Under the pieces are notes generated by a model that was not told the DNA's origin, ran no database searches, and saw only the letters and a list, made by a program, of their open reading frames with translations. DNA of 64,000 bases from an uncultured SAR86 cluster bacterium. Its GTDB lineage: Bacteria; Pseudomonadota; Gammaproteobacteria; Magnimaribacterales; Magnimaribacteraceae. The stretch spans positions 124,001 to 188,000 of the forward strand of contig CACOVO010000001.1 of the NCBI GenBank assembly GCA_902630715.1, in the 5' to 3' direction. A program made the position numbers and the translations under genes. Positions 1-64,000 of the stretch are shown piece by piece. Numbering within the stretch: position 1 is the first letter of the stretch; every line of letters starts with the position of its first letter.

Positions 1-71
1 ATCTTTTTTAAATTTCGGATATGTTCGCAACCCATCATTCCCGTGCCAATTATTCCGTAATTTAATTTCAT
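1..71 (-). CDS. Gfo/Idh/MocA-type oxidoreductase, N-terminal fragment
   Basis: Only the first 23 codons lie in the window; the rest continues beyond base 1. Reading leftward from an ATG at 71, the peptide begins MKLNYGIIGTGMMGCEHIRN. The GxGxxG turn (GTGMMG) followed by EHIRNL is the usual NAD(P)-binding start of the Gfo/Idh/MocA dehydrogenase family, which oxidises or reduces sugars, inositols and related compounds. It is divergent from the flavoprotein gene at 119, so the two may share a control region of about 47 bases. Substrate cannot be judged from this fragment. The family call rests on the nucleotide-binding turn alone. Confidence 0.6.
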   Translation of the reverse strand, partial: MKLNYGIIGTGMMGCEHIRNLKK

Positions 72-118
72 TAAGATAAAATTTTTCTAAACTTTTTACT
101 CTTTGGTATCTATACTGA

Positions 119-1270
119 GTGTGCCTCAACCTTAACAGTAAATATTATAGATCTCCTAAAAAAATTTTGAGCAAATTAGAAAAATTTGAAGTTGATTGTT
201 TGGTCGTAGGAGGCGGTGTTTCCGGTATAGCTATTGCAAGAGAGCTAAGTTCAAGGTTTAAGAGTATATTTTTAATTGAAAGAAATAATCAAATTGCTCA
301 GGAAACATCCAGTCGTAATTCTGAAGTTATTCATGCTGGAATGTATTACGAGCAAGGGTCATTAAAATCAAAACTATGCTTGATGGGGAAAGAACTTCTT
401 TATGATTACTTGGAAGAAAGAAACATAGACTTTAATCGTTGTGGAAAATACATATTATCCTCGACTGATCGCGAGACTGAAACTTTAAATAAAATTTACC
501 AAAATGGAGTTAATTGTGGTCTAGAAGATTTAATTTATGATAATACTGCAAGTTCAAAATATCCTTTCTTGGAATTTAAAGAGGCGATCTTCTCTCCTTC
601 AACTGGAATCTTCGATAGTCACTCCTTCATACATTCTATGAGTAGAGATTTTCAGGGTGCAGGTGGAAATATAATCCTTGGAAATGAGATATTAAATATT
701 GATGAATCAAGTGAAGGCTTTGAGGTACTAGTTGAGGATAAAAATACAAAAAATCAATTTCTAGTTACAACCAGGATTCTCATAAACTCTGCAGGTTTAA
801 ATGCTGTATATATTGCTAATCTGATCTGTGAAGGCAATATGCACAAAGAAGAGTTTGTTAAAGGGGAGTATTACACTTATAAAGGAAAAGAGAAATTAGA
901 AAATCTTATTTATCCAACCCCAACTCAAAATAGTCTAGGTCTTCATGCAACAATAGATTTGGGTAAAGGGATTCGATTTGGGCCGTCTGCGTATGTTGTT
1001 GATGAGATTGACTATAACTTCTCCTCGGATAAAAAATCCCTTTTCCTAAAGGCCGTACAATCTTATTGGCCTAGTATAAAGGAGCACGACCTATCTCCTG
1101 GCTATACAGGAATTAGACCAAAACTTAAGGGCGAAAGTGATTTTGTTGTGGATTCGGGAGTAGTGAGCGATAACCAGTATGTAAATGTTTTGGGTTATGC
1201 CTCCCCCGGTTTGACCTCTTCTTTGGCCCTTGCCATTGAAGTCTCAGAAAGAATAGAAGACGCAAAATAA
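119..1270 (+). CDS. FAD-dependent oxidoreductase, L-2-hydroxyglutarate oxidase (LhgO)-like
   Basis: This 383-residue DAO-fold flavoprotein has the dinucleotide-binding motif GGGVSGIAIARE at residues 31-42, followed by an acidic strand end (FLIER, about 51-55). The next block, SSRNSEVIHAGMYY (64-77), is characteristic of the LhgO/YgaF family, which oxidises L-2-hydroxyglutarate to 2-oxoglutarate and passes electrons to the quinone pool. The C-terminal part carries SPGYTGIRPKL and LGYASPGLTSSLA, the usual FAD-closing segment. The start used is a GTG at 119, giving about 25 residues before the Rossmann strand; the true start could be a little later. It stands alone, convergent with the phosphoesterase at 1314. 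The substrate is inferred from family resemblance. Confidence 0.75.
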   Translation: MCLNLNSKYYRSPKKILSKLEKFEVDCLVVGGGVSGIAIARELSSRFKSIFLIERNNQIAQETSSRNSEVIHAGMYYEQGSLKSKLCLMGKELLYDYLEERNIDFNRCGKYILSSTDRETETLNKIYQNGVNCGLEDLIYDNTASSKYPFLEFKEAIFSPSTGIFDSHSFIHSMSRDFQGAGGNIILGNEILNIDESSEGFEVLVEDKNTKNQFLVTTRILINSAGLNAVYIANLICEGNMHKEEFVKGEYYTYKGKEKLENLIYPTPTQNSLGLHATIDLGKGIRFGPSAYVVDEIDYNFSSDKKSLFLKAVQSYWPSIKEHDLSPGYTGIRPKLKGESDFVVDSGVVSDNQYVNVLGYASPGLTSSLALAIEVSERIEDAK

Positions 1271-1313
1271 TTTGATGACTAAGTAAAGTCCCTTTTGAGC
1301 CTTTTCAACTAAA

Positions 1314-2192
1314 TTAATCTACTCTTAATCCTGACCCAGTCTTTATTCTAGACCAAAGCAATTCTTTTGTTTCAGCAGATATGAACTTATATTCAGCTGA
1401 GTCTCCTTTGACGGTCATCTTGAGGAATCCAGGCACCTCTACATTGAATTTGTTTGATTCAGTTTTCTTAGGCGATCCTCCTGGAAGAGCCCCAGTGGCA
1501 CTTATAAGCTGTCTAGTCTTTTTATGATCACCCTCATCAGCTAATACATGATTATGACCAGTAATATAAATATCAAATATACCAAATACATAATTCTCAA
1601 GGAAAATTGCCAGTTGTGGATTAGCCCTGTCCCTATCTCCTGAACTAAAGAGCGGATGATGGGCAACTGCAATGGAAAACTTACATTTATTTTTAAGCCT
1701 CTTCAGCTCATCTTTTATCCATCTGATCTGTTTTCCTCGTTTATGCAGATAATACAACTTATCAAAAATAGTGGTGTCCAGAGCAAAGAAACATAATTCC
1801 CCGAATCTTTTAGTATAGAAATTACTGGGATGAAAAATAGAAGTATAATTTTTTGCAACATCAAGATACACAGATGGGTCGCCTTTATAGTCATGATTGC
1901 CCATTATTAAATAAAGAGGAATTTTTTTATCTAAAAAAGGTTTAAAGGGCTTAAGAAAGCTTTCTTGCAGTTCCGGATCCTCTATAGATTCTACTCCAAG
2001 CTGAGTAATATCTCCTAAATGCCAAACCACAGAGCAATCTGACTGAGCTAATGCATTGACTACCAATGTCTGAGTTGGGTTTACTTCTCCGGCATCTCCT
2101 ACAAAGCAGAAAATATCTTCGCTGGAAGCATAATTGTTGAGGCTAAAAGATCCGAGCCAAGCTATCAAGAGAATCTTTAGGGTATACTTCAT
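1314..2192 (-). CDS. Secreted calcineurin-like metallophosphoesterase
   Basis: The 292-residue product opens with a Sec-type signal peptide (positive start, hydrophobic core LLIAWLGSF, likely cut near residue 23), so it probably acts in the periplasm. The two-metal phosphoesterase motifs are in order: GDAG (32-35), GD (60-61), GNHD (98-101), HHP (178-180) and GHNH (212-215). This set resembles the purple acid phosphatase/calcineurin-like class that removes phosphate from monoesters. Its start codon overlaps the stop of tsaE, so it is probably translated as the last gene of the nnrDE-tsaE transcript. In pseudomonads this position usually holds an amidase (amiC), so its place here is unusual. 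Substrate unknown. Confidence 0.8.
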   Translation of the reverse strand: MKYTLKILLIAWLGSFSLNNYASSEDIFCFVGDAGEVNPTQTLVVNALAQSDCSVVWHLGDITQLGVESIEDPELQESFLKPFKPFLDKKIPLYLIMGNHDYKGDPSVYLDVAKNYTSIFHPSNFYTKRFGELCFFALDTTIFDKLYYLHKRGKQIRWIKDELKRLKNKCKFSIAVAHHPLFSSGDRDRANPQLAIFLENYVFGIFDIYITGHNHVLADEGDHKKTRQLISATGALPGGSPKKTESNKFNVEVPGFLKMTVKGDSAEYKFISAETKELLWSRIKTGSGLRVD

Positions 2193-2632
2193 GAGATAAC
2201 AATTTTTCTGTCATTGCTTACACTTGGCGACGTATAAGCGATAGATACGTGGAAATCTGGTTTTGGAATCAGATTTTCAGCTATTTTCGGCCACTCAAAT
2301 ATGCATACGGCCTTTCTTTCTTGAAGGTATTCATCGAGCCCTATCTCCTCAAGTTCTATTTCTTCATTTATTCTGTACAAATCAAAATGGAATATCTTGA
2401 ATCCATCAATCTCGTGAATTTCAACTAAGTTAAAAGTAGGACTTTTAACTAATTCTCCATACCCAAGTCCTTTGAGTATGCCTTTTGTAAAAGTTGTTTT
2501 GCCTGCTCCAAGGTCTCCTTCTAAAAAAACTACTACGGATTTTTTTGTAATCAATTTAGAAATAGACTCAGAAAGTTCAACTCCTGCAGATATGGTATCT
2601 GATTCATCGGAACAGATTAAAGAATTAGTCAT
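2189..2632 (-). CDS. tsaE: tRNA threonylcarbamoyladenosine biosynthesis ATPase TsaE
   Basis: The 147-residue protein has a P-loop GDLGAGKT at 39-46, then SPTFNLVEIHE and FHFDLYRI, and the TsaE hallmark EEIGLDEYL followed by IFEWP. TsaE is the ATPase that works with TsaB and TsaD in making the t6A modification at position 37 of ANN-decoding tRNAs in the cytoplasm. Its length is normal for the family. It overlaps the end of nnrD/nnrE by 8 bases and the start of the phosphoesterase by 4, which fits a translationally coupled operon. The nnrDE-tsaE order is conserved in many gammaproteobacteria. Confidence 0.95.
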   Translation of the reverse strand: MTNSLICSDESDTISAGVELSESISKLITKKSVVVFLEGDLGAGKTTFTKGILKGLGYGELVKSPTFNLVEIHEIDGFKIFHFDLYRINEEIELEEIGLDEYLQERKAVCIFEWPKIAENLIPKPDFHVSIAYTSPSVSNDRKIVIS

Positions 2633-4139
2633 ATTTGACCAGTTCTCTCATTGCATAAATTACATCTGTAGGTGTTAATCCTATTTCTCCCACTTCCATG
2701 GCAGCTAAATCAGCGGCTTTAGAATGAAGATCAACACCAATTTCAGAAGCTTCATTAAGTTTAAATCCCTGAGCTATAAGACCAGCAATTATCCCAGTTA
2801 AGGTATCTCCCATTCCACCTTTTGCCATTCCAGGATTTCCAGCAGAACAGATTCCATAGTTCATATTGCCATTTTTCTTGTAACCAATGATGCTTCCTGC
2901 CCCTTTCAGTACAACAGTCGCATTAAATTTTTCCTGTAATCTCAAAGTGGATTTGAATCTATCAACTTCAATATCAGCCACATCTGTTTTTAGGAGTCTT
3001 GCCGCCTCTCCGGGATGAGGTGTTATGACCAAATTTTTAGGAAGCTTTGATGAAAGTTTGAGCTTGGTTAACAAATTCAATGCATCGGCATCCATTATCA
3101 CAGGAACATCCCTCTCTTCAGCTTCCCAGTAAACCCTTTGTAAAAGCTGTTCTGACCATGCGCTTTGTCCTAGACCTGGACCTATGGCAATAACATTACA
3201 ATTTTTTAGCAATTCCTCTGAATCCTGTCCGGAATTCACACCATTTACCATTACTTCCGGACAGGAAGTCAAACTAGCAGTGACATGTTCAGGCCTTGTG
3301 ATCAGACTTGTTAAACCTGAACCTACATTCATAGCTGCTTTTGATGCCAAAATACCAGCTCCACCATATCCATGATCTCCTCCGACCACGCAAACATGCC
3401 CAAAATTTCCTTTATGTGCATTATCTTGTCTAGAAAATAATGTAGGTAAGTATTTTTCAAAAGAAATCTCAAAACAATCAGATTTAACTTTATTGAAAAT
3501 TCCTTTTGATACATCTAGATCTGAGCAAAATATATCTCCAGAGTTTCTCCTTCCTGTGGAAGTATACAAGCCTCTTTTTCTAGCAATGAAAGTCGCAGTC
3601 ACATCCGCTTCAACTGACAAACCTTTGCTAGATCCAGAGTTTGAACAGATTCCTGACGGAATATCTAGGGACAAAACAGGATATTTAATACTCAGTTTAT
3701 TGATCTCAGATATTGCACTTTCAATTTTTTTCCTAGGCTCGCCTTTAAGCCCGATACCGATCAAAGAATCTACTATCACGGTATTTTTAGAGAGTTGTGA
3801 GTTTTTAAATGCTCGAAAACTTATAAATTTAACTTTCGAGTCTTTTGCATCTTCAAAAGCCTTTCTTTGAACTCCTTGTAAGTCCTTTTCTGGATTACAC
3901 ATTACAACAGTGGACTTCAATCCAAATTCTTTTGCATATGCAGCAACTAGGAAACCATCTCCTGAGTTCTTCCCTTTGGAGCAGAACACTATAACTTCCT
4001 CCACATAATTGAATTCCCTAATTAATACATCCAAAGAAAATTCTGCTGCTTTTTGCATCAGCGAGAAACCAGAACTTCCTTTTTCTTTGATAGCTAAGTT
4101 ATCAATTTTTTTTGTCTGTTCTGCTGTGTAAAGCTTCAT
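2625..4139 (-). CDS. nnrD: Bifunctional NAD(P)HX epimerase / ADP-dependent NAD(P)HX dehydratase
   Basis: This 504-residue fusion repairs hydrated NADH and NADPH. The N-terminal half (about 1-215) is the epimerase NnrE (YjeF N-terminal domain) with CSKGKNSGDGFLVA at 53-66. The C-terminal half (about 225-504) is the dehydratase NnrD, a ribokinase-fold domain containing IAIGPGLGQS, VITPHPGEAARLL and the nucleotide-binding AGNPGMAKGGMGDTLTG near residue 445. Length is typical of the bifunctional form. It is the first gene of a leftward operon with tsaE and the phosphoesterase, and is divergent from queG. A TATAAT box lies 30 bases upstream of the ATG at 4139. Confidence 0.95.
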   Translation of the reverse strand: MKLYTAEQTKKIDNLAIKEKGSSGFSLMQKAAEFSLDVLIREFNYVEEVIVFCSKGKNSGDGFLVAAYAKEFGLKSTVVMCNPEKDLQGVQRKAFEDAKDSKVKFISFRAFKNSQLSKNTVIVDSLIGIGLKGEPRKKIESAISEINKLSIKYPVLSLDIPSGICSNSGSSKGLSVEADVTATFIARKRGLYTSTGRRNSGDIFCSDLDVSKGIFNKVKSDCFEISFEKYLPTLFSRQDNAHKGNFGHVCVVGGDHGYGGAGILASKAAMNVGSGLTSLITRPEHVTASLTSCPEVMVNGVNSGQDSEELLKNCNVIAIGPGLGQSAWSEQLLQRVYWEAEERDVPVIMDADALNLLTKLKLSSKLPKNLVITPHPGEAARLLKTDVADIEVDRFKSTLRLQEKFNATVVLKGAGSIIGYKKNGNMNYGICSAGNPGMAKGGMGDTLTGIIAGLIAQGFKLNEASEIGVDLHSKAADLAAMEVGEIGLTPTDVIYAMRELVKYD

Positions 4140-4169
4140 GTGTTTAGAATTTATTTACTCGGTAGTAGA

Positions 4170-4175
4170 ATTATA
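4170..4175 (-). promoter_or_regulatory. Candidate -10 box of the nnrD-tsaE operon
   Basis: Reading leftward, TATAAT (six of six consensus) ends 30 bases before the nnrD ATG. A weak -35-like ACTTGT sits 16 bases farther upstream. The window is AT-rich, so a chance match is possible, but the location in the short divergent nnrD/queG gap supports it. Confidence 0.4.
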
Positions 4176-4206
4176 GCCTTTGGGAATCCTCACAAGTAAG
4201 TAATAA

Positions 4207-5307
4207 GTGAATAATTTAAATCTTTATAAAAATATTATTGCAAAGGAATCTAACCTGAACTTATTGGCCGAAAACATCAAGCATTGGTCTAAAGAGTTTG
4301 GCTTCAGCTCTGTCGGTATAACTGACATCGATCTGTCTGACGATAAAAGGTATTTAGATAGATGGTTAGAAAAGGGATATCACGGCGAGATGGAGTACAT
4401 GGAAAGAAATACAACCTTGAGGGAAAAACCATCGGAGCTAGTCAAAGGAACCAAGCGGATAATCTCTGTTACGATGAACTATCTCCCCGAATCTTATAAC
4501 GGCAAGGAACTTCTCCAAAAAAAAGACCAAGCTTTTGTATCTGGCTATGCTAGAGGTAGAGACTACCATAAGCTAATGAGATCAAGATTGAAGAAACTTG
4601 CAAAGAAAATTAAAGAGTATTCTCCTCACGAAAACAGAGTTTTCGTCGATAGCGCACCAATTCTTGAAAAGGCGATTGCCAGAAAGGCTGGCCTAGGCTG
4701 GATAGGCAAAAATACTCTTCTTATTAATAAAAATTCCGGTTCTTATTTTTTTCTAGGAGAAATATACACTGACCTCGAACTGCCTATTGATGAACCTCAC
4801 ACATCTTCTCATTGCGGAACTTGTAGCTCTTGTATGGATATTTGCCCTACTAAGGCATTCGAAGGTCCATACAAGTTAGATGCTAGAAAATGCATATCTT
4901 ATTTAACTATTGAGCATAAAGGATCAATAGATGAAGATTTGAGACCTCTAATGGGAAATAGGATATTCGGTTGTGACGATTGTCAGATTTATTGTCCTTG
5001 GAATAAGTTCACTAATTTTACTGAAGAAGAAGATTTCAAACCAAGACATAATCTAGATGATGTCGATTTATGCCAACTTTTTATGTGGTCTGAAGCAGAT
5101 TTTTACATCAAAACCGAAGGCTCTCCAATAAGGAGGGCTGGCTATGAGGGTTGGTTAAGAAATCTAGCTATTGCTTTAGGGAATGCAAATTATTCAGAGA
5201 AAATAGTTTTTACACTAAAACTTAGAGAAGACTTTCCTTCTGAGATAGTTAGAGAACATGTAATATGGGCTTTAGAAGAACAAAGGAAAAAATATGAGCG
5301 ATATTGA
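4207..5307 (+). CDS. queG: Epoxyqueuosine reductase QueG
   Basis: QueG reduces epoxyqueuosine to queuosine in tRNA, using cobalamin and two [4Fe-4S] clusters. The 366-residue protein has two ferredoxin-like cysteine sets: C203, C206, C209, C213 (HCGTCSSCMDICP) and C229, C256, C259, C263 (FGCDDCQIYCPW). The VDSAPILEKAIARKAGLGWIGKN block around 147-169 is a family hallmark. The chosen start is a GTG at 4207; no ATG lies close by. Queuosine synthesis from this enzyme needs cobalamin, so the cell must obtain it somehow; no clear cobalamin biosynthesis genes are seen here apart from the CobS/CobT-like pair at 48875-51641. It overlaps the next gene by 14 bases. Confidence 0.95.
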   Translation: MNNLNLYKNIIAKESNLNLLAENIKHWSKEFGFSSVGITDIDLSDDKRYLDRWLEKGYHGEMEYMERNTTLREKPSELVKGTKRIISVTMNYLPESYNGKELLQKKDQAFVSGYARGRDYHKLMRSRLKKLAKKIKEYSPHENRVFVDSAPILEKAIARKAGLGWIGKNTLLINKNSGSYFFLGEIYTDLELPIDEPHTSSHCGTCSSCMDICPTKAFEGPYKLDARKCISYLTIEHKGSIDEDLRPLMGNRIFGCDDCQIYCPWNKFTNFTEEEDFKPRHNLDDVDLCQLFMWSEADFYIKTEGSPIRRAGYEGWLRNLAIALGNANYSEKIVFTLKLREDFPSEIVREHVIWALEEQRKKYERY

Positions 5308-6307
5308 AATCAAACTGGAACCTCAGGATGAATACAATCATGCACCAGATGAGGCAACAAATTATAACGAGAGCATGTACTTTAATGTCTTTGATCATAA
5401 TAAGAAGATGGGAGGCTGGTTTAGGCTAGGTAATAGGGTCAACGAGGGTTATGCAGAGATGACCTGCTGTATTTACCTTCCCGATGGAAGAATAGGATTT
5501 ATGTTTGGGAGACCAGAGATAAGTACTAATGAAGTTTTTGATGCTGGTGGTATGAAGTTCGAAGTATTAGATCCTTTTAAGTCACTTAGAGTTCAATATA
5601 AAGGAAAAATACTATTACTAGATAACCCCATAGATATGCTTAATCCAAGTAAGGCCTTCAAAGAAAATCCAAGGGTCGAGTGCGAGGCAGACATAGCAAT
5701 AAGCGGAATATCACCTATGTTCGGAGGCCAAGCCGTGAGAAAAGACGGAAAGCCTCTTGAAAGAGATTCCGAAAAGAGTTTTTCAAAGGCACATTATGAG
5801 CAACATACTGCTGGAAAAGGCACTATAAAAATAAGTGACGATGAATGGCATATTGATGGCCTGGGGCTTAGAGATAAGAGCTGGGGTCCGAGATATTGGC
5901 AAGCTATAGAGTGGTATCGTTGGCTTACGATTAATATTAATGACGAAATAGGTTTTATGTTTAGCATAGTTCACCAAAGTGAGGATTCAGAGAGAAGAGG
6001 GGGGATTGTCCTAAAGGATGGCAAATACGAAATAATTAATGATTGTAAGATTGATACTGTTTACGATGAAAATCACTTTCAGAAAACCTTCAATGCTTGG
6101 GCAAAAACTGATGAGGGAGAGTATGAAGTTCAAGGCAAGGTTTTATCTTTAATACCCCTTCGCAACAGAAGAAATACTCCAGAAGGAGAAAGTCTTGTTA
6201 CAAGAATTACTGAAGGAATGACTGAGTATACCTACAATGGCATCGTGGGCTATGGAATGTCAGAGTATCTCGATCAAGTAATAGATGGAAAACCTATTGG
6301 CCCATGA
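5294..6307 (+). CDS. Hypothetical protein, CrtC/AttH lipocalin-like (DUF7064/DUF7065-like)
   Basis: This 337-residue protein has no signal peptide. Features seen are an N-terminal half rich in beta strand with many Trp/Gly pairs (MGGWFRLGNRVNEGYAEM), and a second half with DDEWHIDGLGLRDKSWGPRYWQAIEWYRWLT around 180-212. The pattern GxGxRDxSWGxR is what I recall from proteins related to hydroxyneurosporene hydratase CrtC and AttH, and from the uncharacterised DUF7064/7065 families. I cannot name a reaction. It overlaps queG by 14 bases and the flavin oxidoreductase by 4, so it is most likely co-translated with the latter and may act on the same small hydrophobic compound. Confidence 0.55.
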   Translation: MSDIEIKLEPQDEYNHAPDEATNYNESMYFNVFDHNKKMGGWFRLGNRVNEGYAEMTCCIYLPDGRIGFMFGRPEISTNEVFDAGGMKFEVLDPFKSLRVQYKGKILLLDNPIDMLNPSKAFKENPRVECEADIAISGISPMFGGQAVRKDGKPLERDSEKSFSKAHYEQHTAGKGTIKISDDEWHIDGLGLRDKSWGPRYWQAIEWYRWLTININDEIGFMFSIVHQSEDSERRGGIVLKDGKYEIINDCKIDTVYDENHFQKTFNAWAKTDEGEYEVQGKVLSLIPLRNRRNTPEGESLVTRITEGMTEYTYNGIVGYGMSEYLDQVIDGKPIGP

Positions 6308-7290
6308 AGATAAGTGTTGTTGATCAATCTCCAATATTCTCCAATTCCAATGCAGACAATGCTATTGAAGATACCAGAGAGTTAGCCAAGTATTGCGACA
6401 CTCTAGGATTAAATCGTTTTTGGCTAGCTGAACATCATGGCTCTAACTCTTTTGCAGGATGTTCTCCTGAAATATTAATTCCTAGCCTAGCCGCCCAAAC
6501 TGAAAAGATTAGAGTTGGTTCTGGAGGTGTAATGCTTATGCATTATAGTCCCTATAAAGTTGCCGAAAATTTCAGATTACTAGAATCCCTTTTTCCTAAC
6601 AGGATTGATTTAGGTTTAGGCAGAGCACCTGGAAGTGATGCATTTCAAGCCGGAGCATTAGCTTATGGTTCAAAAACTACTGGTCCTGAATTTTTTCCTA
6701 CTAAAATGAACGACCTACAATCCTTTTTACAAGGCACAATGTCTACAACTAAATCTTTTGAATCTGTGAACGTTACTCCCGGGCTTGGAGATATGCCGGA
6801 GGTTTGGTTACTTGTCTCCTCGAGACAAGGAGCTGAGTACGCTGCCCATTTTGGTTTACCCATGTCTTTGGCCTATTTTATTGATCCTTCTTGTATAGAT
6901 TTAGCGGATGTCTACCGTGACAATTTTCAACCATCTGCATTTGGTGATAAACCAAGGATAAGCGTAGGTGTTTTCTCTATTTGTGCTGATACAGATAAAG
7001 AGGCAGAAGAGCTTTCTCTAAGTGCGGCTGCGTGGAGACAGAATTCTCAGAAAGGTATATTCGGAGCTTTCCCTACTCTCGATGAGGCTAAAAAATCTGT
7101 CAATGGAAATTTACTAGAAACTAACGACAATAGAACCTTCGTAGGATCTCCTCAAACGGTCAGGCAGAAGCTAGAACCAGTCTTAGAAAAAGTTGATCCT
7201 GAGGAACTGAAAATAATTACAATTTGTGAACCTTTCTCTGCAAGAGTAAGGTCTTATGACCTAATAAAACAATCTTTCGCTCTGAATTAG
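6304..7290 (+). CDS. LLM-class flavin-dependent oxidoreductase (luciferase-like)
   Basis: The 328-residue protein has the bacterial-luciferase-like barrel fold: opening strand VVDQSPIF, FWLAEHHGSNSFAGCSPEI near 40-58, RIRVGSGGVMLMHYSPYKVAE near 72-95, and PNRIDLGLGRAPG near 98-112. This matches the MsnO8/YhbW-like subgroup of FMN- or F420-dependent monooxygenases and reductases. The substrate is unknown. The ATG overlaps the stop of the CrtC/AttH-like gene (ATGA) and it is followed 14 bases later by an MFS carrier, suggesting a small functional unit for modification and transport of one compound. Confidence 0.85.
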   Translation: MKISVVDQSPIFSNSNADNAIEDTRELAKYCDTLGLNRFWLAEHHGSNSFAGCSPEILIPSLAAQTEKIRVGSGGVMLMHYSPYKVAENFRLLESLFPNRIDLGLGRAPGSDAFQAGALAYGSKTTGPEFFPTKMNDLQSFLQGTMSTTKSFESVNVTPGLGDMPEVWLLVSSRQGAEYAAHFGLPMSLAYFIDPSCIDLADVYRDNFQPSAFGDKPRISVGVFSICADTDKEAEELSLSAAAWRQNSQKGIFGAFPTLDEAKKSVNGNLLETNDNRTFVGSPQTVRQKLEPVLEKVDPEELKIITICEPFSARVRSYDLIKQSFALN

Positions 7291-7304
7291 TCAAAACTGA
7301 ATAA

Positions 7305-8543
7305 ATGGAATTAATCAAATCTCGACTTCTTAGTGAAGGGAGTCCATGGCACATTGGGAGTTTGAGTGCTGTTTATCTTTCTCAAGGACTGTCAGGTGGA
7401 ACACTTTTTGCCTTAACAACCTATCTTGTTTCAATAGGCGCATCAGTGGGAGATATATCTTTGTTGTTGTCTATAACAATGATTCCTTGGACTCTTAAGG
7501 TCTTTCTAGGCCCAATAATTGATTCTTTTACCTTGAATAGATTTGGTAGAAGGCGATTTTGGATACTGATAAGCCAAGTAGCTATGATGTTAGCTGTTTT
7601 ACCTTTGGTTTTTATTGAAGTTGTAGAAGTAAATTTCATTCTAATCAGCCTTTTAACTATTCATAACTCTTTTGTGGCAATTTCAGATATATCAGTAGAT
7701 GCTCTTGCAGCTGATAGCCTTAGAGAAGACCAAATGGCTAATGCCAATGGCTTTATGTGGGGAAGCAAGACTTTGGGTCGAGGCTTTGGAATGGCCATAG
7801 CTACGTCAATATTTTATGGTTATGGCGTAAATGCTGGTTTTATGTCACTGATTTTCTTAATGTCTCTAGCATTTCTTTTTCCTTTATTTTCAAAAGAACT
7901 ATCACATAAAGCTGGCATGGAAGCAGAATCATACAAAAACAGACTTACTTTGAAGGAATTATTATCTGGGGTTAGTCAAAGCATGTTTAATTTGAGTGCC
8001 CTAGCAGCAATGACGTTTATGCTTTTTTCTAATATTGGATATGGAATTTTCGATGTTATTTATAATGAATTTTACATAGAAGAATTAGGGTGGTCTGGAG
8101 AGGACATCGGTTATTTAAGACCATTCGGTATGTGGCTTGGGGGCTTGATAGGCCTATCTGCAGGTATTCTCACAATGTACTTTAAACGCAGAAATTTATT
8201 ACTGCTCTTCATCGTAGGCCAAGCACTTGTTTTTCTTTCGGCAAGTACATTCACTTCCGATACTTCAGATTTTGTAGCTTCTATGGCTATTATCGGAGTA
8301 GATGCAGTAGATGCAGGCTGGTCTGTTCTGATATTTTCCATTCTCATGGCTTTATGTACTTCAAATACTAGCGCTACAAACTTTGGTATCTTTATGGGCT
8401 TTGGAAATATATCTATGCTTATAGGAAATAATATAGCACCTATGGTTTTAGGCTCAGGAAACTATAGTTTTGCGTTCATTTTTGCTGCTGCAAGTTTAAT
8501 TCCCTGTATTTTATGTGCGCATTATTTAACCAAAGAGAGTTAA
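7305..8543 (+). CDS. MFS transporter, AmpG/acetyl-CoA-transporter (PAT)-like
   Basis: This 412-residue inner-membrane protein has about 12 hydrophobic helices. The loop between helices 2 and 3 reads PWTLKVFLGPIIDSF then RFGRRRFWILISQ, which resembles the AmpG muropeptide permease and the PAT family. The conserved ISDISVDALAADSL after helix 4 also fits that family. AmpG proteins carry anhydromuropeptides inward, but the genetic setting (luciferase-like oxidoreductase and CrtC/AttH-like protein) gives no direct support for a cell-wall role, so the substrate is open. It is the last gene of the rightward group and converges on the MMPL exporter with a 4-base overlap. Confidence 0.75.
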   Translation: MELIKSRLLSEGSPWHIGSLSAVYLSQGLSGGTLFALTTYLVSIGASVGDISLLLSITMIPWTLKVFLGPIIDSFTLNRFGRRRFWILISQVAMMLAVLPLVFIEVVEVNFILISLLTIHNSFVAISDISVDALAADSLREDQMANANGFMWGSKTLGRGFGMAIATSIFYGYGVNAGFMSLIFLMSLAFLFPLFSKELSHKAGMEAESYKNRLTLKELLSGVSQSMFNLSALAAMTFMLFSNIGYGIFDVIYNEFYIEELGWSGEDIGYLRPFGMWLGGLIGLSAGILTMYFKRRNLLLLFIVGQALVFLSASTFTSDTSDFVASMAIIGVDAVDAGWSVLIFSILMALCTSNTSATNFGIFMGFGNISMLIGNNIAPMVLGSGNYSFAFIFAAASLIPCILCAHYLTKES

Positions 8544-10840
8544 AAAGTCCTTCTGTCGAATTTCACCAATAAATTTGGAAGAAGCAAAAAATTAATTAAT
8601 AAGCCCGACGTAAAACAAATTACAGAGAACTTTGCAAAATCTTGGATTGGAATAAAAGTCACAAGATTTAATACGCTGAAGCCTAGCACAAGAACAACTG
8701 CCATGATAATGAGTGCAAAGCCAACTGTTTCAAAAGAATAGTTAATTGAATCTTCAACTGACCTTTCCATCTCCTTTCTTGCAAGTTCGTATTTACTGAG
8801 AAAGTGAACGGTAAAATCTACTATCACACCTAATGTACTACCCATTCCTACTGCAACCATGAATCCAACATCTCCAACAAATAAACCCCATAAACCAAAG
8901 CCCATACCTATAGGAAGAATGTTTGGGAAAATTGACAATACAGGTAACAAGTAAGATCTAAAAAATAGTCCAATGATTAGTGTGATTAACAAAATGCCTA
9001 TAAATAAACCATATAAAAGAGAATTCACAATAGCTTCTACCATGTAAGTGAAAATAACCCTAAAAGAACTCGGTTCAGAAATTGTATTCTCTAATTTATT
9101 CTCTTTAAGATATCTTAATACCTCGTCATTAAATTCCTTGAATTCATTAGAACTCATGTCCTTCAGCGTTGCTGATATTTTTGTTGATTTTCTGTCTTGG
9201 CTTATTGAGCTATTTAAATCCAAACCCATGGGAAGAGACATCTCATAAAAAAATAAATATTGTGCTGATAAATCAGAATTATCAGGTATCTTTTTCCATT
9301 CTGGATCGTCTCCATGCATACTTTTATTTAAGCTTTTCATATTATTTGCAAGGGAAGTCACATGATTAACCTGTTCTCTTTCAGCTAGCCAGACAGAGAA
9401 ATTATCTAAAATCTCTAAGAATTCAGGATCTGAAACTTGCCCTTCATCGTTAGTAGCTAAAAAATTAATGGGAAAAGTCACGCTTAGCTTCTCATCTAAC
9501 CATAAGGTGTCTGAAGAAAAAGTAGTGAAGCCTTCATCGTACATTTGAGTAGGATTTTCATCTAATTCATTCAGAGGAATGCAGAGAAAAATTAAAAATG
9601 CAACAGAAGTTACTGAAAAAAGAAGTTTATTGCTGTTTCTGAGGATGAAAGAACCGATTGAGGCGGAGAATCTTGTTTGTTCTAAAACCTTTGAAGAAGT
9701 CTTTACTTCGAAGAAAGACACAATAGGTGCAATAAAGAAAATAGTAAATATAAAAGCAAACCCGATTCCAATAGCAACCGCATTGCCTAAATCTCTTAAG
9801 GGAGGGACTTCAATAAAATTTAAACAGAGAAAACCAATGCAAGTTGAGATAGTCGTAAGAAATAATGGCTGAATATTCATTTCAAGGCTCTTTTCCATGG
9901 AATCTCTTGAAGAGATGCCTTTAACTCTATTTTGAAAATATATGGAAAACAAATGAATACAATCTGCAAGAGCCAAAGTTATTATGAGAATGGGAATTGT
10001 TGTAACCATTTGATTCAGAGGGTTGCCTAGTAACCCAACTGAGCCAAATGTAGCAAAAAGACTCATAAGAATGACCACGAAAGTAGCCAAAACTGCAATG
10101 TAGCTTCTGATCATGAGAAATACTATAAAAAAGATAAGCATCATCATGAGGGGCATCACTATAGGCATTTCTGCTTTTACGATCCTTGGGCTAATGTAGT
10201 CCATGTAGGGATTGCCTAAAAGTCTAATATCCAAATTCTTATTATTTTCTTTTATTGGCTTTACGAATTCTAATATGTAATCAATTATCTCAGTGTTCTG
10301 AGCCTCTTTATTGGGCCCCGGAGGATCAATTATGATGCTTACCACGGAGGTCTTTTTATCCTCAGAAATGAGTGATTTATATATGATTTCTTCACCTGAC
10401 ACTATATTCTCCCTCTTTGCTAAGAAGTCAGAGCTCTTCTCTTCAGCATCTTCTATGAAGGGCTCTACTATCAGATCATCTTTGATCGACTGCACATAAG
10501 AATAATTAGTAAGACTATCTATTCTGACTGAGTAGGGTATGGTCCAGGACTTTTGAGTTAGTTCTTCTATAACTTTTAAACTCTCCTTATTAAACAAAGT
10601 TTCTTCTTTAGAATGCACAGCGATTATCAAGTTATCAGTGGGGATAAACATATCGTCAATTTCGTTATATCTAAGAACGGCAGGATGACCTTCCGGGAAA
10701 TAGGTTTCTAAATCAGGATTAAATGTTAATTTTGTTAATCCAGTTGAAAGTAAGAAAACTATAAGAGCAGTCAACCCTATAGAGAGATATCTATATTTGA
10801 TTAATAATTTCGAAAAGTCCTTTGTATCAATAATTTTCAT
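8540..10840 (-). CDS. MMPL/RND-superfamily exporter
   Basis: The 766-residue protein has the RND layout: one N-terminal helix (about 16-32), a large periplasmic loop, a block of helices near 225-380, a second periplasmic loop, and a last helical block near 600-760. The sequence DFTVHFLSKYELAR near residue 690 resembles the sterol-sensing/MMPL core. Length and topology fit MMPL/HpnN-type exporters, which move lipids or other hydrophobic molecules rather than metals. It is the last gene of the TetR/LolA-like/barrel operon, 4 bases after the barrel gene. It probably delivers a lipid from the inner membrane to the LolA-like carrier; that is inferred from the gene partners. Confidence 0.85.
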   Translation of the reverse strand: MKIIDTKDFSKLLIKYRYLSIGLTALIVFLLSTGLTKLTFNPDLETYFPEGHPAVLRYNEIDDMFIPTDNLIIAVHSKEETLFNKESLKVIEELTQKSWTIPYSVRIDSLTNYSYVQSIKDDLIVEPFIEDAEEKSSDFLAKRENIVSGEEIIYKSLISEDKKTSVVSIIIDPPGPNKEAQNTEIIDYILEFVKPIKENNKNLDIRLLGNPYMDYISPRIVKAEMPIVMPLMMMLIFFIVFLMIRSYIAVLATFVVILMSLFATFGSVGLLGNPLNQMVTTIPILIITLALADCIHLFSIYFQNRVKGISSRDSMEKSLEMNIQPLFLTTISTCIGFLCLNFIEVPPLRDLGNAVAIGIGFAFIFTIFFIAPIVSFFEVKTSSKVLEQTRFSASIGSFILRNSNKLLFSVTSVAFLIFLCIPLNELDENPTQMYDEGFTTFSSDTLWLDEKLSVTFPINFLATNDEGQVSDPEFLEILDNFSVWLAEREQVNHVTSLANNMKSLNKSMHGDDPEWKKIPDNSDLSAQYLFFYEMSLPMGLDLNSSISQDRKSTKISATLKDMSSNEFKEFNDEVLRYLKENKLENTISEPSSFRVIFTYMVEAIVNSLLYGLFIGILLITLIIGLFFRSYLLPVLSIFPNILPIGMGFGLWGLFVGDVGFMVAVGMGSTLGVIVDFTVHFLSKYELARKEMERSVEDSINYSFETVGFALIIMAVVLVLGFSVLNLVTFIPIQDFAKFSVICFTSGLLINFLLLPNLLVKFDRRTF

Positions 10841-10844
10841 AACC

Positions 10845-12002
10845 TTATAAATAGTAAATAAACTCTGCCCTTAAAAAGTCATCTTCCTTAAAAGCTTGAA
10901 ATAATTTTTTTTGACCATTATCTTCTTCAGTATCATCAAAATAAATTCCTTCTAGCGACAGCAAGCAACATTCTCCAATTCTCCTTGAAGCCTCAAGAAG
11001 GAAGCCCAACTCCTTTGACTTATCATTGAGAATGAATCCTGAGAGTATCTGAGAGTCATAGATATCATTAAAACTAAACCTAGTCCCAAGAACAAAAGGC
11101 GAACTTTCCAGTCTATCATCGTGATTGAATTCGACTACCCAACCTAAATCAATCCTTGATTGAAGAACACCAACTTGCGTGTACTCCAATCCATAAGTTG
11201 CTGCTGTAAATCTTTCACCTTGTCCGGATCGAGAAATTACTTCTCCTTTGATTGCAAGGCTATCTAATAGATATTGAATCTCAAGCCCAGTCTGGTCTAT
11301 GACTTCATATACAGGTACAAGCTCATTGATCTTATTAGCCGAGGGCAAAAATCTCGGTTCTCTTGAAGTGCCTGAAAAATGAGAAATTGCTATGTCAAAA
11401 TCGTCATAGTAATTAGACCACCTGACAGCAAAGTCGGCTCTTTTATTTTTTGAAGATGATGAATAAAGTGAGCCCTTCTCGTTGATAGGTAAAGGCAACC
11501 TCAATCTTCCTTTCTTTCCAGAAAAATTCCTTTCTCGAAAACCTAGTAGAGTATAAATATCAAGAAGACCCCATTGTCTTTCTAATGAGATCTTGATCAT
11601 AGGCTGACCAAGCTTTTCTTCTCCATCAAATCCTTCAGTAAAATCAGTTTGATTTATTATATCCACCCTGTGAGAAGTCTCAGTAACACCCCAGAATTCC
11701 TTACTTACTCCGTATTTGATTTCCTTATCTTCAAGAATATTTATCAAATAAAGCTCCTGAATATCATTTAAATTTCTTCCTGAATCTTCACTATCTTTTC
11801 TAAGTTTGACCTTGAAATGAAATATTCTATTGGAGTTATCTTGAAAAATTTCTGGGGAAAATGAAAAAGAAGTGTGGTTCTTTTTTTGCTCCTGCAGCCC
11901 TGCATTAAAAAAATACCTATTATCAAATGAAAGCTCGCCAATTATCTCACCTAGAATAAGCTGTGAAAATAAAATGGAAATCATTAAAAGGCTCTTAGGC
12001 AT
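10845..12002 (-). CDS. Predicted outer-membrane beta-barrel protein
   Basis: The 385-residue product has a signal peptide (MPKSLLMISILFSQLILG) and then alternating amphipathic strands throughout, for example GLEIQYLLDSLAIKGEVISR and RIDLGWVVEFNHD. It ends in EFIYYL, an outer-membrane-protein style terminal strand with an aromatic-rich end. I do not recognise a specific family; it is comparable in size to DUF1302-like proteins that travel with MMPL exporters. Spaced 3 bases from the LolA-like gene and 4 from the exporter, it is the probable outer-membrane partner of that pair. Function is inferred from context only. Confidence 0.65.
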   Translation of the reverse strand: MPKSLLMISILFSQLILGEIIGELSFDNRYFFNAGLQEQKKNHTSFSFSPEIFQDNSNRIFHFKVKLRKDSEDSGRNLNDIQELYLINILEDKEIKYGVSKEFWGVTETSHRVDIINQTDFTEGFDGEEKLGQPMIKISLERQWGLLDIYTLLGFRERNFSGKKGRLRLPLPINEKGSLYSSSSKNKRADFAVRWSNYYDDFDIAISHFSGTSREPRFLPSANKINELVPVYEVIDQTGLEIQYLLDSLAIKGEVISRSGQGERFTAATYGLEYTQVGVLQSRIDLGWVVEFNHDDRLESSPFVLGTRFSFNDIYDSQILSGFILNDKSKELGFLLEASRRIGECCLLSLEGIYFDDTEEDNGQKKLFQAFKEDDFLRAEFIYYL

Positions 12003-12005
12003 AAA

Positions 12006-12806
12006 CTATCTTGATCTTTTCAAACTGTTTTGCGAAAAATCTCTATCAGTAAAACCACTTTTAAGTTTTACATCATCAAATATTAAAATGGATTTTTTAC
12101 CATTCTGATGATTTATCATCTCAATTTCATGAGGCTGCCAAAAGAATCCTTCGTATTTTCTATAATCTTTGAATAACTGTGTCTTCAGGTGAAAAGATTT
12201 ACGATCGAAATGATGTATCTTTTGAACGAGATAATTTTCTTTATCTATCCAAACTAACTGTTTTGTATATCCTGAATAGGGGTCTAAGGGCTTCCTCTCA
12301 ATTACGTAACAGGGATTGTTAAGATAGATTTCCTCTTCTAAATACACGTATTCGTATTTCTCAACTTCTTGGAAAGAAAAGTCCTCAAATGAAAATTCAC
12401 TCCCCAAAAACGGTCCAGATTTATTTTTTGAAGCAATCCTTTTAACTCTTTTTAGGGCCGGCAAATATAACCACTGATCATCCGCTTCAACTTTGTGAGC
12501 ATAGGATAATATAGCAACACCTTTAACATCTCTCGGGCTTTCAAAAATCGCAATAGACTTATCGCCGTCAGTGGGAACTTCTAGTCTTTTAAATCTAAGT
12601 TTTCTTGTAACGACATCACCCCTTTTATTAATCAATTTCATTGTCATCGTAGAGGAGCTATCAATGAAGCCATCATTATTCTTATCACTGAGGATGGCAA
12701 TTTCTAGACCTTTGTTAGCAGACAGATCACCCGTGATGCAGGCTAAAGTCATACTCATCGCAAGAACTATAAATTGTTTGTTCATTAAATTACTTAAAAC
12801 TTTCAT
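12006..12806 (-). CDS. LolA-like outer membrane lipoprotein-sorting family protein
   Basis: The 266-residue protein has a signal peptide (core FIVLAMSMTLACITG) and no clear anchor. The body reads MKLINKRGDVVTRKLRFKR, then DVKGVAILSY, DDQWLYLPALKRVKRI and GPFLGSEFSFEDFS, which is the typical signature of the LolA-like family annotated as outer membrane lipoprotein-sorting protein. Such proteins have a half-barrel that can hold an acyl chain. Its ATG overlaps the end of the TetR gene by 4 bases, and the barrel gene follows 3 bases later. With the MMPL exporter this looks like a periplasmic lipid carrier. A Ca-binding-like loop DKNNDGFID at about 37-45 is common in the family. Confidence 0.8.
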   Translation of the reverse strand: MKVLSNLMNKQFIVLAMSMTLACITGDLSANKGLEIAILSDKNNDGFIDSSSTMTMKLINKRGDVVTRKLRFKRLEVPTDGDKSIAIFESPRDVKGVAILSYAHKVEADDQWLYLPALKRVKRIASKNKSGPFLGSEFSFEDFSFQEVEKYEYVYLEEEIYLNNPCYVIERKPLDPYSGYTKQLVWIDKENYLVQKIHHFDRKSFHLKTQLFKDYRKYEGFFWQPHEIEMINHQNGKKSILIFDDVKLKSGFTDRDFSQNSLKRSR

Positions 12807-13462
12807 ATACTAAATTCTCCATAAAGATTATTAATTACTTTTTTTGATCCTACGCTCAAATAAGGCTCAGAAGCCTTAATGAGTAGTCTCATTCCTCTTC
12901 GCACTAAAAATTCTTCATCTTTATCTGGGTATTTCTTGGATGAAAGGGCAAACCAGTTATCTGCTAGAAGAAAAATAATTTCACTTAATTCCTCAATCTC
13001 ATTATCTTTAAAATCGAAGACACCAACCTCTCTTCCTATCAAAGCTTCTTCTTTTATCTTATTAAACCTCAATACTGTAAGATCATTTAACTTACTAGCT
13101 AGAGATCTGTCATTGGAAAAGTTGTTCACAAGATTATCCCTAAATAAATATCTAAAATCCCAGTTGAAATAGTATTGAGAAAAAAGCTTCTTTATTAGGA
13201 TTTCAAGATCGATCCTATCTACTCTTTCGAGTTTAAGACTTATATTTTCTTTAAAGAGTTCGATATGCGACTCAACTAAATTCTTTTTTGATTTGAAGTG
13301 ATACCAAAGATTTCCTTCACGCACATTGGAAGATGATGCTAGAAGAGAGGTGGTGACGCTGACATATCCCTTCTTATTGAATAACTCGAGACTCTTTTTT
13401 AGTAATTTATCTCTAGTAGAGTCAGAAAATAAACTTAAGGTTCTTTCGGATAGATCTATCAT
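12803..13462 (-). CDS. TetR-family transcriptional regulator
   Basis: This 219-residue repressor-type protein has the N-terminal helix-turn-helix (LLKKSLELFNKKGYVSVTTSLLASSSNVREGNLWYHFKSKKNLVE, about 19-63) with the WYHFKSKK recognition-helix end typical of TetR proteins, and an all-helical ligand/dimer domain. It is the first gene of the operon with the LolA-like, barrel and MMPL genes. Two 18-bp palindromes lie directly against its start codon and over the promoter, so autorepression is strongly suggested. The ligand is unknown; a lipid or hydrophobic compound handled by the exporter is the obvious guess. There is no clear ribosome binding site before the ATG. Confidence 0.9.
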   Translation of the reverse strand: MIDLSERTLSLFSDSTRDKLLKKSLELFNKKGYVSVTTSLLASSSNVREGNLWYHFKSKKNLVESHIELFKENISLKLERVDRIDLEILIKKLFSQYYFNWDFRYLFRDNLVNNFSNDRSLASKLNDLTVLRFNKIKEEALIGREVGVFDFKDNEIEELSEIIFLLADNWFALSSKKYPDKDEEFLVRRGMRLLIKASEPYLSVGSKKVINNLYGEFSI

Positions 13463-13480
13463 TTAGGGTATTCACCCTAA
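13463..13480. promoter_or_regulatory. TetR operator, proximal copy
   Basis: An 18-bp inverted repeat with arms TTAGGGT and ACCCTAA around a 4-base centre. It touches the ATG of the tetR gene and lies just downstream of the candidate -10 box, so it covers the expected transcription start. A second copy with an identical sequence begins 22 bases away. Bound repressor here would block initiation of the whole tetR-LolA-like-barrel-MMPL operon. Confidence 0.8.
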
Positions 13481-13509
13481 ATTATTAGGGTATTCACCCT
13501 AAAAGTCAA
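13481..13509 (-). promoter_or_regulatory. Promoter of the tetR-LolA-like-barrel-MMPL operon
   Basis: Reading leftward, TTGACT (13509-13504, five of six) and AATAAT (13486-13481, five of six) are separated by exactly 17 bases. The expected start lies about 11 bases before the ATG at 13462, giving a very short leader. The distal operator fills the spacer and the proximal operator covers the start. Confidence 0.65.
13485..13502. promoter_or_regulatory. TetR operator, distal copy
   Basis: The second exact copy of the 18-bp palindrome (arms TTAGGGT/ACCCTAA). It occupies nearly all of the 17-base spacer between the candidate -35 and -10 boxes. The spacing of 22 bases between copies is about two helical turns, so two repressor dimers could bind on one face of the DNA. 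Confidence 0.8.
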
Positions 13510-13535
13510 ATGTAAATTTTGATGATTTAAGTTTC

Positions 13536-14417
13536 TTACTTTAAATAATTTTTTTGAATACTGGAGAAATCTAGATCAGCCAATCCTTGATCATTTAACT
13601 GCTCGTATAGTTTTTTTGCTAATTTGCCCATTGGCGTATCAGATTTGGACTGATCAGATAATTCTTCGGCAAGTCTAAGATCTTTGAGCATCAGCGCATT
13701 TAAGAAACCACCAATATAATTATTACTGGCGGGAACACCTTCCATGACTCCAGGGAAGGGATTGTACTTTTCAAGTGACCAGTTACCGCCAGAGCTATTC
13801 CTCATAATTTCTGACAGTGTCTCAGGATCTAGTCCGTTATTTACACCCATGGCTATAACTTCTGCTGTTCCGCTCATATGAATTGCCAAAAGCATGTTAT
13901 TACATAACTTAGCTATTTGACCTGAACCAGGACCTCCGGCATAGAAAGTTTTATCTCCCATAATATCGAATAAAAAAGAAGCTTTTTCTAGGTCAGATTT
14001 TTTACCTCCTACAATAAATGTAAGTGTCCCCAATTCTGCTCCTTTAACTCCTCCGGACACAGGTGCATCCAAAACAGAAATTTCATTCAAAACCCCCTTT
14101 TCAGCGACTGTCTTAGCTAAACTAGGACTTATTGTTGAAGATTCTATAACTAGAACTTTTCTATCAAGCTTTTCAAGTATGTCTCCATCTATGAATACAT
14201 CCTTCACAGCATCATCACTAGGAAGCATAGTAATTAATGCATCAACGTTCTCCAGAACGCCATCAGGATTGTCCTTTACATTCATCCCAAGCTTTTTAGC
14301 TACTTGCAAACTTTCTTTAGATATGTCGAAAGCATCTATTTCAATACCTGCTTTTAGGAGATTAGCTGCCATAGGAAGACCCATATTTCCTAGGCCTATA
14401 AAACCAACTTTTTTCAT
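13536..14417 (-). CDS. mmsB: 3-hydroxyisobutyrate dehydrogenase
   Basis: MmsB oxidises 3-hydroxyisobutyrate to methylmalonate semialdehyde with NAD+ in valine breakdown. The start is taken as the ATG at 14417, which gives MKKVGFIGLGNMGLPMAANLL, with the NAD-binding GxGxxG (GLGNMG) at once. An ORF extends upstream to 14450, but that would overlap the previous gene by 31 bases, and an AGGA motif sits about 9 bases before 14417. The substrate-binding DAPVSGGVKGAELGTLTF and the catalytic-lysine region GQIAKLCNNM are present. It is the last gene of the valine operon. Confidence 0.93.
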   Translation of the reverse strand: MKKVGFIGLGNMGLPMAANLLKAGIEIDAFDISKESLQVAKKLGMNVKDNPDGVLENVDALITMLPSDDAVKDVFIDGDILEKLDRKVLVIESSTISPSLAKTVAEKGVLNEISVLDAPVSGGVKGAELGTLTFIVGGKKSDLEKASFLFDIMGDKTFYAGGPGSGQIAKLCNNMLLAIHMSGTAEVIAMGVNNGLDPETLSEIMRNSSGGNWSLEKYNPFPGVMEGVPASNNYIGGFLNALMLKDLRLAEELSDQSKSDTPMGKLAKKLYEQLNDQGLADLDFSSIQKNYLK

Positions 14418-14419
14418 TT

Positions 14420-15532
14420 TTAAAGATCCTCCAAAGGATTCTGTTGCCAAGCTGGATCAGTATGTTTCTTTATCCAGTCAATGGGTACGCTTTCAATTGA
14501 ATCATATCTCCATTTAGGACTATTATCTTTATCAATTATTAAAGCTCTAATTCCCTCTTTAAAATCACCAATACGTGTTACTTGAATAGCTAAATTCAGT
14601 TCAAATTTAAAAACCTCTTTCAGATCAAGTTTGGCGGAATTTAAACATTGATGCCAAATTAAATGAGCAGAGGAGGGACTACCTTTTTTTAAAGAATTTC
14701 TGCCTCTTACATACCAATCGTCATCGTTATGATTTGATAAAATGTTACTGCAAACTTTTTCAAGTTCTTGTTCATTAGTTAGTGCTTGAATCTCGTCTAG
14801 CTCTTTTTCAATTTTACTATCAGGTAAGTCTTTGACCTTATCAGCATAAAAGTTTTGCTTAACAAGGTAACCAATAAGGTCGATATTCTCCTGAAATTCG
14901 TCAAGCCAAATATTCTCAGTAATTTCTGATAGAAGATAATTTATATCCTCAGACTTTATGGAAGCATCTGTGAGATTGCAAAAAATTGTATCCTTAGCAC
15001 TAAGCTGAGTAGCCGTGAGCATCATATATAAGCCAAGTCCATCAGGCAGTGTTTTTATAACAGATGTAAAACCAACATCAGGAAATAAGCCTACTCCTAT
15101 TTCTGGCATCGCAAATTTAGTTCTCTCTGTTGATATCCTATAGCTACTTCCAAACATCAAACCTGCTCCACCTCCCATTACAATTCCATCCAGGATTGAG
15201 ACGATTGGTTTAGAAAATTTGTGCATCTTGTAATCAAGTCTGTATTCCGATTCAAAAAATTTTTCTGCAAAGACGGGACCTTCGCTTGAGCACATTGACT
15301 CGTACAGCGCTCTAATGTCTCCGCCAGCGCAGAATGCTTTTTCACCAGTTCCGCTAAAAATTACCATTTTTACTGATGGGTCAGCTTCCCATTCATCTAA
15401 AAGAATAGAGATCTTATTAACCATATTTAGAGTTAATGAGTTGAGTGTTTCCGGAGAATTGAGAGTGATATGACCAACTCTGGTGTTATTTTGACACTCT
15501 AGTAGTTCTACTAGTAATTCATCATCAGGCAT
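14420..15532 (-). CDS. 3-hydroxyisobutyryl-CoA hydrolase
   Basis: The 370-residue crotonase-fold protein has the oxyanion-hole segment FCAGGDIRALYES near 66-79 and PIVSILDGIVMGGGAGLM near 110-127, then FAMPEIGVGLFPDVG near 139-153. The Glu/Asp of PEIGVGLFPD and the longer C-terminal region (DKDNSPKWRY near 334-343) distinguish HIBYL-CoA hydrolases from ordinary enoyl-CoA hydratases. It releases CoA from 3-hydroxyisobutyryl-CoA, the step before MmsB. It overlaps the upstream hydratase by 8 bases and is followed 2 bases later by mmsB. Confidence 0.9.
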   Translation of the reverse strand: MPDDELLVELLECQNNTRVGHITLNSPETLNSLTLNMVNKISILLDEWEADPSVKMVIFSGTGEKAFCAGGDIRALYESMCSSEGPVFAEKFFESEYRLDYKMHKFSKPIVSILDGIVMGGGAGLMFGSSYRISTERTKFAMPEIGVGLFPDVGFTSVIKTLPDGLGLYMMLTATQLSAKDTIFCNLTDASIKSEDINYLLSEITENIWLDEFQENIDLIGYLVKQNFYADKVKDLPDSKIEKELDEIQALTNEQELEKVCSNILSNHNDDDWYVRGRNSLKKGSPSSAHLIWHQCLNSAKLDLKEVFKFELNLAIQVTRIGDFKEGIRALIIDKDNSPKWRYDSIESVPIDWIKKHTDPAWQQNPLEDL

Positions 15533-16295
15533 TTTTCCAATTAGGTTTCCTTTTATCTAAGAATGCCTCAACACCTTCTTTCTGATCTTTTGTGTCAAAT
15601 AAATTCACAAATGGTTCTAGTTCTTCCTGATAGGGTTCATTTGAAAGGCGAGCTTTTTTAATTAAATCTTTGCATTTGGAAATACTTCCTGGACTTTGAT
15701 TGGCAACATTCGATGCAATTTTCATCGAAATTTCAAGAGATTGACCATCTTCAACTTTTTCCTCTATTAAACCTATTTTCAGTGCCTGTTCGGGCTTAAT
15801 TTGCTCTCCAGTTAAGATAATTCTTTTCGCCCAGCCTTCTCCAACTAATCTTGGGAGAACTTGGGTTCCTCCTCCGCAAGGCAACAAACCCACTTTTGGC
15901 TCAGGTAAGGCTAAAATTGCTTTCTCCTCCGCCACTCTTATATCGCAGGCCAACGCACATTCAAGTCCACCACCCATCGCATAGCCATTTATTGCTGCAA
16001 TTGAAACCCCTCGGAAATTGCTGAGCGCTTCGAAGGCTTTAGAAAAAGCACTGCTCATTTTTTGAGCAGCATCTTTTCCACCTTCATGGAAAACCTTTAG
16101 GTCAGCTCCCGCAGAAAAAAACTTTTCTCCTTGTCCTGTAATAACTAGAGCAAAAATATCATCATCATTATTCAGGTTTTGAATAATTTCTTCCAATCCT
16201 GCGAGGCTCTCAAGATCCCAGGTATTTGCGCCTGGATTATCAATAGTTATTAGTGCCGTGTTATCTTTTTTTTCGAGTATTAATTTTTCAGTCAT
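15525..16295 (-). CDS. Enoyl-CoA hydratase
   Basis: The 256-residue crotonase has SAGADLKVF near 62-70 and AAINGYAMGGGLECALACDIRVA near 100-122, with ALPEPKVGLLPCGGGTQVLPRLVG near 128-151; the two glutamates (in GGGLECAL and PEPKVGLLP) are the usual catalytic pair. In this operon it most likely hydrates methacrylyl-CoA to 3-hydroxyisobutyryl-CoA. The start follows the acyl-CoA dehydrogenase stop by a few bases. Substrate specificity is inferred from the operon; the fold alone would allow other short enoyl-CoAs. Confidence 0.9.
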   Translation of the reverse strand: MTEKLILEKKDNTALITIDNPGANTWDLESLAGLEEIIQNLNNDDDIFALVITGQGEKFFSAGADLKVFHEGGKDAAQKMSSAFSKAFEALSNFRGVSIAAINGYAMGGGLECALACDIRVAEEKAILALPEPKVGLLPCGGGTQVLPRLVGEGWAKRIILTGEQIKPEQALKIGLIEEKVEDGQSLEISMKIASNVANQSPGSISKCKDLIKKARLSNEPYQEELEPFVNLFDTKDQKEGVEAFLDKRKPNWKNA

Positions 16296-16300
16296 AATCT

Positions 16301-17461
16301 TTATTGAATTATTGAAGCAGCATCTTCCATTATGAGTCTTCGGCCAATTATCATTTTCATAATTTCATTTGTCCCTTCCAGTATTTGATGAACCCTCACA
16401 TCTCTTACGTGTCTTTCAAGAGGGTATTCTTGAATATATCCATATCCTCCAAATATCTGTAAAGCTTCGTTGCACACATTAAAACCTACGTCGGTTGCAA
16501 ATCCCTTTGCCATGGCAGAATAAACTGTAGCTTCTGAGTCATTTTTATCAATTTTGAAGGCTGCAAGCCTAGTCATTGTTCTTGCAGCTACGAGATTAGT
16601 TACCATGTCTGCAATTTTGAATTGCATTGCTTGAAATTCCGAAATCTTCTTTCCAAACTGCTCTCTTTGGTTCATGTATTGTTGTGCCTCTTCAAGTGCA
16701 GCCTGAGCAGTTCCAATTGAACACGTTGCGATATTTATTCTTCCTCCGTCTAAACCTTGCATGGCTATTTTGAAACCATTACCCTCTTCACCAATCAAAT
16801 ATTTTTCGGGAAGTTCAACATCTGTAAGGGAAACTAACCTTGTAGGCTGATTTTTCCACCCCATCTTCGGCTCATTCTTTCCATACTCAATGCCAGGTAA
16901 GTCAGCTGGTACAAGGAAGCAAGAAATTCCTTTTGAACCAGAATCACCTGTTCTTGCCATGAGGATTAGACAATCAGTAGCTCCTGAGCCAGATATAAAT
17001 GCTTTTGATCCATTCAAAATATAATTTCCGTTCTTTTTCTTTGCAGAAGTCCTTAGGGAGGCAGCATCAGATCCAGACCCGGGTTCGGTAAGACAGTAAG
17101 ATGCCAGCTTTTTTCCTGAGCTAAGTTCTGGAAACCATTCCTCTTTTAATGTATCCGATGCGAACTTACTGACCATCCAAATTGCCATATTGTGAATGGT
17201 CATAAATGCTGTAGTACTTGTGCAGCCTTGAGCCAGTTGTTCGAATACTATTGAGGCATCTAATCTGCCTAAGCCCATACCACCGAGATCATTGTCAACA
17301 TAGAGGGAGAGAAATCCAAGCTCACCTGCTTTCGTTAGAGTATCTTTAGGAAAGTAAGCTTCTCTATCCCACTCTGCAGCGAAAGGCTTGAGTTCCTTTT
17401 CTGAAAACGATTTAGCCAAGTCTCTGTAATTCTTTTGGTCTGAATTTAAATCAAAATCCAT
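16301..17461 (-). CDS. Acyl-CoA dehydrogenase, probably isobutyryl-CoA dehydrogenase
   Basis: The 386-residue flavoprotein shows the family order: CLTEPGSGSDAASLRTSA near 133-150, then LNGSKAFISG, and near the C-terminus QIFGGYGYIQEYPLERHVRDVRVHQILEGTNEIMK, where the Glu in EGTNEI is the catalytic base. Length is normal. It oxidises a short-chain acyl-CoA and passes electrons to electron-transfer flavoprotein. Its place between mmsA and the hydratase makes isobutyryl-CoA (valine pathway) the likely substrate. It starts 3 bases after mmsA. Confidence 0.9.
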   Translation of the reverse strand: MDFDLNSDQKNYRDLAKSFSEKELKPFAAEWDREAYFPKDTLTKAGELGFLSLYVDNDLGGMGLGRLDASIVFEQLAQGCTSTTAFMTIHNMAIWMVSKFASDTLKEEWFPELSSGKKLASYCLTEPGSGSDAASLRTSAKKKNGNYILNGSKAFISGSGATDCLILMARTGDSGSKGISCFLVPADLPGIEYGKNEPKMGWKNQPTRLVSLTDVELPEKYLIGEEGNGFKIAMQGLDGGRINIATCSIGTAQAALEEAQQYMNQREQFGKKISEFQAMQFKIADMVTNLVAARTMTRLAAFKIDKNDSEATVYSAMAKGFATDVGFNVCNEALQIFGGYGYIQEYPLERHVRDVRVHQILEGTNEIMKMIIGRRLIMEDAASIIQ

Positions 17462-17464
17462 ATA

Positions 17465-18955
17465 TCACTCCAAATTGATGGTTAAATTTTTTGAGCTCTT
17501 TTCGTCGTCTTCAAACCATCTTTCTGTAACGGTCTTTGTTTCAGTATAAAACCTAACTGCCTGTTTTCCGTAGGCATGTAAATCTCCGTAAAATGATTGC
17601 TTCCAACCCGTAAAGGAAAAGAATGGCATAGGAACAGGGATCGGAACATTTATTCCTACTTGACCAACCTCAATTTCATGTCTGTATTTTCTAGCAGCTT
17701 TTCCAGAAGCAGTGAATATAGAAGTACCATTTCCATATGGGTTAGCATTAATTAATTCTATTGCTTCTTCGAGTGTTTCAACCTCTATGCACAATAAGAC
17801 AGGACCAAATATTTCAGTTTTATATATTTCAGAATCTGTTTTCACATTAGTAAAGAGTGTGGTTCCAATCCAGTTTCCGTTTGGAAAACCTTCGACTTCA
17901 CATCTACTGCCGTCAATAAGGCATTTAGCTTCTTCTTTTCCCTTTTCAATCAATCTAATTACTCTGTCTTTAGCCTGTGGGCTAATTAAAGGGCCAAAGC
18001 CAGATTCTTCAGAATCCCAAGGACCAGGTTTGACCATCTCCATTTCTCTTTTCAAGTCTTCTATCCATTCTTTAGATGAACCAACGAAGACCGCAACACT
18101 TATAGCCATGCATCTTTGCCCAGCTGCCCCAATAGATGATCCAACAAGGTTATCTATCGTTTTTGCTTTATTAGCATCTGGCATTACCACCATATGATTT
18201 TTGGCGCCTGCAAATGATTGAACCCTTTTCAAGTGCTCAGTTCCAGTTTTGTAAATATATTGACCAACAGATACTGAGCCTACGAATGATATAGCTTTAA
18301 TATCAGGATGTTTAAGAAGCTCATCCACTTGACTTTTGCCTCCGTGAATAATTTGCAAAACATTTTTTGGAGCTCCGGCCTCTAAAAATAGCTCAGCTAA
18401 TTTATTTGCGGTCATAGGATCTTGCTCAGACGGTTTTAAAATGAAGGTATTTCCGCAAGCTATTGCCATTGGAAACATCCACAATGGAATCATTGCTGGA
18501 AAGTTAAAGGGAGTAATTCCAGCACAAACGCCTAGCGATTGAATATAGCTATATGAGTCAATTTCACGGGCCACATTCTCTACAGTTTCTCCCATTAGGA
18601 GTGGGGTAATGTTTGCTGCTTGTTCAACAACTTCAATACCTCTCCAAACGTCTCCTTTTGCATCTTCCAATGTTTTACCATTTTCCTTACTTAGAATTTT
18701 TGCTATCTCTTCTTGATTTTTCTTCAGAAGGTCCTGATACCGCATCATAACTCTCGATCTTTCAGGCGGTGGTGTATCTCGCCACTCTAAAAAAGCTTCT
18801 TTAGCCGACTCTACAGCTAGATTTATTTCTTTTTTTGTAGCGAGTGGCACTTCGCAAAGCACTTCTTGAGTTGAAGGATCTAGAACTTCAAGCCAGTCCT
18901 TTGTTTCACTTTGAATAAACTTGCCATTTATATAGAGTTCTAATTTCTTCGTCAT
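17465..18955 (-). CDS. mmsA: CoA-acylating methylmalonate-semialdehyde dehydrogenase
   Basis: MmsA turns methylmalonate semialdehyde into propionyl-CoA with NAD+ and CoA, the final step of valine (and thymine) breakdown. The 496-residue aldehyde-dehydrogenase-fold protein has [30 protein letters not shown] near 150-179 and [13 protein letters not shown] near 224-236. The nucleophile Cys lies in GQRCMAISV near 279-287, and the conserved GQRCMA context is typical of MmsA rather than other ALDHs. It is the first gene of the five-gene leftward operon. No strong promoter box was recognised upstream. Confidence 0.95.
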
Positions 18956-19041
18956 AAAGTATTTCTTCTTAATTTAACTGAAGTATCTTACTATCTTTCT
19001 TACAAACTGAAATATTTAGAAGCAAATCGTGGAGAGGAAAT

Positions 19042-20016
19042 ATGCTTAAGACAAGAATCACTGATTTATTTGGAATAGAACATCCTGTAATACAGGGAGG
19101 TATGCAGTGGGTTGGTTATGCAGAATTAGTATCTGCTGTATCTAATGCTGGGGCATTGGGAATATTAACTGCCCTTACTCAGCCAACTCCTGAAGATCTT
19201 ACAAAGGAGATTGCAAGAACACGAGAAATGACAGATAAGCCCTTCGGAGTAAATTTGACGGTCTTACCGACGATAAATCCTCCGCCTTATGAGGAATATG
19301 CTCAAGCTATTGTCGGTTCTGGTGTAAAAATTGTGGAAACTGCAGGCAGAAGCCCAGAACCTTTTATGGAGTTATTTAAAGAATATGATGTGAAAGTAAT
19401 TCACAAATGTACTTCCGTTAGGCATGCATTAAAAGCTCAGTCGGTTGGAGTAAGTGCAATAACGATTGACGGATTTGAGTGCGCGGGTCATCCAGGTGAA
19501 GATGATATTCCTTCTTTGGTACTGCTTCCCCAAGCTGCAGAAGCTTTGGATGTTCCTGTAGCTGGTTGTGGTGGTTTCAGTGATGCAAAAAGTATGGTGG
19601 CTGCCCTAGCCCTTGGAGGAGAAGCAATTGTTATGGGTACTAGATTTATGGCAACAAAAGAAGCTGGTATTCATCAAAACGTAAAAGAAAAAATGACTGA
19701 AGCTGATGAGCTATCTACTAACTTGATGTTCAGAACAATGCACAACACAGCTAGAGTTTTTAAAAATTCAGTTTCAGATCAAGTTGTTGAAATTGAATCT
19801 TCTGGTTCAGCTACTTTTGAAGATGTTAAAGATTTAGTAGCAGGACAAAGAGGAAGGAAAGTTTTTGAAGAGGGTGATTTGGAACATGGTATTTGGTCCG
19901 CGGGAATATCTGTGGCGAGAGTAAAAGATGTGCCAAGTTGTAAGGAGATGGTCTCAAGGCTTGTATCAGAGGCCGAAGCCATAATTGATGGGAGACTGCA
20001 ATCAGTAAAAGCTTAA
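19042..20016 (+). CDS. Nitronate monooxygenase / 2-nitropropane dioxygenase-like flavoprotein
   Basis: The 324-residue FMN-binding barrel protein starts TDLFGIEHPVIQGGMQWVGYAELVSAVSNAGALGIL, the usual beginning of the NMO family, and has DGFECAGHPGEDD near 148-160 and AGCGGFSDAKSMVAALALGGEAIVMGTRFMAT near 174-205 for phosphate binding. Members oxidise nitronates or act as quinone/enoyl reductases; the substrate here is not clear. The ATG at 19042 is preceded by GAGAGGAAAT, a good ribosome site. The DUF1330 gene follows 9 bases later, and the two are probably co-transcribed. Confidence 0.85.
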   Translation: MLKTRITDLFGIEHPVIQGGMQWVGYAELVSAVSNAGALGILTALTQPTPEDLTKEIARTREMTDKPFGVNLTVLPTINPPPYEEYAQAIVGSGVKIVETAGRSPEPFMELFKEYDVKVIHKCTSVRHALKAQSVGVSAITIDGFECAGHPGEDDIPSLVLLPQAAEALDVPVAGCGGFSDAKSMVAALALGGEAIVMGTRFMATKEAGIHQNVKEKMTEADELSTNLMFRTMHNTARVFKNSVSDQVVEIESSGSATFEDVKDLVAGQRGRKVFEEGDLEHGIWSAGISVARVKDVPSCKEMVSRLVSEAEAIIDGRLQSVKA

Positions 20017-20025
20017 GGAAAATCT

Positions 20026-20343
20026 ATGGAAGACGTAAAAGTATATATGGTTGTTAATTTAGAGATAGAGGACAAAGAAACATACTTAAAATACGAGAAA
20101 GGATTTTTTCCTATTCTTAAAAGACACGGAGGCGAGTTCCTTACCTTTGATGATTCTTTCAGACATTTAGAAGGAGATGAACCATTATCGGGTGGTCGAG
20201 TCATAATATTCTCATTTCCTTCAGAAGCAGCAGCAGACGGATGGTACAACGACCCTGAATATCAAGAATTATCAAAATTTAGAAGGGAAGGTGCTCCACT
20301 TAAATCGCTTAGCCTGGTTAAAGGCTTACCTCCTAGGAAATAA
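20026..20343 (+). CDS. DUF1330 domain protein
   Basis: This 105-residue dimeric ferredoxin-like (ABM-fold) protein has YMVVNLEIEDKETYLKYEKGFFPILKRHGGEFLTFDD at the start and GGRVIIFSFPSEAAADGWYNDPEYQEL in the middle, matching DUF1330. Its role is unknown; related stand-alone barrels bind small hydrophobic or aromatic molecules. It sits 9 bases after the nitronate-monooxygenase-like gene with AAGGAAA as ribosome site. Its end converges on the 53-residue membrane protein at 20345. Confidence 0.85.
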   Translation: MEDVKVYMVVNLEIEDKETYLKYEKGFFPILKRHGGEFLTFDDSFRHLEGDEPLSGGRVIIFSFPSEAAADGWYNDPEYQELSKFRREGAPLKSLSLVKGLPPRK

Positions 20344-20344
20344 G

Positions 20345-20506
20345 TTAAGCAAAAAAAGTGTAATAAATTAAAAGGAGAAGAACCACATCGACAAACATCA
20401 TCATGCTAATCGATGTGCATCCGAAAGAAATCTCTTCTTTGTGTAGTGCTTTATGTATAGAAATTGAGAAATAGAGAAATAAACATAGAAGTATTAGTTT
20501 AAACAC
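20345..20506 (-). CDS. Small two-helix membrane protein (53 residues)
   Basis: A short gene that reads leftward from a GTG at 20506 to a TAA at 20345. It starts 3 bases after the stop codon of the alpha/beta hydrolase (TGA TAA GTG). The product begins MFKLILLCLFLYFSIS, has a short polar loop (HKALHKEEISFGCTS), and ends MMMFVDVVLLLLIYYTFFA. Two hydrophobic stretches around 3-17 and 35-53 would give a helical hairpin in the inner membrane. It fills almost exactly the gap between the hydrolase and DUF1330. The GTG start and lack of known homologues make this tentative. I do not recognise a family. Confidence 0.45.
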   Translation of the reverse strand: MFKLILLCLFLYFSISIHKALHKEEISFGCTSISMMMFVDVVLLLLIYYTFFA

Positions 20507-20509
20507 TTA

Positions 20510-21385
20510 TCAGATCCAATTCTTGGCAACTCCTTTTATTGCTTCTGCCAATTCTAGAGGTTGATCGAGAAGAACATGGTGTGCTGCTTTTTTTATGGGA
20601 ATCATCGGCGTTCCTGAGGGAACATTTTCTTTTATGAAATTTAGTATCTCGTCTGTCATCATATTACTTTCCGTTCCGTAGATAACACCTAATTTACAAT
20701 TCAGCTCGAAAGCTATATTTCTTAGCATGTGAGAAAATCCCAATTTATCAAAAATTGTATCGTCAAACTTCCATTGATATCCATTATTGGCCTCTTTTAT
20801 TGACCATTCGGCAATATATTTTACTAGAAATTCATTTTCACACTCTTGTTCAGGAGTTAGCCTGAAGCGTTCCAAAATACTCTCTTTAGTAGGATAAGTT
20901 TTTATTCTTCTGATCGGACCACTTCTCACATGAGTAGAATAGTCATAAGTCGGAGGTCGAATTGGTGAATCGACCATTATGATTCCTCCTATCTCTTTAT
21001 CAGAAATATATCCTGCAGTTGCACTCATAAAACCACCCATACTGTGACCACAAATAATTGGGTTTCCTACTTCAAAAAAACCACTATCTTCAGCTACGGA
21101 CAGTATTTCCTTTCCATATAATTCAGGCGAGTAGTCTTCCCTGTGCCCACTGTCACCCATTCCTGACAAGTCAATAGCGCTGACTTGGAAATCATCCAAA
21201 AGAAGAGGTGCTATAAAATCCCACCAATGAGAATGGCTTCCACTGCCATGTACTAAAACCATGCCAGGCTTGGATCCATCTCCCCATTTTTGATAAAAAA
21301 CATTGTTTCCTTCTACCTCTATTGATTTTTGCTCTTTGGCAACCGCCAAGGCATCAGTAAACCATTCCGGATGAGAATCTATCAT
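20510..21385 (-). CDS. Alpha/beta hydrolase
   Basis: The 291-residue protein has the oxyanion strand GMVLVHGSGSHSHWWDF near 41-57 and the nucleophile elbow GHSMGG near 131-136, with a terminal histidine in KKAAHHVLLDQP near 265-276. These give a complete Ser-Asp/Glu-His fold for esters, epoxides or C-C bonds. No signal peptide, so probably cytoplasmic. It is divergent from the Nudix gene and is followed by the 53-residue membrane protein. The substrate cannot be told from the sequence. Confidence 0.85.
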   Translation of the reverse strand: MIDSHPEWFTDALAVAKEQKSIEVEGNNVFYQKWGDGSKPGMVLVHGSGSHSHWWDFIAPLLLDDFQVSAIDLSGMGDSGHREDYSPELYGKEILSVAEDSGFFEVGNPIICGHSMGGFMSATAGYISDKEIGGIIMVDSPIRPPTYDYSTHVRSGPIRRIKTYPTKESILERFRLTPEQECENEFLVKYIAEWSIKEANNGYQWKFDDTIFDKLGFSHMLRNIAFELNCKLGVIYGTESNMMTDEILNFIKENVPSGTPMIPIKKAAHHVLLDQPLELAEAIKGVAKNWI

Positions 21386-21443
21386 TTAGACATTCCTTTG
21401 AAATAAATTTATAGTTAAAAAGCTATTGGAGACGCTAGTCTAT

Positions 21444-21449
21444 TATAAT
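21444..21449 (+). promoter_or_regulatory. Candidate -10 box for the Nudix/MBL pair
   Basis: TATAAT lies 21 bases before the ATG at 21471, with AAGGA placed as ribosome site between them. No good -35 was found 16-18 bases upstream. It sits in the 85-base divergent gap between the hydrolase and Nudix genes. Confidence 0.4.
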
Positions 21450-21470
21450 CTGAAAAAATAAGGACCATAT

Positions 21471-22319
21471 ATGAAAAATCCATTACAAGGCTCGAATACT
21501 CAAATGGCAGATCCTAATGAGGAACCAACAGTTCCTCAACCCGCCGCTACTGTTTTATTAGTTAGAGACGCAAAAGATGAGGGCATAGAAGTATTTCTTG
21601 TTGAAAGAGCTTCTAAAGCAAATTTTGGCGGTGCATTTGTATTTCCTGGTGGAAAGGTGGATCCGGAGGATGGACTCGAACGAATTGAAGAAATAACAAC
21701 CGGTTTATCAGATCAGGCTCTTTCTGAAATTTTGGGAGAAAAAAAAGGAGGATTAGCTTATTGGGTTGCCTGTATAAGGGAATGTTTTGAAGAAGCTGGC
21801 ATACTGATAGCTTACAGAGATAATGGGTCCACCTTTGATCCATCCGATGCTGACGAAAGAGAAAGATTTGTAGAATACAGAAATAAGCTGAATGCGGGTG
21901 AGTCTGTGATTGAGGAGATGTGTAAGGAAGAACACCTTACACTAGGGATAGACAGATTAGCTTATTTAGCTCACTGGATAACTCCTAAGATAGAAAAGAG
22001 GCGATATACAACCAGGTTCTTTATAGCAATTTGTCCAAGCGGACAGGAAGGACTCCATGACGGCTCGGAGAGTGTTAATAGTCTTTGGATAAAGCCGGAG
22101 GAAGCCCTTAAAAGGCAAAAAGAGGGCAAACTATTAATGATAATGCCAACAATAAAAAACCTTGAAAGTATATGTGGATTCTCTAATGCTGAGGAACTGC
22201 TAAAAGATAAATCTTCCATAGACCCATCTACAATCCCAACAATAGAGCCGAAGTTTTTTATAGAAGATGGCAAAATGGTTGGACTTCTTCCGGGAGATAA
22301 AGGTTATGAGGATCATTAA
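21471..22319 (+). CDS. Nudix hydrolase
   Basis: The 282-residue protein contains the Nudix box in extended form: VFPGGKVDPEDG near 56-67 and then, after an insert, ACIRECFEEAGILIAY near 100-115 (RExxEEAG pattern). The insert between the glycine turn and the helix, and the long C-terminal region, resemble the RppH-unlike NUDT19/NUDT7-like group that cuts CoA or acyl-CoA derivatives. The exact substrate is not clear. Its stop overlaps the start of the MBL hydrolase (TAATG), so the two are coupled, a pairing also seen with LACTB2-like genes in other proteobacteria as I recall. Confidence 0.85.
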   Translation: MKNPLQGSNTQMADPNEEPTVPQPAATVLLVRDAKDEGIEVFLVERASKANFGGAFVFPGGKVDPEDGLERIEEITTGLSDQALSEILGEKKGGLAYWVACIRECFEEAGILIAYRDNGSTFDPSDADERERFVEYRNKLNAGESVIEEMCKEEHLTLGIDRLAYLAHWITPKIEKRRYTTRFFIAICPSGQEGLHDGSESVNSLWIKPEEALKRQKEGKLLMIMPTIKNLESICGFSNAEELLKDKSSIDPSTIPTIEPKFFIEDGKMVGLLPGDKGYEDH

Positions 22320-23146
22320 TGGAACCTGAAAAAGTTGTTCAAATAACTCCGCTAATTAGAAGAATCACAGCTGGAAATGGCAGCGTCTTTACTGGACCAG
22401 GCACAAATACTTATTTAGTTGGTAATGAAGAAGTAACAGTTATTGATCCGGGTCCTGCTATGGAAAAGCATATAGATATCATCATCAAAAATGCAAAAAA
22501 TATAAAGCAGATTCTAGTTACACATACACATCCAGATCATTCACCTGGCACAAGACTCCTTATCGAGAAATTAGAGATACCGTCATATGGAATGATTACC
22601 ACATCCACCAAAAATCAGGACACAACCTTCAAGCCACGAAGGATTCTTAAAGATGGAGAATTGATTGAGGAAAAAGAATTCACCCTAGAAGTTGTGCATA
22701 CTCCTGGTCACGCTTCTAATCACCTCTGTTTTGTTCTCAAAGAAGAAAAATATTTATTTTCGGGAGATCATATTATGAGTGGGTCAACTGTCGTAATTGG
22801 TCCTCCGGATGGAAACATGAAGCAGTATATTGAATCTCTAGAAAAGCTTAAAAAACATGATGTGGATAAGATAGCGCCTGGCCATGGCGATATACTTGAT
22901 AATCCTCATCAAGTTGCTGATTGGATTATCAGCCATAGGCTTGAGAGGGAGAAGAAAGTATTTGAGGCATTGAAGGATGTTTCAAGAGGGACCCCTGATT
23001 CGCTGGTTGAGAAGGTTTATGCCGATGTTGATTCGTCCTTATTCCCGATTGCTAAGGCATCGCTTTTAGCGCATCTTATTAAGCTTGAAGAAGATCAAGT
23101 AATAAGGAGAGAGGGTGAAGATTATATTTATGATACGGTCAGTTAA
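22319..23146 (+). CDS. MBL-fold metallohydrolase (LACTB2-like)
   Basis: The 275-residue protein has the metal-binding [10 protein letters not shown] near 64-73, [14 protein letters not shown] near 124-137, LFSGDHIM near 145-152 and APGHGD near 182-187, the complete metallo-beta-lactamase set. The sequence [10 protein letters not shown] at the start and the C-terminal winged-helix-like tail ([14 protein letters not shown]) resemble LACTB2, an endoribonuclease/hydrolase. A hydrolytic role is certain by fold; the substrate is not. It is coupled to the Nudix gene and converges on msrA with 8 bases of overlap. Confidence 0.85.
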
Positions 23147-23780
23147 TTTTCACTCCCGTACCCGCAAGAGCACAATAACCGTCAGGATTTTTTGCTAAAT
23201 ATTGTTGATGATAATGTTCGGCATAGTAAAACTCTCCAGCTTCTTTAATTTCCGTAGTAATTTCTCCGAACCCTTGGTTACTCAACTCTTTTTGGTAAGT
23301 ATTCTTTGTTTCTAAAATAATTTCCATCTCTTCTTCAGAACTATAATAGATACCAGATCTATATTGAGTTCCTATGTCATTTCCCTGTCTCATACCTTGC
23401 GTTGGGTCATGATCCTCCCAAAAAGTTTTTAAAAGGGAATGAAAAGAAATTATATTTGGATCGTATACCACTAGAACAACCTCATTATGTCCTGTAAAAC
23501 CAGTACAAACTTCTTTGTAAGATGGATTTTTAGTAAAACCGCCGGCGTATCCTGCAGAGGTAGAATAAACTCCCTCAAGTTCCCAAAATCTCCTTTCTAC
23601 TCCCCAGAAACATCCCATGCCAAATATTGCTTGACGAAGATGGTCTGCAAAAGGGCCCTTGAGAGGCGTTCCTTTTACGAAGTGTTCTTGCGGCACATCG
23701 ACTTCTTCCTCTCGTCCAGCCAATGCCTCTGATTCAAGTGGTAGAACAGTTTTTTTATTCAGTAAATCCATTAATGACAT
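23139..23780 (-). CDS. msrA: Peptide-methionine (S)-S-oxide reductase
   Basis: The 213-residue MsrA has the active-site [16 protein letters not shown] near 55-70, with the nucleophile Cys56, then STSAGYAGG and [23 protein letters not shown] near 143-165. It repairs oxidised methionine in proteins using thioredoxin. The N-terminal 45 residues before the core are typical of the longer gammaproteobacterial form. Its ATG overlaps the acs stop (TAATG), so it is the last gene of the acs operon. Confidence 0.95.
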
Positions 23781-25717
23781 TATTTATTCTCTCTATTTAA
23801 TATTAATTCTTCTACAACAGTGGGATCAGCTAAAGTTGTAGTGTCTCCAAGGTTATCGATTTCATTTGAAGCTATTTTTCTTAAAATTCTTCTCATAATT
23901 TTACCTGATCGCGTCTTGGGTAATCCAGGTGCCCATTGAATAATGTCAGGTTTTGCTATCGGACCAATTTCCTTTGACACTAGATTAATCAAGTCAGCTT
24001 TAAGTTCTTCATGAGGAGAAATCTCTGACATCAAAGTTACATAACAGTATATACCTTGCCCCTTTATTTCATGTTCGTAGCCAACAACAGCAGCTTCTGC
24101 AACGTTTTGGTGCAGCACTAATGCACTCTCAACCTCAGCTGTCCCTAATCTATGACCAGAAACATTTAAAACATCATCCACTCTTCCGGTTATCCAATAA
24201 TAACCATCTGAATCCCTTCGCGCACCATCGCCGGTTGTATAGTACCCGGGATACATCTTGTAGTAGGTATCAACGCATCTTTGATGATCTCCATAGACCG
24301 TTCTTATCTGTGCAGGCCAGCTCGATTTTATAACTAAATTACCCGAACCCTCTCCGGCTATCTCATTTCCTTTTTCATCAAGTAATGCTGGCTCTATACC
24401 TAGAAAAGGCTTAGTAGCGCTTCCCGGCTTCATGGAGGTAAATCCTGCAATTGGAGTTATCATCATTGCCCCTGTTTCAGTTTGCCACCATGTATCCACT
24501 ATAGGACAAGATGAATTTCCAACAACTTTAAAATACCATTCCCAAGCTTCAGGATTAATCGGCTCTCCGACAGTTCCTAGTATTCTTAAGGATTCTCTAG
24601 ATGAGGAGTTAACATAATCATCCCCTTGTGCCATGAGTGCCCTCAGTGCAGTTGGGGCTGTATAGAAAATATTGACTTGATGTTTATCGATCACTTCCCA
24701 AAATCTTGATGCAGTTGGATAAGTCGGAATGCCCTCAAAGATTACCGAAGTTGCTCCATTAGCCAAGGGCCCATAAACAATATAAGAATGGCCAGTTACC
24801 CAGCCAACATCCGCGGTACACCAGTAGATCTCATCGTCTTTGTAATCAAAAACTAGTCTGTGTGACATGGCTGCTTGAAGCAAATATCCTCCCGTGGTAT
24901 GCAGCACGCCTTTAGGTTTTCCTGTTGATCCTGATGTGTAAAGAATGAAGAGAGGATCTTCTGAATCCATCATTTCAGGTTCACACTCCTCAGAAATTTC
25001 TTTTGATATCTCCTCATATCTAACGTCGCACTTTTCATTCCAGGAAATTTCAGACCCCGTCCTTGTTACAACCAGAACCGTATGGACATTTGGGCAACCT
25101 TGCATTGCTTCATCTACATTCTGTTTCAGCGGAACTTTTTTTCCTCCTCTAAGACCCTCATCTGCAGTAATAATTGTCCGACAATCAGAATCTAAAACTC
25201 TATCTTTTAAAGATTCAGGAGAGAAGCCTCCAAAAACAACTGAGTGTATAGCCCCAATTCTAGCGCAAGCCAACATCGCATATGTTGCTTCGGGTATCAT
25301 AGGCATATAAATACAAACTCTATCTCCTTTCTTTACTCCTCTAGCTTTCAGAACATTGGAGAACTTACAAACGTTGCTATGCAGATCTTTGTAGGTAATT
25401 TCTTTTGAGTCTTTAGGATCATCTCCCTCCCATATGAAAGCTATTTTGTTTTCATTTTTTGGGAGATGCCTATCAATACAGTTAACTGTCACATTTAATT
25501 TTGCTCCCTTGAACCAAGAAATATCTCCTTTAGTGAGATCTACCTCTTTGACTTTTGTCCATTTTTTATCCCAATCTAAATAGACCTCTGCTTGATTAGA
25601 CCAAAATTTATCAGGATTTTTTATTGACTCCATATATAGATTTTCAAAATCTTCTTCACTAATATTTGAATTATCCAATATGGTTTGATTCGGTTTATAA
25701 ATTTTTTCTGCTGTCAT
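23780..25717 (-). CDS. acs: Acetyl-CoA synthetase (AMP-forming)
   Basis: The 645-residue enzyme makes acetyl-CoA from acetate, ATP and CoA. It has the P-loop [20 protein letters not shown] near 260-279, WWQTETG near 410-416, and [33 protein letters not shown] near 491-523. The end has [15 protein letters not shown], with the acetylation-target lysine in SGKIMRR (near 605-611). Length is the family standard. It lies 5 bases after the deoxynucleoside kinase stop and before msrA. Lysine acetylation control is known for the family, not visible here. Confidence 0.97.
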
Positions 25718-25722
25718 GATAT

Positions 25723-26412
25723 TTATATTAAAGCAGGAGATGGATTGAAGTACATTTTAGATCCTTCGGGTTTATTAAAATAATCTAGAAGTTTTTCCAA
25801 AAAAAGGCTGTAGTCGTCTTTTTTTGATTGAAAATCAATCTGATTCGAATTTACTATCAAAACAGGTGATCTTTCATATTCAAAGAAAAATTCCTTATAA
25901 GTCTCATTTAATAGTTCCAAATATTCAAAGCTGATAGATTTTTCCATCTCAATACCTCTATGCATTACTCTTTCATAAAGAGTTTTTGTTTCTGCCTGAA
26001 GATATATCACTAAATCTGGTGTTGGGAGATCTATAGCAAGATATTGATAAATTTGTTCATAAAGTTTTAGCTCGTCTGCAGACAAGGTTGCCTTTGCAAA
26101 TAACTTATCTTTGTCTAAAAGAAAGTCTGAAACCCTATTTGGTAAGAATATGTCCTCTTGCTTTAGTTCTTGGATTTGTTTTACTCTTTGAAAAAGAAAA
26201 AAAAGTTGTGTCGCTAAAGCCGCCTGAGAAGGATTAACATAAAAATCAGGTAAAAATGGATTTTCTGCAGGTCTTTCAAGGAAAGTTTCATAATTAAAAG
26301 TGTCTGCTAATAGATTTGTAAGCGTTGTTTTACCAGCTCCTATAGGTCCTTCAACTGCAATGAATTTAGGCAATTTATCAAATTTTTTTAAATCTATTTG
26401 AACTTCTTCCAT
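25723..26412 (-). CDS. Deoxynucleoside kinase family protein
   Basis: The 229-residue protein has the P-loop [16 protein letters not shown] near 19-34, the lid-like [13 protein letters not shown] near 148-160, and the DRD/ERS-type [22 protein letters not shown] near 87-108. It belongs to the dNK/dGK family that phosphorylates deoxynucleosides for salvage. In many gammaproteobacteria a gene of this family sits near pcnB, folK and panB. Here folK and panB/C are absent and the kinase comes directly after pcnB, 60 bases away. The preferred base is unknown. Confidence 0.85.
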
Positions 26413-26472
26413 AAATAAAACTTATCTTATCTCGAAATCTAATTATATTAATATTAGAAGATAAATAATTCG

Positions 26473-27663
26473 CTAGTGAGAAATTTTTTTTGTCCACCAG
26501 TCGCCTGCACCTCCTAGATTTTCTCCTGATTTTTCTCTGAGGAGAAGGAAATCGAAAGCTGCCCTGAATCTTTTGTGTTTAAGGGTTGTATTGGCTTTTT
26601 CAGGTATTCTGAGAAGCATAACTTGTATCTCCCATATTTCTTTAATGGAACTTTGAACTCTTTTAGGAATGAAGCAATATTCGTTGTGTTTTTTTAATAA
26701 TAAATTTCCGATTCTAGAGATTCTGGGAATTTTAATTTTCTTAGAATTCATATCACCAATTTTGCTGATCAGAGCAGGCCATAGCATTACAGCAAATAGG
26801 AATGCAGGAGTCAGAGTTTTGTTTTGATGGAATCTTTTATCCGAATCTTTCAGAGCATTTAAGATAAATCGCCTATCTTTTTTTCCTTCCAAAAAATTTT
26901 TGGTCATAGGTAATAAGTACTCTGTAATTCTGTAATTTTGCAATTCTGTCATTATTGAAAAGGCATTCCCCGTGAGAAACATTTTAAGTAACTCTTCATA
27001 TTTCCTTCCCGAGGGTACTTCACTGAGTAAATGACGGTATCTATGGATTCCTTTTTCTAGTTTGTTATCTAATTTGAATCCTAATTTAGATTTAAATCTT
27101 ATTGCTCTTATCATCCTGACAGGATCTTCAATGAATCTCTTTGAACTTTCTCCAATAGATTTGAGCATACCGCTTTGTAAGTCTCTAAATCCACCGACGA
27201 AGTCTATTATCTCCATTTTCTTTGTATCCATATATAAAGAATTTATGGTGAAGTCTCTCCTAAATGCATCATCTTCAATAGATCCGTAGTTGTTGTCCCT
27301 TAACAGAATGCCCTTATTAGATTTTTTAATATTTTTTTTTCCAGACGATCTAAAAGTTGATATTTCTATTAATTTTTTCCCGACTCTGGCGTGAACTATC
27401 TTAAATCTTTTACCAATTATCCTTGTTTTCGGAATGACTTCTTTTATCTCTTCGGGAGTGGCATTCGTTGCTACGTCACAGTCTTTAGACTTAACTCCAA
27501 TCAAAGAATCACGGATAAAACCACCTACTATATAAGCTTCGTAACCCGCGTCGATTAATCTCGAAATGATTGAAATTGCTTCTTTGTCTAATTGATTCTT
27601 TTTTATTTGGTGATCAGAGATGTTAAAAATCTCTGGTTCAGAAATGGTTTTTTTTAATGACAA
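26473..27663 (-). CDS. pcnB: Poly(A) polymerase I
   Basis: PcnB adds poly(A) tails to RNA 3' ends, marking them for decay. The 396-residue protein has the class II nucleotidyltransferase head YIVGGFIRDSLIGVKSKDCDVATNA near 40-64, with the metal-binding DCD, then RVGKKLIEISTFR and FRRDFTINSLYMD. A positively charged C-terminal region (LKHKRFRAAFDFLLLREKSGEN) is typical of PcnB rather than CCA-adding enzyme. The start is a TTG at 27663, 6 bases after the dksA stop; no ATG lies near. The dksA-pcnB order is conserved in gammaproteobacteria. Confidence 0.9.
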   Translation of the reverse strand: MSLKKTISEPEIFNISDHQIKKNQLDKEAISIISRLIDAGYEAYIVGGFIRDSLIGVKSKDCDVATNATPEEIKEVIPKTRIIGKRFKIVHARVGKKLIEISTFRSSGKKNIKKSNKGILLRDNNYGSIEDDAFRRDFTINSLYMDTKKMEIIDFVGGFRDLQSGMLKSIGESSKRFIEDPVRMIRAIRFKSKLGFKLDNKLEKGIHRYRHLLSEVPSGRKYEELLKMFLTGNAFSIMTELQNYRITEYLLPMTKNFLEGKKDRRFILNALKDSDKRFHQNKTLTPAFLFAVMLWPALISKIGDMNSKKIKIPRISRIGNLLLKKHNEYCFIPKRVQSSIKEIWEIQVMLLRIPEKANTTLKHKRFRAAFDFLLLREKSGENLGGAGDWWTKKISH

Positions 27664-27669
27664 GACGTT

Positions 27670-28317
27670 TTAGCCATACTGCTGTCGTTCATGAATTTCT
27701 TCGATAGTCTTACAGTCTATACATCTTGTCGCGGTAGGTCTCGCTTCTAGTCTTCTAATACCAATTTCTATTCCGCAAGAAGCGCAATATCCGTAATCAT
27801 CAGACTTCAGATCATCAATAGATTCACTTATTTTCGAGAGTAGTCTTCTTTCTCTCTCTCTTGTCCTAAGTTCTAATGTAAATTCCTCTTCATGAGTCGC
27901 TCTGTCTGATTCATCCGGGAAGTGAGTTACATTTTTTTGTATTTTGTCTGCGGTCCTGTCTTGTTCAATTTGTAGCTGTTCTTTCCAGCTTGCCAATATC
28001 TCTTGGAAATGCTGCTTTTGTTTAGCATTCATATACTTCTCATTTTTCTTGAGTGCATACGGTTTAATCGAAGCAAGAAATTGAGATTCTTCATAACTGG
28101 AAACTTTTTTCTGTTTTTTGGCAGCAGTTTTTTTAGTTGGGGATTTTTTTGAAGGTACCTTTTTTTCTATAGCTTTATTTGCTTTGGTTTTAGTTTGAGT
28201 CTTTTTGGGTGCGGCCTTTTTTGATGCAGCCTTTTTACCAGTTTGTTTTTTTGATACAGTCTTTTTAGTTTGGGATTTTTTTTCTAACGTTTTCTTATTT
28301 GTCTTTTTAGCAGGCAT
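27670..28317 (-). CDS. dksA: RNA polymerase-binding DksA with lysine-rich N-terminal tail
   Basis: The C-terminal 140 residues are a normal DksA: a coiled-coil (EILASWKEQLQIEQDRTADKI... RERERRLLSKISESIDDL) ending in the C4 zinc finger CASC ... CIDC near 182-202, which inserts into RNA polymerase and acts with ppGpp. The first 72 residues are very unusual: almost only Lys, Thr, Ala, Ser and Gln, with repeated KKT/KKA blocks, like a histone H1 tail. Total length 215 against about 150 for enteric DksA. The tail should bind DNA or RNA. Adjacent pcnB is 6 bases downstream. Promoter boxes are listed separately. Confidence 0.93.
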   Translation of the reverse strand: MPAKKTNKKTLEKKSQTKKTVSKKQTGKKAASKKAAPKKTQTKTKANKAIEKKVPSKKSPTKKTAAKKQKKVSSYEESQFLASIKPYALKKNEKYMNAKQKQHFQEILASWKEQLQIEQDRTADKIQKNVTHFPDESDRATHEEEFTLELRTRERERRLLSKISESIDDLKSDDYGYCASCGIEIGIRRLEARPTATRCIDCKTIEEIHERQQYG

Positions 28318-28330
28318 TTTTCTAAATTAA

Positions 28331-28359
28331 ATCGTAGTTTTACCTTGAAGGCGCAGCAA
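28331..28359 (-). promoter_or_regulatory. Candidate dksA promoter
   Basis: Reading leftward, TTGCTG (28359-28354) and TACGAT (28336-28331, five of six) are separated by 17 bases. The ATG at 28317 follows 13 bases after the -10 box. The -35 match is only moderate. Confidence 0.4.
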
Positions 28360-28376
28360 TTTAGCAGAATAATTTT

Positions 28377-29384
28377 TCAATAGCTAGAAAAAGTTTTTTT
28401 TATTTCTTTGTATTCATCTTGTGTCAGCCGAGGTCCAGATCTTTGCACTGTTTTAGAAGCAGCAAAACACCCAAACTTAGCAGAATCCTCTAAGTTTCTT
28501 GAGTTAATTAATCCATGTAAAACAGAGCCTGCAAACATATCACCCGCACCATTGGTATCGATAGCATTAACCTTTATCCCTGGCACCTCAAATTCATGAG
28601 ATCTTTCAAAACCTACACAACCCTCCGGTCCTTTTGTAATGACTAATGATGAAGTATATTTTCTGAAATTTTTAAAGATCTCTCTTTCTCTATCGATGCC
28701 ACAAAATTCAATTGCCTCTCCTTCATTACAAAAAATTAAATCACATTTAATTTCAATTAACTCTGTGAGTTCTTTTTTGAAGGAATTTACAATAAATTTA
28801 TCAGATAAGGATAGTGCAACTTTTGTATCATACTCTTTGGCAAGAGTTACAGATTTTTTAAATAATTCGTAACCGCCGGGCGATGCGATTAGGTAGCCTT
28901 CAAGTAAAATATAATCAGAATTTTTAATAACTTCTTCGTCTACATACTTTTCAGAAACTTCAGTATTCAAGCCAAGATTTGTGCACATTGTTCGCTCAGC
29001 ATCTTCAGAAACCATAATGAGGCATTGTCCAGAAGGCAGATCTGTATTCAATATTTTTGATCCGTGACTTACCCCACTTTCTGATAAATCCTTTAAATAA
29101 AATTTACCATTTTCATCATCAGCTACTATGCATGTCATGTAGCACTGCGAGCCAAACATTGATGCAGCTACGACAGAATTTGTGGCTGAACCTCCACAAG
29201 CTTTCTCAGGTAATTTGCCTAGGTCAGTTAACTCTTTGATCATATTTTCTTGATCGACTTTTTCCATAAGAGTCATACCTCCTTTTGCTATGCCTCTCTT
29301 TTCATTTTTTCGCGTGAACTTTTCATCAATTTGAAAAGTTAAGTCGACAATTGCACTTCCTAAACAGCAAAGATCATATTTCAT
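28377..29384 (-). CDS. PfkB-family carbohydrate/nucleoside kinase (adenosine kinase-like)
   Basis: The 335-residue kinase has the ribokinase-family pattern: GGSATNSVVAASMFG near 59-73 and the C-terminal DTNGAGDMFAGSVLHGL near 283-299, where the Asp of GAGD is the catalytic base. The start is taken at the ATG at 29384; a TTG four codons upstream is possible but has no ribosome site, while GGG lies 8 bases before 29384. The family phosphorylates sugars or nucleosides; adenosine-kinase-like members share this length and the NAACGGSATN arrangement. Substrate uncertain. Divergent from the PBP1B gene. Confidence 0.8.
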   Translation of the reverse strand: MKYDLCCLGSAIVDLTFQIDEKFTRKNEKRGIAKGGMTLMEKVDQENMIKELTDLGKLPEKACGGSATNSVVAASMFGSQCYMTCIVADDENGKFYLKDLSESGVSHGSKILNTDLPSGQCLIMVSEDAERTMCTNLGLNTEVSEKYVDEEVIKNSDYILLEGYLIASPGGYELFKKSVTLAKEYDTKVALSLSDKFIVNSFKKELTELIEIKCDLIFCNEGEAIEFCGIDREREIFKNFRKYTSSLVITKGPEGCVGFERSHEFEVPGIKVNAIDTNGAGDMFAGSVLHGLINSRNLEDSAKFGCFAASKTVQRSGPRLTQDEYKEIKKTFSSY

Positions 29385-29449
29385 TTTATTACCCAAAAAA
29401 TATTAAAGAACGTAGACTGTGCGAAAAGGAATCACTTATCAAGTAAAAA

Positions 29450-31747
29450 ATGAAATTCAAGCTAACAATAAGTTTTATTTTCGGCTTAGTGGGCTTATTA
29501 ATTTTTACTTTTTTCGCAGCTTTAATCGCCGTAATTGATTATAGGGTTACTTCTAAGCTGGAAGGTGTACTTTGGACTGTACCGGCAAAAATTTATTCCA
29601 GACCTCTAGAATTAGCAGAAGGAGTAAATATAAATTCAAATAATTTAATAAAAGAATTAAAAATGCTCTCTTATAAGGTGGAGAGAGATCCTGACAGTCC
29701 TGGAGAATTCAATTTTTCTCAAAACACTCTTAATATTTTTTTAAGAGGTTATTTAGATCAAAAACCTGGACTTTTTAGAGTCACTTTTGACGATTCCAAG
29801 ATAAACAATATAAAGAATCAATTAGGTCTATCAGAGGACCTTATAAAGCTAGAACCCACAGTAATCGGAGGCATGTATCCAGTACATATGGAAGATAGAG
29901 TACTTTTAAATTGGCCCGAAGTACCTCAGAAACTTCTCGAAACGATACTAGCAGTCGAAGATCAAAATTTTTTTAATCACTACGGCGTTTCTTTGAAATC
30001 TATTTCTAGGGCTTTTCTTAAAAATATTCAAGCCGGAGAGGTAGAACAAGGAGGCAGTACAATTACTCAACAGCTAGCTAAGAGTCTTTTCTTTTCCTCA
30101 GAGCAAACGATAAGAAGAAAGGTGATGGAAGCTATTGCTTCTTTGCTCATTGAATTTCACTATTCCAAGGAAGAAATTTTGCTTGCCTACATAAATGATG
30201 TTTTTCTTGCTCAATCTGGACGAAGAGCTATACACGGCTTTGGGATGGGCGCACAGCATTTTTTTGGTACATCAGTAAATAACCTATCTATTGATCAAAT
30301 TGCTTTATTAGTTGGAATGCTTAAAGGTCCTTCTCTATATAACCCTGAAAGAAATCCAAATAACGCAACTAAAAGAAGGAATCTGGTATTAAGCATATTG
30401 AATAAAAGCAATAAGATATCAGACTCGGAATTTGAGGACCTAAGATTACGCGAACTGGGTATAACTCCTCCAAATTACAGGGCAGAAATTAAATATCCCG
30501 CATTTCATGACATAGTTAGGCTCGAGCTTCAGAAAAATTTTGCAGATAAAGACTTAAGGACTAAGGGACTATCAATCGAAACTAATCTTGATCCCGTGCT
30601 TCAAAATTCATTGGAAAATAGTTTAGCCAAGACTAAAGATCAGTTAATAAAAAAATATGGAGATAAGCTGAATGATCTAGAAGGCGCAGCTATTGCAGTA
30701 GATATTTCTAATGGAGAGATTAAAGCTGCTGCTGGAAGCACCAAGCCAAATAGCTACGGCTTTAATAGAGCTATAAATGCCATAAGGCCTATTGGTTCAC
30801 TTGTAAAACCTTTTATATATCTCACAGCCTTAAATAATTATGACGAATACAATCTTTCAACCATCTTGGACGACTCAAAATTAAGTCTGGTAAGTGGAGG
30901 AAAGGTATGGGAACCGGACAATTTCGACAAAAAATTTCACGGTCAGGTGCCTCTGCATGTGGCACTTTGGCAATCATATAATATTGCATCAGCTAGGTTA
31001 GGAATAGAATTAGGTTTTGAAGCTGTTCAAGGCATGTTTTCAGATTTAGGAATTGAAAAAGAAGTACCTGTTTATCCTTCTATTTTTATAGGCTCATTTG
31101 AGCTCTCTCCCCTTGAAGCTATTCAGGCCTATCAGACAATTGCAGGTGATGGTTTCTATACTCCCCTCAGATCTATAAGACAAATAAAAGACACTAAAGG
31201 GGAAATCGAACTTTCATATCCTTACAGCATTGAGCAAAGGATAAGACCAGAACCAATTGCTTTAATAAAGTTTGCTATGCAGCAATCCTTCGTTAGAGGT
31301 ACAGCTAGAGGTTATTCCAAAAAACAAATAGATCTCTGGAATGCTGGTGGAAAAACGGGCACTTCGGATGATCAAAGGGATAGCTGGTTTGTTGGCTTTG
31401 CAGGCGATATTCTTGTCCTTGTTTGGTTAGGTTTTGATGATAATAGGCAGACTCCTTTGACGGGCAGAACGGGCGCTTTTCAAGTTTGGAAAAACTTTAT
31501 TGATGAGATCAAACCAGTAACAGCTCCAAGTACTTCCTTACCACGTATACAATATGTTTGGACAGACTTAGAAGACGGACTAAAAAGCGGAGAGAAGTGT
31601 AAAAATTCTCTTTTAGTGCCTTTTATTAAAGGCACAGAACCTACGTTAGTTCCTGAAAGCCGAAAGAGATGCTCTGGTAGAGGAAAAATCAGTGAGAGTA
31701 GTGTTATTGATAAACTTAAACAAATATTTGAAGGAGGGCAGAGTTGA
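29450..31747 (+). CDS. mrcB: Penicillin-binding protein 1B (bifunctional transglycosylase/transpeptidase)
   Basis: PBP1B polymerises and cross-links peptidoglycan. The 765-residue protein has a membrane helix (9-30), a UB2H-like domain (about 55-140), the GT51 domain with catalytic E170 in AVEDQNFFNH and GGSTITQQLAKSLF at 201-214, and a transpeptidase with catalytic S450 in SLVK, SYN at 509-511 and KTGT at 635-638. All active-site motifs are complete. The short lipoprotein gene at 31744 overlaps its stop by 4 bases and may be a partner. In the family LpoB activates PBP1B from the outer membrane; no LpoB gene was recognised here. Confidence 0.96.
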   Translation: MKFKLTISFIFGLVGLLIFTFFAALIAVIDYRVTSKLEGVLWTVPAKIYSRPLELAEGVNINSNNLIKELKMLSYKVERDPDSPGEFNFSQNTLNIFLRGYLDQKPGLFRVTFDDSKINNIKNQLGLSEDLIKLEPTVIGGMYPVHMEDRVLLNWPEVPQKLLETILAVEDQNFFNHYGVSLKSISRAFLKNIQAGEVEQGGSTITQQLAKSLFFSSEQTIRRKVMEAIASLLIEFHYSKEEILLAYINDVFLAQSGRRAIHGFGMGAQHFFGTSVNNLSIDQIALLVGMLKGPSLYNPERNPNNATKRRNLVLSILNKSNKISDSEFEDLRLRELGITPPNYRAEIKYPAFHDIVRLELQKNFADKDLRTKGLSIETNLDPVLQNSLENSLAKTKDQLIKKYGDKLNDLEGAAIAVDISNGEIKAAAGSTKPNSYGFNRAINAIRPIGSLVKPFIYLTALNNYDEYNLSTILDDSKLSLVSGGKVWEPDNFDKKFHGQVPLHVALWQSYNIASARLGIELGFEAVQGMFSDLGIEKEVPVYPSIFIGSFELSPLEAIQAYQTIAGDGFYTPLRSIRQIKDTKGEIELSYPYSIEQRIRPEPIALIKFAMQQSFVRGTARGYSKKQIDLWNAGGKTGTSDDQRDSWFVGFAGDILVLVWLGFDDNRQTPLTGRTGAFQVWKNFIDEIKPVTAPSTSLPRIQYVWTDLEDGLKSGEKCKNSLLVPFIKGTEPTLVPESRKRCSGRGKISESSVIDKLKQIFEGGQS

Positions 31748-32184
31748 AATATCTTCTTAAAGTAGTTGCAATACTGTCTCTATTTTTTGTTTTTGCATGC
31801 TCGTCTACCGACAATGGAAGAAATATTTCTGATTTTACGATTCCTGTAAATAATTTTTCTAAGACAGTTGAGCTATTAATTTCTAACGAAAATTTTTTAG
31901 AAGATGAGATTCTAAAAATTAATTCTCAGAACCCATCTGTACAACGAATAATTAAGAGCGCTGACGATTACCTCAAACAAAAGAATTATATTGCGGCTAA
32001 TTCGGAACTTGAGAGAGCTTTTAGAATAACAAAAATGGACGGAGCACTTTACCTTCGTTTGGCACATCTTCGCTATAAACAAGGCCTTTTAAAAGAATCC
32101 GAATCCTTTGCATATAAAGGTCTTCTGTTGCCCGACATCTCATCATGGGAGAGATTGCTTTTAAATGTATACCTTAAAAACTAA
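31744..32184 (+). CDS. Small TPR-like lipoprotein
   Basis: The 146-residue protein begins with a lipoprotein signal (LLKVVAILSLFFVFACSS), with Cys19 as the likely lipidated residue. The mature part has a repeat-like helical end: AADDYLKQKNYIAANSELERAFRITKMDGALYLRLAHLRYKQGLLKESESFAYKGLLL region, two TPR-like units at about 76-135. Start codon is TTG at 31744, overlapping the mrcB stop by 4 bases. Coupling to mrcB suggests a role with PBP1B at the envelope. In pseudomonads a TPR lipoprotein also follows mrcB; a direct regulatory role is inference. Confidence 0.7.
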   Translation: MKYLLKVVAILSLFFVFACSSTDNGRNISDFTIPVNNFSKTVELLISNENFLEDEILKINSQNPSVQRIIKSADDYLKQKNYIAANSELERAFRITKMDGALYLRLAHLRYKQGLLKESESFAYKGLLLPDISSWERLLLNVYLKN

Positions 32185-32210
32185 GCCTAGATAGTAATCC
32201 TTCAAATATA

Positions 32211-32216
32211 TATAAT
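32211..32216 (+). promoter_or_regulatory. Candidate -10 box upstream of argC
   Basis: TATAAT is followed by the GC-rich stretch CCGCGCC and lies 27 bases before the argC ATG at 32243. No strong -35 was seen. Confidence 0.3.
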
Positions 32217-32242
32217 CCGCGCCTTTTGAATGTTTAAGTTTA

Positions 32243-33253
32243 ATGATTAAGAAAGTTGGAATAATCGGGGGTTCAGGATTCGCTGGAGAGGAGCTAATAA
32301 AGTTTCTATCAATCCACCAAAATGCAGACTTAATTGCTGTAAGCTCAAGAGATCTTCTGGGAACAAAAGTTTCTGAAATAGTTGAGGGATCGAATCTTTC
32401 ATTCGTAGATCCAAATGATGCTATTTTTTATGATTGTGATGTGGTTTTCTTTTCGACACCCCACGGAGTTGCTATGAAAAGAGCTAAATCTTTCATTGAA
32501 AAAGATATTAAGATTATAGATCTTTCGGCTGATTTTAGAATAAAAGATACTGCAATCTGGAAAAAATGGTACGGTTCAGATCACGAATATCCCAAAGGTT
32601 TGCAGGATTCTGTTTATGGTCTTACTGAACTAAATATTGATTCGATAAAATCAGGGAAATTAATCGCCGTACCTGGATGTTATCCCACTGCATCAATCTT
32701 AGGTCTGCTGCCTCTTATAGTAAACAAATTAAAAATAGAATCAGTTACTATTGATGCCAAGTCTGGGATAAGTGGCGCAGGCAGATCTGCTGTAGAAAAT
32801 ACCCTAAAAAGAGAAATCAAAGAAAATTTCAGAGCTTACGCTACTGATGGACATCGTCATCTTCCAGAAATTAAACAAGTCTTGGAGAGCTTATTCTCAG
32901 AATCACTTGAAGTGAATTTTTTACCTCATTTGATACCTGCCATGAGGGGAATTTACGCTACAATTTATGTAAACTTCGAGAAATATGCTGGCGAATCCTT
33001 GATTGAATTATTCCAACATTTTTATAAAGATTCGCCAAATGTTGAAATAATGCGGGAAGGGCTTGTCCCAGAAATCTCTAAGGTTACTGAAACAAATAAG
33101 TGTCAAATTGGCATATATAAATCAGCTATTAAAAATCAAATCATTGTAATTTCAACTATTGATAATTTAGTAAAAGGAGCCTCAGGTCAGGCTATAGAAT
33201 GTTACAATCTAATGAATGGTTACAATCAAATGCAAGGTATAAGTCATGGTTGA
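32243..33253 (+). CDS. argC: N-acetyl-gamma-glutamyl-phosphate reductase
   Basis: ArgC reduces N-acetylglutamyl phosphate to the semialdehyde in arginine synthesis. The 336-residue protein has the NADP-binding [17 protein letters not shown] near 7-23, the catalytic cysteine in [16 protein letters not shown] near 144-159, [13 protein letters not shown] near 172-184, and the His-containing [14 protein letters not shown] near 227-240. Length is standard for the bacterial type. The 3' end overlaps erpA by 8 bases. argC-erpA-anmK-M23-tyrS-rrn matches the order I recall in Pseudomonas aeruginosa (PA0662-PA0668). Confidence 0.95.
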
Positions 33254-33596
33254 GACTTACACCCCTGGATTAATGCAACTCACTGATGGTGCAGTGAAGA
33301 AGATTTTGTCTCTCAGAGATAATGAGTCTCAATCGAATGTTTTAAATCTGCGCGTCTACGTCACTGGAGGGGGTTGCTCCGGTTTTCAATATGGATTTTC
33401 TTTTGATGACATAGTTGATGAGGATGATACATGTGTTGAAAATCAAGGCGCTAGCTTGGTCATTGACTCTCTAAGCTTGCAGTATCTTCAGGGGTCAACC
33501 GTTGATTATGTTGAAGATTTAACCGGTTCTAAATTTATTATTTCAAACCCTAACGCAACCACTACCTGTGGGTGCGGAGAGTCTTTCTCTATATAA
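33246..33596 (+). CDS. erpA: Iron-sulfur cluster insertion protein ErpA
   Basis: The 116-residue A-type carrier has [17 protein letters not shown] near 33-49 and the C-terminal [11 protein letters not shown], giving the three conserved cysteines of the family (GGGCSG, and CGC near the end). It hands [4Fe-4S] or [2Fe-2S] clusters to enzymes such as isoprenoid synthases and queuosine enzymes. ATG 33246 overlaps the argC end. It converges on anmK with 8 bases of overlap. Confidence 0.95.
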
Positions 33597-34698
33597 CTGG
33601 ATCATAAATCCGTCCAAGAAAAACTGCTTCCTTGCTTCCCGTAATCTCTTTTAGGTCAAATCGGACATTATTTATTCTCTTGTAGGCTAGCCAAGCAAAG
33701 CAAATAGCCTCCAGGAAATCCGGATCTACCCCCAAATTGCTGGTAGTTTGAATATCTTGATTGAATATCGAAGACATCCTAGACATCAGAAAGTCATTAT
33801 GAATTCCACCGCCACAAAGAAACATTCTATTTTCCAGAGCTCCTAACTGTTTAAGTGAATCAAATAGGCTTACGACAGTCAATTCAGTCAAGGTCGCTTG
33901 AACATCTTCAGGCGCCAATTCATAGCCCAATTTACTGAGGGAATCTTCAATCCAGTGCAAGTTGAAATAATCGGGTCCAGTGCTCTTGGGATGATCTAAT
34001 GCAAAATACTTGTCACCCAACATGATTTTTATCAAATCTTGATTTACTTTACCTGACTTAGCCCATTTGCCCTCTGCATCGTAATTTCCTCTTTTGTTCA
34101 TTTGTGACCATGAGTCAAGTAAACAATTTCCCGGTCCTGTATCAAAACCCAACAGTTTTGATTTACTTAGTAAAGAAATATTAGTAATTCCTCCTATGTT
34201 AACGATTATTCTTTCTTCGTAATTATCTTTAAAAGCTTCTTCATGAAATAAAGGAGACAAAGGTGCTCCTTGACCCCCCGCTTCAATATCATCTTGCCTA
34301 AAATTTCCTATTGTCTTTAAATTTGTCTCATTACTGATCAGTTGAGGGTCACCTAACTGCATTGATATTGGAGGTATTGCTGAAGGGTCATGTTTGATTG
34401 TTTGGCCATGAGAACCTACTGCTACTATTTTGTTTTTTGATATGTTCTTGTCGTTTACAAATTCTTCAATACTGTTAGCAAAAAATTTTCCTAATTCAGC
34501 ATCTAGCATGTCTATTGATGAGTAATCTATGTTTATAGTATTTACATTCTCTTTAATTTGTATCTTTATCTCCTTTGGTATTTCAAAATTTTTGGTTCCA
34601 ACTACATTCAACTTTTCGTTGGAAAAATCAACTGCAGCTAGATCCAAAGAATCAGCGCTTGTACCTGTCATTAGTCCAATGAATATTTTATCCATCAA
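33589..34698 (-). CDS. anmK: Anhydro-N-acetylmuramic acid kinase
   Basis: AnmK phosphorylates 1,6-anhydro-MurNAc from recycled cell wall. The 369-residue protein has the start [33 protein letters not shown] near 91-103, [12 protein letters not shown] near 165-176 and [11 protein letters not shown] near 184-194, all family marks. It is coupled to the upstream M23 peptidase gene (11-base overlap). With the AmpG-like carrier at 7305 it could form part of muropeptide recycling, though that gene's substrate is uncertain. Confidence 0.95.
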
Positions 34699-35992
34699 AT
34701 ACTTTGTTTTGATTAATAATTGATTTGTAATTATTCAGTTCGCTCATCAAACTTTTTGACCTTTCATTGAAAGCACTAAGTTGAGAGGAGTCTATTGGAG
34801 AGGCATTAGGAAACTTAACTTTCAGCGGATCTGTATGTTTCCCATTTACATGAAATTCGTAATGCAAATGGGGTCCTGTGGCTAATCCTGTGCTTCCTAC
34901 ATATCCGATAGTTTGTCCTTGTTTAATTTTTCTGCCAACTTTTGCTCTTGAACTAAATTTATCTAAATGACAGTAGCGAGTTTCATAATCCTCTGAATGT
35001 TTTATTTTTACCTCATTACCGCAACCTCCATTATATTTAGCAAAGATTATTGTTCCATCTCCAGTTGCTCTAATAGGAGAGCCTCTGTTGGCTGCATAAT
35101 CTACACCTTTATGGGCTCTTATTGTGTGAAGAACTGGATGACGTCTATTTAAGTTATATTTGGAGCTAATGTAACTTAATTTTACAGGAGATCTCAGGAA
35201 GGCTTTTTTCACATTTTGCCCATCGAGATTGAAATATTCTGAATTTTTAGAATTTATATCATGCCTCACTGCTACAAACCTTTTATCATCATTATTAAAC
35301 TCAGATATCAGAATATCTCCATCGAAAGCCTTTTCACCCTCTATTATTATCTCTTCATAGATTATGCTGTAGCTGTCTCCTTTTCTAATATCATGAGTGA
35401 AGTCGATATCCCAACCATTTATATAAGCTAGATCCATCAAAACGCTGTCAGGTATATTTTCTCTGAGTCCAGACATGTACATAGAATCTTTAATAACAAC
35501 ATGCTTAAAAACCTTTACCTTTTCTACTTCTGATTCATATCTTGAAATAGCGTAATTTTGATTTTCTTTTTCTGCCCTCACTCCTGATTTGATACTGTCT
35601 ATGTAGTTAAGTTGATGAAGATTACCTTGAGGATCTATCAATATCTTGATTTTGTCACCGACCTCTATTCTTGATAGAAGTTCACTATCTTTGCTATTTA
35701 CTAGGTTTATGATGTCCTCTTTAAGGACACCAAGTTCATCGAGAAGACCAAAAAGAGAATCATTCCTTTTTATTACTTTCTCTTTTTCTAGAAGAGGAAG
35801 CTCTATATCTAGGTTCTGTTTAAGTGAACCTAGTTCTATTGGCTTTTTCAGTTCGGGCAGATTTTCTCGTTTTGCAAATTCTTTATCCCCTATGTGACTT
35901 AACGAAAAAATTAAAAGAATTCCTATAAGCAAAGTAAAAATATGCCTTTTAGGGAAATTTTTTAAGATGATTATTAAGTCTGTTGCCTGCAT
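34688..35992 (-). CDS. M23-family peptidoglycan endopeptidase (MepM-like)
   Basis: The 434-residue protein has one N-terminal membrane helix (HIFTLLIGILLIFSLSHIG, about 16-34), an OapA/LysM-like middle region (DSLFGLLDELGV, VGDKIKILIDPQGNL), and a C-terminal LytM domain with HKGVDYAANRGSPI near 301-314 and HLHYEFHVNG near 371-380, where the histidines and aspartate hold zinc. This layout fits MepM/YebA, a D,D-endopeptidase that opens the sacculus for growth. It overlaps anmK and is divergent from tyrS with a 43-base gap. Confidence 0.88.
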   Translation of the reverse strand: MQATDLIIILKNFPKRHIFTLLIGILLIFSLSHIGDKEFAKRENLPELKKPIELGSLKQNLDIELPLLEKEKVIKRNDSLFGLLDELGVLKEDIINLVNSKDSELLSRIEVGDKIKILIDPQGNLHQLNYIDSIKSGVRAEKENQNYAISRYESEVEKVKVFKHVVIKDSMYMSGLRENIPDSVLMDLAYINGWDIDFTHDIRKGDSYSIIYEEIIIEGEKAFDGDILISEFNNDDKRFVAVRHDINSKNSEYFNLDGQNVKKAFLRSPVKLSYISSKYNLNRRHPVLHTIRAHKGVDYAANRGSPIRATGDGTIIFAKYNGGCGNEVKIKHSEDYETRYCHLDKFSSRAKVGRKIKQGQTIGYVGSTGLATGPHLHYEFHVNGKHTDPLKVKFPNASPIDSSQLSAFNERSKSLMSELNNYKSIINQNKVFDG

Positions 35993-36000
35993 TAACTCGA

Positions 36001-36026
36001 ATCATACCCGAAAAAGAACATATAAT
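36001..36026. promoter_or_regulatory. Divergent -10 boxes for the M23 gene and tyrS
   Basis: Rightward TATAAT at 36021-36026 ends 9 bases before the tyrS ATG at 36036. Leftward TATGAT at 36006-36001 ends 8 bases before the M23 ATG at 35992. Such short distances imply leaderless or nearly leaderless mRNAs if the boxes are real. No convincing -35 boxes were found. Confidence 0.35.
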
Positions 36027-36035
36027 AGATAGGCA

Positions 36036-37226
36036 ATGCATAAAGAAAACCTTGAACTACTTATCAGAGGATCAGAGGAGATCATTCCTGAAGAAAGTTT
36101 TTCAGAGCAAATAAAATCTAATAAGATTTTAAGAGTTAAGGCAGGATTCGATCCTACTTCCCCTGACTTGCACCTTGGCCATACCGTCTTATTAAACAAG
36201 ATGAAAATTTTCCAAGACCTTGGTCATGAAGTAATTTTTCTTATTGGTGACTTCACTGGCCTTGTAGGCGATCCTTCAGGAGTTAATGAAACACGCCCGG
36301 TACTGACCGATGATCAGTTAAGTAAAAATGCAGAAACTTATAAGGATCAAGTCTTTAAGATTTTAGATAAAGACAAGACGGAAATTAGATTTAATTCTGA
36401 ATGGATGAATGAAGTGCCTGCGTCAGAATTTGTCAAAATGCTTTCCTCCTATACCGTTGCCAGAATGTTAGAGAGAGATGACTTTTCTAAGAGATATAAA
36501 TCACAGCAGCCGATTTCAATTCACGAATTCCTATATCCAATTTTGCAAGGTTACGATTCAGTAAGGTTAAAAGCAGACATTGAGCTAGGAGGAACTGATC
36601 AGAAGTTTAATTTACTCCTTGGTCGTGAAGTTCAGAGGCATTACGGAGAAAAACAACAATCCATTATGACAGTGCCTTTGTTAGAAGGTCTCGATGGCGT
36701 AAAAAAGATGTCTAAATCCTTAGGAAATTATATTGCTCTCGAAGATAAGCCTGATGAAATGTTTGGCAAAATCATGTCCATTTCAGACGAACTTATGTGG
36801 CGATATTTTTCCCTTCTCAGTTTTAAAAGCACAGATGAAATTAATTCATACAAAGAGGACGTTAAAAAAGGTGCCAATCCGAGAGATATAAAATTTCTTT
36901 TAGCCGAAGAAATTGTTGAAAGATTTCATAATGGTTTGGGCAAAACTTCTAAAGACAATTTTATCAACAGGTTCCAAAAAGGAAATATATCTGAGGATAT
37001 TGATGAAATAGAGTTAAAAATAGATGATGAGAGCGAACTTTTGACTCGAATACTTAGAGAGGTAAAACTTGTAAAAAGTACATCTGATGCAATGAGAATG
37101 ATCTCCCAAGGAGCTGTGAAGGTAGAAAAAAAGAAGATCCTGGATCCAAAATTCAGAATAAATAAAGGTACTTCAAGCTTGGTGCAAGTGGGCAAGAAAA
37201 AGATATCCAAAATATTAATCAAATAA
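36036..37226 (+). CDS. tyrS: Tyrosyl-tRNA synthetase
   Basis: The 396-residue enzyme has the class I signature HLGH near 45-48 ([10 protein letters not shown]), the KMSKS loop at about 231-235 (KKMSKSLGN), and a C-terminal S4 RNA-binding domain ([19 protein letters not shown], about 350-370). It is shorter in the core and closer to the TyrZ type found in pseudomonads than to enteric TyrS. It charges tRNA-Tyr in the cytoplasm. The rRNA operon begins about 200 bases downstream, the same arrangement as in P. aeruginosa as I recall. Confidence 0.95.
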
Positions 37227-37262
37227 GGAGTAAAAACCTGTCCCTATAGTCTCATTTTGATG

Positions 37263-37268
37263 TATACT
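37263..37268 (+). promoter_or_regulatory. Candidate rRNA operon promoter (-10) with GC-rich discriminator
   Basis: TATACT is followed by GCGCATCC, resembling the discriminator of stringently controlled rRNA P1 promoters. It lies upstream of the 16S processing stem. The -35 is poor (CTGTCC-like, with spacing longer than 17). A hairpin CCTTC/GAAGG with a T run follows at 37274-37299 and may instead be the tyrS terminator. Confidence 0.4.
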
Positions 37269-37308
37269 GCGCATCCTTCTGAACGAAGGGGAGTTTTTTA
37301 AAAGTTTT

Positions 37309-37332
37309 AAATAAGTAATTCGTGTGGGCGCT
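37309..37332 (+). other. Pre-16S processing stem, 5' arm
   Basis: This leader segment pairs with the spacer segment at 39001-39024: 18 consecutive Watson-Crick pairs, two G-U pairs and three further pairs. It encloses the 16S gene, as expected for an RNase III cleavage stem in pre-rRNA. A second small hairpin, GCGCTTA/TAAGCGC with loop TAAT, follows at 37328-37345. Confidence 0.8.
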
Positions 37333-37426
37333 TATAATTAAGCGCAACTTACCAAAGTCAGTTTTTATTTGGCTTAAGTCCAAATTTAAAACCGATTTAG
37401 TGTCTATAAGGCACTTAATTTAAATT

Positions 37427-38979
<1,553 letters not shown>

Positions 38980-39256
38980 AAATAAAATCGCTTTTTTGTA
39001 GGCGTTCACACGAATTACTTATTTTTTTCCATCTTTAAAGATGAGAAATGAGTTTTTTAACATTTTTATAAGTTCAATCAAGTCTTATCAAAATCATTTT
39101 ATGGATTTGATAGGCAAATTAATTACTTAATAAATTTTCTTTTTTATATGAAATTTATTTGAGTAACTGCAAAGTAATTTGGCGTTTTTGTGTTTTTTAA
39201 ACACATTTAGTAGATAGAAATGCTTGAAAATATCATTAAGTTAATTGATGTAATAT
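38980..39256 (+). other. 16S-23S internal spacer without tRNA genes
   Basis: About 277 bases, AT-rich. No cloverleaf or TTCGA-type T-loop was found, whereas most gammaproteobacterial rrn spacers hold tRNA-Ile/Ala or tRNA-Glu. It contains the 3' arm of the 16S stem (39001-39024), a small hairpin TGTGTTT/AAACACA near 39190-39206, and the 5' arm of the 23S stem (39230-39263). Confidence 0.8.
39001..39024 (+). other. Pre-16S processing stem, 3' arm
   Basis: Complementary to 37309-37332 (18 perfect pairs plus G-U and further pairs). It begins about 20 bases after the 16S 3' end, the usual position for RNase III release of the 16S precursor. Confidence 0.8.

Positions 39257-39263
<7 letters not shown>
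39230..39263 (+). other. 23S terminal/processing stem, 5' arm
   Basis: Pairs along all 34 bases with 42147-42180, with only a few mismatches and one G-U near the gene end. The inner part is helix 1 of the 23S rRNA (GGTCAAG/CTTGACC) and the outer part is the precursor stem. Confidence 0.75.
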
Positions 39264-42146
<2,883 letters not shown>

Positions 42147-42155
<9 letters not shown>

Positions 42156-42180
42156 ATTACATCAAGTAATTTCTTGATAT
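42147..42180 (+). other. 23S terminal/processing stem, 3' arm
   Basis: Pairs with 39230-39263 over 34 bases with a few mismatches, and extends past the mature 23S end into the 23S-5S spacer. This is the expected RNase III stem for the 23S precursor. Confidence 0.75.
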
Positions 42181-42216
42181 AGCTAATTACATTAATGATT
42201 GAATTTATAAGTTTTT

Positions 42217-42332
42217 GTCTGATGACCATAGCGAGAGTGAACCACCTGATACCTTTTCGAACTCAGAAGTGAAACCTCTTAGCGCCGATGGTAGTGTGGT
42301 TGCGACCATGTGAGAGTAGGACATCGTCAGAC
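42217..42332 (+). rRNA. rrf: 5S ribosomal RNA
   Basis: A 116-base gene with helix 1 formed by GTCTGATG and CATCGTCAGAC. The loop sequences CCACCTGATACC, CGAACTCAGAAGTGAAAC and GCGCCGATGGTAGTGTGG are the normal bacterial 5S landmarks. It follows the 23S gene by about 60 bases. No tRNA is found between the two or after it. Confidence 0.95.
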
Positions 42333-42341
42333 TTTTTTTAG

Positions 42342-42375
42342 AACCCCTCTAGTTTTTAATTAGAGGGGTTTTTTT
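42342..42375 (+). terminator. Rho-independent terminator of the rRNA operon
   Basis: A 10-pair stem AACCCCTCTA/TAGAGGGGTT around a 9-base loop (42352-42360), directly followed by a T run at 42371-42375. The stop codon of the convergent pantothenate kinase gene (42356-42358) falls inside the loop. There is no U tract in the leftward direction, so it should act on the rRNA transcript only. Confidence 0.85.
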
Positions 42376-43186
42376 CTGCTACAAGCAATGCTCCCAGCGC
42401 AGAAGCATATTCACCTCTTTCAGGAAAGTGGGGAGTGAATCCGGTTATTGACGCCGCTTCTTCAAGTGACTTCTTTAATCCATTAAATGAAGGAGCCCTG
42501 CCAACTACAACTATTTGATTTGCTTGAAACATCATAGCGACTGAAGTTGCTATCCTTGCCGCTGTCTGTCCTACTAAGTTAATAATTCCTGATGCTATAT
42601 CTTCTCTAGAGAATTCTTTTTCCACTTTAGCTATTTTTCCAAAGTTAACTGCTGTTGTGGTAGATGGAAGTTGGCCTATAGGTCCGGAGACAACATCCTC
42701 TAATATTAGATCTACCTGACTTTCATTACCTTTTTCGGCTAAAGTCGCAATTTCTTCAGGGTTGTCTGTACCTAGTAGTAGTTTACTTAAACCTAAAACT
42801 GTTCCTCCTCCCACCCCAGTACCAGAGCAGTGAGTATAGACTCCCCTTTGGGCATGTATGCATGCAGTTCCTGAACCAGCACTTACTATTATTATCGATT
42901 CATCTTCATTCAATTTTGCTAAACTCATTGAGCCCTCTCCTATTGCCTCAATTTCATTGACGTGAATGATAGGAGTATTGTCAATATTATCGCCTAGTTC
43001 TAGATGCCTTCCTCCGGTAACCGCTAGAAATCCTGTATTGCTATTAAAGTCTATTTCAGGAAAAATCTCTCTAACTCTATCGTGGTTTAAATTTTCAGAG
43101 CTTAAATCCATTCTATGAATTAACTCATCATTTTTCCTTATTAGTGTATCAGTAACGGTTATACCAAAATCAGCAGAAATATTCAT
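42356..43186 (-). CDS. coaW: Type II pantothenate kinase
   Basis: The 276-residue ASKHA-fold kinase has DFGITVTDTLI at the start (phosphate-binding loop), IIIVSAGSGTACIH near 98-111, and CSGTGVGGGTVLGLSKLLLG near 119-138, the signature of the Fumble/CoaW-type (type II) enzymes. It makes 4'-phosphopantothenate, the first step to CoA. Gammaproteobacteria normally use type I (CoaA) or type III (CoaX), so a type II enzyme here is unusual. It runs toward the rRNA operon and its stop lies in the rRNA terminator loop. Activity should be assumed only by family. Confidence 0.75.
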   Translation of the reverse strand: MNISADFGITVTDTLIRKNDELIHRMDLSSENLNHDRVREIFPEIDFNSNTGFLAVTGGRHLELGDNIDNTPIIHVNEIEAIGEGSMSLAKLNEDESIIIVSAGSGTACIHAQRGVYTHCSGTGVGGGTVLGLSKLLLGTDNPEEIATLAEKGNESQVDLILEDVVSGPIGQLPSTTTAVNFGKIAKVEKEFSREDIASGIINLVGQTAARIATSVAMMFQANQIVVVGRAPSFNGLKKSLEEAASITGFTPHFPERGEYASALGALLVAEKNPSN

Positions 43187-43223
43187 AAGGTGTTTCTTTA
43201 AAATTGAGTTAGTATTAAGTTAT

Positions 43224-43269
43224 ATTATAAATGGCTTTAAGACAGGATTATAAATGGATATAAGACAGA
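43224..43269 (+). repeat. Two tandem 23-bp repeats over a start codon
   Basis: Bases 43224-43246 and 43247-43269 match at 20 of 23 positions with no gap. Each copy contains AAATGG. The second copy's ATG (43254) starts the VOC gene. The first ATG (43231) opens a 10-codon reading frame that ends at 43263, overlapping the real start in another frame. Confidence 0.85.
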
Positions 43270-43988
43270 TAGTTATGGTTTCTCGTTTAAGAGATCCTCT
43301 CATCAATGAACTTTGCGAGCTCTTTGAGTTTGAAGTTGCTTTTAATGATCCTGGTGTAGGTCATTTTGGCCTTGAAAATGCTGTAATACCCATTGGTAAA
43401 GACTTTTTAGAAGTCGTTAGTCCTGTGCAAGAAGGTACTACTGCTGAAAGATTTATAAATAAGAGAAATGGAGATGGAGGTTATATGATCATTATTCAGG
43501 TAGATGATTTTCAGCAATCTAAGGCCTTAGTTTCTCAAAAGGGCATAGATATTGTTTGGGAAACAGATCTACCAGAAGCAAAAGCTATCCATCTTCATCC
43601 AAAACAAACAGGTGGTGCGATACTCTCGCTAGACTGGATGGACCCTAAAGATAGTTGGAAATGGGCTGGCCCAAATTGGACTGATCATATATCAGGGCCC
43701 ATATCCGGCGTAGAGGGAGTAGAGATACAGTCAAATAATCCTCAAGAAATGTTTGAAACTTGGTCTCAGATTTTAGGAAATCCTAGAATGAATAAAGAAG
43801 ATGGGGAGATATATTTAAATAATACTTGGATAAAATTCATTTTGGATTTAGACGGAAGAGGACCAGGAGTTTCCTCATTTATCTTAAGATGTAATGAAAT
43901 AGAAAGAATACAAAAGAAAGCAGAAGCTCTTCAACTTCTTCATGATGATGCAATATTGTTAGGGGGTGTGAAGTTTTACTTAAAATGA
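43254..43988 (+). CDS. Glyoxalase/VOC-like protein
   Basis: The 244-residue protein has a vicinal-oxygen-chelate style layout: an N-terminal module with ELFEFEVAFNDPGVGHFGLENAVIPIGKDFLEVVSPVQEGTTAERFINKRNGDGGYMIIIQV (about 23-82) and a second, weaker module (about 140-240, SGVEGVEIQSNNPQEMFETW). One candidate metal-site set (H in VGHFG, E in DFLEVVSP) is visible in the first module. No reaction can be named. Its ATG lies in a 23-bp tandem duplication. The next gene, an S8 lipoprotein, overlaps its stop by 4 bases. Confidence 0.65.
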   Translation: MDIRQIVMVSRLRDPLINELCELFEFEVAFNDPGVGHFGLENAVIPIGKDFLEVVSPVQEGTTAERFINKRNGDGGYMIIIQVDDFQQSKALVSQKGIDIVWETDLPEAKAIHLHPKQTGGAILSLDWMDPKDSWKWAGPNWTDHISGPISGVEGVEIQSNNPQEMFETWSQILGNPRMNKEDGEIYLNNTWIKFILDLDGRGPGVSSFILRCNEIERIQKKAEALQLLHDDAILLGGVKFYLK

Positions 43989-46486
43989 AATCAATAATTC
44001 CAATAACATTTATTATTATTTTAGTTTCTTGTGGAGGAGGGAGTGGTGGTAGTTCAAGTTCACCTACTATTCCTGATGGATCCAGTTCAACAGGCACTTC
44101 CCAAGGCACTGGTAGTACTGCAACTGGTTCCAATACTTCAACTACAATAACGTCTTCTTCAACAAATACTTCAACAAGCTCATATAACCCAAACCTACCA
44201 ACTTCTGGAGCAATAACCCTTTCTGGGAATTTTGATTCAGATAAATTAGCTTATGAAGAGTCAGCTGAATATACAAGACAATATGGATTGTCTTTGATTA
44301 ATGCTTCTTCGGCCTATGCTAGAGGAGCTACCGGAAGAGGATCAATAATTGGAATAATGGATTCTGGAGTTGATACATCTCATCAAGAATTAAATGGCTA
44401 TAACAAACTTCTTTCCGAAAGTTATCTAGTCTACCAAGATAGATCTCCTGACACAGACGAAAAAAGACATGGTTCACATGTGGCAGGTATAGCCCTCGGA
44501 GAGAGAGATGGCACGGGGATACATGGCGTTGCATTTGATGCTCAACTTTTCTTCATTTCCATTGAACTTGGTACAGCTGGAGAAACTTATGAGCCAGCAA
44601 CCATAGATTCCTCAGTTGACTATAGTGGTATTGATAACAGCTGGTCTCAACTAGAGGCTGAGTTTATTGACAAAAATGTTACTGTTGTAAACGGTAGTTT
44701 TGGATATCAAGGGAATATTAATGATTATACAGAAGAGAATTTAAGATCAGCTTTTCCAAAAACAATTAACGTATTTGCCCAATCTGATAAGGCAGATGCA
44801 GATAAAACAATTTTTGTATGGGCAGCTGGTAATGGTGGAGGTTATGCGGATCAAGGAGTTGATTATTCAAGCCCTGAAGTTTTTGGAGGGTTAGCTTATC
44901 TTTTACCTGAATTAAGAGGAAATACAGCCGCAGTTGTTTCAGTAGATGAAGATGGTTCTATAAGCAGCTTTTCAAATAGATGTGGAGTAGCTAAAGATTA
45001 CTGTTTGGCTGCACCAGGCAGAAATATACTTAGTGTTTATGCTGAAGATTCTCCCGTAACTGACTCTTATGGAAGAGCTAGTGGAACTTCCATGGCCGCA
45101 CCTCATGTTTCGGGAGGTATTGCTCTTTTGTCAGACTACTTCGAAGGACAGCTTGGTAATACAGAAATACTTCAACGTTTATTTTCTACAGCTAATAAAT
45201 CTGGAATTTACTCTGATTCGGAAATTTATGGTCAAGGCTTGATGGATTTAGATGCTGCTACGAAACCTGTAGGAACTGCAATGATAGCAACAAGTGGATC
45301 GAGCCTTTCGAACCTAACACTCACAGAAGAAGGCAGTTATGTTGGAATTGTTGGGCCAGCTTTTGGTAATTCAATTTTCACAAATTTAAGTGAATTATCT
45401 TATGTTGTATTTGATGAACTTGGAGCTCCTTTCAAAAGATCTTTTAACCAAAGGATACTTAATAACATACCTAATTTAAGATGGATTACTGACTTCCAGT
45501 CAAATCCCAATAGACAAGTAAATCAGCAATCGATTGTGACAGGTAATGGTGGAAAAATTCGATTAGGAATTATTAATAATTTATCAACTATACCTCAGTC
45601 TTCAAGATTATGGGCTGCTACGCAAACTAATTTAGAGTACATATCAATAGAACAGCACATAACAAAAAATAGTAAATTATTTTTTGGAAATGGTACTAAC
45701 CCAAATATCTATCTATCTTCAAGCAAAGGCATTGGTCATAGGGGAATTCCTTTTCTTGAATTCACTTCAAACGGATCTTTCGTGGGTATGGATATTTCTT
45801 TACCTTCTGGCAAGTCATTGATTTTTTCCTTATTCGAAGGCTCTCACCAAGACAACAGAATGTTTGTTAATTCTTTGGATGAAAGCACGGGTATTTTAAT
45901 GGAGATCAGTGACAGATTTGGGATCTCGGAAATTTCATATCAGTTTGGCATTACACTCGATGATTCAAATTTGTTAGGTATTTCCTCTCAAGGTGGATTT
46001 GGAAGTCCAGAAAACACTTTAACTTCATTTTTTGGTATAGAAGCTCTAACTAGAACAAATGACTTTATGTGGAGGAGTTCACTTCATGTAGGTCAAACTG
46101 AATCAGATTTTAATCAGTTAGGACTGATAGAAGATATTGAGGGTGCTTATTTTTCTTCATTTGATTTAGGTGTTTACAAAGAAAATATCTTTGTGAGAAA
46201 TGACTCTATAGGAATACAGGTATATCAACCTTTGAGGGCTGAGTATGCAAAACTGAATTTCAATATCCCTATCGGAAGAACTAAAGACAAACAAATACTC
46301 TTTGATGAATTGAGCATTGATCTTACACCTTCTGGTAGGCAGATTAATTCACAATTAATTTATGCTATGACCCAAGAAAAACTTACATTCTTTGGCAAAT
46401 TAGGGTTTGTATCAAATGAATACCATCAGAGTAAAAGTAAGATCGAACCTTACTTTCAGCTAGATATAGAATTTAGATTAGAATAA
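43985..46486 (+). CDS. Subtilisin-like (S8) serine protease lipoprotein
   Basis: The 833-residue protein has a lipoprotein signal with lipobox LVSC (Cys16), then a Gly/Ser/Thr-rich linker (about 17-75). The S8 catalytic domain carries D126 (GIMDSGVD), H162 (RHGSHVAG), oxyanion N283 (AAGNGGG) and S369 (SGTSMAAPHVSGG), all complete. The last 400 residues (about 430-833) alternate polar and hydrophobic residues and could form a beta-barrel or other surface domain as in SphB1-like autotransporters, but I see no clear terminal aromatic barrel motif (it ends IEFRLE). Probably lipid-anchored and exposed at or beyond the outer membrane. Overlaps the VOC gene by 4 bases. Confidence 0.85.
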   Translation: MKSIIPITFIIILVSCGGGSGGSSSSPTIPDGSSSTGTSQGTGSTATGSNTSTTITSSSTNTSTSSYNPNLPTSGAITLSGNFDSDKLAYEESAEYTRQYGLSLINASSAYARGATGRGSIIGIMDSGVDTSHQELNGYNKLLSESYLVYQDRSPDTDEKRHGSHVAGIALGERDGTGIHGVAFDAQLFFISIELGTAGETYEPATIDSSVDYSGIDNSWSQLEAEFIDKNVTVVNGSFGYQGNINDYTEENLRSAFPKTINVFAQSDKADADKTIFVWAAGNGGGYADQGVDYSSPEVFGGLAYLLPELRGNTAAVVSVDEDGSISSFSNRCGVAKDYCLAAPGRNILSVYAEDSPVTDSYGRASGTSMAAPHVSGGIALLSDYFEGQLGNTEILQRLFSTANKSGIYSDSEIYGQGLMDLDAATKPVGTAMIATSGSSLSNLTLTEEGSYVGIVGPAFGNSIFTNLSELSYVVFDELGAPFKRSFNQRILNNIPNLRWITDFQSNPNRQVNQQSIVTGNGGKIRLGIINNLSTIPQSSRLWAATQTNLEYISIEQHITKNSKLFFGNGTNPNIYLSSSKGIGHRGIPFLEFTSNGSFVGMDISLPSGKSLIFSLFEGSHQDNRMFVNSLDESTGILMEISDRFGISEISYQFGITLDDSNLLGISSQGGFGSPENTLTSFFGIEALTRTNDFMWRSSLHVGQTESDFNQLGLIEDIEGAYFSSFDLGVYKENIFVRNDSIGIQVYQPLRAEYAKLNFNIPIGRTKDKQILFDELSIDLTPSGRQINSQLIYAMTQEKLTFFGKLGFVSNEYHQSKSKIEPYFQLDIEFRLE

Positions 46487-47617
46487 TCCCTGAGCTGCAT
46501 GAGCAGCCAGCTCTTTATCTGATTGCTTGTCTATTTCTTCAGAAGACTCTAAAGGTTTATTGAGTTCTGCCCAGTCTATTTCAAATTCACTGTTGGCATC
46601 CATATAGGACGTTAGGTTTAGTTTTTCGTAAAGTGGTAGTACCTTATCAGTTAACAGCCCAATTCTTTTCAAATTAGGCATTACTCGGCTAAAAAGTAAA
46701 TTTGTAAACATATCTTGAGTTTCATCATTAACAACCATGGCAAGGATTTCCTCTTCACTAATGCCAAACCACCTTGCTGGTAATTCAGTATTGATGATCC
46801 TATCTCTCATAACAACACATGCTTCATAAGCGAACATTGCTCTATCTTCCACTTCCTCTTTAGTGAGAGTTTTTAAAAAATCCTCTAAATAATTTACTCC
46901 AAATGTTACATGTCGCGCTTCATCTCTTATGATGTAGTGAACGAGACTCCTTAGAAGAGGGCAGTTCGAAGTTTCTTTTGTAGTTTGGAATGCAGCTAAT
47001 GCTAAGCCTTCTATAATGATCTGCATACCAATAAACTTAAGATCCCATCTCGGATCTGAGAGAATTTTATCTATTAAGGCTTTAAGATTTTTATTAACAG
47101 GATACTCGACACCAGATACATGGCGGAGATAACGAGCGAATACTTCTACATGCCTTGCTTCATCAAATGTTTGTGATGCCGCATAGAGCTTTGCCTGATA
47201 AGTTGGGGCACATGAAACAAGTTGTGATGCGACTAAAAGGGCACCCTGTTCTCCATGAAGAAACTGGCTTAGTTGCCACGCAGTGTCATGCCACATGTAT
47301 TCTAATCTTTCTTCTTCAGGAAGTGCTGCAAGAGGGCCTTCCATTCTTGCCAAGAGCTCAGCTTTAACAGGCGTTTCGCCTTTTGAAATCGCCTTCGACC
47401 AATCTAGATCTATCGATCCATCCCAATTAAGCTTTTTCCCTAGCTCATATAACTTTTTAATGCGTGTATCAGCATCGGTATAATCCCAATTATAATGACC
47501 AACTAAAGGAGTATTAAAGATTTCAACAACATCCTCGATGTGTTCCTCGCTGAAGTTTTCCGGAAGGTCAAATTCTCTGGGATCAACCGGAGTTTCCTCA
47601 ATTACTTTGATCTTCAC
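46478..47617 (-). CDS. Diiron ferritin-like protein A
   Basis: The 379-residue protein has a complete set of diiron ligands in the R2/AurF pattern: E123 (HGEQGALLVA), E153 and H156 (DEARH), E203 (IIEGLALAAF), E233 and H236 (RDEARH). The motifs are spaced about 30 residues apart within each helix pair. That pattern suits an O2-activating oxygenase, desaturase or N-oxygenase. It lies 17 bases downstream of paralogue B (47635-48738), and the two share long nearly identical blocks (for example LSDPRWDLKFIGMQIIIEGL). No partner reductase is adjacent. Substrate unknown. Confidence 0.8.
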   Translation of the reverse strand: MKIKVIEETPVDPREFDLPENFSEEHIEDVVEIFNTPLVGHYNWDYTDADTRIKKLYELGKKLNWDGSIDLDWSKAISKGETPVKAELLARMEGPLAALPEEERLEYMWHDTAWQLSQFLHGEQGALLVASQLVSCAPTYQAKLYAASQTFDEARHVEVFARYLRHVSGVEYPVNKNLKALIDKILSDPRWDLKFIGMQIIIEGLALAAFQTTKETSNCPLLRSLVHYIIRDEARHVTFGVNYLEDFLKTLTKEEVEDRAMFAYEACVVMRDRIINTELPARWFGISEEEILAMVVNDETQDMFTNLLFSRVMPNLKRIGLLTDKVLPLYEKLNLTSYMDANSEFEIDWAELNKPLESSEEIDKQSDKELAAHAAQGLF

Positions 47618-47634
47618 AACTTTTAATGGAGCTG

Positions 47635-48738
47635 TTAGGCAGTTTTAGTAGAGTAATCCAAAGGCTGAGAAAGTTCGTCCCAATCAATAGCACCATTATC
47701 TTCAAGATCCTTGAATTGTAGAATATCCATCTCTTCGTATTTCTCTTGAGTTTTCTCTGTTAAAAGTCCAATCCTCTTCAGATTCGGCATTATTTTGGAG
47801 AAGAGAAGGTTATTGAAAAGCCTTGAAGTTTCAGATTGATTTAGTACTTGTTGGGCTTCTTCAACATTCCACCCGTAGTGTTTCATAACATTGTCAGATC
47901 CAAATCTGTTTCTCATTACCACACATGCCTCGTAGGCAAATTCTGCCCTATCTTCTCTTTCTTCTTCACTCAGGGTCTGAACGAATTCTTCAAGATAATT
48001 TACCCCAAACGTAACATGTCTTGCTTCATCTCTAATAACGAGATAAAAAAGGTCTTTAAGAAGTGGATCCATAGCAGCAGCTCTTTGTCTTTCGAAAGCT
48101 GCAAGAGCTAGGCCTTCAATTATTATTTGCATACCAATGAATTTAAGATCCCACCTAGGATCTGAGAGGATCTTATCCAGAAGCAGTTTTAAACCTGGCA
48201 TTACGGGATAATTCCATCCAATCCTTTCTTGCAAATATTTGTTAAAAACTTCAACGTGTCTAGCCTCATCAAAAGTTTGAGAGGCTGCATAAAGCTTAGC
48301 ATTATAGGTTGGAGCACATGATACAAGTTGAGAAGCCACTAAGAGTGCTCCTTGCTCACCGTGTACAATTTGGCTTAAACCGCTAGCTAATAAATGCCAT
48401 GAACATTCGATTTTTTTCTCTTCAGGTAAATCATCATATGGCTTAAAACCAGCTAGTTGTTGGAATTCCGGATTGGTTGCCCATTCTGAATGAGAGTATC
48501 TCTCTCTTGTCCAGTCTAGATCTACAGTTGCATTCCAATTAAGCTTCTTTCCCAGTTCATATAGCTTTTTTAATCTATTGTCTGCATGGGTGTAGTCCCA
48601 ATTATAAGAACCTGTCAGTGGTGTTTGAAATATTTCAACTATATCTTCAACGTCTTGAGGTTGAAGTTTGCTCTCCAAATCATCATCATCAAAGTATCTG
48701 AGATCAGGTGGACAATTATCTACTTCCGTTATTTTCAT
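47635..48738 (-). CDS. Diiron ferritin-like protein B
   Basis: The 367-residue paralogue of the gene at 46478 keeps all six predicted iron ligands: E128 (HGEQGALLVA), E158 and H161 (DEARH), E208 (IIEGLAL), E238 and H241 (RDEARH). Differences are concentrated in the N-terminal 120 residues and the C-terminal 70. It is the first of the pair, with AAGGAAT as ribosome site 7 bases before the ATG at 48738. The two may form a heterodimer or act on different substrates; both subunits look competent to bind iron. Confidence 0.8.
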   Translation of the reverse strand: MKITEVDNCPPDLRYFDDDDLESKLQPQDVEDIVEIFQTPLTGSYNWDYTHADNRLKKLYELGKKLNWNATVDLDWTRERYSHSEWATNPEFQQLAGFKPYDDLPEEKKIECSWHLLASGLSQIVHGEQGALLVASQLVSCAPTYNAKLYAASQTFDEARHVEVFNKYLQERIGWNYPVMPGLKLLLDKILSDPRWDLKFIGMQIIIEGLALAAFERQRAAAMDPLLKDLFYLVIRDEARHVTFGVNYLEEFVQTLSEEEREDRAEFAYEACVVMRNRFGSDNVMKHYGWNVEEAQQVLNQSETSRLFNNLLFSKIMPNLKRIGLLTEKTQEKYEEMDILQFKDLEDNGAIDWDELSQPLDYSTKTA

Positions 48739-48874
48739 AATTAATTCCTTATAATCAATTAATTCTACAATAAATTTTGAAAAACATCCGCCTAAAAGAA
48801 TATATTTTTCTCATATCGGATTTCATATAATTTTATATTCTGAGTTTCTTAGTCTATGAGAAAATTAAAATTCC

Positions 48875-50629
48875 TCAGTCAACCTTAAAAAGGTCGGTAA
48901 GTTGCTCTAGCATTGCTCCACCCAACTCTTCGGCTCTGTGTATAGTAACTGCATTTTTATAATACCGTGTAACATCATGACCTATACCAATAGCTATCAG
49001 GTTTATGTCCGACATTGTTTCAATCGAGTGTATCACTTGTCTCAAATGAAGATCTAAAAAGTTGGTTGGGTTTGTTGATAGTGTGCTATCGTCAACAGGG
49101 GCACCATCTGAAATTACCATCAATATCTTTCTTTGCTCACTTCTTCTGGCCAATCTATCGTGAGCCCAAATCAACGCCTCTCCATCAACGTTCTCTTTCA
49201 ACAGGCCCTCTCTAAGCATTAATCCAAAGTTTTTTTGTCCTCTCCTCCAAGGCGTATCTGCAGATTTGAATATAATGTGCCTAATATCATTTAGTCTTCC
49301 TGGATTTTCAGGTTTTCCGTCATCCATCCATATTTTTCTGCTTTCTCCACCTTTCCAATGTTTTGTCGTGAATCCTAGAACTTCAGTTTTTACATTACAA
49401 CGCTCAAGCGTAGTGCTAATGATATCTGCACAAATGGCTGCAACTGTCATAGACCTGCCCCTCATTGATCCTGAACTATCCACTAGAATAGAAACACTTG
49501 TATCTCTGAAGTCAGTATCTTTTTCAATCTTATAAGTGAGAGGTGTAAGAGGGTCAGTTATGATTTTATGAAGCCTTGCAGAATCAAGCATACCCTCTTC
49601 TTTATTGAATTCCCAAGATCTATTTTGTTGGGCCATAAGGAATCTTTGAAGCCTATGAGCCAACTTTGAAATTGTTGCCTTGCTGGAACCCATCAATTGA
49701 TCCAAATGCTTTCTAAGTCTTTGTAATTCCTCTGGACTACATAAATCCTCAGCTCTTATTTCTTCGTCAAAGTTTCTTGTGTAAACCTTGTATTTAAAGT
49801 TGGTATTTTTTCCAACAAGAGATTCTAACCACGACTGATTTGTCGTAATCTCTTGATTTTCATCCACGATGGCGTCTTCGTCTATGTCGCCCATGTCAGC
49901 TTCTGTTTCCTCTGCTCCCTCTTGATTTTCTTGTTCAGGAGAACTTTCAGACTCTAGAGAATCATCATCTTCTCCTTCCTCAGAAGCAGCTTCATCTTCC
50001 TGCTCAGTTTCGTCTTCAATTTCATTGTCTTCAGAATCGCTTTCATCATCGTCTATTCTTAGGCTTTTTAAAAAGTTTTCTGCGTGCTCTAAAAACTTTG
50101 ATTGATTTTCCAGTGAGCTAAAAAGGTCATCTTTTAATTTAGAGTCTTGATTTTCGAAAAGTTCTCCCCAATAGTCTAAAAATTCATTTGAAAAAGTTCT
50201 ATCTTCGGATAGACATGACTCTCTTAGCCAACTTTCTAAAGCTATTTCTAAGAAATCTTCTTGATTTTCTAAACCCTTATAAAGTTGAGCTTTATTTTTA
50301 AATTTAGCTGCAATGTTTGAATAAACGCCCGGATAATCTAGCGAACCTAGGATCTCCACTCTAGTATCCTCCATCACTTTGATTAAAGAGTTAATTTTGT
50401 CTGTACTTGAATTAATTCTTATAGATTTATCTCTATATTTCTCTGCACAAGCTAAAGAGTCAGCTTTTCCTCTAAAGGATTTAAGTTCTTCTTTTGACTT
50501 TGGAGCACCAGAAGTTGCTGAACCTAGGCCTCCAAAATTTACCTCAATTTCAGAATTACCACTTATTGCTCTAGTAGCGGCAGTAACTGCTTCTTTTATT
50601 ATCTCTGGTTGAGAATTTCTAGATGCCAT
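48875..50629 (-). CDS. CobT-like VWA-domain protein
   Basis: The 584-residue protein has an N-terminal helical domain, a very acidic Glu/Asp-rich stretch at about 190-265, and a C-terminal von Willebrand A domain with the MIDAS start [11 protein letters not shown] near 388-398. This is the CobT layout, the VWA subunit of the aerobic cobaltochelatase. It starts 4 bases after the CobS-like gene. No CobN (large subunit) or other cob gene is present in the window. Such orphan CobS/CobT pairs are common in streamlined marine bacteria, from my memory, and may act on other targets as a MoxR/VWA-type chaperone. Confidence 0.8.
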
Positions 50630-50633
50630 TCAT

Positions 50634-51641
50634 CTATGAGTTTTCTATATTTTCAGCAATTGATTCCGATGATTCTAAATCGAAACATCTTTGATAATAC
50701 TCAGCAATGATTACTCTCTCGGTTTCGTCACATTTATTTAAGAAAGTAATTTCAAATGACTTATTTAGATCATTAAATATTTGAAAGTTTTCAGCCCAAC
50801 TTATTACTGTGCGGGGCGACATTAGTGTTGATATATCTCCATTAGCGAAACCTTGCCTTGATAAATTGGCCACTGAAATCATATTTTTGGCTGTTTCGAG
50901 ACCTTCTTTATTATCTAGAGTTGGAACTTTCGACAGAACAACTTTCAACTCTAATTCTGGTTCAAGATAATTGAGAGTTGAAACGATATGCCATCTGTCC
51001 ATCTGTCCTTGATTTATTTGTTGTGTTCCATGATAAAGGCCAGATGTGTCGCCTAAACCCACTGTATTTGCCGTAGCGAAAAGTCTGAAACCTTCATGCG
51101 GAGAAATAACTTTATTTTGATCCAGAAGTGTTAATTTTCCTTCCACCTCAAGTACCCTTTGAATTACAAACATTACGTCAGGTCTTCCTGCATCATACTC
51201 GTCGAAAACAAGTGCAGTTGGTGTTTGGAGTGCCCAAGGAAGGATTCCTTCTTTGAACTCTGTAATTTGCTTGCCATCTTTTAAAGTTATTGCGTCTTTT
51301 CCAAGTAAGTCTATTCGACTTATATGGCTATCTAGGTTCACCCTTACACATGGCCAGTTCAGTCTTGCAGCTACTTGCTCAATATGTGTAGATTTACCAG
51401 ATCCGTGGTAACCCTGTATCATTACTCTTCGGTTATGTGCAAAGCCTGCAAGGATTGCTAAAGTTGTGTTCTTGTCAAACTTGTAAGACGTATCGATTGT
51501 TGGCACGTATTCATTGGCTTCTTTATAGGCCATCACCTTCAAATCAACATCAATGTCAAATGTCTTCCTAACATCAATTTCATTGTTGGGTATTCCGTTA
51601 TCTTTTTTTGTATTCATTATTTTTTTATTGAAAGGTGGCAC
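50634..51641 (-). CDS. CobS-like AAA+ ATPase
   Basis: The 335-residue MoxR/CobS-type ATPase has the P-loop MIQGYHGSGKSTHIEQVA near 74-91, Walker B ALVFDEYDAGRPDVMFVIQRVLE near 143-165, sensor FATANTVGLGDTSGLYHGTQQIN near 188-210, and an arginine-finger region QMDRWHI. The HISRIDLLGKDA block is typical of CobS. The start is the GTG at 51641; an ATG at 51617 is equally possible since neither has a good ribosome site. With the CobT-like gene it forms an AAA/VWA pair that in family enzymes drives metal insertion into cobalamin precursors. Confidence 0.85.
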   Translation of the reverse strand: MPPFNKKIMNTKKDNGIPNNEIDVRKTFDIDVDLKVMAYKEANEYVPTIDTSYKFDKNTTLAILAGFAHNRRVMIQGYHGSGKSTHIEQVAARLNWPCVRVNLDSHISRIDLLGKDAITLKDGKQITEFKEGILPWALQTPTALVFDEYDAGRPDVMFVIQRVLEVEGKLTLLDQNKVISPHEGFRLFATANTVGLGDTSGLYHGTQQINQGQMDRWHIVSTLNYLEPELELKVVLSKVPTLDNKEGLETAKNMISVANLSRQGFANGDISTLMSPRTVISWAENFQIFNDLNKSFEITFLNKCDETERVIIAEYYQRCFDLESSESIAENIENS

Positions 51642-51695
51642 ATTATCCTGATTTGAACCGTTTCAGCAACACTTAGGCTGAAGTACAATATATAG

Positions 51696-52493
51696 ATGGA
51701 AGACAAGGAATCAATTAAAAACATTTGGCAAACTATTCAGGAGGAAACCGAAAGGAGAGTTAAGGCTGAACCAGTACTTGCAAGTTTTTTTCACACAACT
51801 GTTTTAGAGCATAGTTCATTTTCTTCGGCAGTTGCGGACTTGATTGCAAATGACCTTGGCAGCACGTCTGTTCAGCCCATGATGCTTATCAGTGTAATAA
51901 AGGATGCTATAAATTCTAGTGATGAGATTCTGGCAGCAACAGTAATTGATTTAATTGCAGCTAAAGAAAAAGATCCATCATGCAGATATCTTTCTGAGCC
52001 ACTCTTGTTCTTTAAGGGTTTCAAATCATTACAGTCTCACAGAGTTGCGAGCTGGCTCTGGCAGAATTCAAGGCATACTTTGGCGCATTATTTTCAAAGT
52101 AGGACATCTGAAGTTTATGGCGTTGATATTCATCCTGCTGCAAAGTTAGGAAAAGGAATCATGATTGATCATGGTACGGGTGTTGTAATCGGCGAAACCT
52201 CTGTTGTTGAGGATAATGTTTCAATTTTCCAAGGCGTCACCTTGGGAGGTACTGGTAAAGATATAGGAGATAGACATCCAAAAGTAAGAGAGGGAGTTTT
52301 ATTGAGCGCCTCCTCTACAATATTGGGTAATGTCGAAATCGGTAGGAATGCTAAAATAGCTGCAGGCAGTGTAGTGCTAAATGATGTTAGAGAAGGAACT
52401 ACTGTTGCAGGGGTACCTGCTAGAGAAGTTGGTAAGTCTGAAGGAAATGTTCCAGCAGATGAGATTGATCACCTTATAGAAAAGGAAAACTGA
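51696..52493 (+). CDS. cysE: Serine O-acetyltransferase
   Basis: CysE makes O-acetylserine for cysteine synthesis. The 265-residue protein has the helical N-terminal domain (about 1-140) and a left-handed beta-helix of hexapeptide repeats: GVDIHPAAKLGKGIMIDHGTGVVIGETSVVEDNVSIFQGVTLGG near 141-184, with the acetyl-CoA/serine residues in DHGTG and GVTLGGTGK. Length fits the enteric type. The start is the ATG at 51696. It is divergent from the cobS-like gene and followed 2 bases later by the crotonase. Product feedback control is known for the family. Confidence 0.95.
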   Translation: MEDKESIKNIWQTIQEETERRVKAEPVLASFFHTTVLEHSSFSSAVADLIANDLGSTSVQPMMLISVIKDAINSSDEILAATVIDLIAAKEKDPSCRYLSEPLLFFKGFKSLQSHRVASWLWQNSRHTLAHYFQSRTSEVYGVDIHPAAKLGKGIMIDHGTGVVIGETSVVEDNVSIFQGVTLGGTGKDIGDRHPKVREGVLLSASSTILGNVEIGRNAKIAAGSVVLNDVREGTTVAGVPAREVGKSEGNVPADEIDHLIEKEN

Positions 52494-52494
52494 A

Positions 52495-53376
52495 ATGAAA
52501 TATGAAACAATTAAATATGAGGTTAGAGAAAATATTCTTACTTTAACCCTTAATAGACCGGAAAGACTTAATGCCTTTACAGGTCAAATGATGGATGAGT
52601 TAATTGCTGCATTTGATGAGGCCGGTAAAGACGATGACGTAAGAGTCATTATTGTAACAGGAGAGGGAAGGGGATTTTGTGCGGGTGCAGACTTATCTTC
52701 TGGATCAAACACCTTTAATAGAGATATTAGAAATAACAAAGGTGACGAGGTAGATCATAAAAAAGATCCAGAATGGATGAGAGATGGAGGAGGAAGAACT
52801 ACTCTTGCAATCTATGATTGCCCTAAGCCGATAATTGCTGCAATCAATGGCCCAGCTGTGGGAGTGGGAGTCACAATGACACTACCTATGGATATAAGAC
52901 TGGCCAGTGAAAATTCTAAATTTGGTTTTGTATTCGCCAGGAGGGGATTAGTACCTGAGGCTGCTTCGAGCTGGTTCCTGCCAAGATTGGTTGGAATAAG
53001 CAAGGCACTTGAGTGGACTTATTCAGGTAAAGTGTTCAGTGCAAAAGAAGCTTTAGACGGCGGGTTAGTAAGATCGGTACATAAGCCTGAAGAGTTATTG
53101 AAAGAGGCTAGAAACATTGCTTACGAAATCATTCAAAACACGTCTTCTATTTCAGTATCTCTAACTAGACAAATGTTATGGAAAATGTTGGGAGCTGATC
53201 ATCCGATGGAAGCTCACAAAGTAGATTCGAGATTTATTTATGAGCTTGGAAGGGGTGATGATGCTAAAGAAGGAGTAAACTCTTTTTTAGAAAAAAGATC
53301 TCCTGAATTTCCTAATAAAGTTTCGAAAGACATGCCCGAACACTATCCTTGGTGGGAGGAGAAAAAATTTAGTTAA
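52495..53376 (+). CDS. Enoyl-CoA hydratase/isomerase (crotonase) family protein
   Basis: The 293-residue crotonase has FCAGADLSSGS near 62-72, then a 25-residue insert with RDIRNNKGDEVDHKKDPEWMRDGGG, and PIIAAINGPAVGVGVTMTLPMDIRLAS near 111-137 with FVFARRGLVPEAASSWFLPRLVG near 142-164. Compared with standard hydratases, the segment after the oxyanion loop lacks one of the two usual glutamates (TMTLPMDIR rather than ELAL-type), so it may be an isomerase or another crotonase reaction. It is coupled to the tesB-like gene by 1 base of spacing. Substrate unknown. Confidence 0.8.
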   Translation: MKYETIKYEVRENILTLTLNRPERLNAFTGQMMDELIAAFDEAGKDDDVRVIIVTGEGRGFCAGADLSSGSNTFNRDIRNNKGDEVDHKKDPEWMRDGGGRTTLAIYDCPKPIIAAINGPAVGVGVTMTLPMDIRLASENSKFGFVFARRGLVPEAASSWFLPRLVGISKALEWTYSGKVFSAKEALDGGLVRSVHKPEELLKEARNIAYEIIQNTSSISVSLTRQMLWKMLGADHPMEAHKVDSRFIYELGRGDDAKEGVNSFLEKRSPEFPNKVSKDMPEHYPWWEEKKFS

Positions 53377-53377
53377 A

Positions 53378-54247
53378 ATGGCAAAGAAAGCCCTTAATAA
53401 ATTAATAAAATTATTAGATTTAGAGACTCTAGAAGAAAATCTTTTTAGAGGTCAAAGTGAAAATATTGGTGGACCAAGAGTTTTTGGAGGCCAGGTTATA
53501 GGTCAGGCCCTCACAGCTGCCGTAAGGACAGTACCTGAAAAAAGGTTTGTTCATTCGCTACACGCTTATTTTCTTCGTCCTGGAGATATGGAGTATCCAA
53601 TAATTTACGATGTAGAAAGAACAAGGGACGGAGGCAGTTTTACAACCCGAAGAGTTGTCGCAATTCAGAAGGGTGAGCCAATTTTCGACATGGCGTTATC
53701 ATTCCATAAAAAAGAAAAGGGGCCTTCTCATCAAATAGATATGGAGGATATACCCGGCCCTAACGAATGCATAAGCGAGATTGAAATCAAGAAGAAGATG
53801 GTCGACAAAGTTCCAGAAAAATACCGAGATTTTTTCCTAAGAGAGAAGCCAATCGAAATAAGAAATTTACCTGGGGAAGGCATGTTCGAGGAACCAAAAA
53901 AGAAACCTCCTCATAAACATGTTTGGATGAAAGCTGTAGGAAAGCTGCCTGATGATGTCGTCCAACATCAAGCTGTTTTAGCTTATGCTTCAGATATGGG
54001 CTTACTGAGCACTTCCATGAACCCTCATAAGCTCAGTTTTGCAAAGGGTAATGTCATGAGCGCCAGTTTAGATCATGCTATGTGGTTTCATAGACCATTC
54101 AGAGCTGATGAGTGGATGCTTTATTCGACTGATAGTCCCAGTGCAAGTAATGCAAGAGGCTTCAATCGAGGTAGTGTATATACCAAAGACGGTATTTTAG
54201 TAGCTTCAGCAGTACAAGAGGGGTTAATGAGGATAGTAAAGAGCTAG
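53378..54247 (+). CDS. tesB: Acyl-CoA thioesterase II
   Basis: The 289-residue double-hotdog protein has RGQSENIGGPRVFGGQVIGQALTAAVRTVP near 24-53 and HSLHAYFLRPGD near 58-69, then in the C-terminal half LAYASDMGLLSTSMNPH near 206-222 and SLDHAMWFHRPFRADEWMLY near 230-249, with the family's Asp (DHAMWFH). It hydrolyses medium- to long-chain acyl-CoA. Directly after the crotonase gene. Its TAG stop overlaps that of gltD in the opposite direction. Confidence 0.93.
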   Translation: MAKKALNKLIKLLDLETLEENLFRGQSENIGGPRVFGGQVIGQALTAAVRTVPEKRFVHSLHAYFLRPGDMEYPIIYDVERTRDGGSFTTRRVVAIQKGEPIFDMALSFHKKEKGPSHQIDMEDIPGPNECISEIEIKKKMVDKVPEKYRDFFLREKPIEIRNLPGEGMFEEPKKKPPHKHVWMKAVGKLPDDVVQHQAVLAYASDMGLLSTSMNPHKLSFAKGNVMSASLDHAMWFHRPFRADEWMLYSTDSPSASNARGFNRGSVYTKDGILVASAVQEGLMRIVKS

Positions 54248-55695
54248 GGCAGGGTGGTTTCACCCATAAGGAAGTTATCAATTTCCCTAGCAGCAGCTCT
54301 CCCTTCATTTATCGCCCACACCACTAAAGATTGACCTCTTCTGCAGTCGCCAGCTGCAAATACTTTCGGATTGGAAGTTTGATGTACATTGTGCTCCGCT
54401 TTGTAATTAGATCTTTCGTCCAGATCAACACTTAATTCCTCAACTGCATAATGCTCAGGACCTAAAAATCCCATAGCGAGGAGTATTAAATCAGCTTGCC
54501 AATCCTTTTCAGTTCCAGGAACCTCTTGAAAATTGCTATCAACTTCAACTGTTTTAATACCTTTTAAAGATCCATCTTCATTTCTCAAAAATTCTTTACC
54601 AGAAATAGAGTAAACCCTTGGATCACTCCCATAAACTTCAGCCGATTCTTCATGGCCATAATCAACTTTGTAGACTCTAGGAAAAAGGGGCCATGGATTA
54701 TTTTCAGTTCTCTCTTTTGGAGGTTCTGGCATGATTTCAAAATTAACTAAAGATTTGCAACCATGTCTTAATGAAGTTCCTATACAGTCGGTTCCTGTAT
54801 CTCCTCCCCCTATAACAATAACATTCTTATCTTTTGCAGAGATAAACATTCCGTCATCATGATTCGAATCTAAAAGGCTCTTGGTATTAGCTCTTAGAAA
54901 GTCCATGGCAAAGTGTACTCCATCTCCTTCTCGATTTGGGATTGGGAGATCCCTTGGCTTAGTAGCACCAGTAGTCATCAATATAATATCATTTGACTTC
55001 TCAAGTTCAGACATGCTCACTCCATTTGGACCTAACCCTCCGACATCAGAGTTCGTGAAGAACTCTATGCCTTCAGCAATCATCTGTTCAAGCCTTTGAT
55101 CGAGAATAGATTTTTCTAATTTCATATTAGGAATGCCATACATCATTAGTCCACCTATGCGGTCTGCTCTTTCATAAACCTTTACATGATGCCCAACACT
55201 ATTGAGTTGTTGGGCTGCAGATAAACCAGCTGGTCCAGATCCAACTATTGCAATTTTTTTACCTGTTCGGAAGGAGGGAATGTTAGGTTTTAACCACCCA
55301 TTTTGGAAACCTTTATCGGCGATGGCAAATTCAAGATTCTTTATCGCAACTGGACTTTCGGTGATTCCTAGCACGCAGGCTCCTTCACAAACTGCGGGAC
55401 AGACTCTTCCAGTAACCTCTGGGAAGTTATTGGTTTTCATAAGTCTGTTAAACGCCTCCTCCCATCTATTTTGATAGACAAGATCATTCCATTCGGGAAT
55501 CAAATTATAGACGGGACAACCCTCTCCCGATTGACAAAATGGGACACCACAGTCCATACAACGAGAGGCTTGCGTTTCTAACTTAGGTTCCTGATGCTCC
55601 GTATATATTTCTTTAAAATCAAGCAGCCTTTCTTTGGGAGGCCGATAGGGCGCCACAGCTCTGCTAAATTCTTTAAATCCGGTAGGTTTTCCCAT
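54244..55695 (-). CDS. gltD: Glutamate synthase small subunit
   Basis: GltD passes electrons from NADPH to GltB. The 483-residue protein has N-terminal cysteine clusters for [4Fe-4S] (CMDCGVPFCQSGEGCPVYN near 42-60 and CPAVCEGAC near 98-106), the FAD site IVGSGPAGLSAAQQL near 149-163, the NADPH site VIVIGGGDTGTDCIG near 268-282, and VFAAGDCRRGQSLVVWAINEGRAAA near 443-467. Length is standard. It starts 2 bases after gltB stops, in the same operon. Confidence 0.96.
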   Translation of the reverse strand: MGKPTGFKEFSRAVAPYRPPKERLLDFKEIYTEHQEPKLETQASRCMDCGVPFCQSGEGCPVYNLIPEWNDLVYQNRWEEAFNRLMKTNNFPEVTGRVCPAVCEGACVLGITESPVAIKNLEFAIADKGFQNGWLKPNIPSFRTGKKIAIVGSGPAGLSAAQQLNSVGHHVKVYERADRIGGLMMYGIPNMKLEKSILDQRLEQMIAEGIEFFTNSDVGGLGPNGVSMSELEKSNDIILMTTGATKPRDLPIPNREGDGVHFAMDFLRANTKSLLDSNHDDGMFISAKDKNVIVIGGGDTGTDCIGTSLRHGCKSLVNFEIMPEPPKERTENNPWPLFPRVYKVDYGHEESAEVYGSDPRVYSISGKEFLRNEDGSLKGIKTVEVDSNFQEVPGTEKDWQADLILLAMGFLGPEHYAVEELSVDLDERSNYKAEHNVHQTSNPKVFAAGDCRRGQSLVVWAINEGRAAAREIDNFLMGETTLP

Positions 55696-55697
55696 AT

Positions 55698-58600
55698 TTA
55701 GACTGCCTGTTTCCTAAGATTAATTTCTTCTAAGACTCTCTTATAATCAGTTGGCATAACTTTAACAAAGTTTTTTAAACTTGTTGGCCAATCATCTAAC
55801 AACTGTTTTGCGATATTAGAATCTGTATATTTGTAATGGTTACTAATAAGTTTTTTTAATTCTTTTATTTCTTTGTCATTTGTGAGCTTTTCAAGCTCAA
55901 ATGTGTCCAAATTACATTTCTGTTCAAATTTATCTTGAGGATCATAAACGTAAGCTTCACCTCCGCTCATTCCAGCTCCGAAATTTCTTCCTGTTTCTCC
56001 AAGGATAACAGCCTTTCCTCCAGTCATGTATTCACAACCATGATCTCCAATTCCTTCAACTACAACAGTAGCGCCACTATTACGAACACAGAATCTTTCT
56101 GCTGCAATTCCACTGAAGTACGCTTCACCTGATGTAGCTCCATATAATGCAACATTTCCTAAGATAATGTTTTCTTCAGCTTTAAAACTGCTTTCTTTAG
56201 GAGGATAAATAATAAGTTTTCCTCCAGATAAGCCTTTTCCAACAAAGTCATTTGCATCTCCTTCTAAAGTAAGGGTTATACCTTTTACCAGCCATGCAGC
56301 TAAGCTTTGTCCGGCTGATCCATTGAGTTTAATGTTAATGGTATCTTCAGGAAGACCGTCTGCTTCCCAAACCTTACTGACTTCATTGGATAGCATCGTT
56401 CCAACAACTCTATTGATATTTATAATTTTTTCTTCAAATTCAACTTTTTTGCCTTTTTCAATAGCTGGTTTACTCTTTTCAATTAAGATATTGTCTAGCG
56501 CTTTCTCTAAACCGTGGTCTTGTTTTTGAGTGTTATAAACTTCTGTATTTTCAAATATTTTTTCAGCTGGTTGCAGTATATTAGAGAAATCTAAACCACT
56601 TCTTTTCCAGTGATCTATCGCAACGTCAGATTCGAGGCAATCAACACGTCCAATCATATCTTCAAGCTTTTTAAATCCTAGTTCTGCCATAATATGTCGT
56701 AAGTCTTTTGCAACCATGAAAAGGTAATTTACAACATGTTCTGGCTGACCTTTGAATTTTTTCCTGAGCTCTACATCCTGAGTGGCTATACCCACTGGGC
56801 ATGTATTGAGGTGACATTTTCTCATCATAATGCAACCTAGCGTCACAAGAGGTGCTGTCGCAAATCCAAACTCTTCGGCACCTAAAAGTGCAGCAATAGC
56901 AACATCTCTACCTGTTTTGATTTGACCATCTGTTTGAAGGACCACCCTAGATCGAAGATTATTCATTACCAAAGTCTGATGAGTTTCTGCTACTCCCAGT
57001 TCCCAGGGTAATCCTGCATGTTTAATAGATGTGAGAGGAGAAGCGCCTGTACCTCCATCGTGTCCAGCTATAACTAAATGATCTGTCTTTGCCTTTACTA
57101 CTCCTGAAGCAATAGTCCCAACACCAACTTCTGACACAAGCTTTACGCTTATACGTGATGCTCTATTAGCGTTTTTTAGATCATGAATGAGTTGTGCGAT
57201 ATCTTCGATAGAGTAAATATCATGATGGGGCGGTGGGCTAATAAGTCCAACTCCCGGTGTTGAGTGACGTATTTTAGCTATATACTCGTCGACTTTTTTC
57301 CCAGGGAGTTCACCACCCTCCCCAGGTTTAGCTCCCTGAGAGATCTTAATTTGTAATTCGTCAGCATTTGTTAAATACCACATTGTGACACCAAATCTTC
57401 CAGAAGCTACTTGCTTGATTGCAGATCTTTTCGATGATCCGTCATCAAGAGTTTTGAACCTTATTGGATCTTCACCTCCCTCACCGGTATTAGATTTTCC
57501 TCCAAGCTCATTCATGGCAAAAGCCAGAGATTCATGAGATTCAGTTGAGATCGAGCCAAGACTCATAGCTCCGGTTGCAAATCTTTTGACTATTTCTTTC
57601 TCAGATTCAACATCTTCAAGAGGAACTGGAGTATTAATATTTTTGAATTTTAAGAGACCTCTCAATGTGCTATTTTTGGTAGTGTTTTCGTTGGCATGTT
57701 TCGCAAATTCCCAATAGGCGTCCTCGTTATTTGTTCTTGCAGCAATTTGAAGGCTAGAGATTGTTTTCGGGTCCCACATATGCGAGTCTCCGCCGTTTCT
57801 CCAATGGAAATCTCCTGGATTAGGTAATACTGAAAGTTTCCCTTCGTAATCTTTTGGAAAGCCAAGCTCATGCCTCCTCTCAATTTCTTTCGTAAGTGCT
57901 TTGAAATCAACTCCTTGCACTCGGCTAGCTGTGCCGGGGAAAGATTTTTCTATGATCTCATCAGCAAGTCCAACTGCCTCAAAAATCTGTGCTCCTTTAT
58001 ATGAATGGAGGGTCGATATACCTATTTTAGCCATTACCTTCATAATGCCTTTCTTAACACCTTTCTTATAAGCCTTTACCATTGAGTCATAGTCCGATAT
58101 GTCGGCTTTATCCAAATGGCCATCGATTTTGTATTGCCAGATAGCTTCAAAAGCCAAATAAGGATTTATAGCATCAGCTCCGTAACCAAAGAGTAGGCAA
58201 TGATGATGCACTTCTCTGGCTTCGCCACTTTCAAGGATGATCCCAACCTTTTTTCTTTTTTGAGAATTGATGAGATGATTATTTACTGTTGAGCATGCAA
58301 GTAGCGAGCTTATTGCAATTCTATCCTTATCAATTTTTTTGTCTGTTAAGATTACAAAGCCGTAACCCTTATCTGATGCATTTTCAGCCTCAGAACATAT
58401 CTCGTCTAGCCTTTGTACCATTCCATCATGGCCATCAATCTTAGAGTAAGTGATATCTATTTTTTTTGCCTTCCAACCTTGACCTTTTAACTTGGTAATA
58501 CCTTGCAGTTCGTTATTTGAAAGTATGGGATTTTTTACCCTAAGTCGGTTTGCATTTTCGGGTTTACTTTCAAGAAGATTTTTCTCTGGGCCAATAAGGC

Positions 58601-60257
58601 ATTCGAGAGACATTATTACTTCCTCTCTAATGGAATCTATAGCAGGATTCGTTACTTGGGCAAATAATTGTTTAAAGTAGTCATACAGAAGTCTTGGTTT
58701 GTCGGAAAGACATGCTAGAGCAGCATCATTACCCATTGATCCTAATGGGTCCCTCAACTCTGTTACAAGTGGAAGAAGCATAAATTGCATTGTTTCGGTT
58801 GTATAACCGAATGATTGCATTCTTGGGATTAAATCAGATAGGATTTCAGGTTCATGCGGAAAATCAGAAATTTTTTCTAGATCAACAACTTGATCTTCAA
58901 CCCATTTTCCATAAGGATTAGATTCACATATTTCATTTTTTATCTCTTCGTCAGGTATCATTCTTCCTTGTTCAAAATCAATTAAGAACATTTTTCCTGG
59001 CTGAAGCCTGCCTTTGAGTAAAACTTCTTTAGGGTCCACTTTAAGGACACCTACTTCCGATGCCATTATTACTTTGTCTGTTTTGGTTACATAGTAACGA
59101 CTCGGCCTCAACCCATTTCTGTCTAAAACAGCCCCTACGCATTTGCCATCAGTGAATACAATAGATGCTGGACCATCCCATGGCTCCATGACGGATGAAG
59201 AGAATTCGTAGAAACTCTTCTTTTGTTCCGGCATATTGACATCTGATTGCCAAGCTTCAGGAATCATCATCATAATAGATTCCTTCAAGCTTCTCCCATT
59301 CAGCAAAAGAAATTCGAGAACATTATCAAAACTTCCAGAGTCAGTACAATCTGCTTCTGCTATTGGGAAAAGATCTTTAAGGTTAGACTTGAAATATTCA
59401 CTTTCAGCAAGTCCTTGTCTTGAAAGCATCGCATTCATATTTCCTTTCAGAGTATTAATTTCTCCGTTATGACACATATAACGGTTTGGTTGCGCTCTAT
59501 CCCAAGATGGAAATGTATTAGTGCTAAATCTAGAATGAACCATTGCGAGATGCGTCTTGAATTCTTCGTTTTCTAAATCTGGATAAAAAGGAAAAAGTTG
59601 CGCCGGTGTCAACATACCTTTGTAAGCCATGACTGTAGAAGATAAGCTGCAAGCGTACAAAAGACTTCTTTCCTCTAGGGAGGTATTATTTCTAAGGGAG
59701 TGTGTAAACTTCTTTCTAACCAAATAGACTTCTCTTTCAAAATCTTCTTGTGATGTTTCTTTATTATTTCCTACCAGCAGCTGGGATATATATGGCTGTG
59801 CAGCGAGGGCTGCAGGTCCGACGTCAGCTTTTTTATGATCGGTAGGAACTTTCCTCCATCCTAATAATTGCAAGCCTTGGTCACTTACTGTCTTTTCGAT
59901 TTCTTCAATGCAGAAGGCTCTCTCATTTTCATTTTGAGGCAGGAAAATATTCCCAACTGCGTAATTGCCTTGATCAGGCAAACTGAAATTTAGTTTTTTT
60001 GCTTCTATACGAAAAAAATTGTCGGGTATGGCCATTAAAATACCAGCACCATCTCCAGTATTTTCTTCAAAGCCACAACCTCCTCTGTGATCCATTCTTG
60101 AGTTGATGTGAAAGGCATCATCCATAATTTCTCTGGAGGGTATTCCCTTAATGTTAGCTACTAAGCCTACTCCACAGGAATCTTTTTCAAATTGTGGATC
60201 ATAAAGCCCCCTTTTCGGTGGAAGACCGAATTTAGATGGCTTTATTTTTTTGTTCAT
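55698..60257 (-). CDS. gltB: Glutamate synthase large subunit
   Basis: GltB makes glutamate from glutamine and 2-oxoglutarate. The 1519-residue protein begins with a short propeptide and the N-terminal nucleophile Cys28 (KDSCGVGLVANIKG), then the class II amidotransferase domain with HSRFSTNTFPSWDRAQP near 241-257. The FMN-binding synthase domain contains ISQGAKPGEGGELPGKKV near 968-985 and the 3Fe-4S cysteines in GCIMMRKCHLNTCPVG near 1141-1156, followed by the C-terminal beta-helix. All parts are complete. The promoter sits in the gap before it (see 60346). Confidence 0.97.
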   Translation of the reverse strand: MNKKIKPSKFGLPPKRGLYDPQFEKDSCGVGLVANIKGIPSREIMDDAFHINSRMDHRGGCGFEENTGDGAGILMAIPDNFFRIEAKKLNFSLPDQGNYAVGNIFLPQNENERAFCIEEIEKTVSDQGLQLLGWRKVPTDHKKADVGPAALAAQPYISQLLVGNNKETSQEDFEREVYLVRKKFTHSLRNNTSLEERSLLYACSLSSTVMAYKGMLTPAQLFPFYPDLENEEFKTHLAMVHSRFSTNTFPSWDRAQPNRYMCHNGEINTLKGNMNAMLSRQGLAESEYFKSNLKDLFPIAEADCTDSGSFDNVLEFLLLNGRSLKESIMMMIPEAWQSDVNMPEQKKSFYEFSSSVMEPWDGPASIVFTDGKCVGAVLDRNGLRPSRYYVTKTDKVIMASEVGVLKVDPKEVLLKGRLQPGKMFLIDFEQGRMIPDEEIKNEICESNPYGKWVEDQVVDLEKISDFPHEPEILSDLIPRMQSFGYTTETMQFMLLPLVTELRDPLGSMGNDAALACLSDKPRLLYDYFKQLFAQVTNPAIDSIREEVIMSLECLIGPEKNLLESKPENANRLRVKNPILSNNELQGITKLKGQGWKAKKIDITYSKIDGHDGMVQRLDEICSEAENASDKGYGFVILTDKKIDKDRIAISSLLACSTVNNHLINSQKRKKVGIILESGEAREVHHHCLLFGYGADAINPYLAFEAIWQYKIDGHLDKADISDYDSMVKAYKKGVKKGIMKVMAKIGISTLHSYKGAQIFEAVGLADEIIEKSFPGTASRVQGVDFKALTKEIERRHELGFPKDYEGKLSVLPNPGDFHWRNGGDSHMWDPKTISSLQIAARTNNEDAYWEFAKHANENTTKNSTLRGLLKFKNINTPVPLEDVESEKEIVKRFATGAMSLGSISTESHESLAFAMNELGGKSNTGEGGEDPIRFKTLDDGSSKRSAIKQVASGRFGVTMWYLTNADELQIKISQGAKPGEGGELPGKKVDEYIAKIRHSTPGVGLISPPPHHDIYSIEDIAQLIHDLKNANRASRISVKLVSEVGVGTIASGVVKAKTDHLVIAGHDGGTGASPLTSIKHAGLPWELGVAETHQTLVMNNLRSRVVLQTDGQIKTGRDVAIAALLGAEEFGFATAPLVTLGCIMMRKCHLNTCPVGIATQDVELRKKFKGQPEHVVNYLFMVAKDLRHIMAELGFKKLEDMIGRVDCLESDVAIDHWKRSGLDFSNILQPAEKIFENTEVYNTQKQDHGLEKALDNILIEKSKPAIEKGKKVEFEEKIININRVVGTMLSNEVSKVWEADGLPEDTINIKLNGSAGQSLAAWLVKGITLTLEGDANDFVGKGLSGGKLIIYPPKESSFKAEENIILGNVALYGATSGEAYFSGIAAERFCVRNSGATVVVEGIGDHGCEYMTGGKAVILGETGRNFGAGMSGGEAYVYDPQDKFEQKCNLDTFELEKLTNDKEIKELKKLISNHYKYTDSNIAKQLLDDWPTSLKNFVKVMPTDYKRVLEEINLRKQAV

Positions 60258-60345
60258 ATTTATTTAAAAGTGTCGTAGACAACTCAGCTAAAATTTTTCA
60301 GCTGATTTTAAAAAAAATTTGTTTTTAGGCCGGCGTAGAAGCCCT

Positions 60346-60374
60346 ATTGTAGCATTTTTAAGCTTTTCTGAAAA
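60346..60374 (-). promoter_or_regulatory. Candidate gltB promoter
   Basis: Reading leftward, TTTTCA (60374-60369) and TACAAT (60351-60346, five of six) are 17 bases apart. The gltB ATG at 60257 is 88 bases downstream, and the leader contains an inverted repeat CAGCTGAAAA/TTTTAGCTG (about 60282-60303). The repeat could be regulatory or a weak attenuator. Confidence 0.45.
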
Positions 60375-60382
60375 GTTAGGAA

Positions 60383-61453
60383 TTAAATTTCAATGGAACT
60401 TAGAATTGTATTTACATCAGGATTTTTTTTGATTTCTGCTTCGCCAATAGCTTTAAGAACAATAAAATTCAATACATCACCGGTCTTTTTCTTATCGGAA
60501 GACATCATTTGATGCAAAAGTATTGGGTCGAATTTTGTAGATAATAAATTTTCAGTTAAAACCACTTTAATCAAGGTTTTTACTCTTTCGGCCTCATTCA
60601 GGTCAAGACCTGAAATATTTACTGACAGGTTTAATGCCATAATCATTCCTAAAGCTACTGCTTCACCATGAGAAAATTCTTCAAAATTACCATACATTTC
60701 AATGGCATGGCCAAAAGTATGCCCAAAGTTTAGCCACTTTCTTATTCCCTTCTCAGTTTCATCTTTTGAAACTACTGATTCTTTTAATTCAATTGATCTT
60801 GAAACGGCAAATTTAAAAACAGAAGAATTTTTGCTAAGTAAGTCATTAATATTTTCTTCAAGCCAAATAAAAAATTTATAGTCCAAAATAGCGGCGTGTT
60901 TGATTATTTCTGAGAGCCCATCGGTTATCTGCCTTGCATTGAGCGAAGTTAAAAAACACATATCGCTTATAACTTTATTTGGCTGATGAAATGCTCCAAT
61001 CATGTTTTTGCCTTTTTTGTGATTTATTGCAGTTTTTCCGCCAACAGATGCATCAACTTGAGAAAGCAATGTAGTTGGAATTAATATGAAATCGACGCCT
61101 CTTTGAAAGGTCGCAGCAGCGAATCCTGTCATATCACATATTATGCCTCCACCTAATGCATATAGGATGCAATCTCTGCTGTAACCAATGTCCATAAGTG
61201 AATCATGAATTTTTTGAAGAGAAGAAAAAGACTTCTCTTCTTCGCTTGCTTTCATTTTAATTGAATGGAATTTCAAAGATTTTTTACCAAGAATCTTTTC
61301 GACCTTTTGTATTAGATTTTCCGGTACTCCATCATCAACAACAAGAAAGACCTCTTTATTGAAAGCATCTGCAAAATTATCTGTAATTAAAAGATTTTCG
61401 CCAACAATGACTTCATAATTTTTTGATTCTGTTTTTATTTCGATTCTATCCAT
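60383..61453 (-). CDS. aroB: 3-dehydroquinate synthase
   Basis: AroB converts DAHP to 3-dehydroquinate, the second shikimate step. The 356-residue protein has the NAD and metal-binding blocks YALGGGIICDMTGFAAATFQRGVDFILIPTTLLSQVDASVGGKTAINHKKGKNMIGAFHQP near 98-158, and NFGHTFGHAIE near 247-257 with the zinc-binding histidines. Length is standard. Overlaps aroK by 8 bases. The gltB gene follows 125 bases later. Confidence 0.96.
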   Translation of the reverse strand: MDRIEIKTESKNYEVIVGENLLITDNFADAFNKEVFLVVDDGVPENLIQKVEKILGKKSLKFHSIKMKASEEEKSFSSLQKIHDSLMDIGYSRDCILYALGGGIICDMTGFAAATFQRGVDFILIPTTLLSQVDASVGGKTAINHKKGKNMIGAFHQPNKVISDMCFLTSLNARQITDGLSEIIKHAAILDYKFFIWLEENINDLLSKNSSVFKFAVSRSIELKESVVSKDETEKGIRKWLNFGHTFGHAIEMYGNFEEFSHGEAVALGMIMALNLSVNISGLDLNEAERVKTLIKVVLTENLLSTKFDPILLHQMMSSDKKKTGDVLNFIVLKAIGEAEIKKNPDVNTILSSIEI

Positions 61454-61958
61454 TTGCCAGGCTATCTAAATTCTTTAAGATTTCATCCACAGCCATATCG
61501 GGATTACTTTTCTCATTAATTGTCAAATCCGAACATTCTTCATAAAAGGGAGCTCTCTCATTAGCTAATTTACGCAGAATTTCTTCTTTATTTGACTCAT
61601 TTGAGATGAGCGGCCTTTTGGAATCATTTAATGTCCTTTCTAGTTGAGTTTGTATCGAAACTTTAAGGTATATGACTTTGAGTTTTTTCAAACTAGTTCT
61701 ATTTTCTTCTTTAAGGACAATCCCGCCTCCTGTTGAGATAACACAATTATCTAACTTAATTAGTTCCTCAAACACATCTGACTCTCTCTCACGGAATCCA
61801 CTCTCTCCCTCAATATCAAAAATCCAAGAAATACTAGCCCCAGCTTTTTTTTCAAGTTGCTCATCGGTATCAAAGAAATCCAAACCCATTCTTTTCGAGA
61901 GTTTTTTACCTACAACTGATTTACCAGAAGCCATAGGACCAATAATTATTAGCTTCAT
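61446..61958 (-). CDS. aroK: Shikimate kinase
   Basis: AroK phosphorylates shikimate. The start is taken as the ATG at 61958, giving MKLIIIGPMASGKSVVGKKLS with the P-loop at once (GPMASGKS). A longer frame to 62000 exists but adds 14 residues with no family match. Other marks are FDTDEQLEKKAG (shikimate-binding Asp) and STGGGIVLKEEN near 75-86, and RPLISNESNK for ATP. The divergent PBP1A gene starts 20 bases away, so promoters of the two must overlap. In many gammaproteobacteria the pilMNOPQ genes lie between these two. Confidence 0.94.
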   Translation of the reverse strand: MKLIIIGPMASGKSVVGKKLSKRMGLDFFDTDEQLEKKAGASISWIFDIEGESGFRERESDVFEELIKLDNCVISTGGGIVLKEENRTSLKKLKVIYLKVSIQTQLERTLNDSKRPLISNESNKEEILRKLANERAPFYEECSDLTINEKSNPDMAVDEILKNLDSLANG

Positions 61959-61978
61959 TAAGTTATTATAACTCCTAG

Positions 61979-64000
61979 ATGTTGGATGCATTAAAAACAT
62001 ACAGTCTTTTGTTCTCCCAAACTTCTGTTGGGAAGGTTTTTTTGGTATTTCTCTGTCTTTTTTTCATGGGCTTATCGAGCTTGAATATATATATTGAAAG
62101 TAAGTTACCTAACGAGAAGTCAATCAAGGATATACAGCTTCAAATACCGTTAAAGATATTTTCATCTGATGGAAAATTAATAGGTGAGTTTGGTGAGCAA
62201 AGGCGTACGGCCTTAAATTTTGATGAGATACCAAAACACTATATAAATGCAGTGTTGGCAGCAGAAGATGATAATTTTTTCTATCACTCAGGAGTTAGTT
62301 ACGCAGGATTAGTCAGATCTCTATATAGATTATTGCGATCCGGAAGAATACAGGGAGGAGGAAGCACCATAACAATGCAAGTAGCTGGAAATTACCTTAC
62401 CAGCAGAGATATAAGTATTTACAGAAAAGTTAAAGATATATTTTTGGCATATAGGTTAGAAAAAACTTATACAAAAGAACAAATATTTGAATTTTATGTA
62501 AACAGAATTTTTTTTGGCAATAGGGCTTACGGTATAGCAGCAGCCAGTGAGGTATATTACGGAAAATCTCTATCTGAATTAAATCTTGCTCAATGGGCTA
62601 TGATTGCGGCACTACCCAAAGCTCCATCATCAATAAATCCTCTTGTTAATCCCAGAAGAGCACTAATAAGAAGAAATTGGATACTGCAGAGAATGTTAGA
62701 TCTTGGTTATATCCATAATGAACAGTTCCAGCTTGCAGTCAATTCGCCACTTACAGCAGATTATTTTGGCCTTGTATCTGAAGTCGATGCACCCTATGTT
62801 GCGGAAGAGATAAGAAGATACATGATTCAAGAATATGGCTTGAACGCTTATTCTGAGGGATTGCAAGTATATACTACGATTGATTCTGATTTTCAAAATC
62901 AAGCTTCTAGAGCTTTGATTAATGGGCTGGAAGAGTATGACCGCCGACACGGATTCAGGAAACCAGACAATATTACCCAAATTTTTCCTGAGGACTTTTT
63001 TCGGCTCCCAAGGACCTCAAAAATTGACCAAATTGAAATAGCTCTAAGCCTTGAATCTGAAAATTACTCTTACAAAGAACAAGGCTTAGCCGAAGTTTTT
63101 AAATTCCTTAACAAATATTCTGAAAATAAAAATCGAATTGTAGGTGTTGTTTCTGATTTGGAAAAGGATCTAGAAATTCTGGTTAAGTCTGGAGAATTGA
63201 TAACAATAAAGTGGACCGAAGATCTAAATTGGGCTAGGCCTTACATTTCCGAAAATAGAAGGGGACCAAGACCCAGATCATATGCTGATATTCTAGAAGT
63301 TGGTGACATCATTTGGTTAAAGAAAGATAGCATTACAAAACAATTCAGTTTGACTCAAATACCAGACGCTCAAAGTGCTTTAATTTCTGTTGACCCTCAG
63401 TCAGGTTCAATCCTCGCTTTGGTAGGCGGTTACGACTTTTATCTGAGTAAATTCAATAGAGCAGAGCAAGCATCACCTTTACTTGGATCTAACTTTAAAC
63501 CCTTTCTGTATGCCGCTGCGTTTTCTAATGGCTTTACTCCCTCGTCCATAATTAATGATGCGCCAATAATTTTTGAAGATGAAGTTTTAGAGGAAAAATG
63601 GAGGCCAAGAAATGCCAGTGGAAAATTCTTCGGACTTACAAGACTTAGGGAAGGGTTAGTACAAAGCAGAAATCTTGTCTCTGTAAGGCTTTTGCGTGAG
63701 TTAGGTGTAAATAAAGTAAGGTCATATGCAGAGAAATTTGGATTTGATAAGGATAGACTGCCCGCTGACCTATCTTTGTCTTTAGGAACAGCATCTCTAG
63801 ATCCTTTGAGAAATGCAATTGCATATTCTGTATTTGCTAATGGAGGAAAAAAAGTTGAACCCTTTGTTATTAGCAAAATTTTAGATAGATCCGGATCAAT
63901 TATTTTCGAGAGGAATCCAAAAGAGCATAAAGAGGTAATCGACCCAAGAGTAGCTTTTTTAATTAATGATATTCTCAAAGAGGCTGCATCTCGAGGAACT
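61979..64000 (+). CDS. mrcA: Penicillin-binding protein 1A, N-terminal 674 codons (cut by window end)
   Basis: This reading frame is open from ATG 61979 to the last base of the window and continues beyond. It encodes a short cytoplasmic start, a membrane helix (VFLVFLCLFFMGLSSL, about 20-35), and the GT51 transglycosylase domain with catalytic E96 (AAEDDNFFYHSG) and GGGSTITMQVAGNYL near 122-136. The transpeptidase begins with S504 in SNFK (GSNFKPFLYAAAF) and has QSRN near 562-565; the KTGT box lies beyond the window. It also has the OB-like insert (about 250-400) typical of PBP1A. This makes the second class A PBP next to PBP1B in the window. Confidence 0.93.
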   Translation, partial: MLDALKTYSLLFSQTSVGKVFLVFLCLFFMGLSSLNIYIESKLPNEKSIKDIQLQIPLKIFSSDGKLIGEFGEQRRTALNFDEIPKHYINAVLAAEDDNFFYHSGVSYAGLVRSLYRLLRSGRIQGGGSTITMQVAGNYLTSRDISIYRKVKDIFLAYRLEKTYTKEQIFEFYVNRIFFGNRAYGIAAASEVYYGKSLSELNLAQWAMIAALPKAPSSINPLVNPRRALIRRNWILQRMLDLGYIHNEQFQLAVNSPLTADYFGLVSEVDAPYVAEEIRRYMIQEYGLNAYSEGLQVYTTIDSDFQNQASRALINGLEEYDRRHGFRKPDNITQIFPEDFFRLPRTSKIDQIEIALSLESENYSYKEQGLAEVFKFLNKYSENKNRIVGVVSDLEKDLEILVKSGELITIKWTEDLNWARPYISENRRGPRPRSYADILEVGDIIWLKKDSITKQFSLTQIPDAQSALISVDPQSGSILALVGGYDFYLSKFNRAEQASPLLGSNFKPFLYAAAFSNGFTPSSIINDAPIIFEDEVLEEKWRPRNASGKFFGLTRLREGLVQSRNLVSVRLLRELGVNKVRSYAEKFGFDKDRLPADLSLSLGTASLDPLRNAIAYSVFANGGKKVEPFVISKILDRSGSIIFERNPKEHKEVIDPRVAFLINDILKEAASRGT

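Follow-up and report, generated by a model that had tools for sequence, protein, structure and literature searches.

A conserved RND pump, LolA-like carrier and outer-membrane barrel in SAR86: a candidate trans-envelope transporter for lipid-like molecules under optional TetR control

In an uncultured SAR86 cluster bacterium, four genes lie close together on the minus strand of the contig CACOVO010000001.1 (assembly GCA_902630715.1, 1.26 Mb, 63.7% complete), at positions 8540-13462 of the 64,000-nucleotide stretch that was analysed (hereafter the window). Spacings range from -4 to +4 bases: tetR overlaps the LolA-like gene by 4 bases, the LolA-like and barrel genes are 3 bases apart and a gap of 4 bases separates the barrel gene from the MMPL gene (Table 1). 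All four open reading frames, described by the initial annotation as closely spaced with gaps or overlaps of 3 to 4 bases, were confirmed on that strand, and its assignment of three of them to a pump, a LolA-like protein and an outer-membrane barrel agrees with Pfam matches for the pump and the carrier and with a predicted fold for the barrel. A valine-degradation operon lies upstream. The genes downstream (5294-8543), encoding an MFS transporter, a luciferase-like monooxygenase and DUF7064/DUF7065 proteins, are convergent to the operon and syntenic in SAR86, and the MFS gene shares 4 bases with the stop end of the MMPL gene. Because the order of the neighbours is kept in SAR86 relatives, it is a matter of synteny and no evidence of function, and the valine-degradation, MFS and luciferase-like genes offer no biosynthetic partner for the cargo.

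Table 1. Genes and predicted regulatory features of the operon, in window coordinates.
Feature	Position	Strand	Basis or detail
MMPL/HAE3-type RND inner-membrane pump, 766 aa	8540-10840	minus	PF03176
18-strand outer-membrane beta-barrel, 385 aa	10845-12002	minus	AlphaFold2, VIA-align
PF17131 LolA-like periplasmic carrier, 266 aa	12006-12806	minus	Pfam, phmmer to solved structures
TetR-family repressor, 219 aa	12803-13462	minus	PF00440, PF13972
Operator 2 (predicted), TTAGGGT-ATTC-ACCCTAA	13463-13480		directly before tetR start codon
sigma-70-like promoter	13481-13509	minus	TTGACT (13509-13504), 17-base spacer, AATAAT (13486-13481); consensus match only
Operator 1 (predicted), TTAGGGT-ATTC-ACCCTAA	13485-13502		spacer between -35 and -10

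The first gene of the operon encodes a TetR-family protein matching PF00440 (TetR_N, 37.3 bits against a cut-off of 24) and PF13972 (44.3 bits). The doubled palindrome ahead of it occurs once in the window and in none of 100 shuffles, and the single palindrome, with up to 2 mismatches allowed, has no further site in the assembled part of the genome. Operator 2 begins just past the -10 box and reaches the tetR start codon; with one copy in the spacer and one behind the -10 box, a bound repressor would block the promoter. The same motif is present in every tetR-carrying relative with upstream DNA at hand and missing from the tetR-less relatives. In the nearest relative (G008, loci L003 and L027), whose barrel is 94% identical, tetR and the operators have been lost: the LolA-like gene is now found closely behind the valine-degradation operon, and a scar ahead of its start, AGAATTTAGTAT, matches the 3' end of the window's tetR letter for letter. 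Other Gammaproteobacteria carry TetR proteins of different, unrelated C-terminal classes at the same place. By sequence evidence, TetR control of the window's operon is real, yet optional and replaceable, and the tetR-less relatives rule out the repressor as a part of the conserved machine. The dedicated repressor of the initial annotation is thus retained in so far as its promoter carries a doubled operator that matches it, but not as a fixed component, given G008 and the unrelated TetR classes elsewhere. The accompanying suggestion that the cargo or a toxic lipid acts as inducer is weak, since close relatives live without tetR and operators.

Pumps of the RND/MMPL family use the proton gradient to extract hydrophobic or amphipathic substrates from the inner membrane, and RND proteins are by family proton-driven exporters. 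The window's pump exceeds the Pfam cut-off for PF03176 (MMPL; 83.9 bits against 20.5), and its best NCBIfam match is the HAE3 model TIGR00921, at 147.4 bits against a cut-off of 351.9; because this score falls below the cut-off, the pump is termed HAE3-type and not an HAE3 member. The NCBIfam models for HpnN scored far under their cut-offs. Two acidic residues, Asp293 in a segment like TM4 and Asp675 in one like TM10, do not vary among 11 aligned sequences. A hydropathy scan made the two halves of the protein visible and gave no clean count of 12 transmembrane helices. An apparent giant pump of 24,526 aa in genome G236 was rejected as an artefact, the sequence record containing a long stretch of N there.

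The carrier matches PF17131 (LolA_like) at 199.2 bits, against a Pfam cut-off of 30, and the solved structure 3bk5 with an E-value of 1.3e-72 (phmmer); 9tp6, 4z48 and 3buu were also matched. PF03548, the family of LolA proper, was not matched in Pfam, and PF07044 (DUF1329) reached 25.0 bits (cut-off 23.1) over 57 residues only, PF17131 scoring far higher. Residues 1 to about 29 resemble a cleavable signal peptide, and an alignment with relatives revealed no conserved lipobox cysteine. Among SAR86 relatives, the LolA-like gene is found at 71-94% identity. LolA-fold proteins ferry acyl chains through the periplasm. In two further SAR86 genomes (G026, contig 6, 31425-32066; G029, contig 77, 2847-3488), a 474-aa open reading frame with a broken PF17131 match is possibly of the DUF1329 type.

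The barrel is the least conspicuous of the three parts in terms of family models: it has no Pfam or NCBIfam match and, even at an E-value of 5, no Pfam match, PF06980 included. An AlphaFold2 model built from 26 sequences reached a pLDDT of 77, and one built from 45 sequences a mean pLDDT of 84.8 and a pTM of 0.80. The model consists of 18 strands between residues 19 and 384, preceded by a signal-peptide-like start (about residues 1-18). Aligned with VIA-align, it superposes on AlgE (3rbh_A) with a Z-score of 20.0 and an rmsd of 3.9 over 297 residues and, more generally, on AlgE and OprD-type 18-strand barrels with Z-scores near 20 and an rmsd of about 4 over some 300 residues, in agreement with Foldseek. 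Hence the predicted structure, which could have turned out to have no barrel-like shape, is that of an 18-strand barrel. Since sequence identity to the AlgE and OprD-type barrels is about 9%, these superpositions speak for the fold and not for the function; AlgE, OprD-type and other 18-strand barrels ranked equal in VIA-align, so that the model is assigned to no narrower barrel class, and a search of solved structures with the barrel profile returned no sequence match. The C-terminal residues of the relatives' barrels are aromatic, an expected trait of barrels that the standard assembly machinery inserts.

The most conserved segment of the barrel is a loop and not a strand. Loop L3 (residues 103-132) has a mean conservation of 0.84 and 13 positions conserved at 95% or more, including W104, G105, D114, N117, Q118, D120, D126 and K130, and is followed by a loop L4 with conserved arginines. 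Strand counting puts L3 on the outer side. The loop would probably dip into the lumen and act as a gate; model confidence is low at residues 112-129. With regard to ancestry, PF06980 (DUF1302) is matched by 4 of the 26 members of the barrel alignment (best E-value 2.8e-5; the window's own barrel is not among them). Bacteroidetes operons with TetR, MMPL and LolA-like genes encode in third place a barrel of 408-436 aa, which is a clear DUF1302 member (E-value 1e-15), and the profile of the window-type barrel aligns with these partner barrels with a probability of 89.6 and an E-value of 1.9e-6 (hhalign). The DUF1302 matches and the profile link to Bacteroidetes place the barrel, as a divergent branch, in the DUF1302 group, to which AmeA (see below) belongs. 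The same evidence rules out a wholly new family, the possibility raised by the initial annotation.

To what extent the three envelope genes belong together was surveyed in 369 gammaproteobacterial genomes, of which 123 carry a total of 130 barrels. At least 103 of the 130 barrel genes have a PF17131 gene immediately upstream on the same strand, with a median gap of 59 bases among those listed. A close-type pump is encoded in 118 of the 123 barrel genomes and, in the absence of a barrel, in 4 genomes; it lies within 3.5 kb of 87 of the 130 barrels. Linkage is judged from these counts, since a Fisher test on them leaves the relatedness of the genomes uncorrected. Barrel and exporter, whose separation in relatives had been named as a reason to give up the trans-envelope reading, are thus seldom found one without the other. 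In some genomes the pump stands apart from the pair, as in the one-contig genome G221, where about 1 Mb separates it from the LolA-like and barrel genes. In the SAR86 family of the window, barrel, carrier and pump are adjacent in every genome whose locus is left uncut by contig ends; in the other SAR86 families, 66 genomes were sampled and none of the three was found. Overall, the trio is found in about one third of the sampled gammaproteobacterial genomes, two thirds being without it. The gene order is LolA-barrel-MMPL in SAR86 and TetR-MMPL-LolA-barrel elsewhere in Gammaproteobacteria, from which it follows that the set was rearranged yet stayed together. Kept and linked in hundreds of genomes, the set cannot be due to chance, and the survey supports the three envelope parts as a conserved unit.

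In several Gammaproteobacteria, the trio occupies housekeeping-like syntenic positions. At the loci L092, L097, L100, L112 and L114-L116, its neighbour is a gene whose product, about 1,160-1,190 aa long, is Mfd-like as judged by eye. The position next to this gene in many Gammaproteobacteria suggests an old vertical inheritance at one site.

Several systems built from comparable parts have been studied. In Castellaniella defragrans, deletion of AmeABCD lowered monoterpene tolerance and increased the accumulation of Nile Red (PMC6394551). Like the window's operon, AmeABCD groups an HAE3-type RND pump, a LolA-superfamily periplasmic protein and a DUF1302-type barrel. However, AmeB is a DUF1329 protein of 451 aa, whereas the 266-aa carrier of the window is a PF17131 protein with a partial DUF1329 match only; the AmeA barrel has 605 aa, against 385 aa for the far diverged barrel of the window; and the Ame cargo consists of monoterpenes. 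No counterpart of AmeC (COG4447) was found in the window's operon or among its neighbours. The window's set is a variant distinct from Ame: PF17131 replaces DUF1329, no AmeC gene accompanies it and the barrel is shorter and far diverged. In Pseudomonas putida, PP_0765 (DUF1302), PP_0766 (DUF1329), PP_2018 and PP_2019 (RND) are needed for the metabolism of Tween 20, their mutants showing a common growth phenotype on it, and mutual contacts were predicted, those of the LolA-like protein with the pump and the barrel being weak (PMC10866462). The three kinds of part are the same, but they are spread over two loci, are joined by an extra periplasmic protein and include DUF1329 in place of PF17131.

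In T. oleivorans, TOL_3187, which contains MMPL and LolA-like domains, and TOL_3188, a porin-like protein with no known domain, rise strongly on the n-C28 alkane (PMC6304351). Compared by description, this arrangement of MMPL and LolA-like domains followed by a domainless porin-like protein is similar to that of the window, with the difference that pump and carrier are fused and induced by n-C28. The TetR-MMPL-LolA-DUF1302 operons of Bacteroidetes (PG1175-1181 of P. gingivalis; L047-L057) contain the same parts, with LolA-like proteins 26-33% identical and a barrel related by profile, but they differ in their induction by low iron, reported for the P. gingivalis relatives (PMC10434189), in the extra ABC genes of P. 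gingivalis and in a barrel that is a clear DUF1302 member. The hopanoid RND transporter HpnN and the MmpL proteins share the pump family, but no barrel partner is described for HpnN. Altogether, the studied relatives support a hydrophobic cargo and disagree on its direction. A literature search outside subscription journals and preprints retrieved no name for, or study of, exactly this trio.

Favoured here, with a probability of roughly 0.6, is the reading that the three parts form a transporter across the envelope; its cargo would be an amphipathic small molecule of lipid-like character, and its direction most likely outward. As expected from the RND/MMPL family, the pump would take the molecule out of the inner membrane using the proton gradient. 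The LolA-like protein would then take it into its hydrophobic groove, as its fold suggests, and carry it over the periplasm. Finally, the loaded carrier may dock on the 18-strand barrel, through which the molecule would reach the surface or the outer leaflet, the conserved loop L3, probably folded into the lumen, serving as gate. In the window's strain, TetR would repress its own operon at the two operators over the promoter, this control being an optional add-on.

A distant version of the set informs on direction. In genome G435 (L110:2244-11785, contig 15), pump and carrier are fused into one protein of 1048 aa, followed by a DUF1302-like barrel, and share a cluster with a nonribosomal peptide synthetase (condensation-adenylation-carrier-thioesterase), an acyl-CoA dehydrogenase-like gene and a phosphopantetheinyl transferase. 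Its gene content makes L110 a likely natural-product cluster that includes a dedicated exporter across the envelope. The fusion shows that pump and carrier are functionally coupled, and the peptide-synthetase setting favours the putative export of an acylated product there. As this trio is a distant paralogue, its cargo need not equal that of SAR86. On balance, a lipid-like cargo appears likely, and putative export more likely than uptake. The trans-envelope lipid export proposed at the outset is thereby sustained in its parts, folds and linkage, while its outward direction is inferred, the literature on relatives pointing both to efflux and to growth on hydrophobic substrates.

Part of that literature suits a reverse flow. 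In this case, external hydrophobic substrates (fatty acids, esters or alkanes) would enter through the barrel, be carried inward by the LolA-like protein and reach the RND protein, which would hand them to the inner membrane or keep toxic excess out. The need for the DUF1302, DUF1329, PP_2018 and RND PP_2019 proteins on Tween 20 (PMC10866462) and the n-C28 induction of the MMPL-LolA fusion with its porin-like partner (PMC6304351) fit such a role, but the AmeABCD data point to efflux (PMC6394551), the trio relative within the peptide-synthetase cluster fits product export and RND proteins are generally proton-driven exporters, so that uptake is considered unlikely. Alternatively, the pathway could end in the outer membrane, with the barrel acting as receptor there and inserting a hopanoid-like, sterol-like or polyprenoid-like structural lipid, of which nothing would be released outside. 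HAE3 includes the hopanoid transporter HpnN (PMC8277102; PMC6394551), proteins with a LolA fold normally deliver to the outer membrane and the housekeeping-like syntenic positions mentioned above would suit such a task. However, HpnN works without periplasmic or barrel partners (PMC6394551), and a lipid whose genes are missing from two thirds of the sampled genomes and from the other SAR86 families is not universal; this reading is held to be more doubtful still.

An alternative route of lipoprotein sorting (Lol), as implied by the Pfam name of PF17131, draws on the family name and the fold only and is most improbable. The pump is of the RND type and not an ABC LolCDE complex, and the acceptor is a barrel and not LolB. 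Moreover, the relatives G005, G019 and G024 carry ordinary LolA (PF03548) as a separate gene besides the PF17131 protein, on which ground the trio was rejected as a Lol substitute.

The outward transporter may also be tied to the cell wall. Several relatives of the barrel carry an N-terminal SPOR domain (L091:8239-9831, L100:6918-8399, L101:5935-7587 and L080:1012-2634) and one carries an N-terminal AMIN domain (L105:7968-9728), while at L041 a separate SPOR gene (6831-7784) lies between carrier and barrel. The SAR86 barrel contains neither a SPOR nor an AMIN domain. The joining of unrelated peptidoglycan-binding domains to the same barrel suggests that wall anchoring matters. A bolder and tentative extension, rather unlikely as a whole, would make the trio a wall-anchored general secretion route for a surface lipid or lipopeptide in about one third of gammaproteobacterial genomes, in which the barrel would be fastened to peptidoglycan, either through a SPOR or AMIN domain of its own or through a separate SPOR protein, L3 would be a carrier-operated gate and the LolA-like shuttle would stand in place of the fixed adaptor tunnel of classical RND systems.

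The trio is real, conserved and coherent, and it looks like a common but uncharacterised envelope route for a fatty or oily molecule. It is not covered as a unit by any curated family model, and its outer-membrane part is annotated merely as hypothetical. A pump, a carrier with solved structures and a barrel with one conserved loop make up a defined set with which cargo and direction can be tested. If the proposed function is correct, a common class of gammaproteobacteria would use an RND system with a shuttle to export, or import, a hydrophobic molecule, and PF17131, now named for lipoprotein sorting, would be given a likelier role. For SAR86, an abundant uncultured group of the ocean with a small genome, the trio would then mark a family-specific trait of the envelope.
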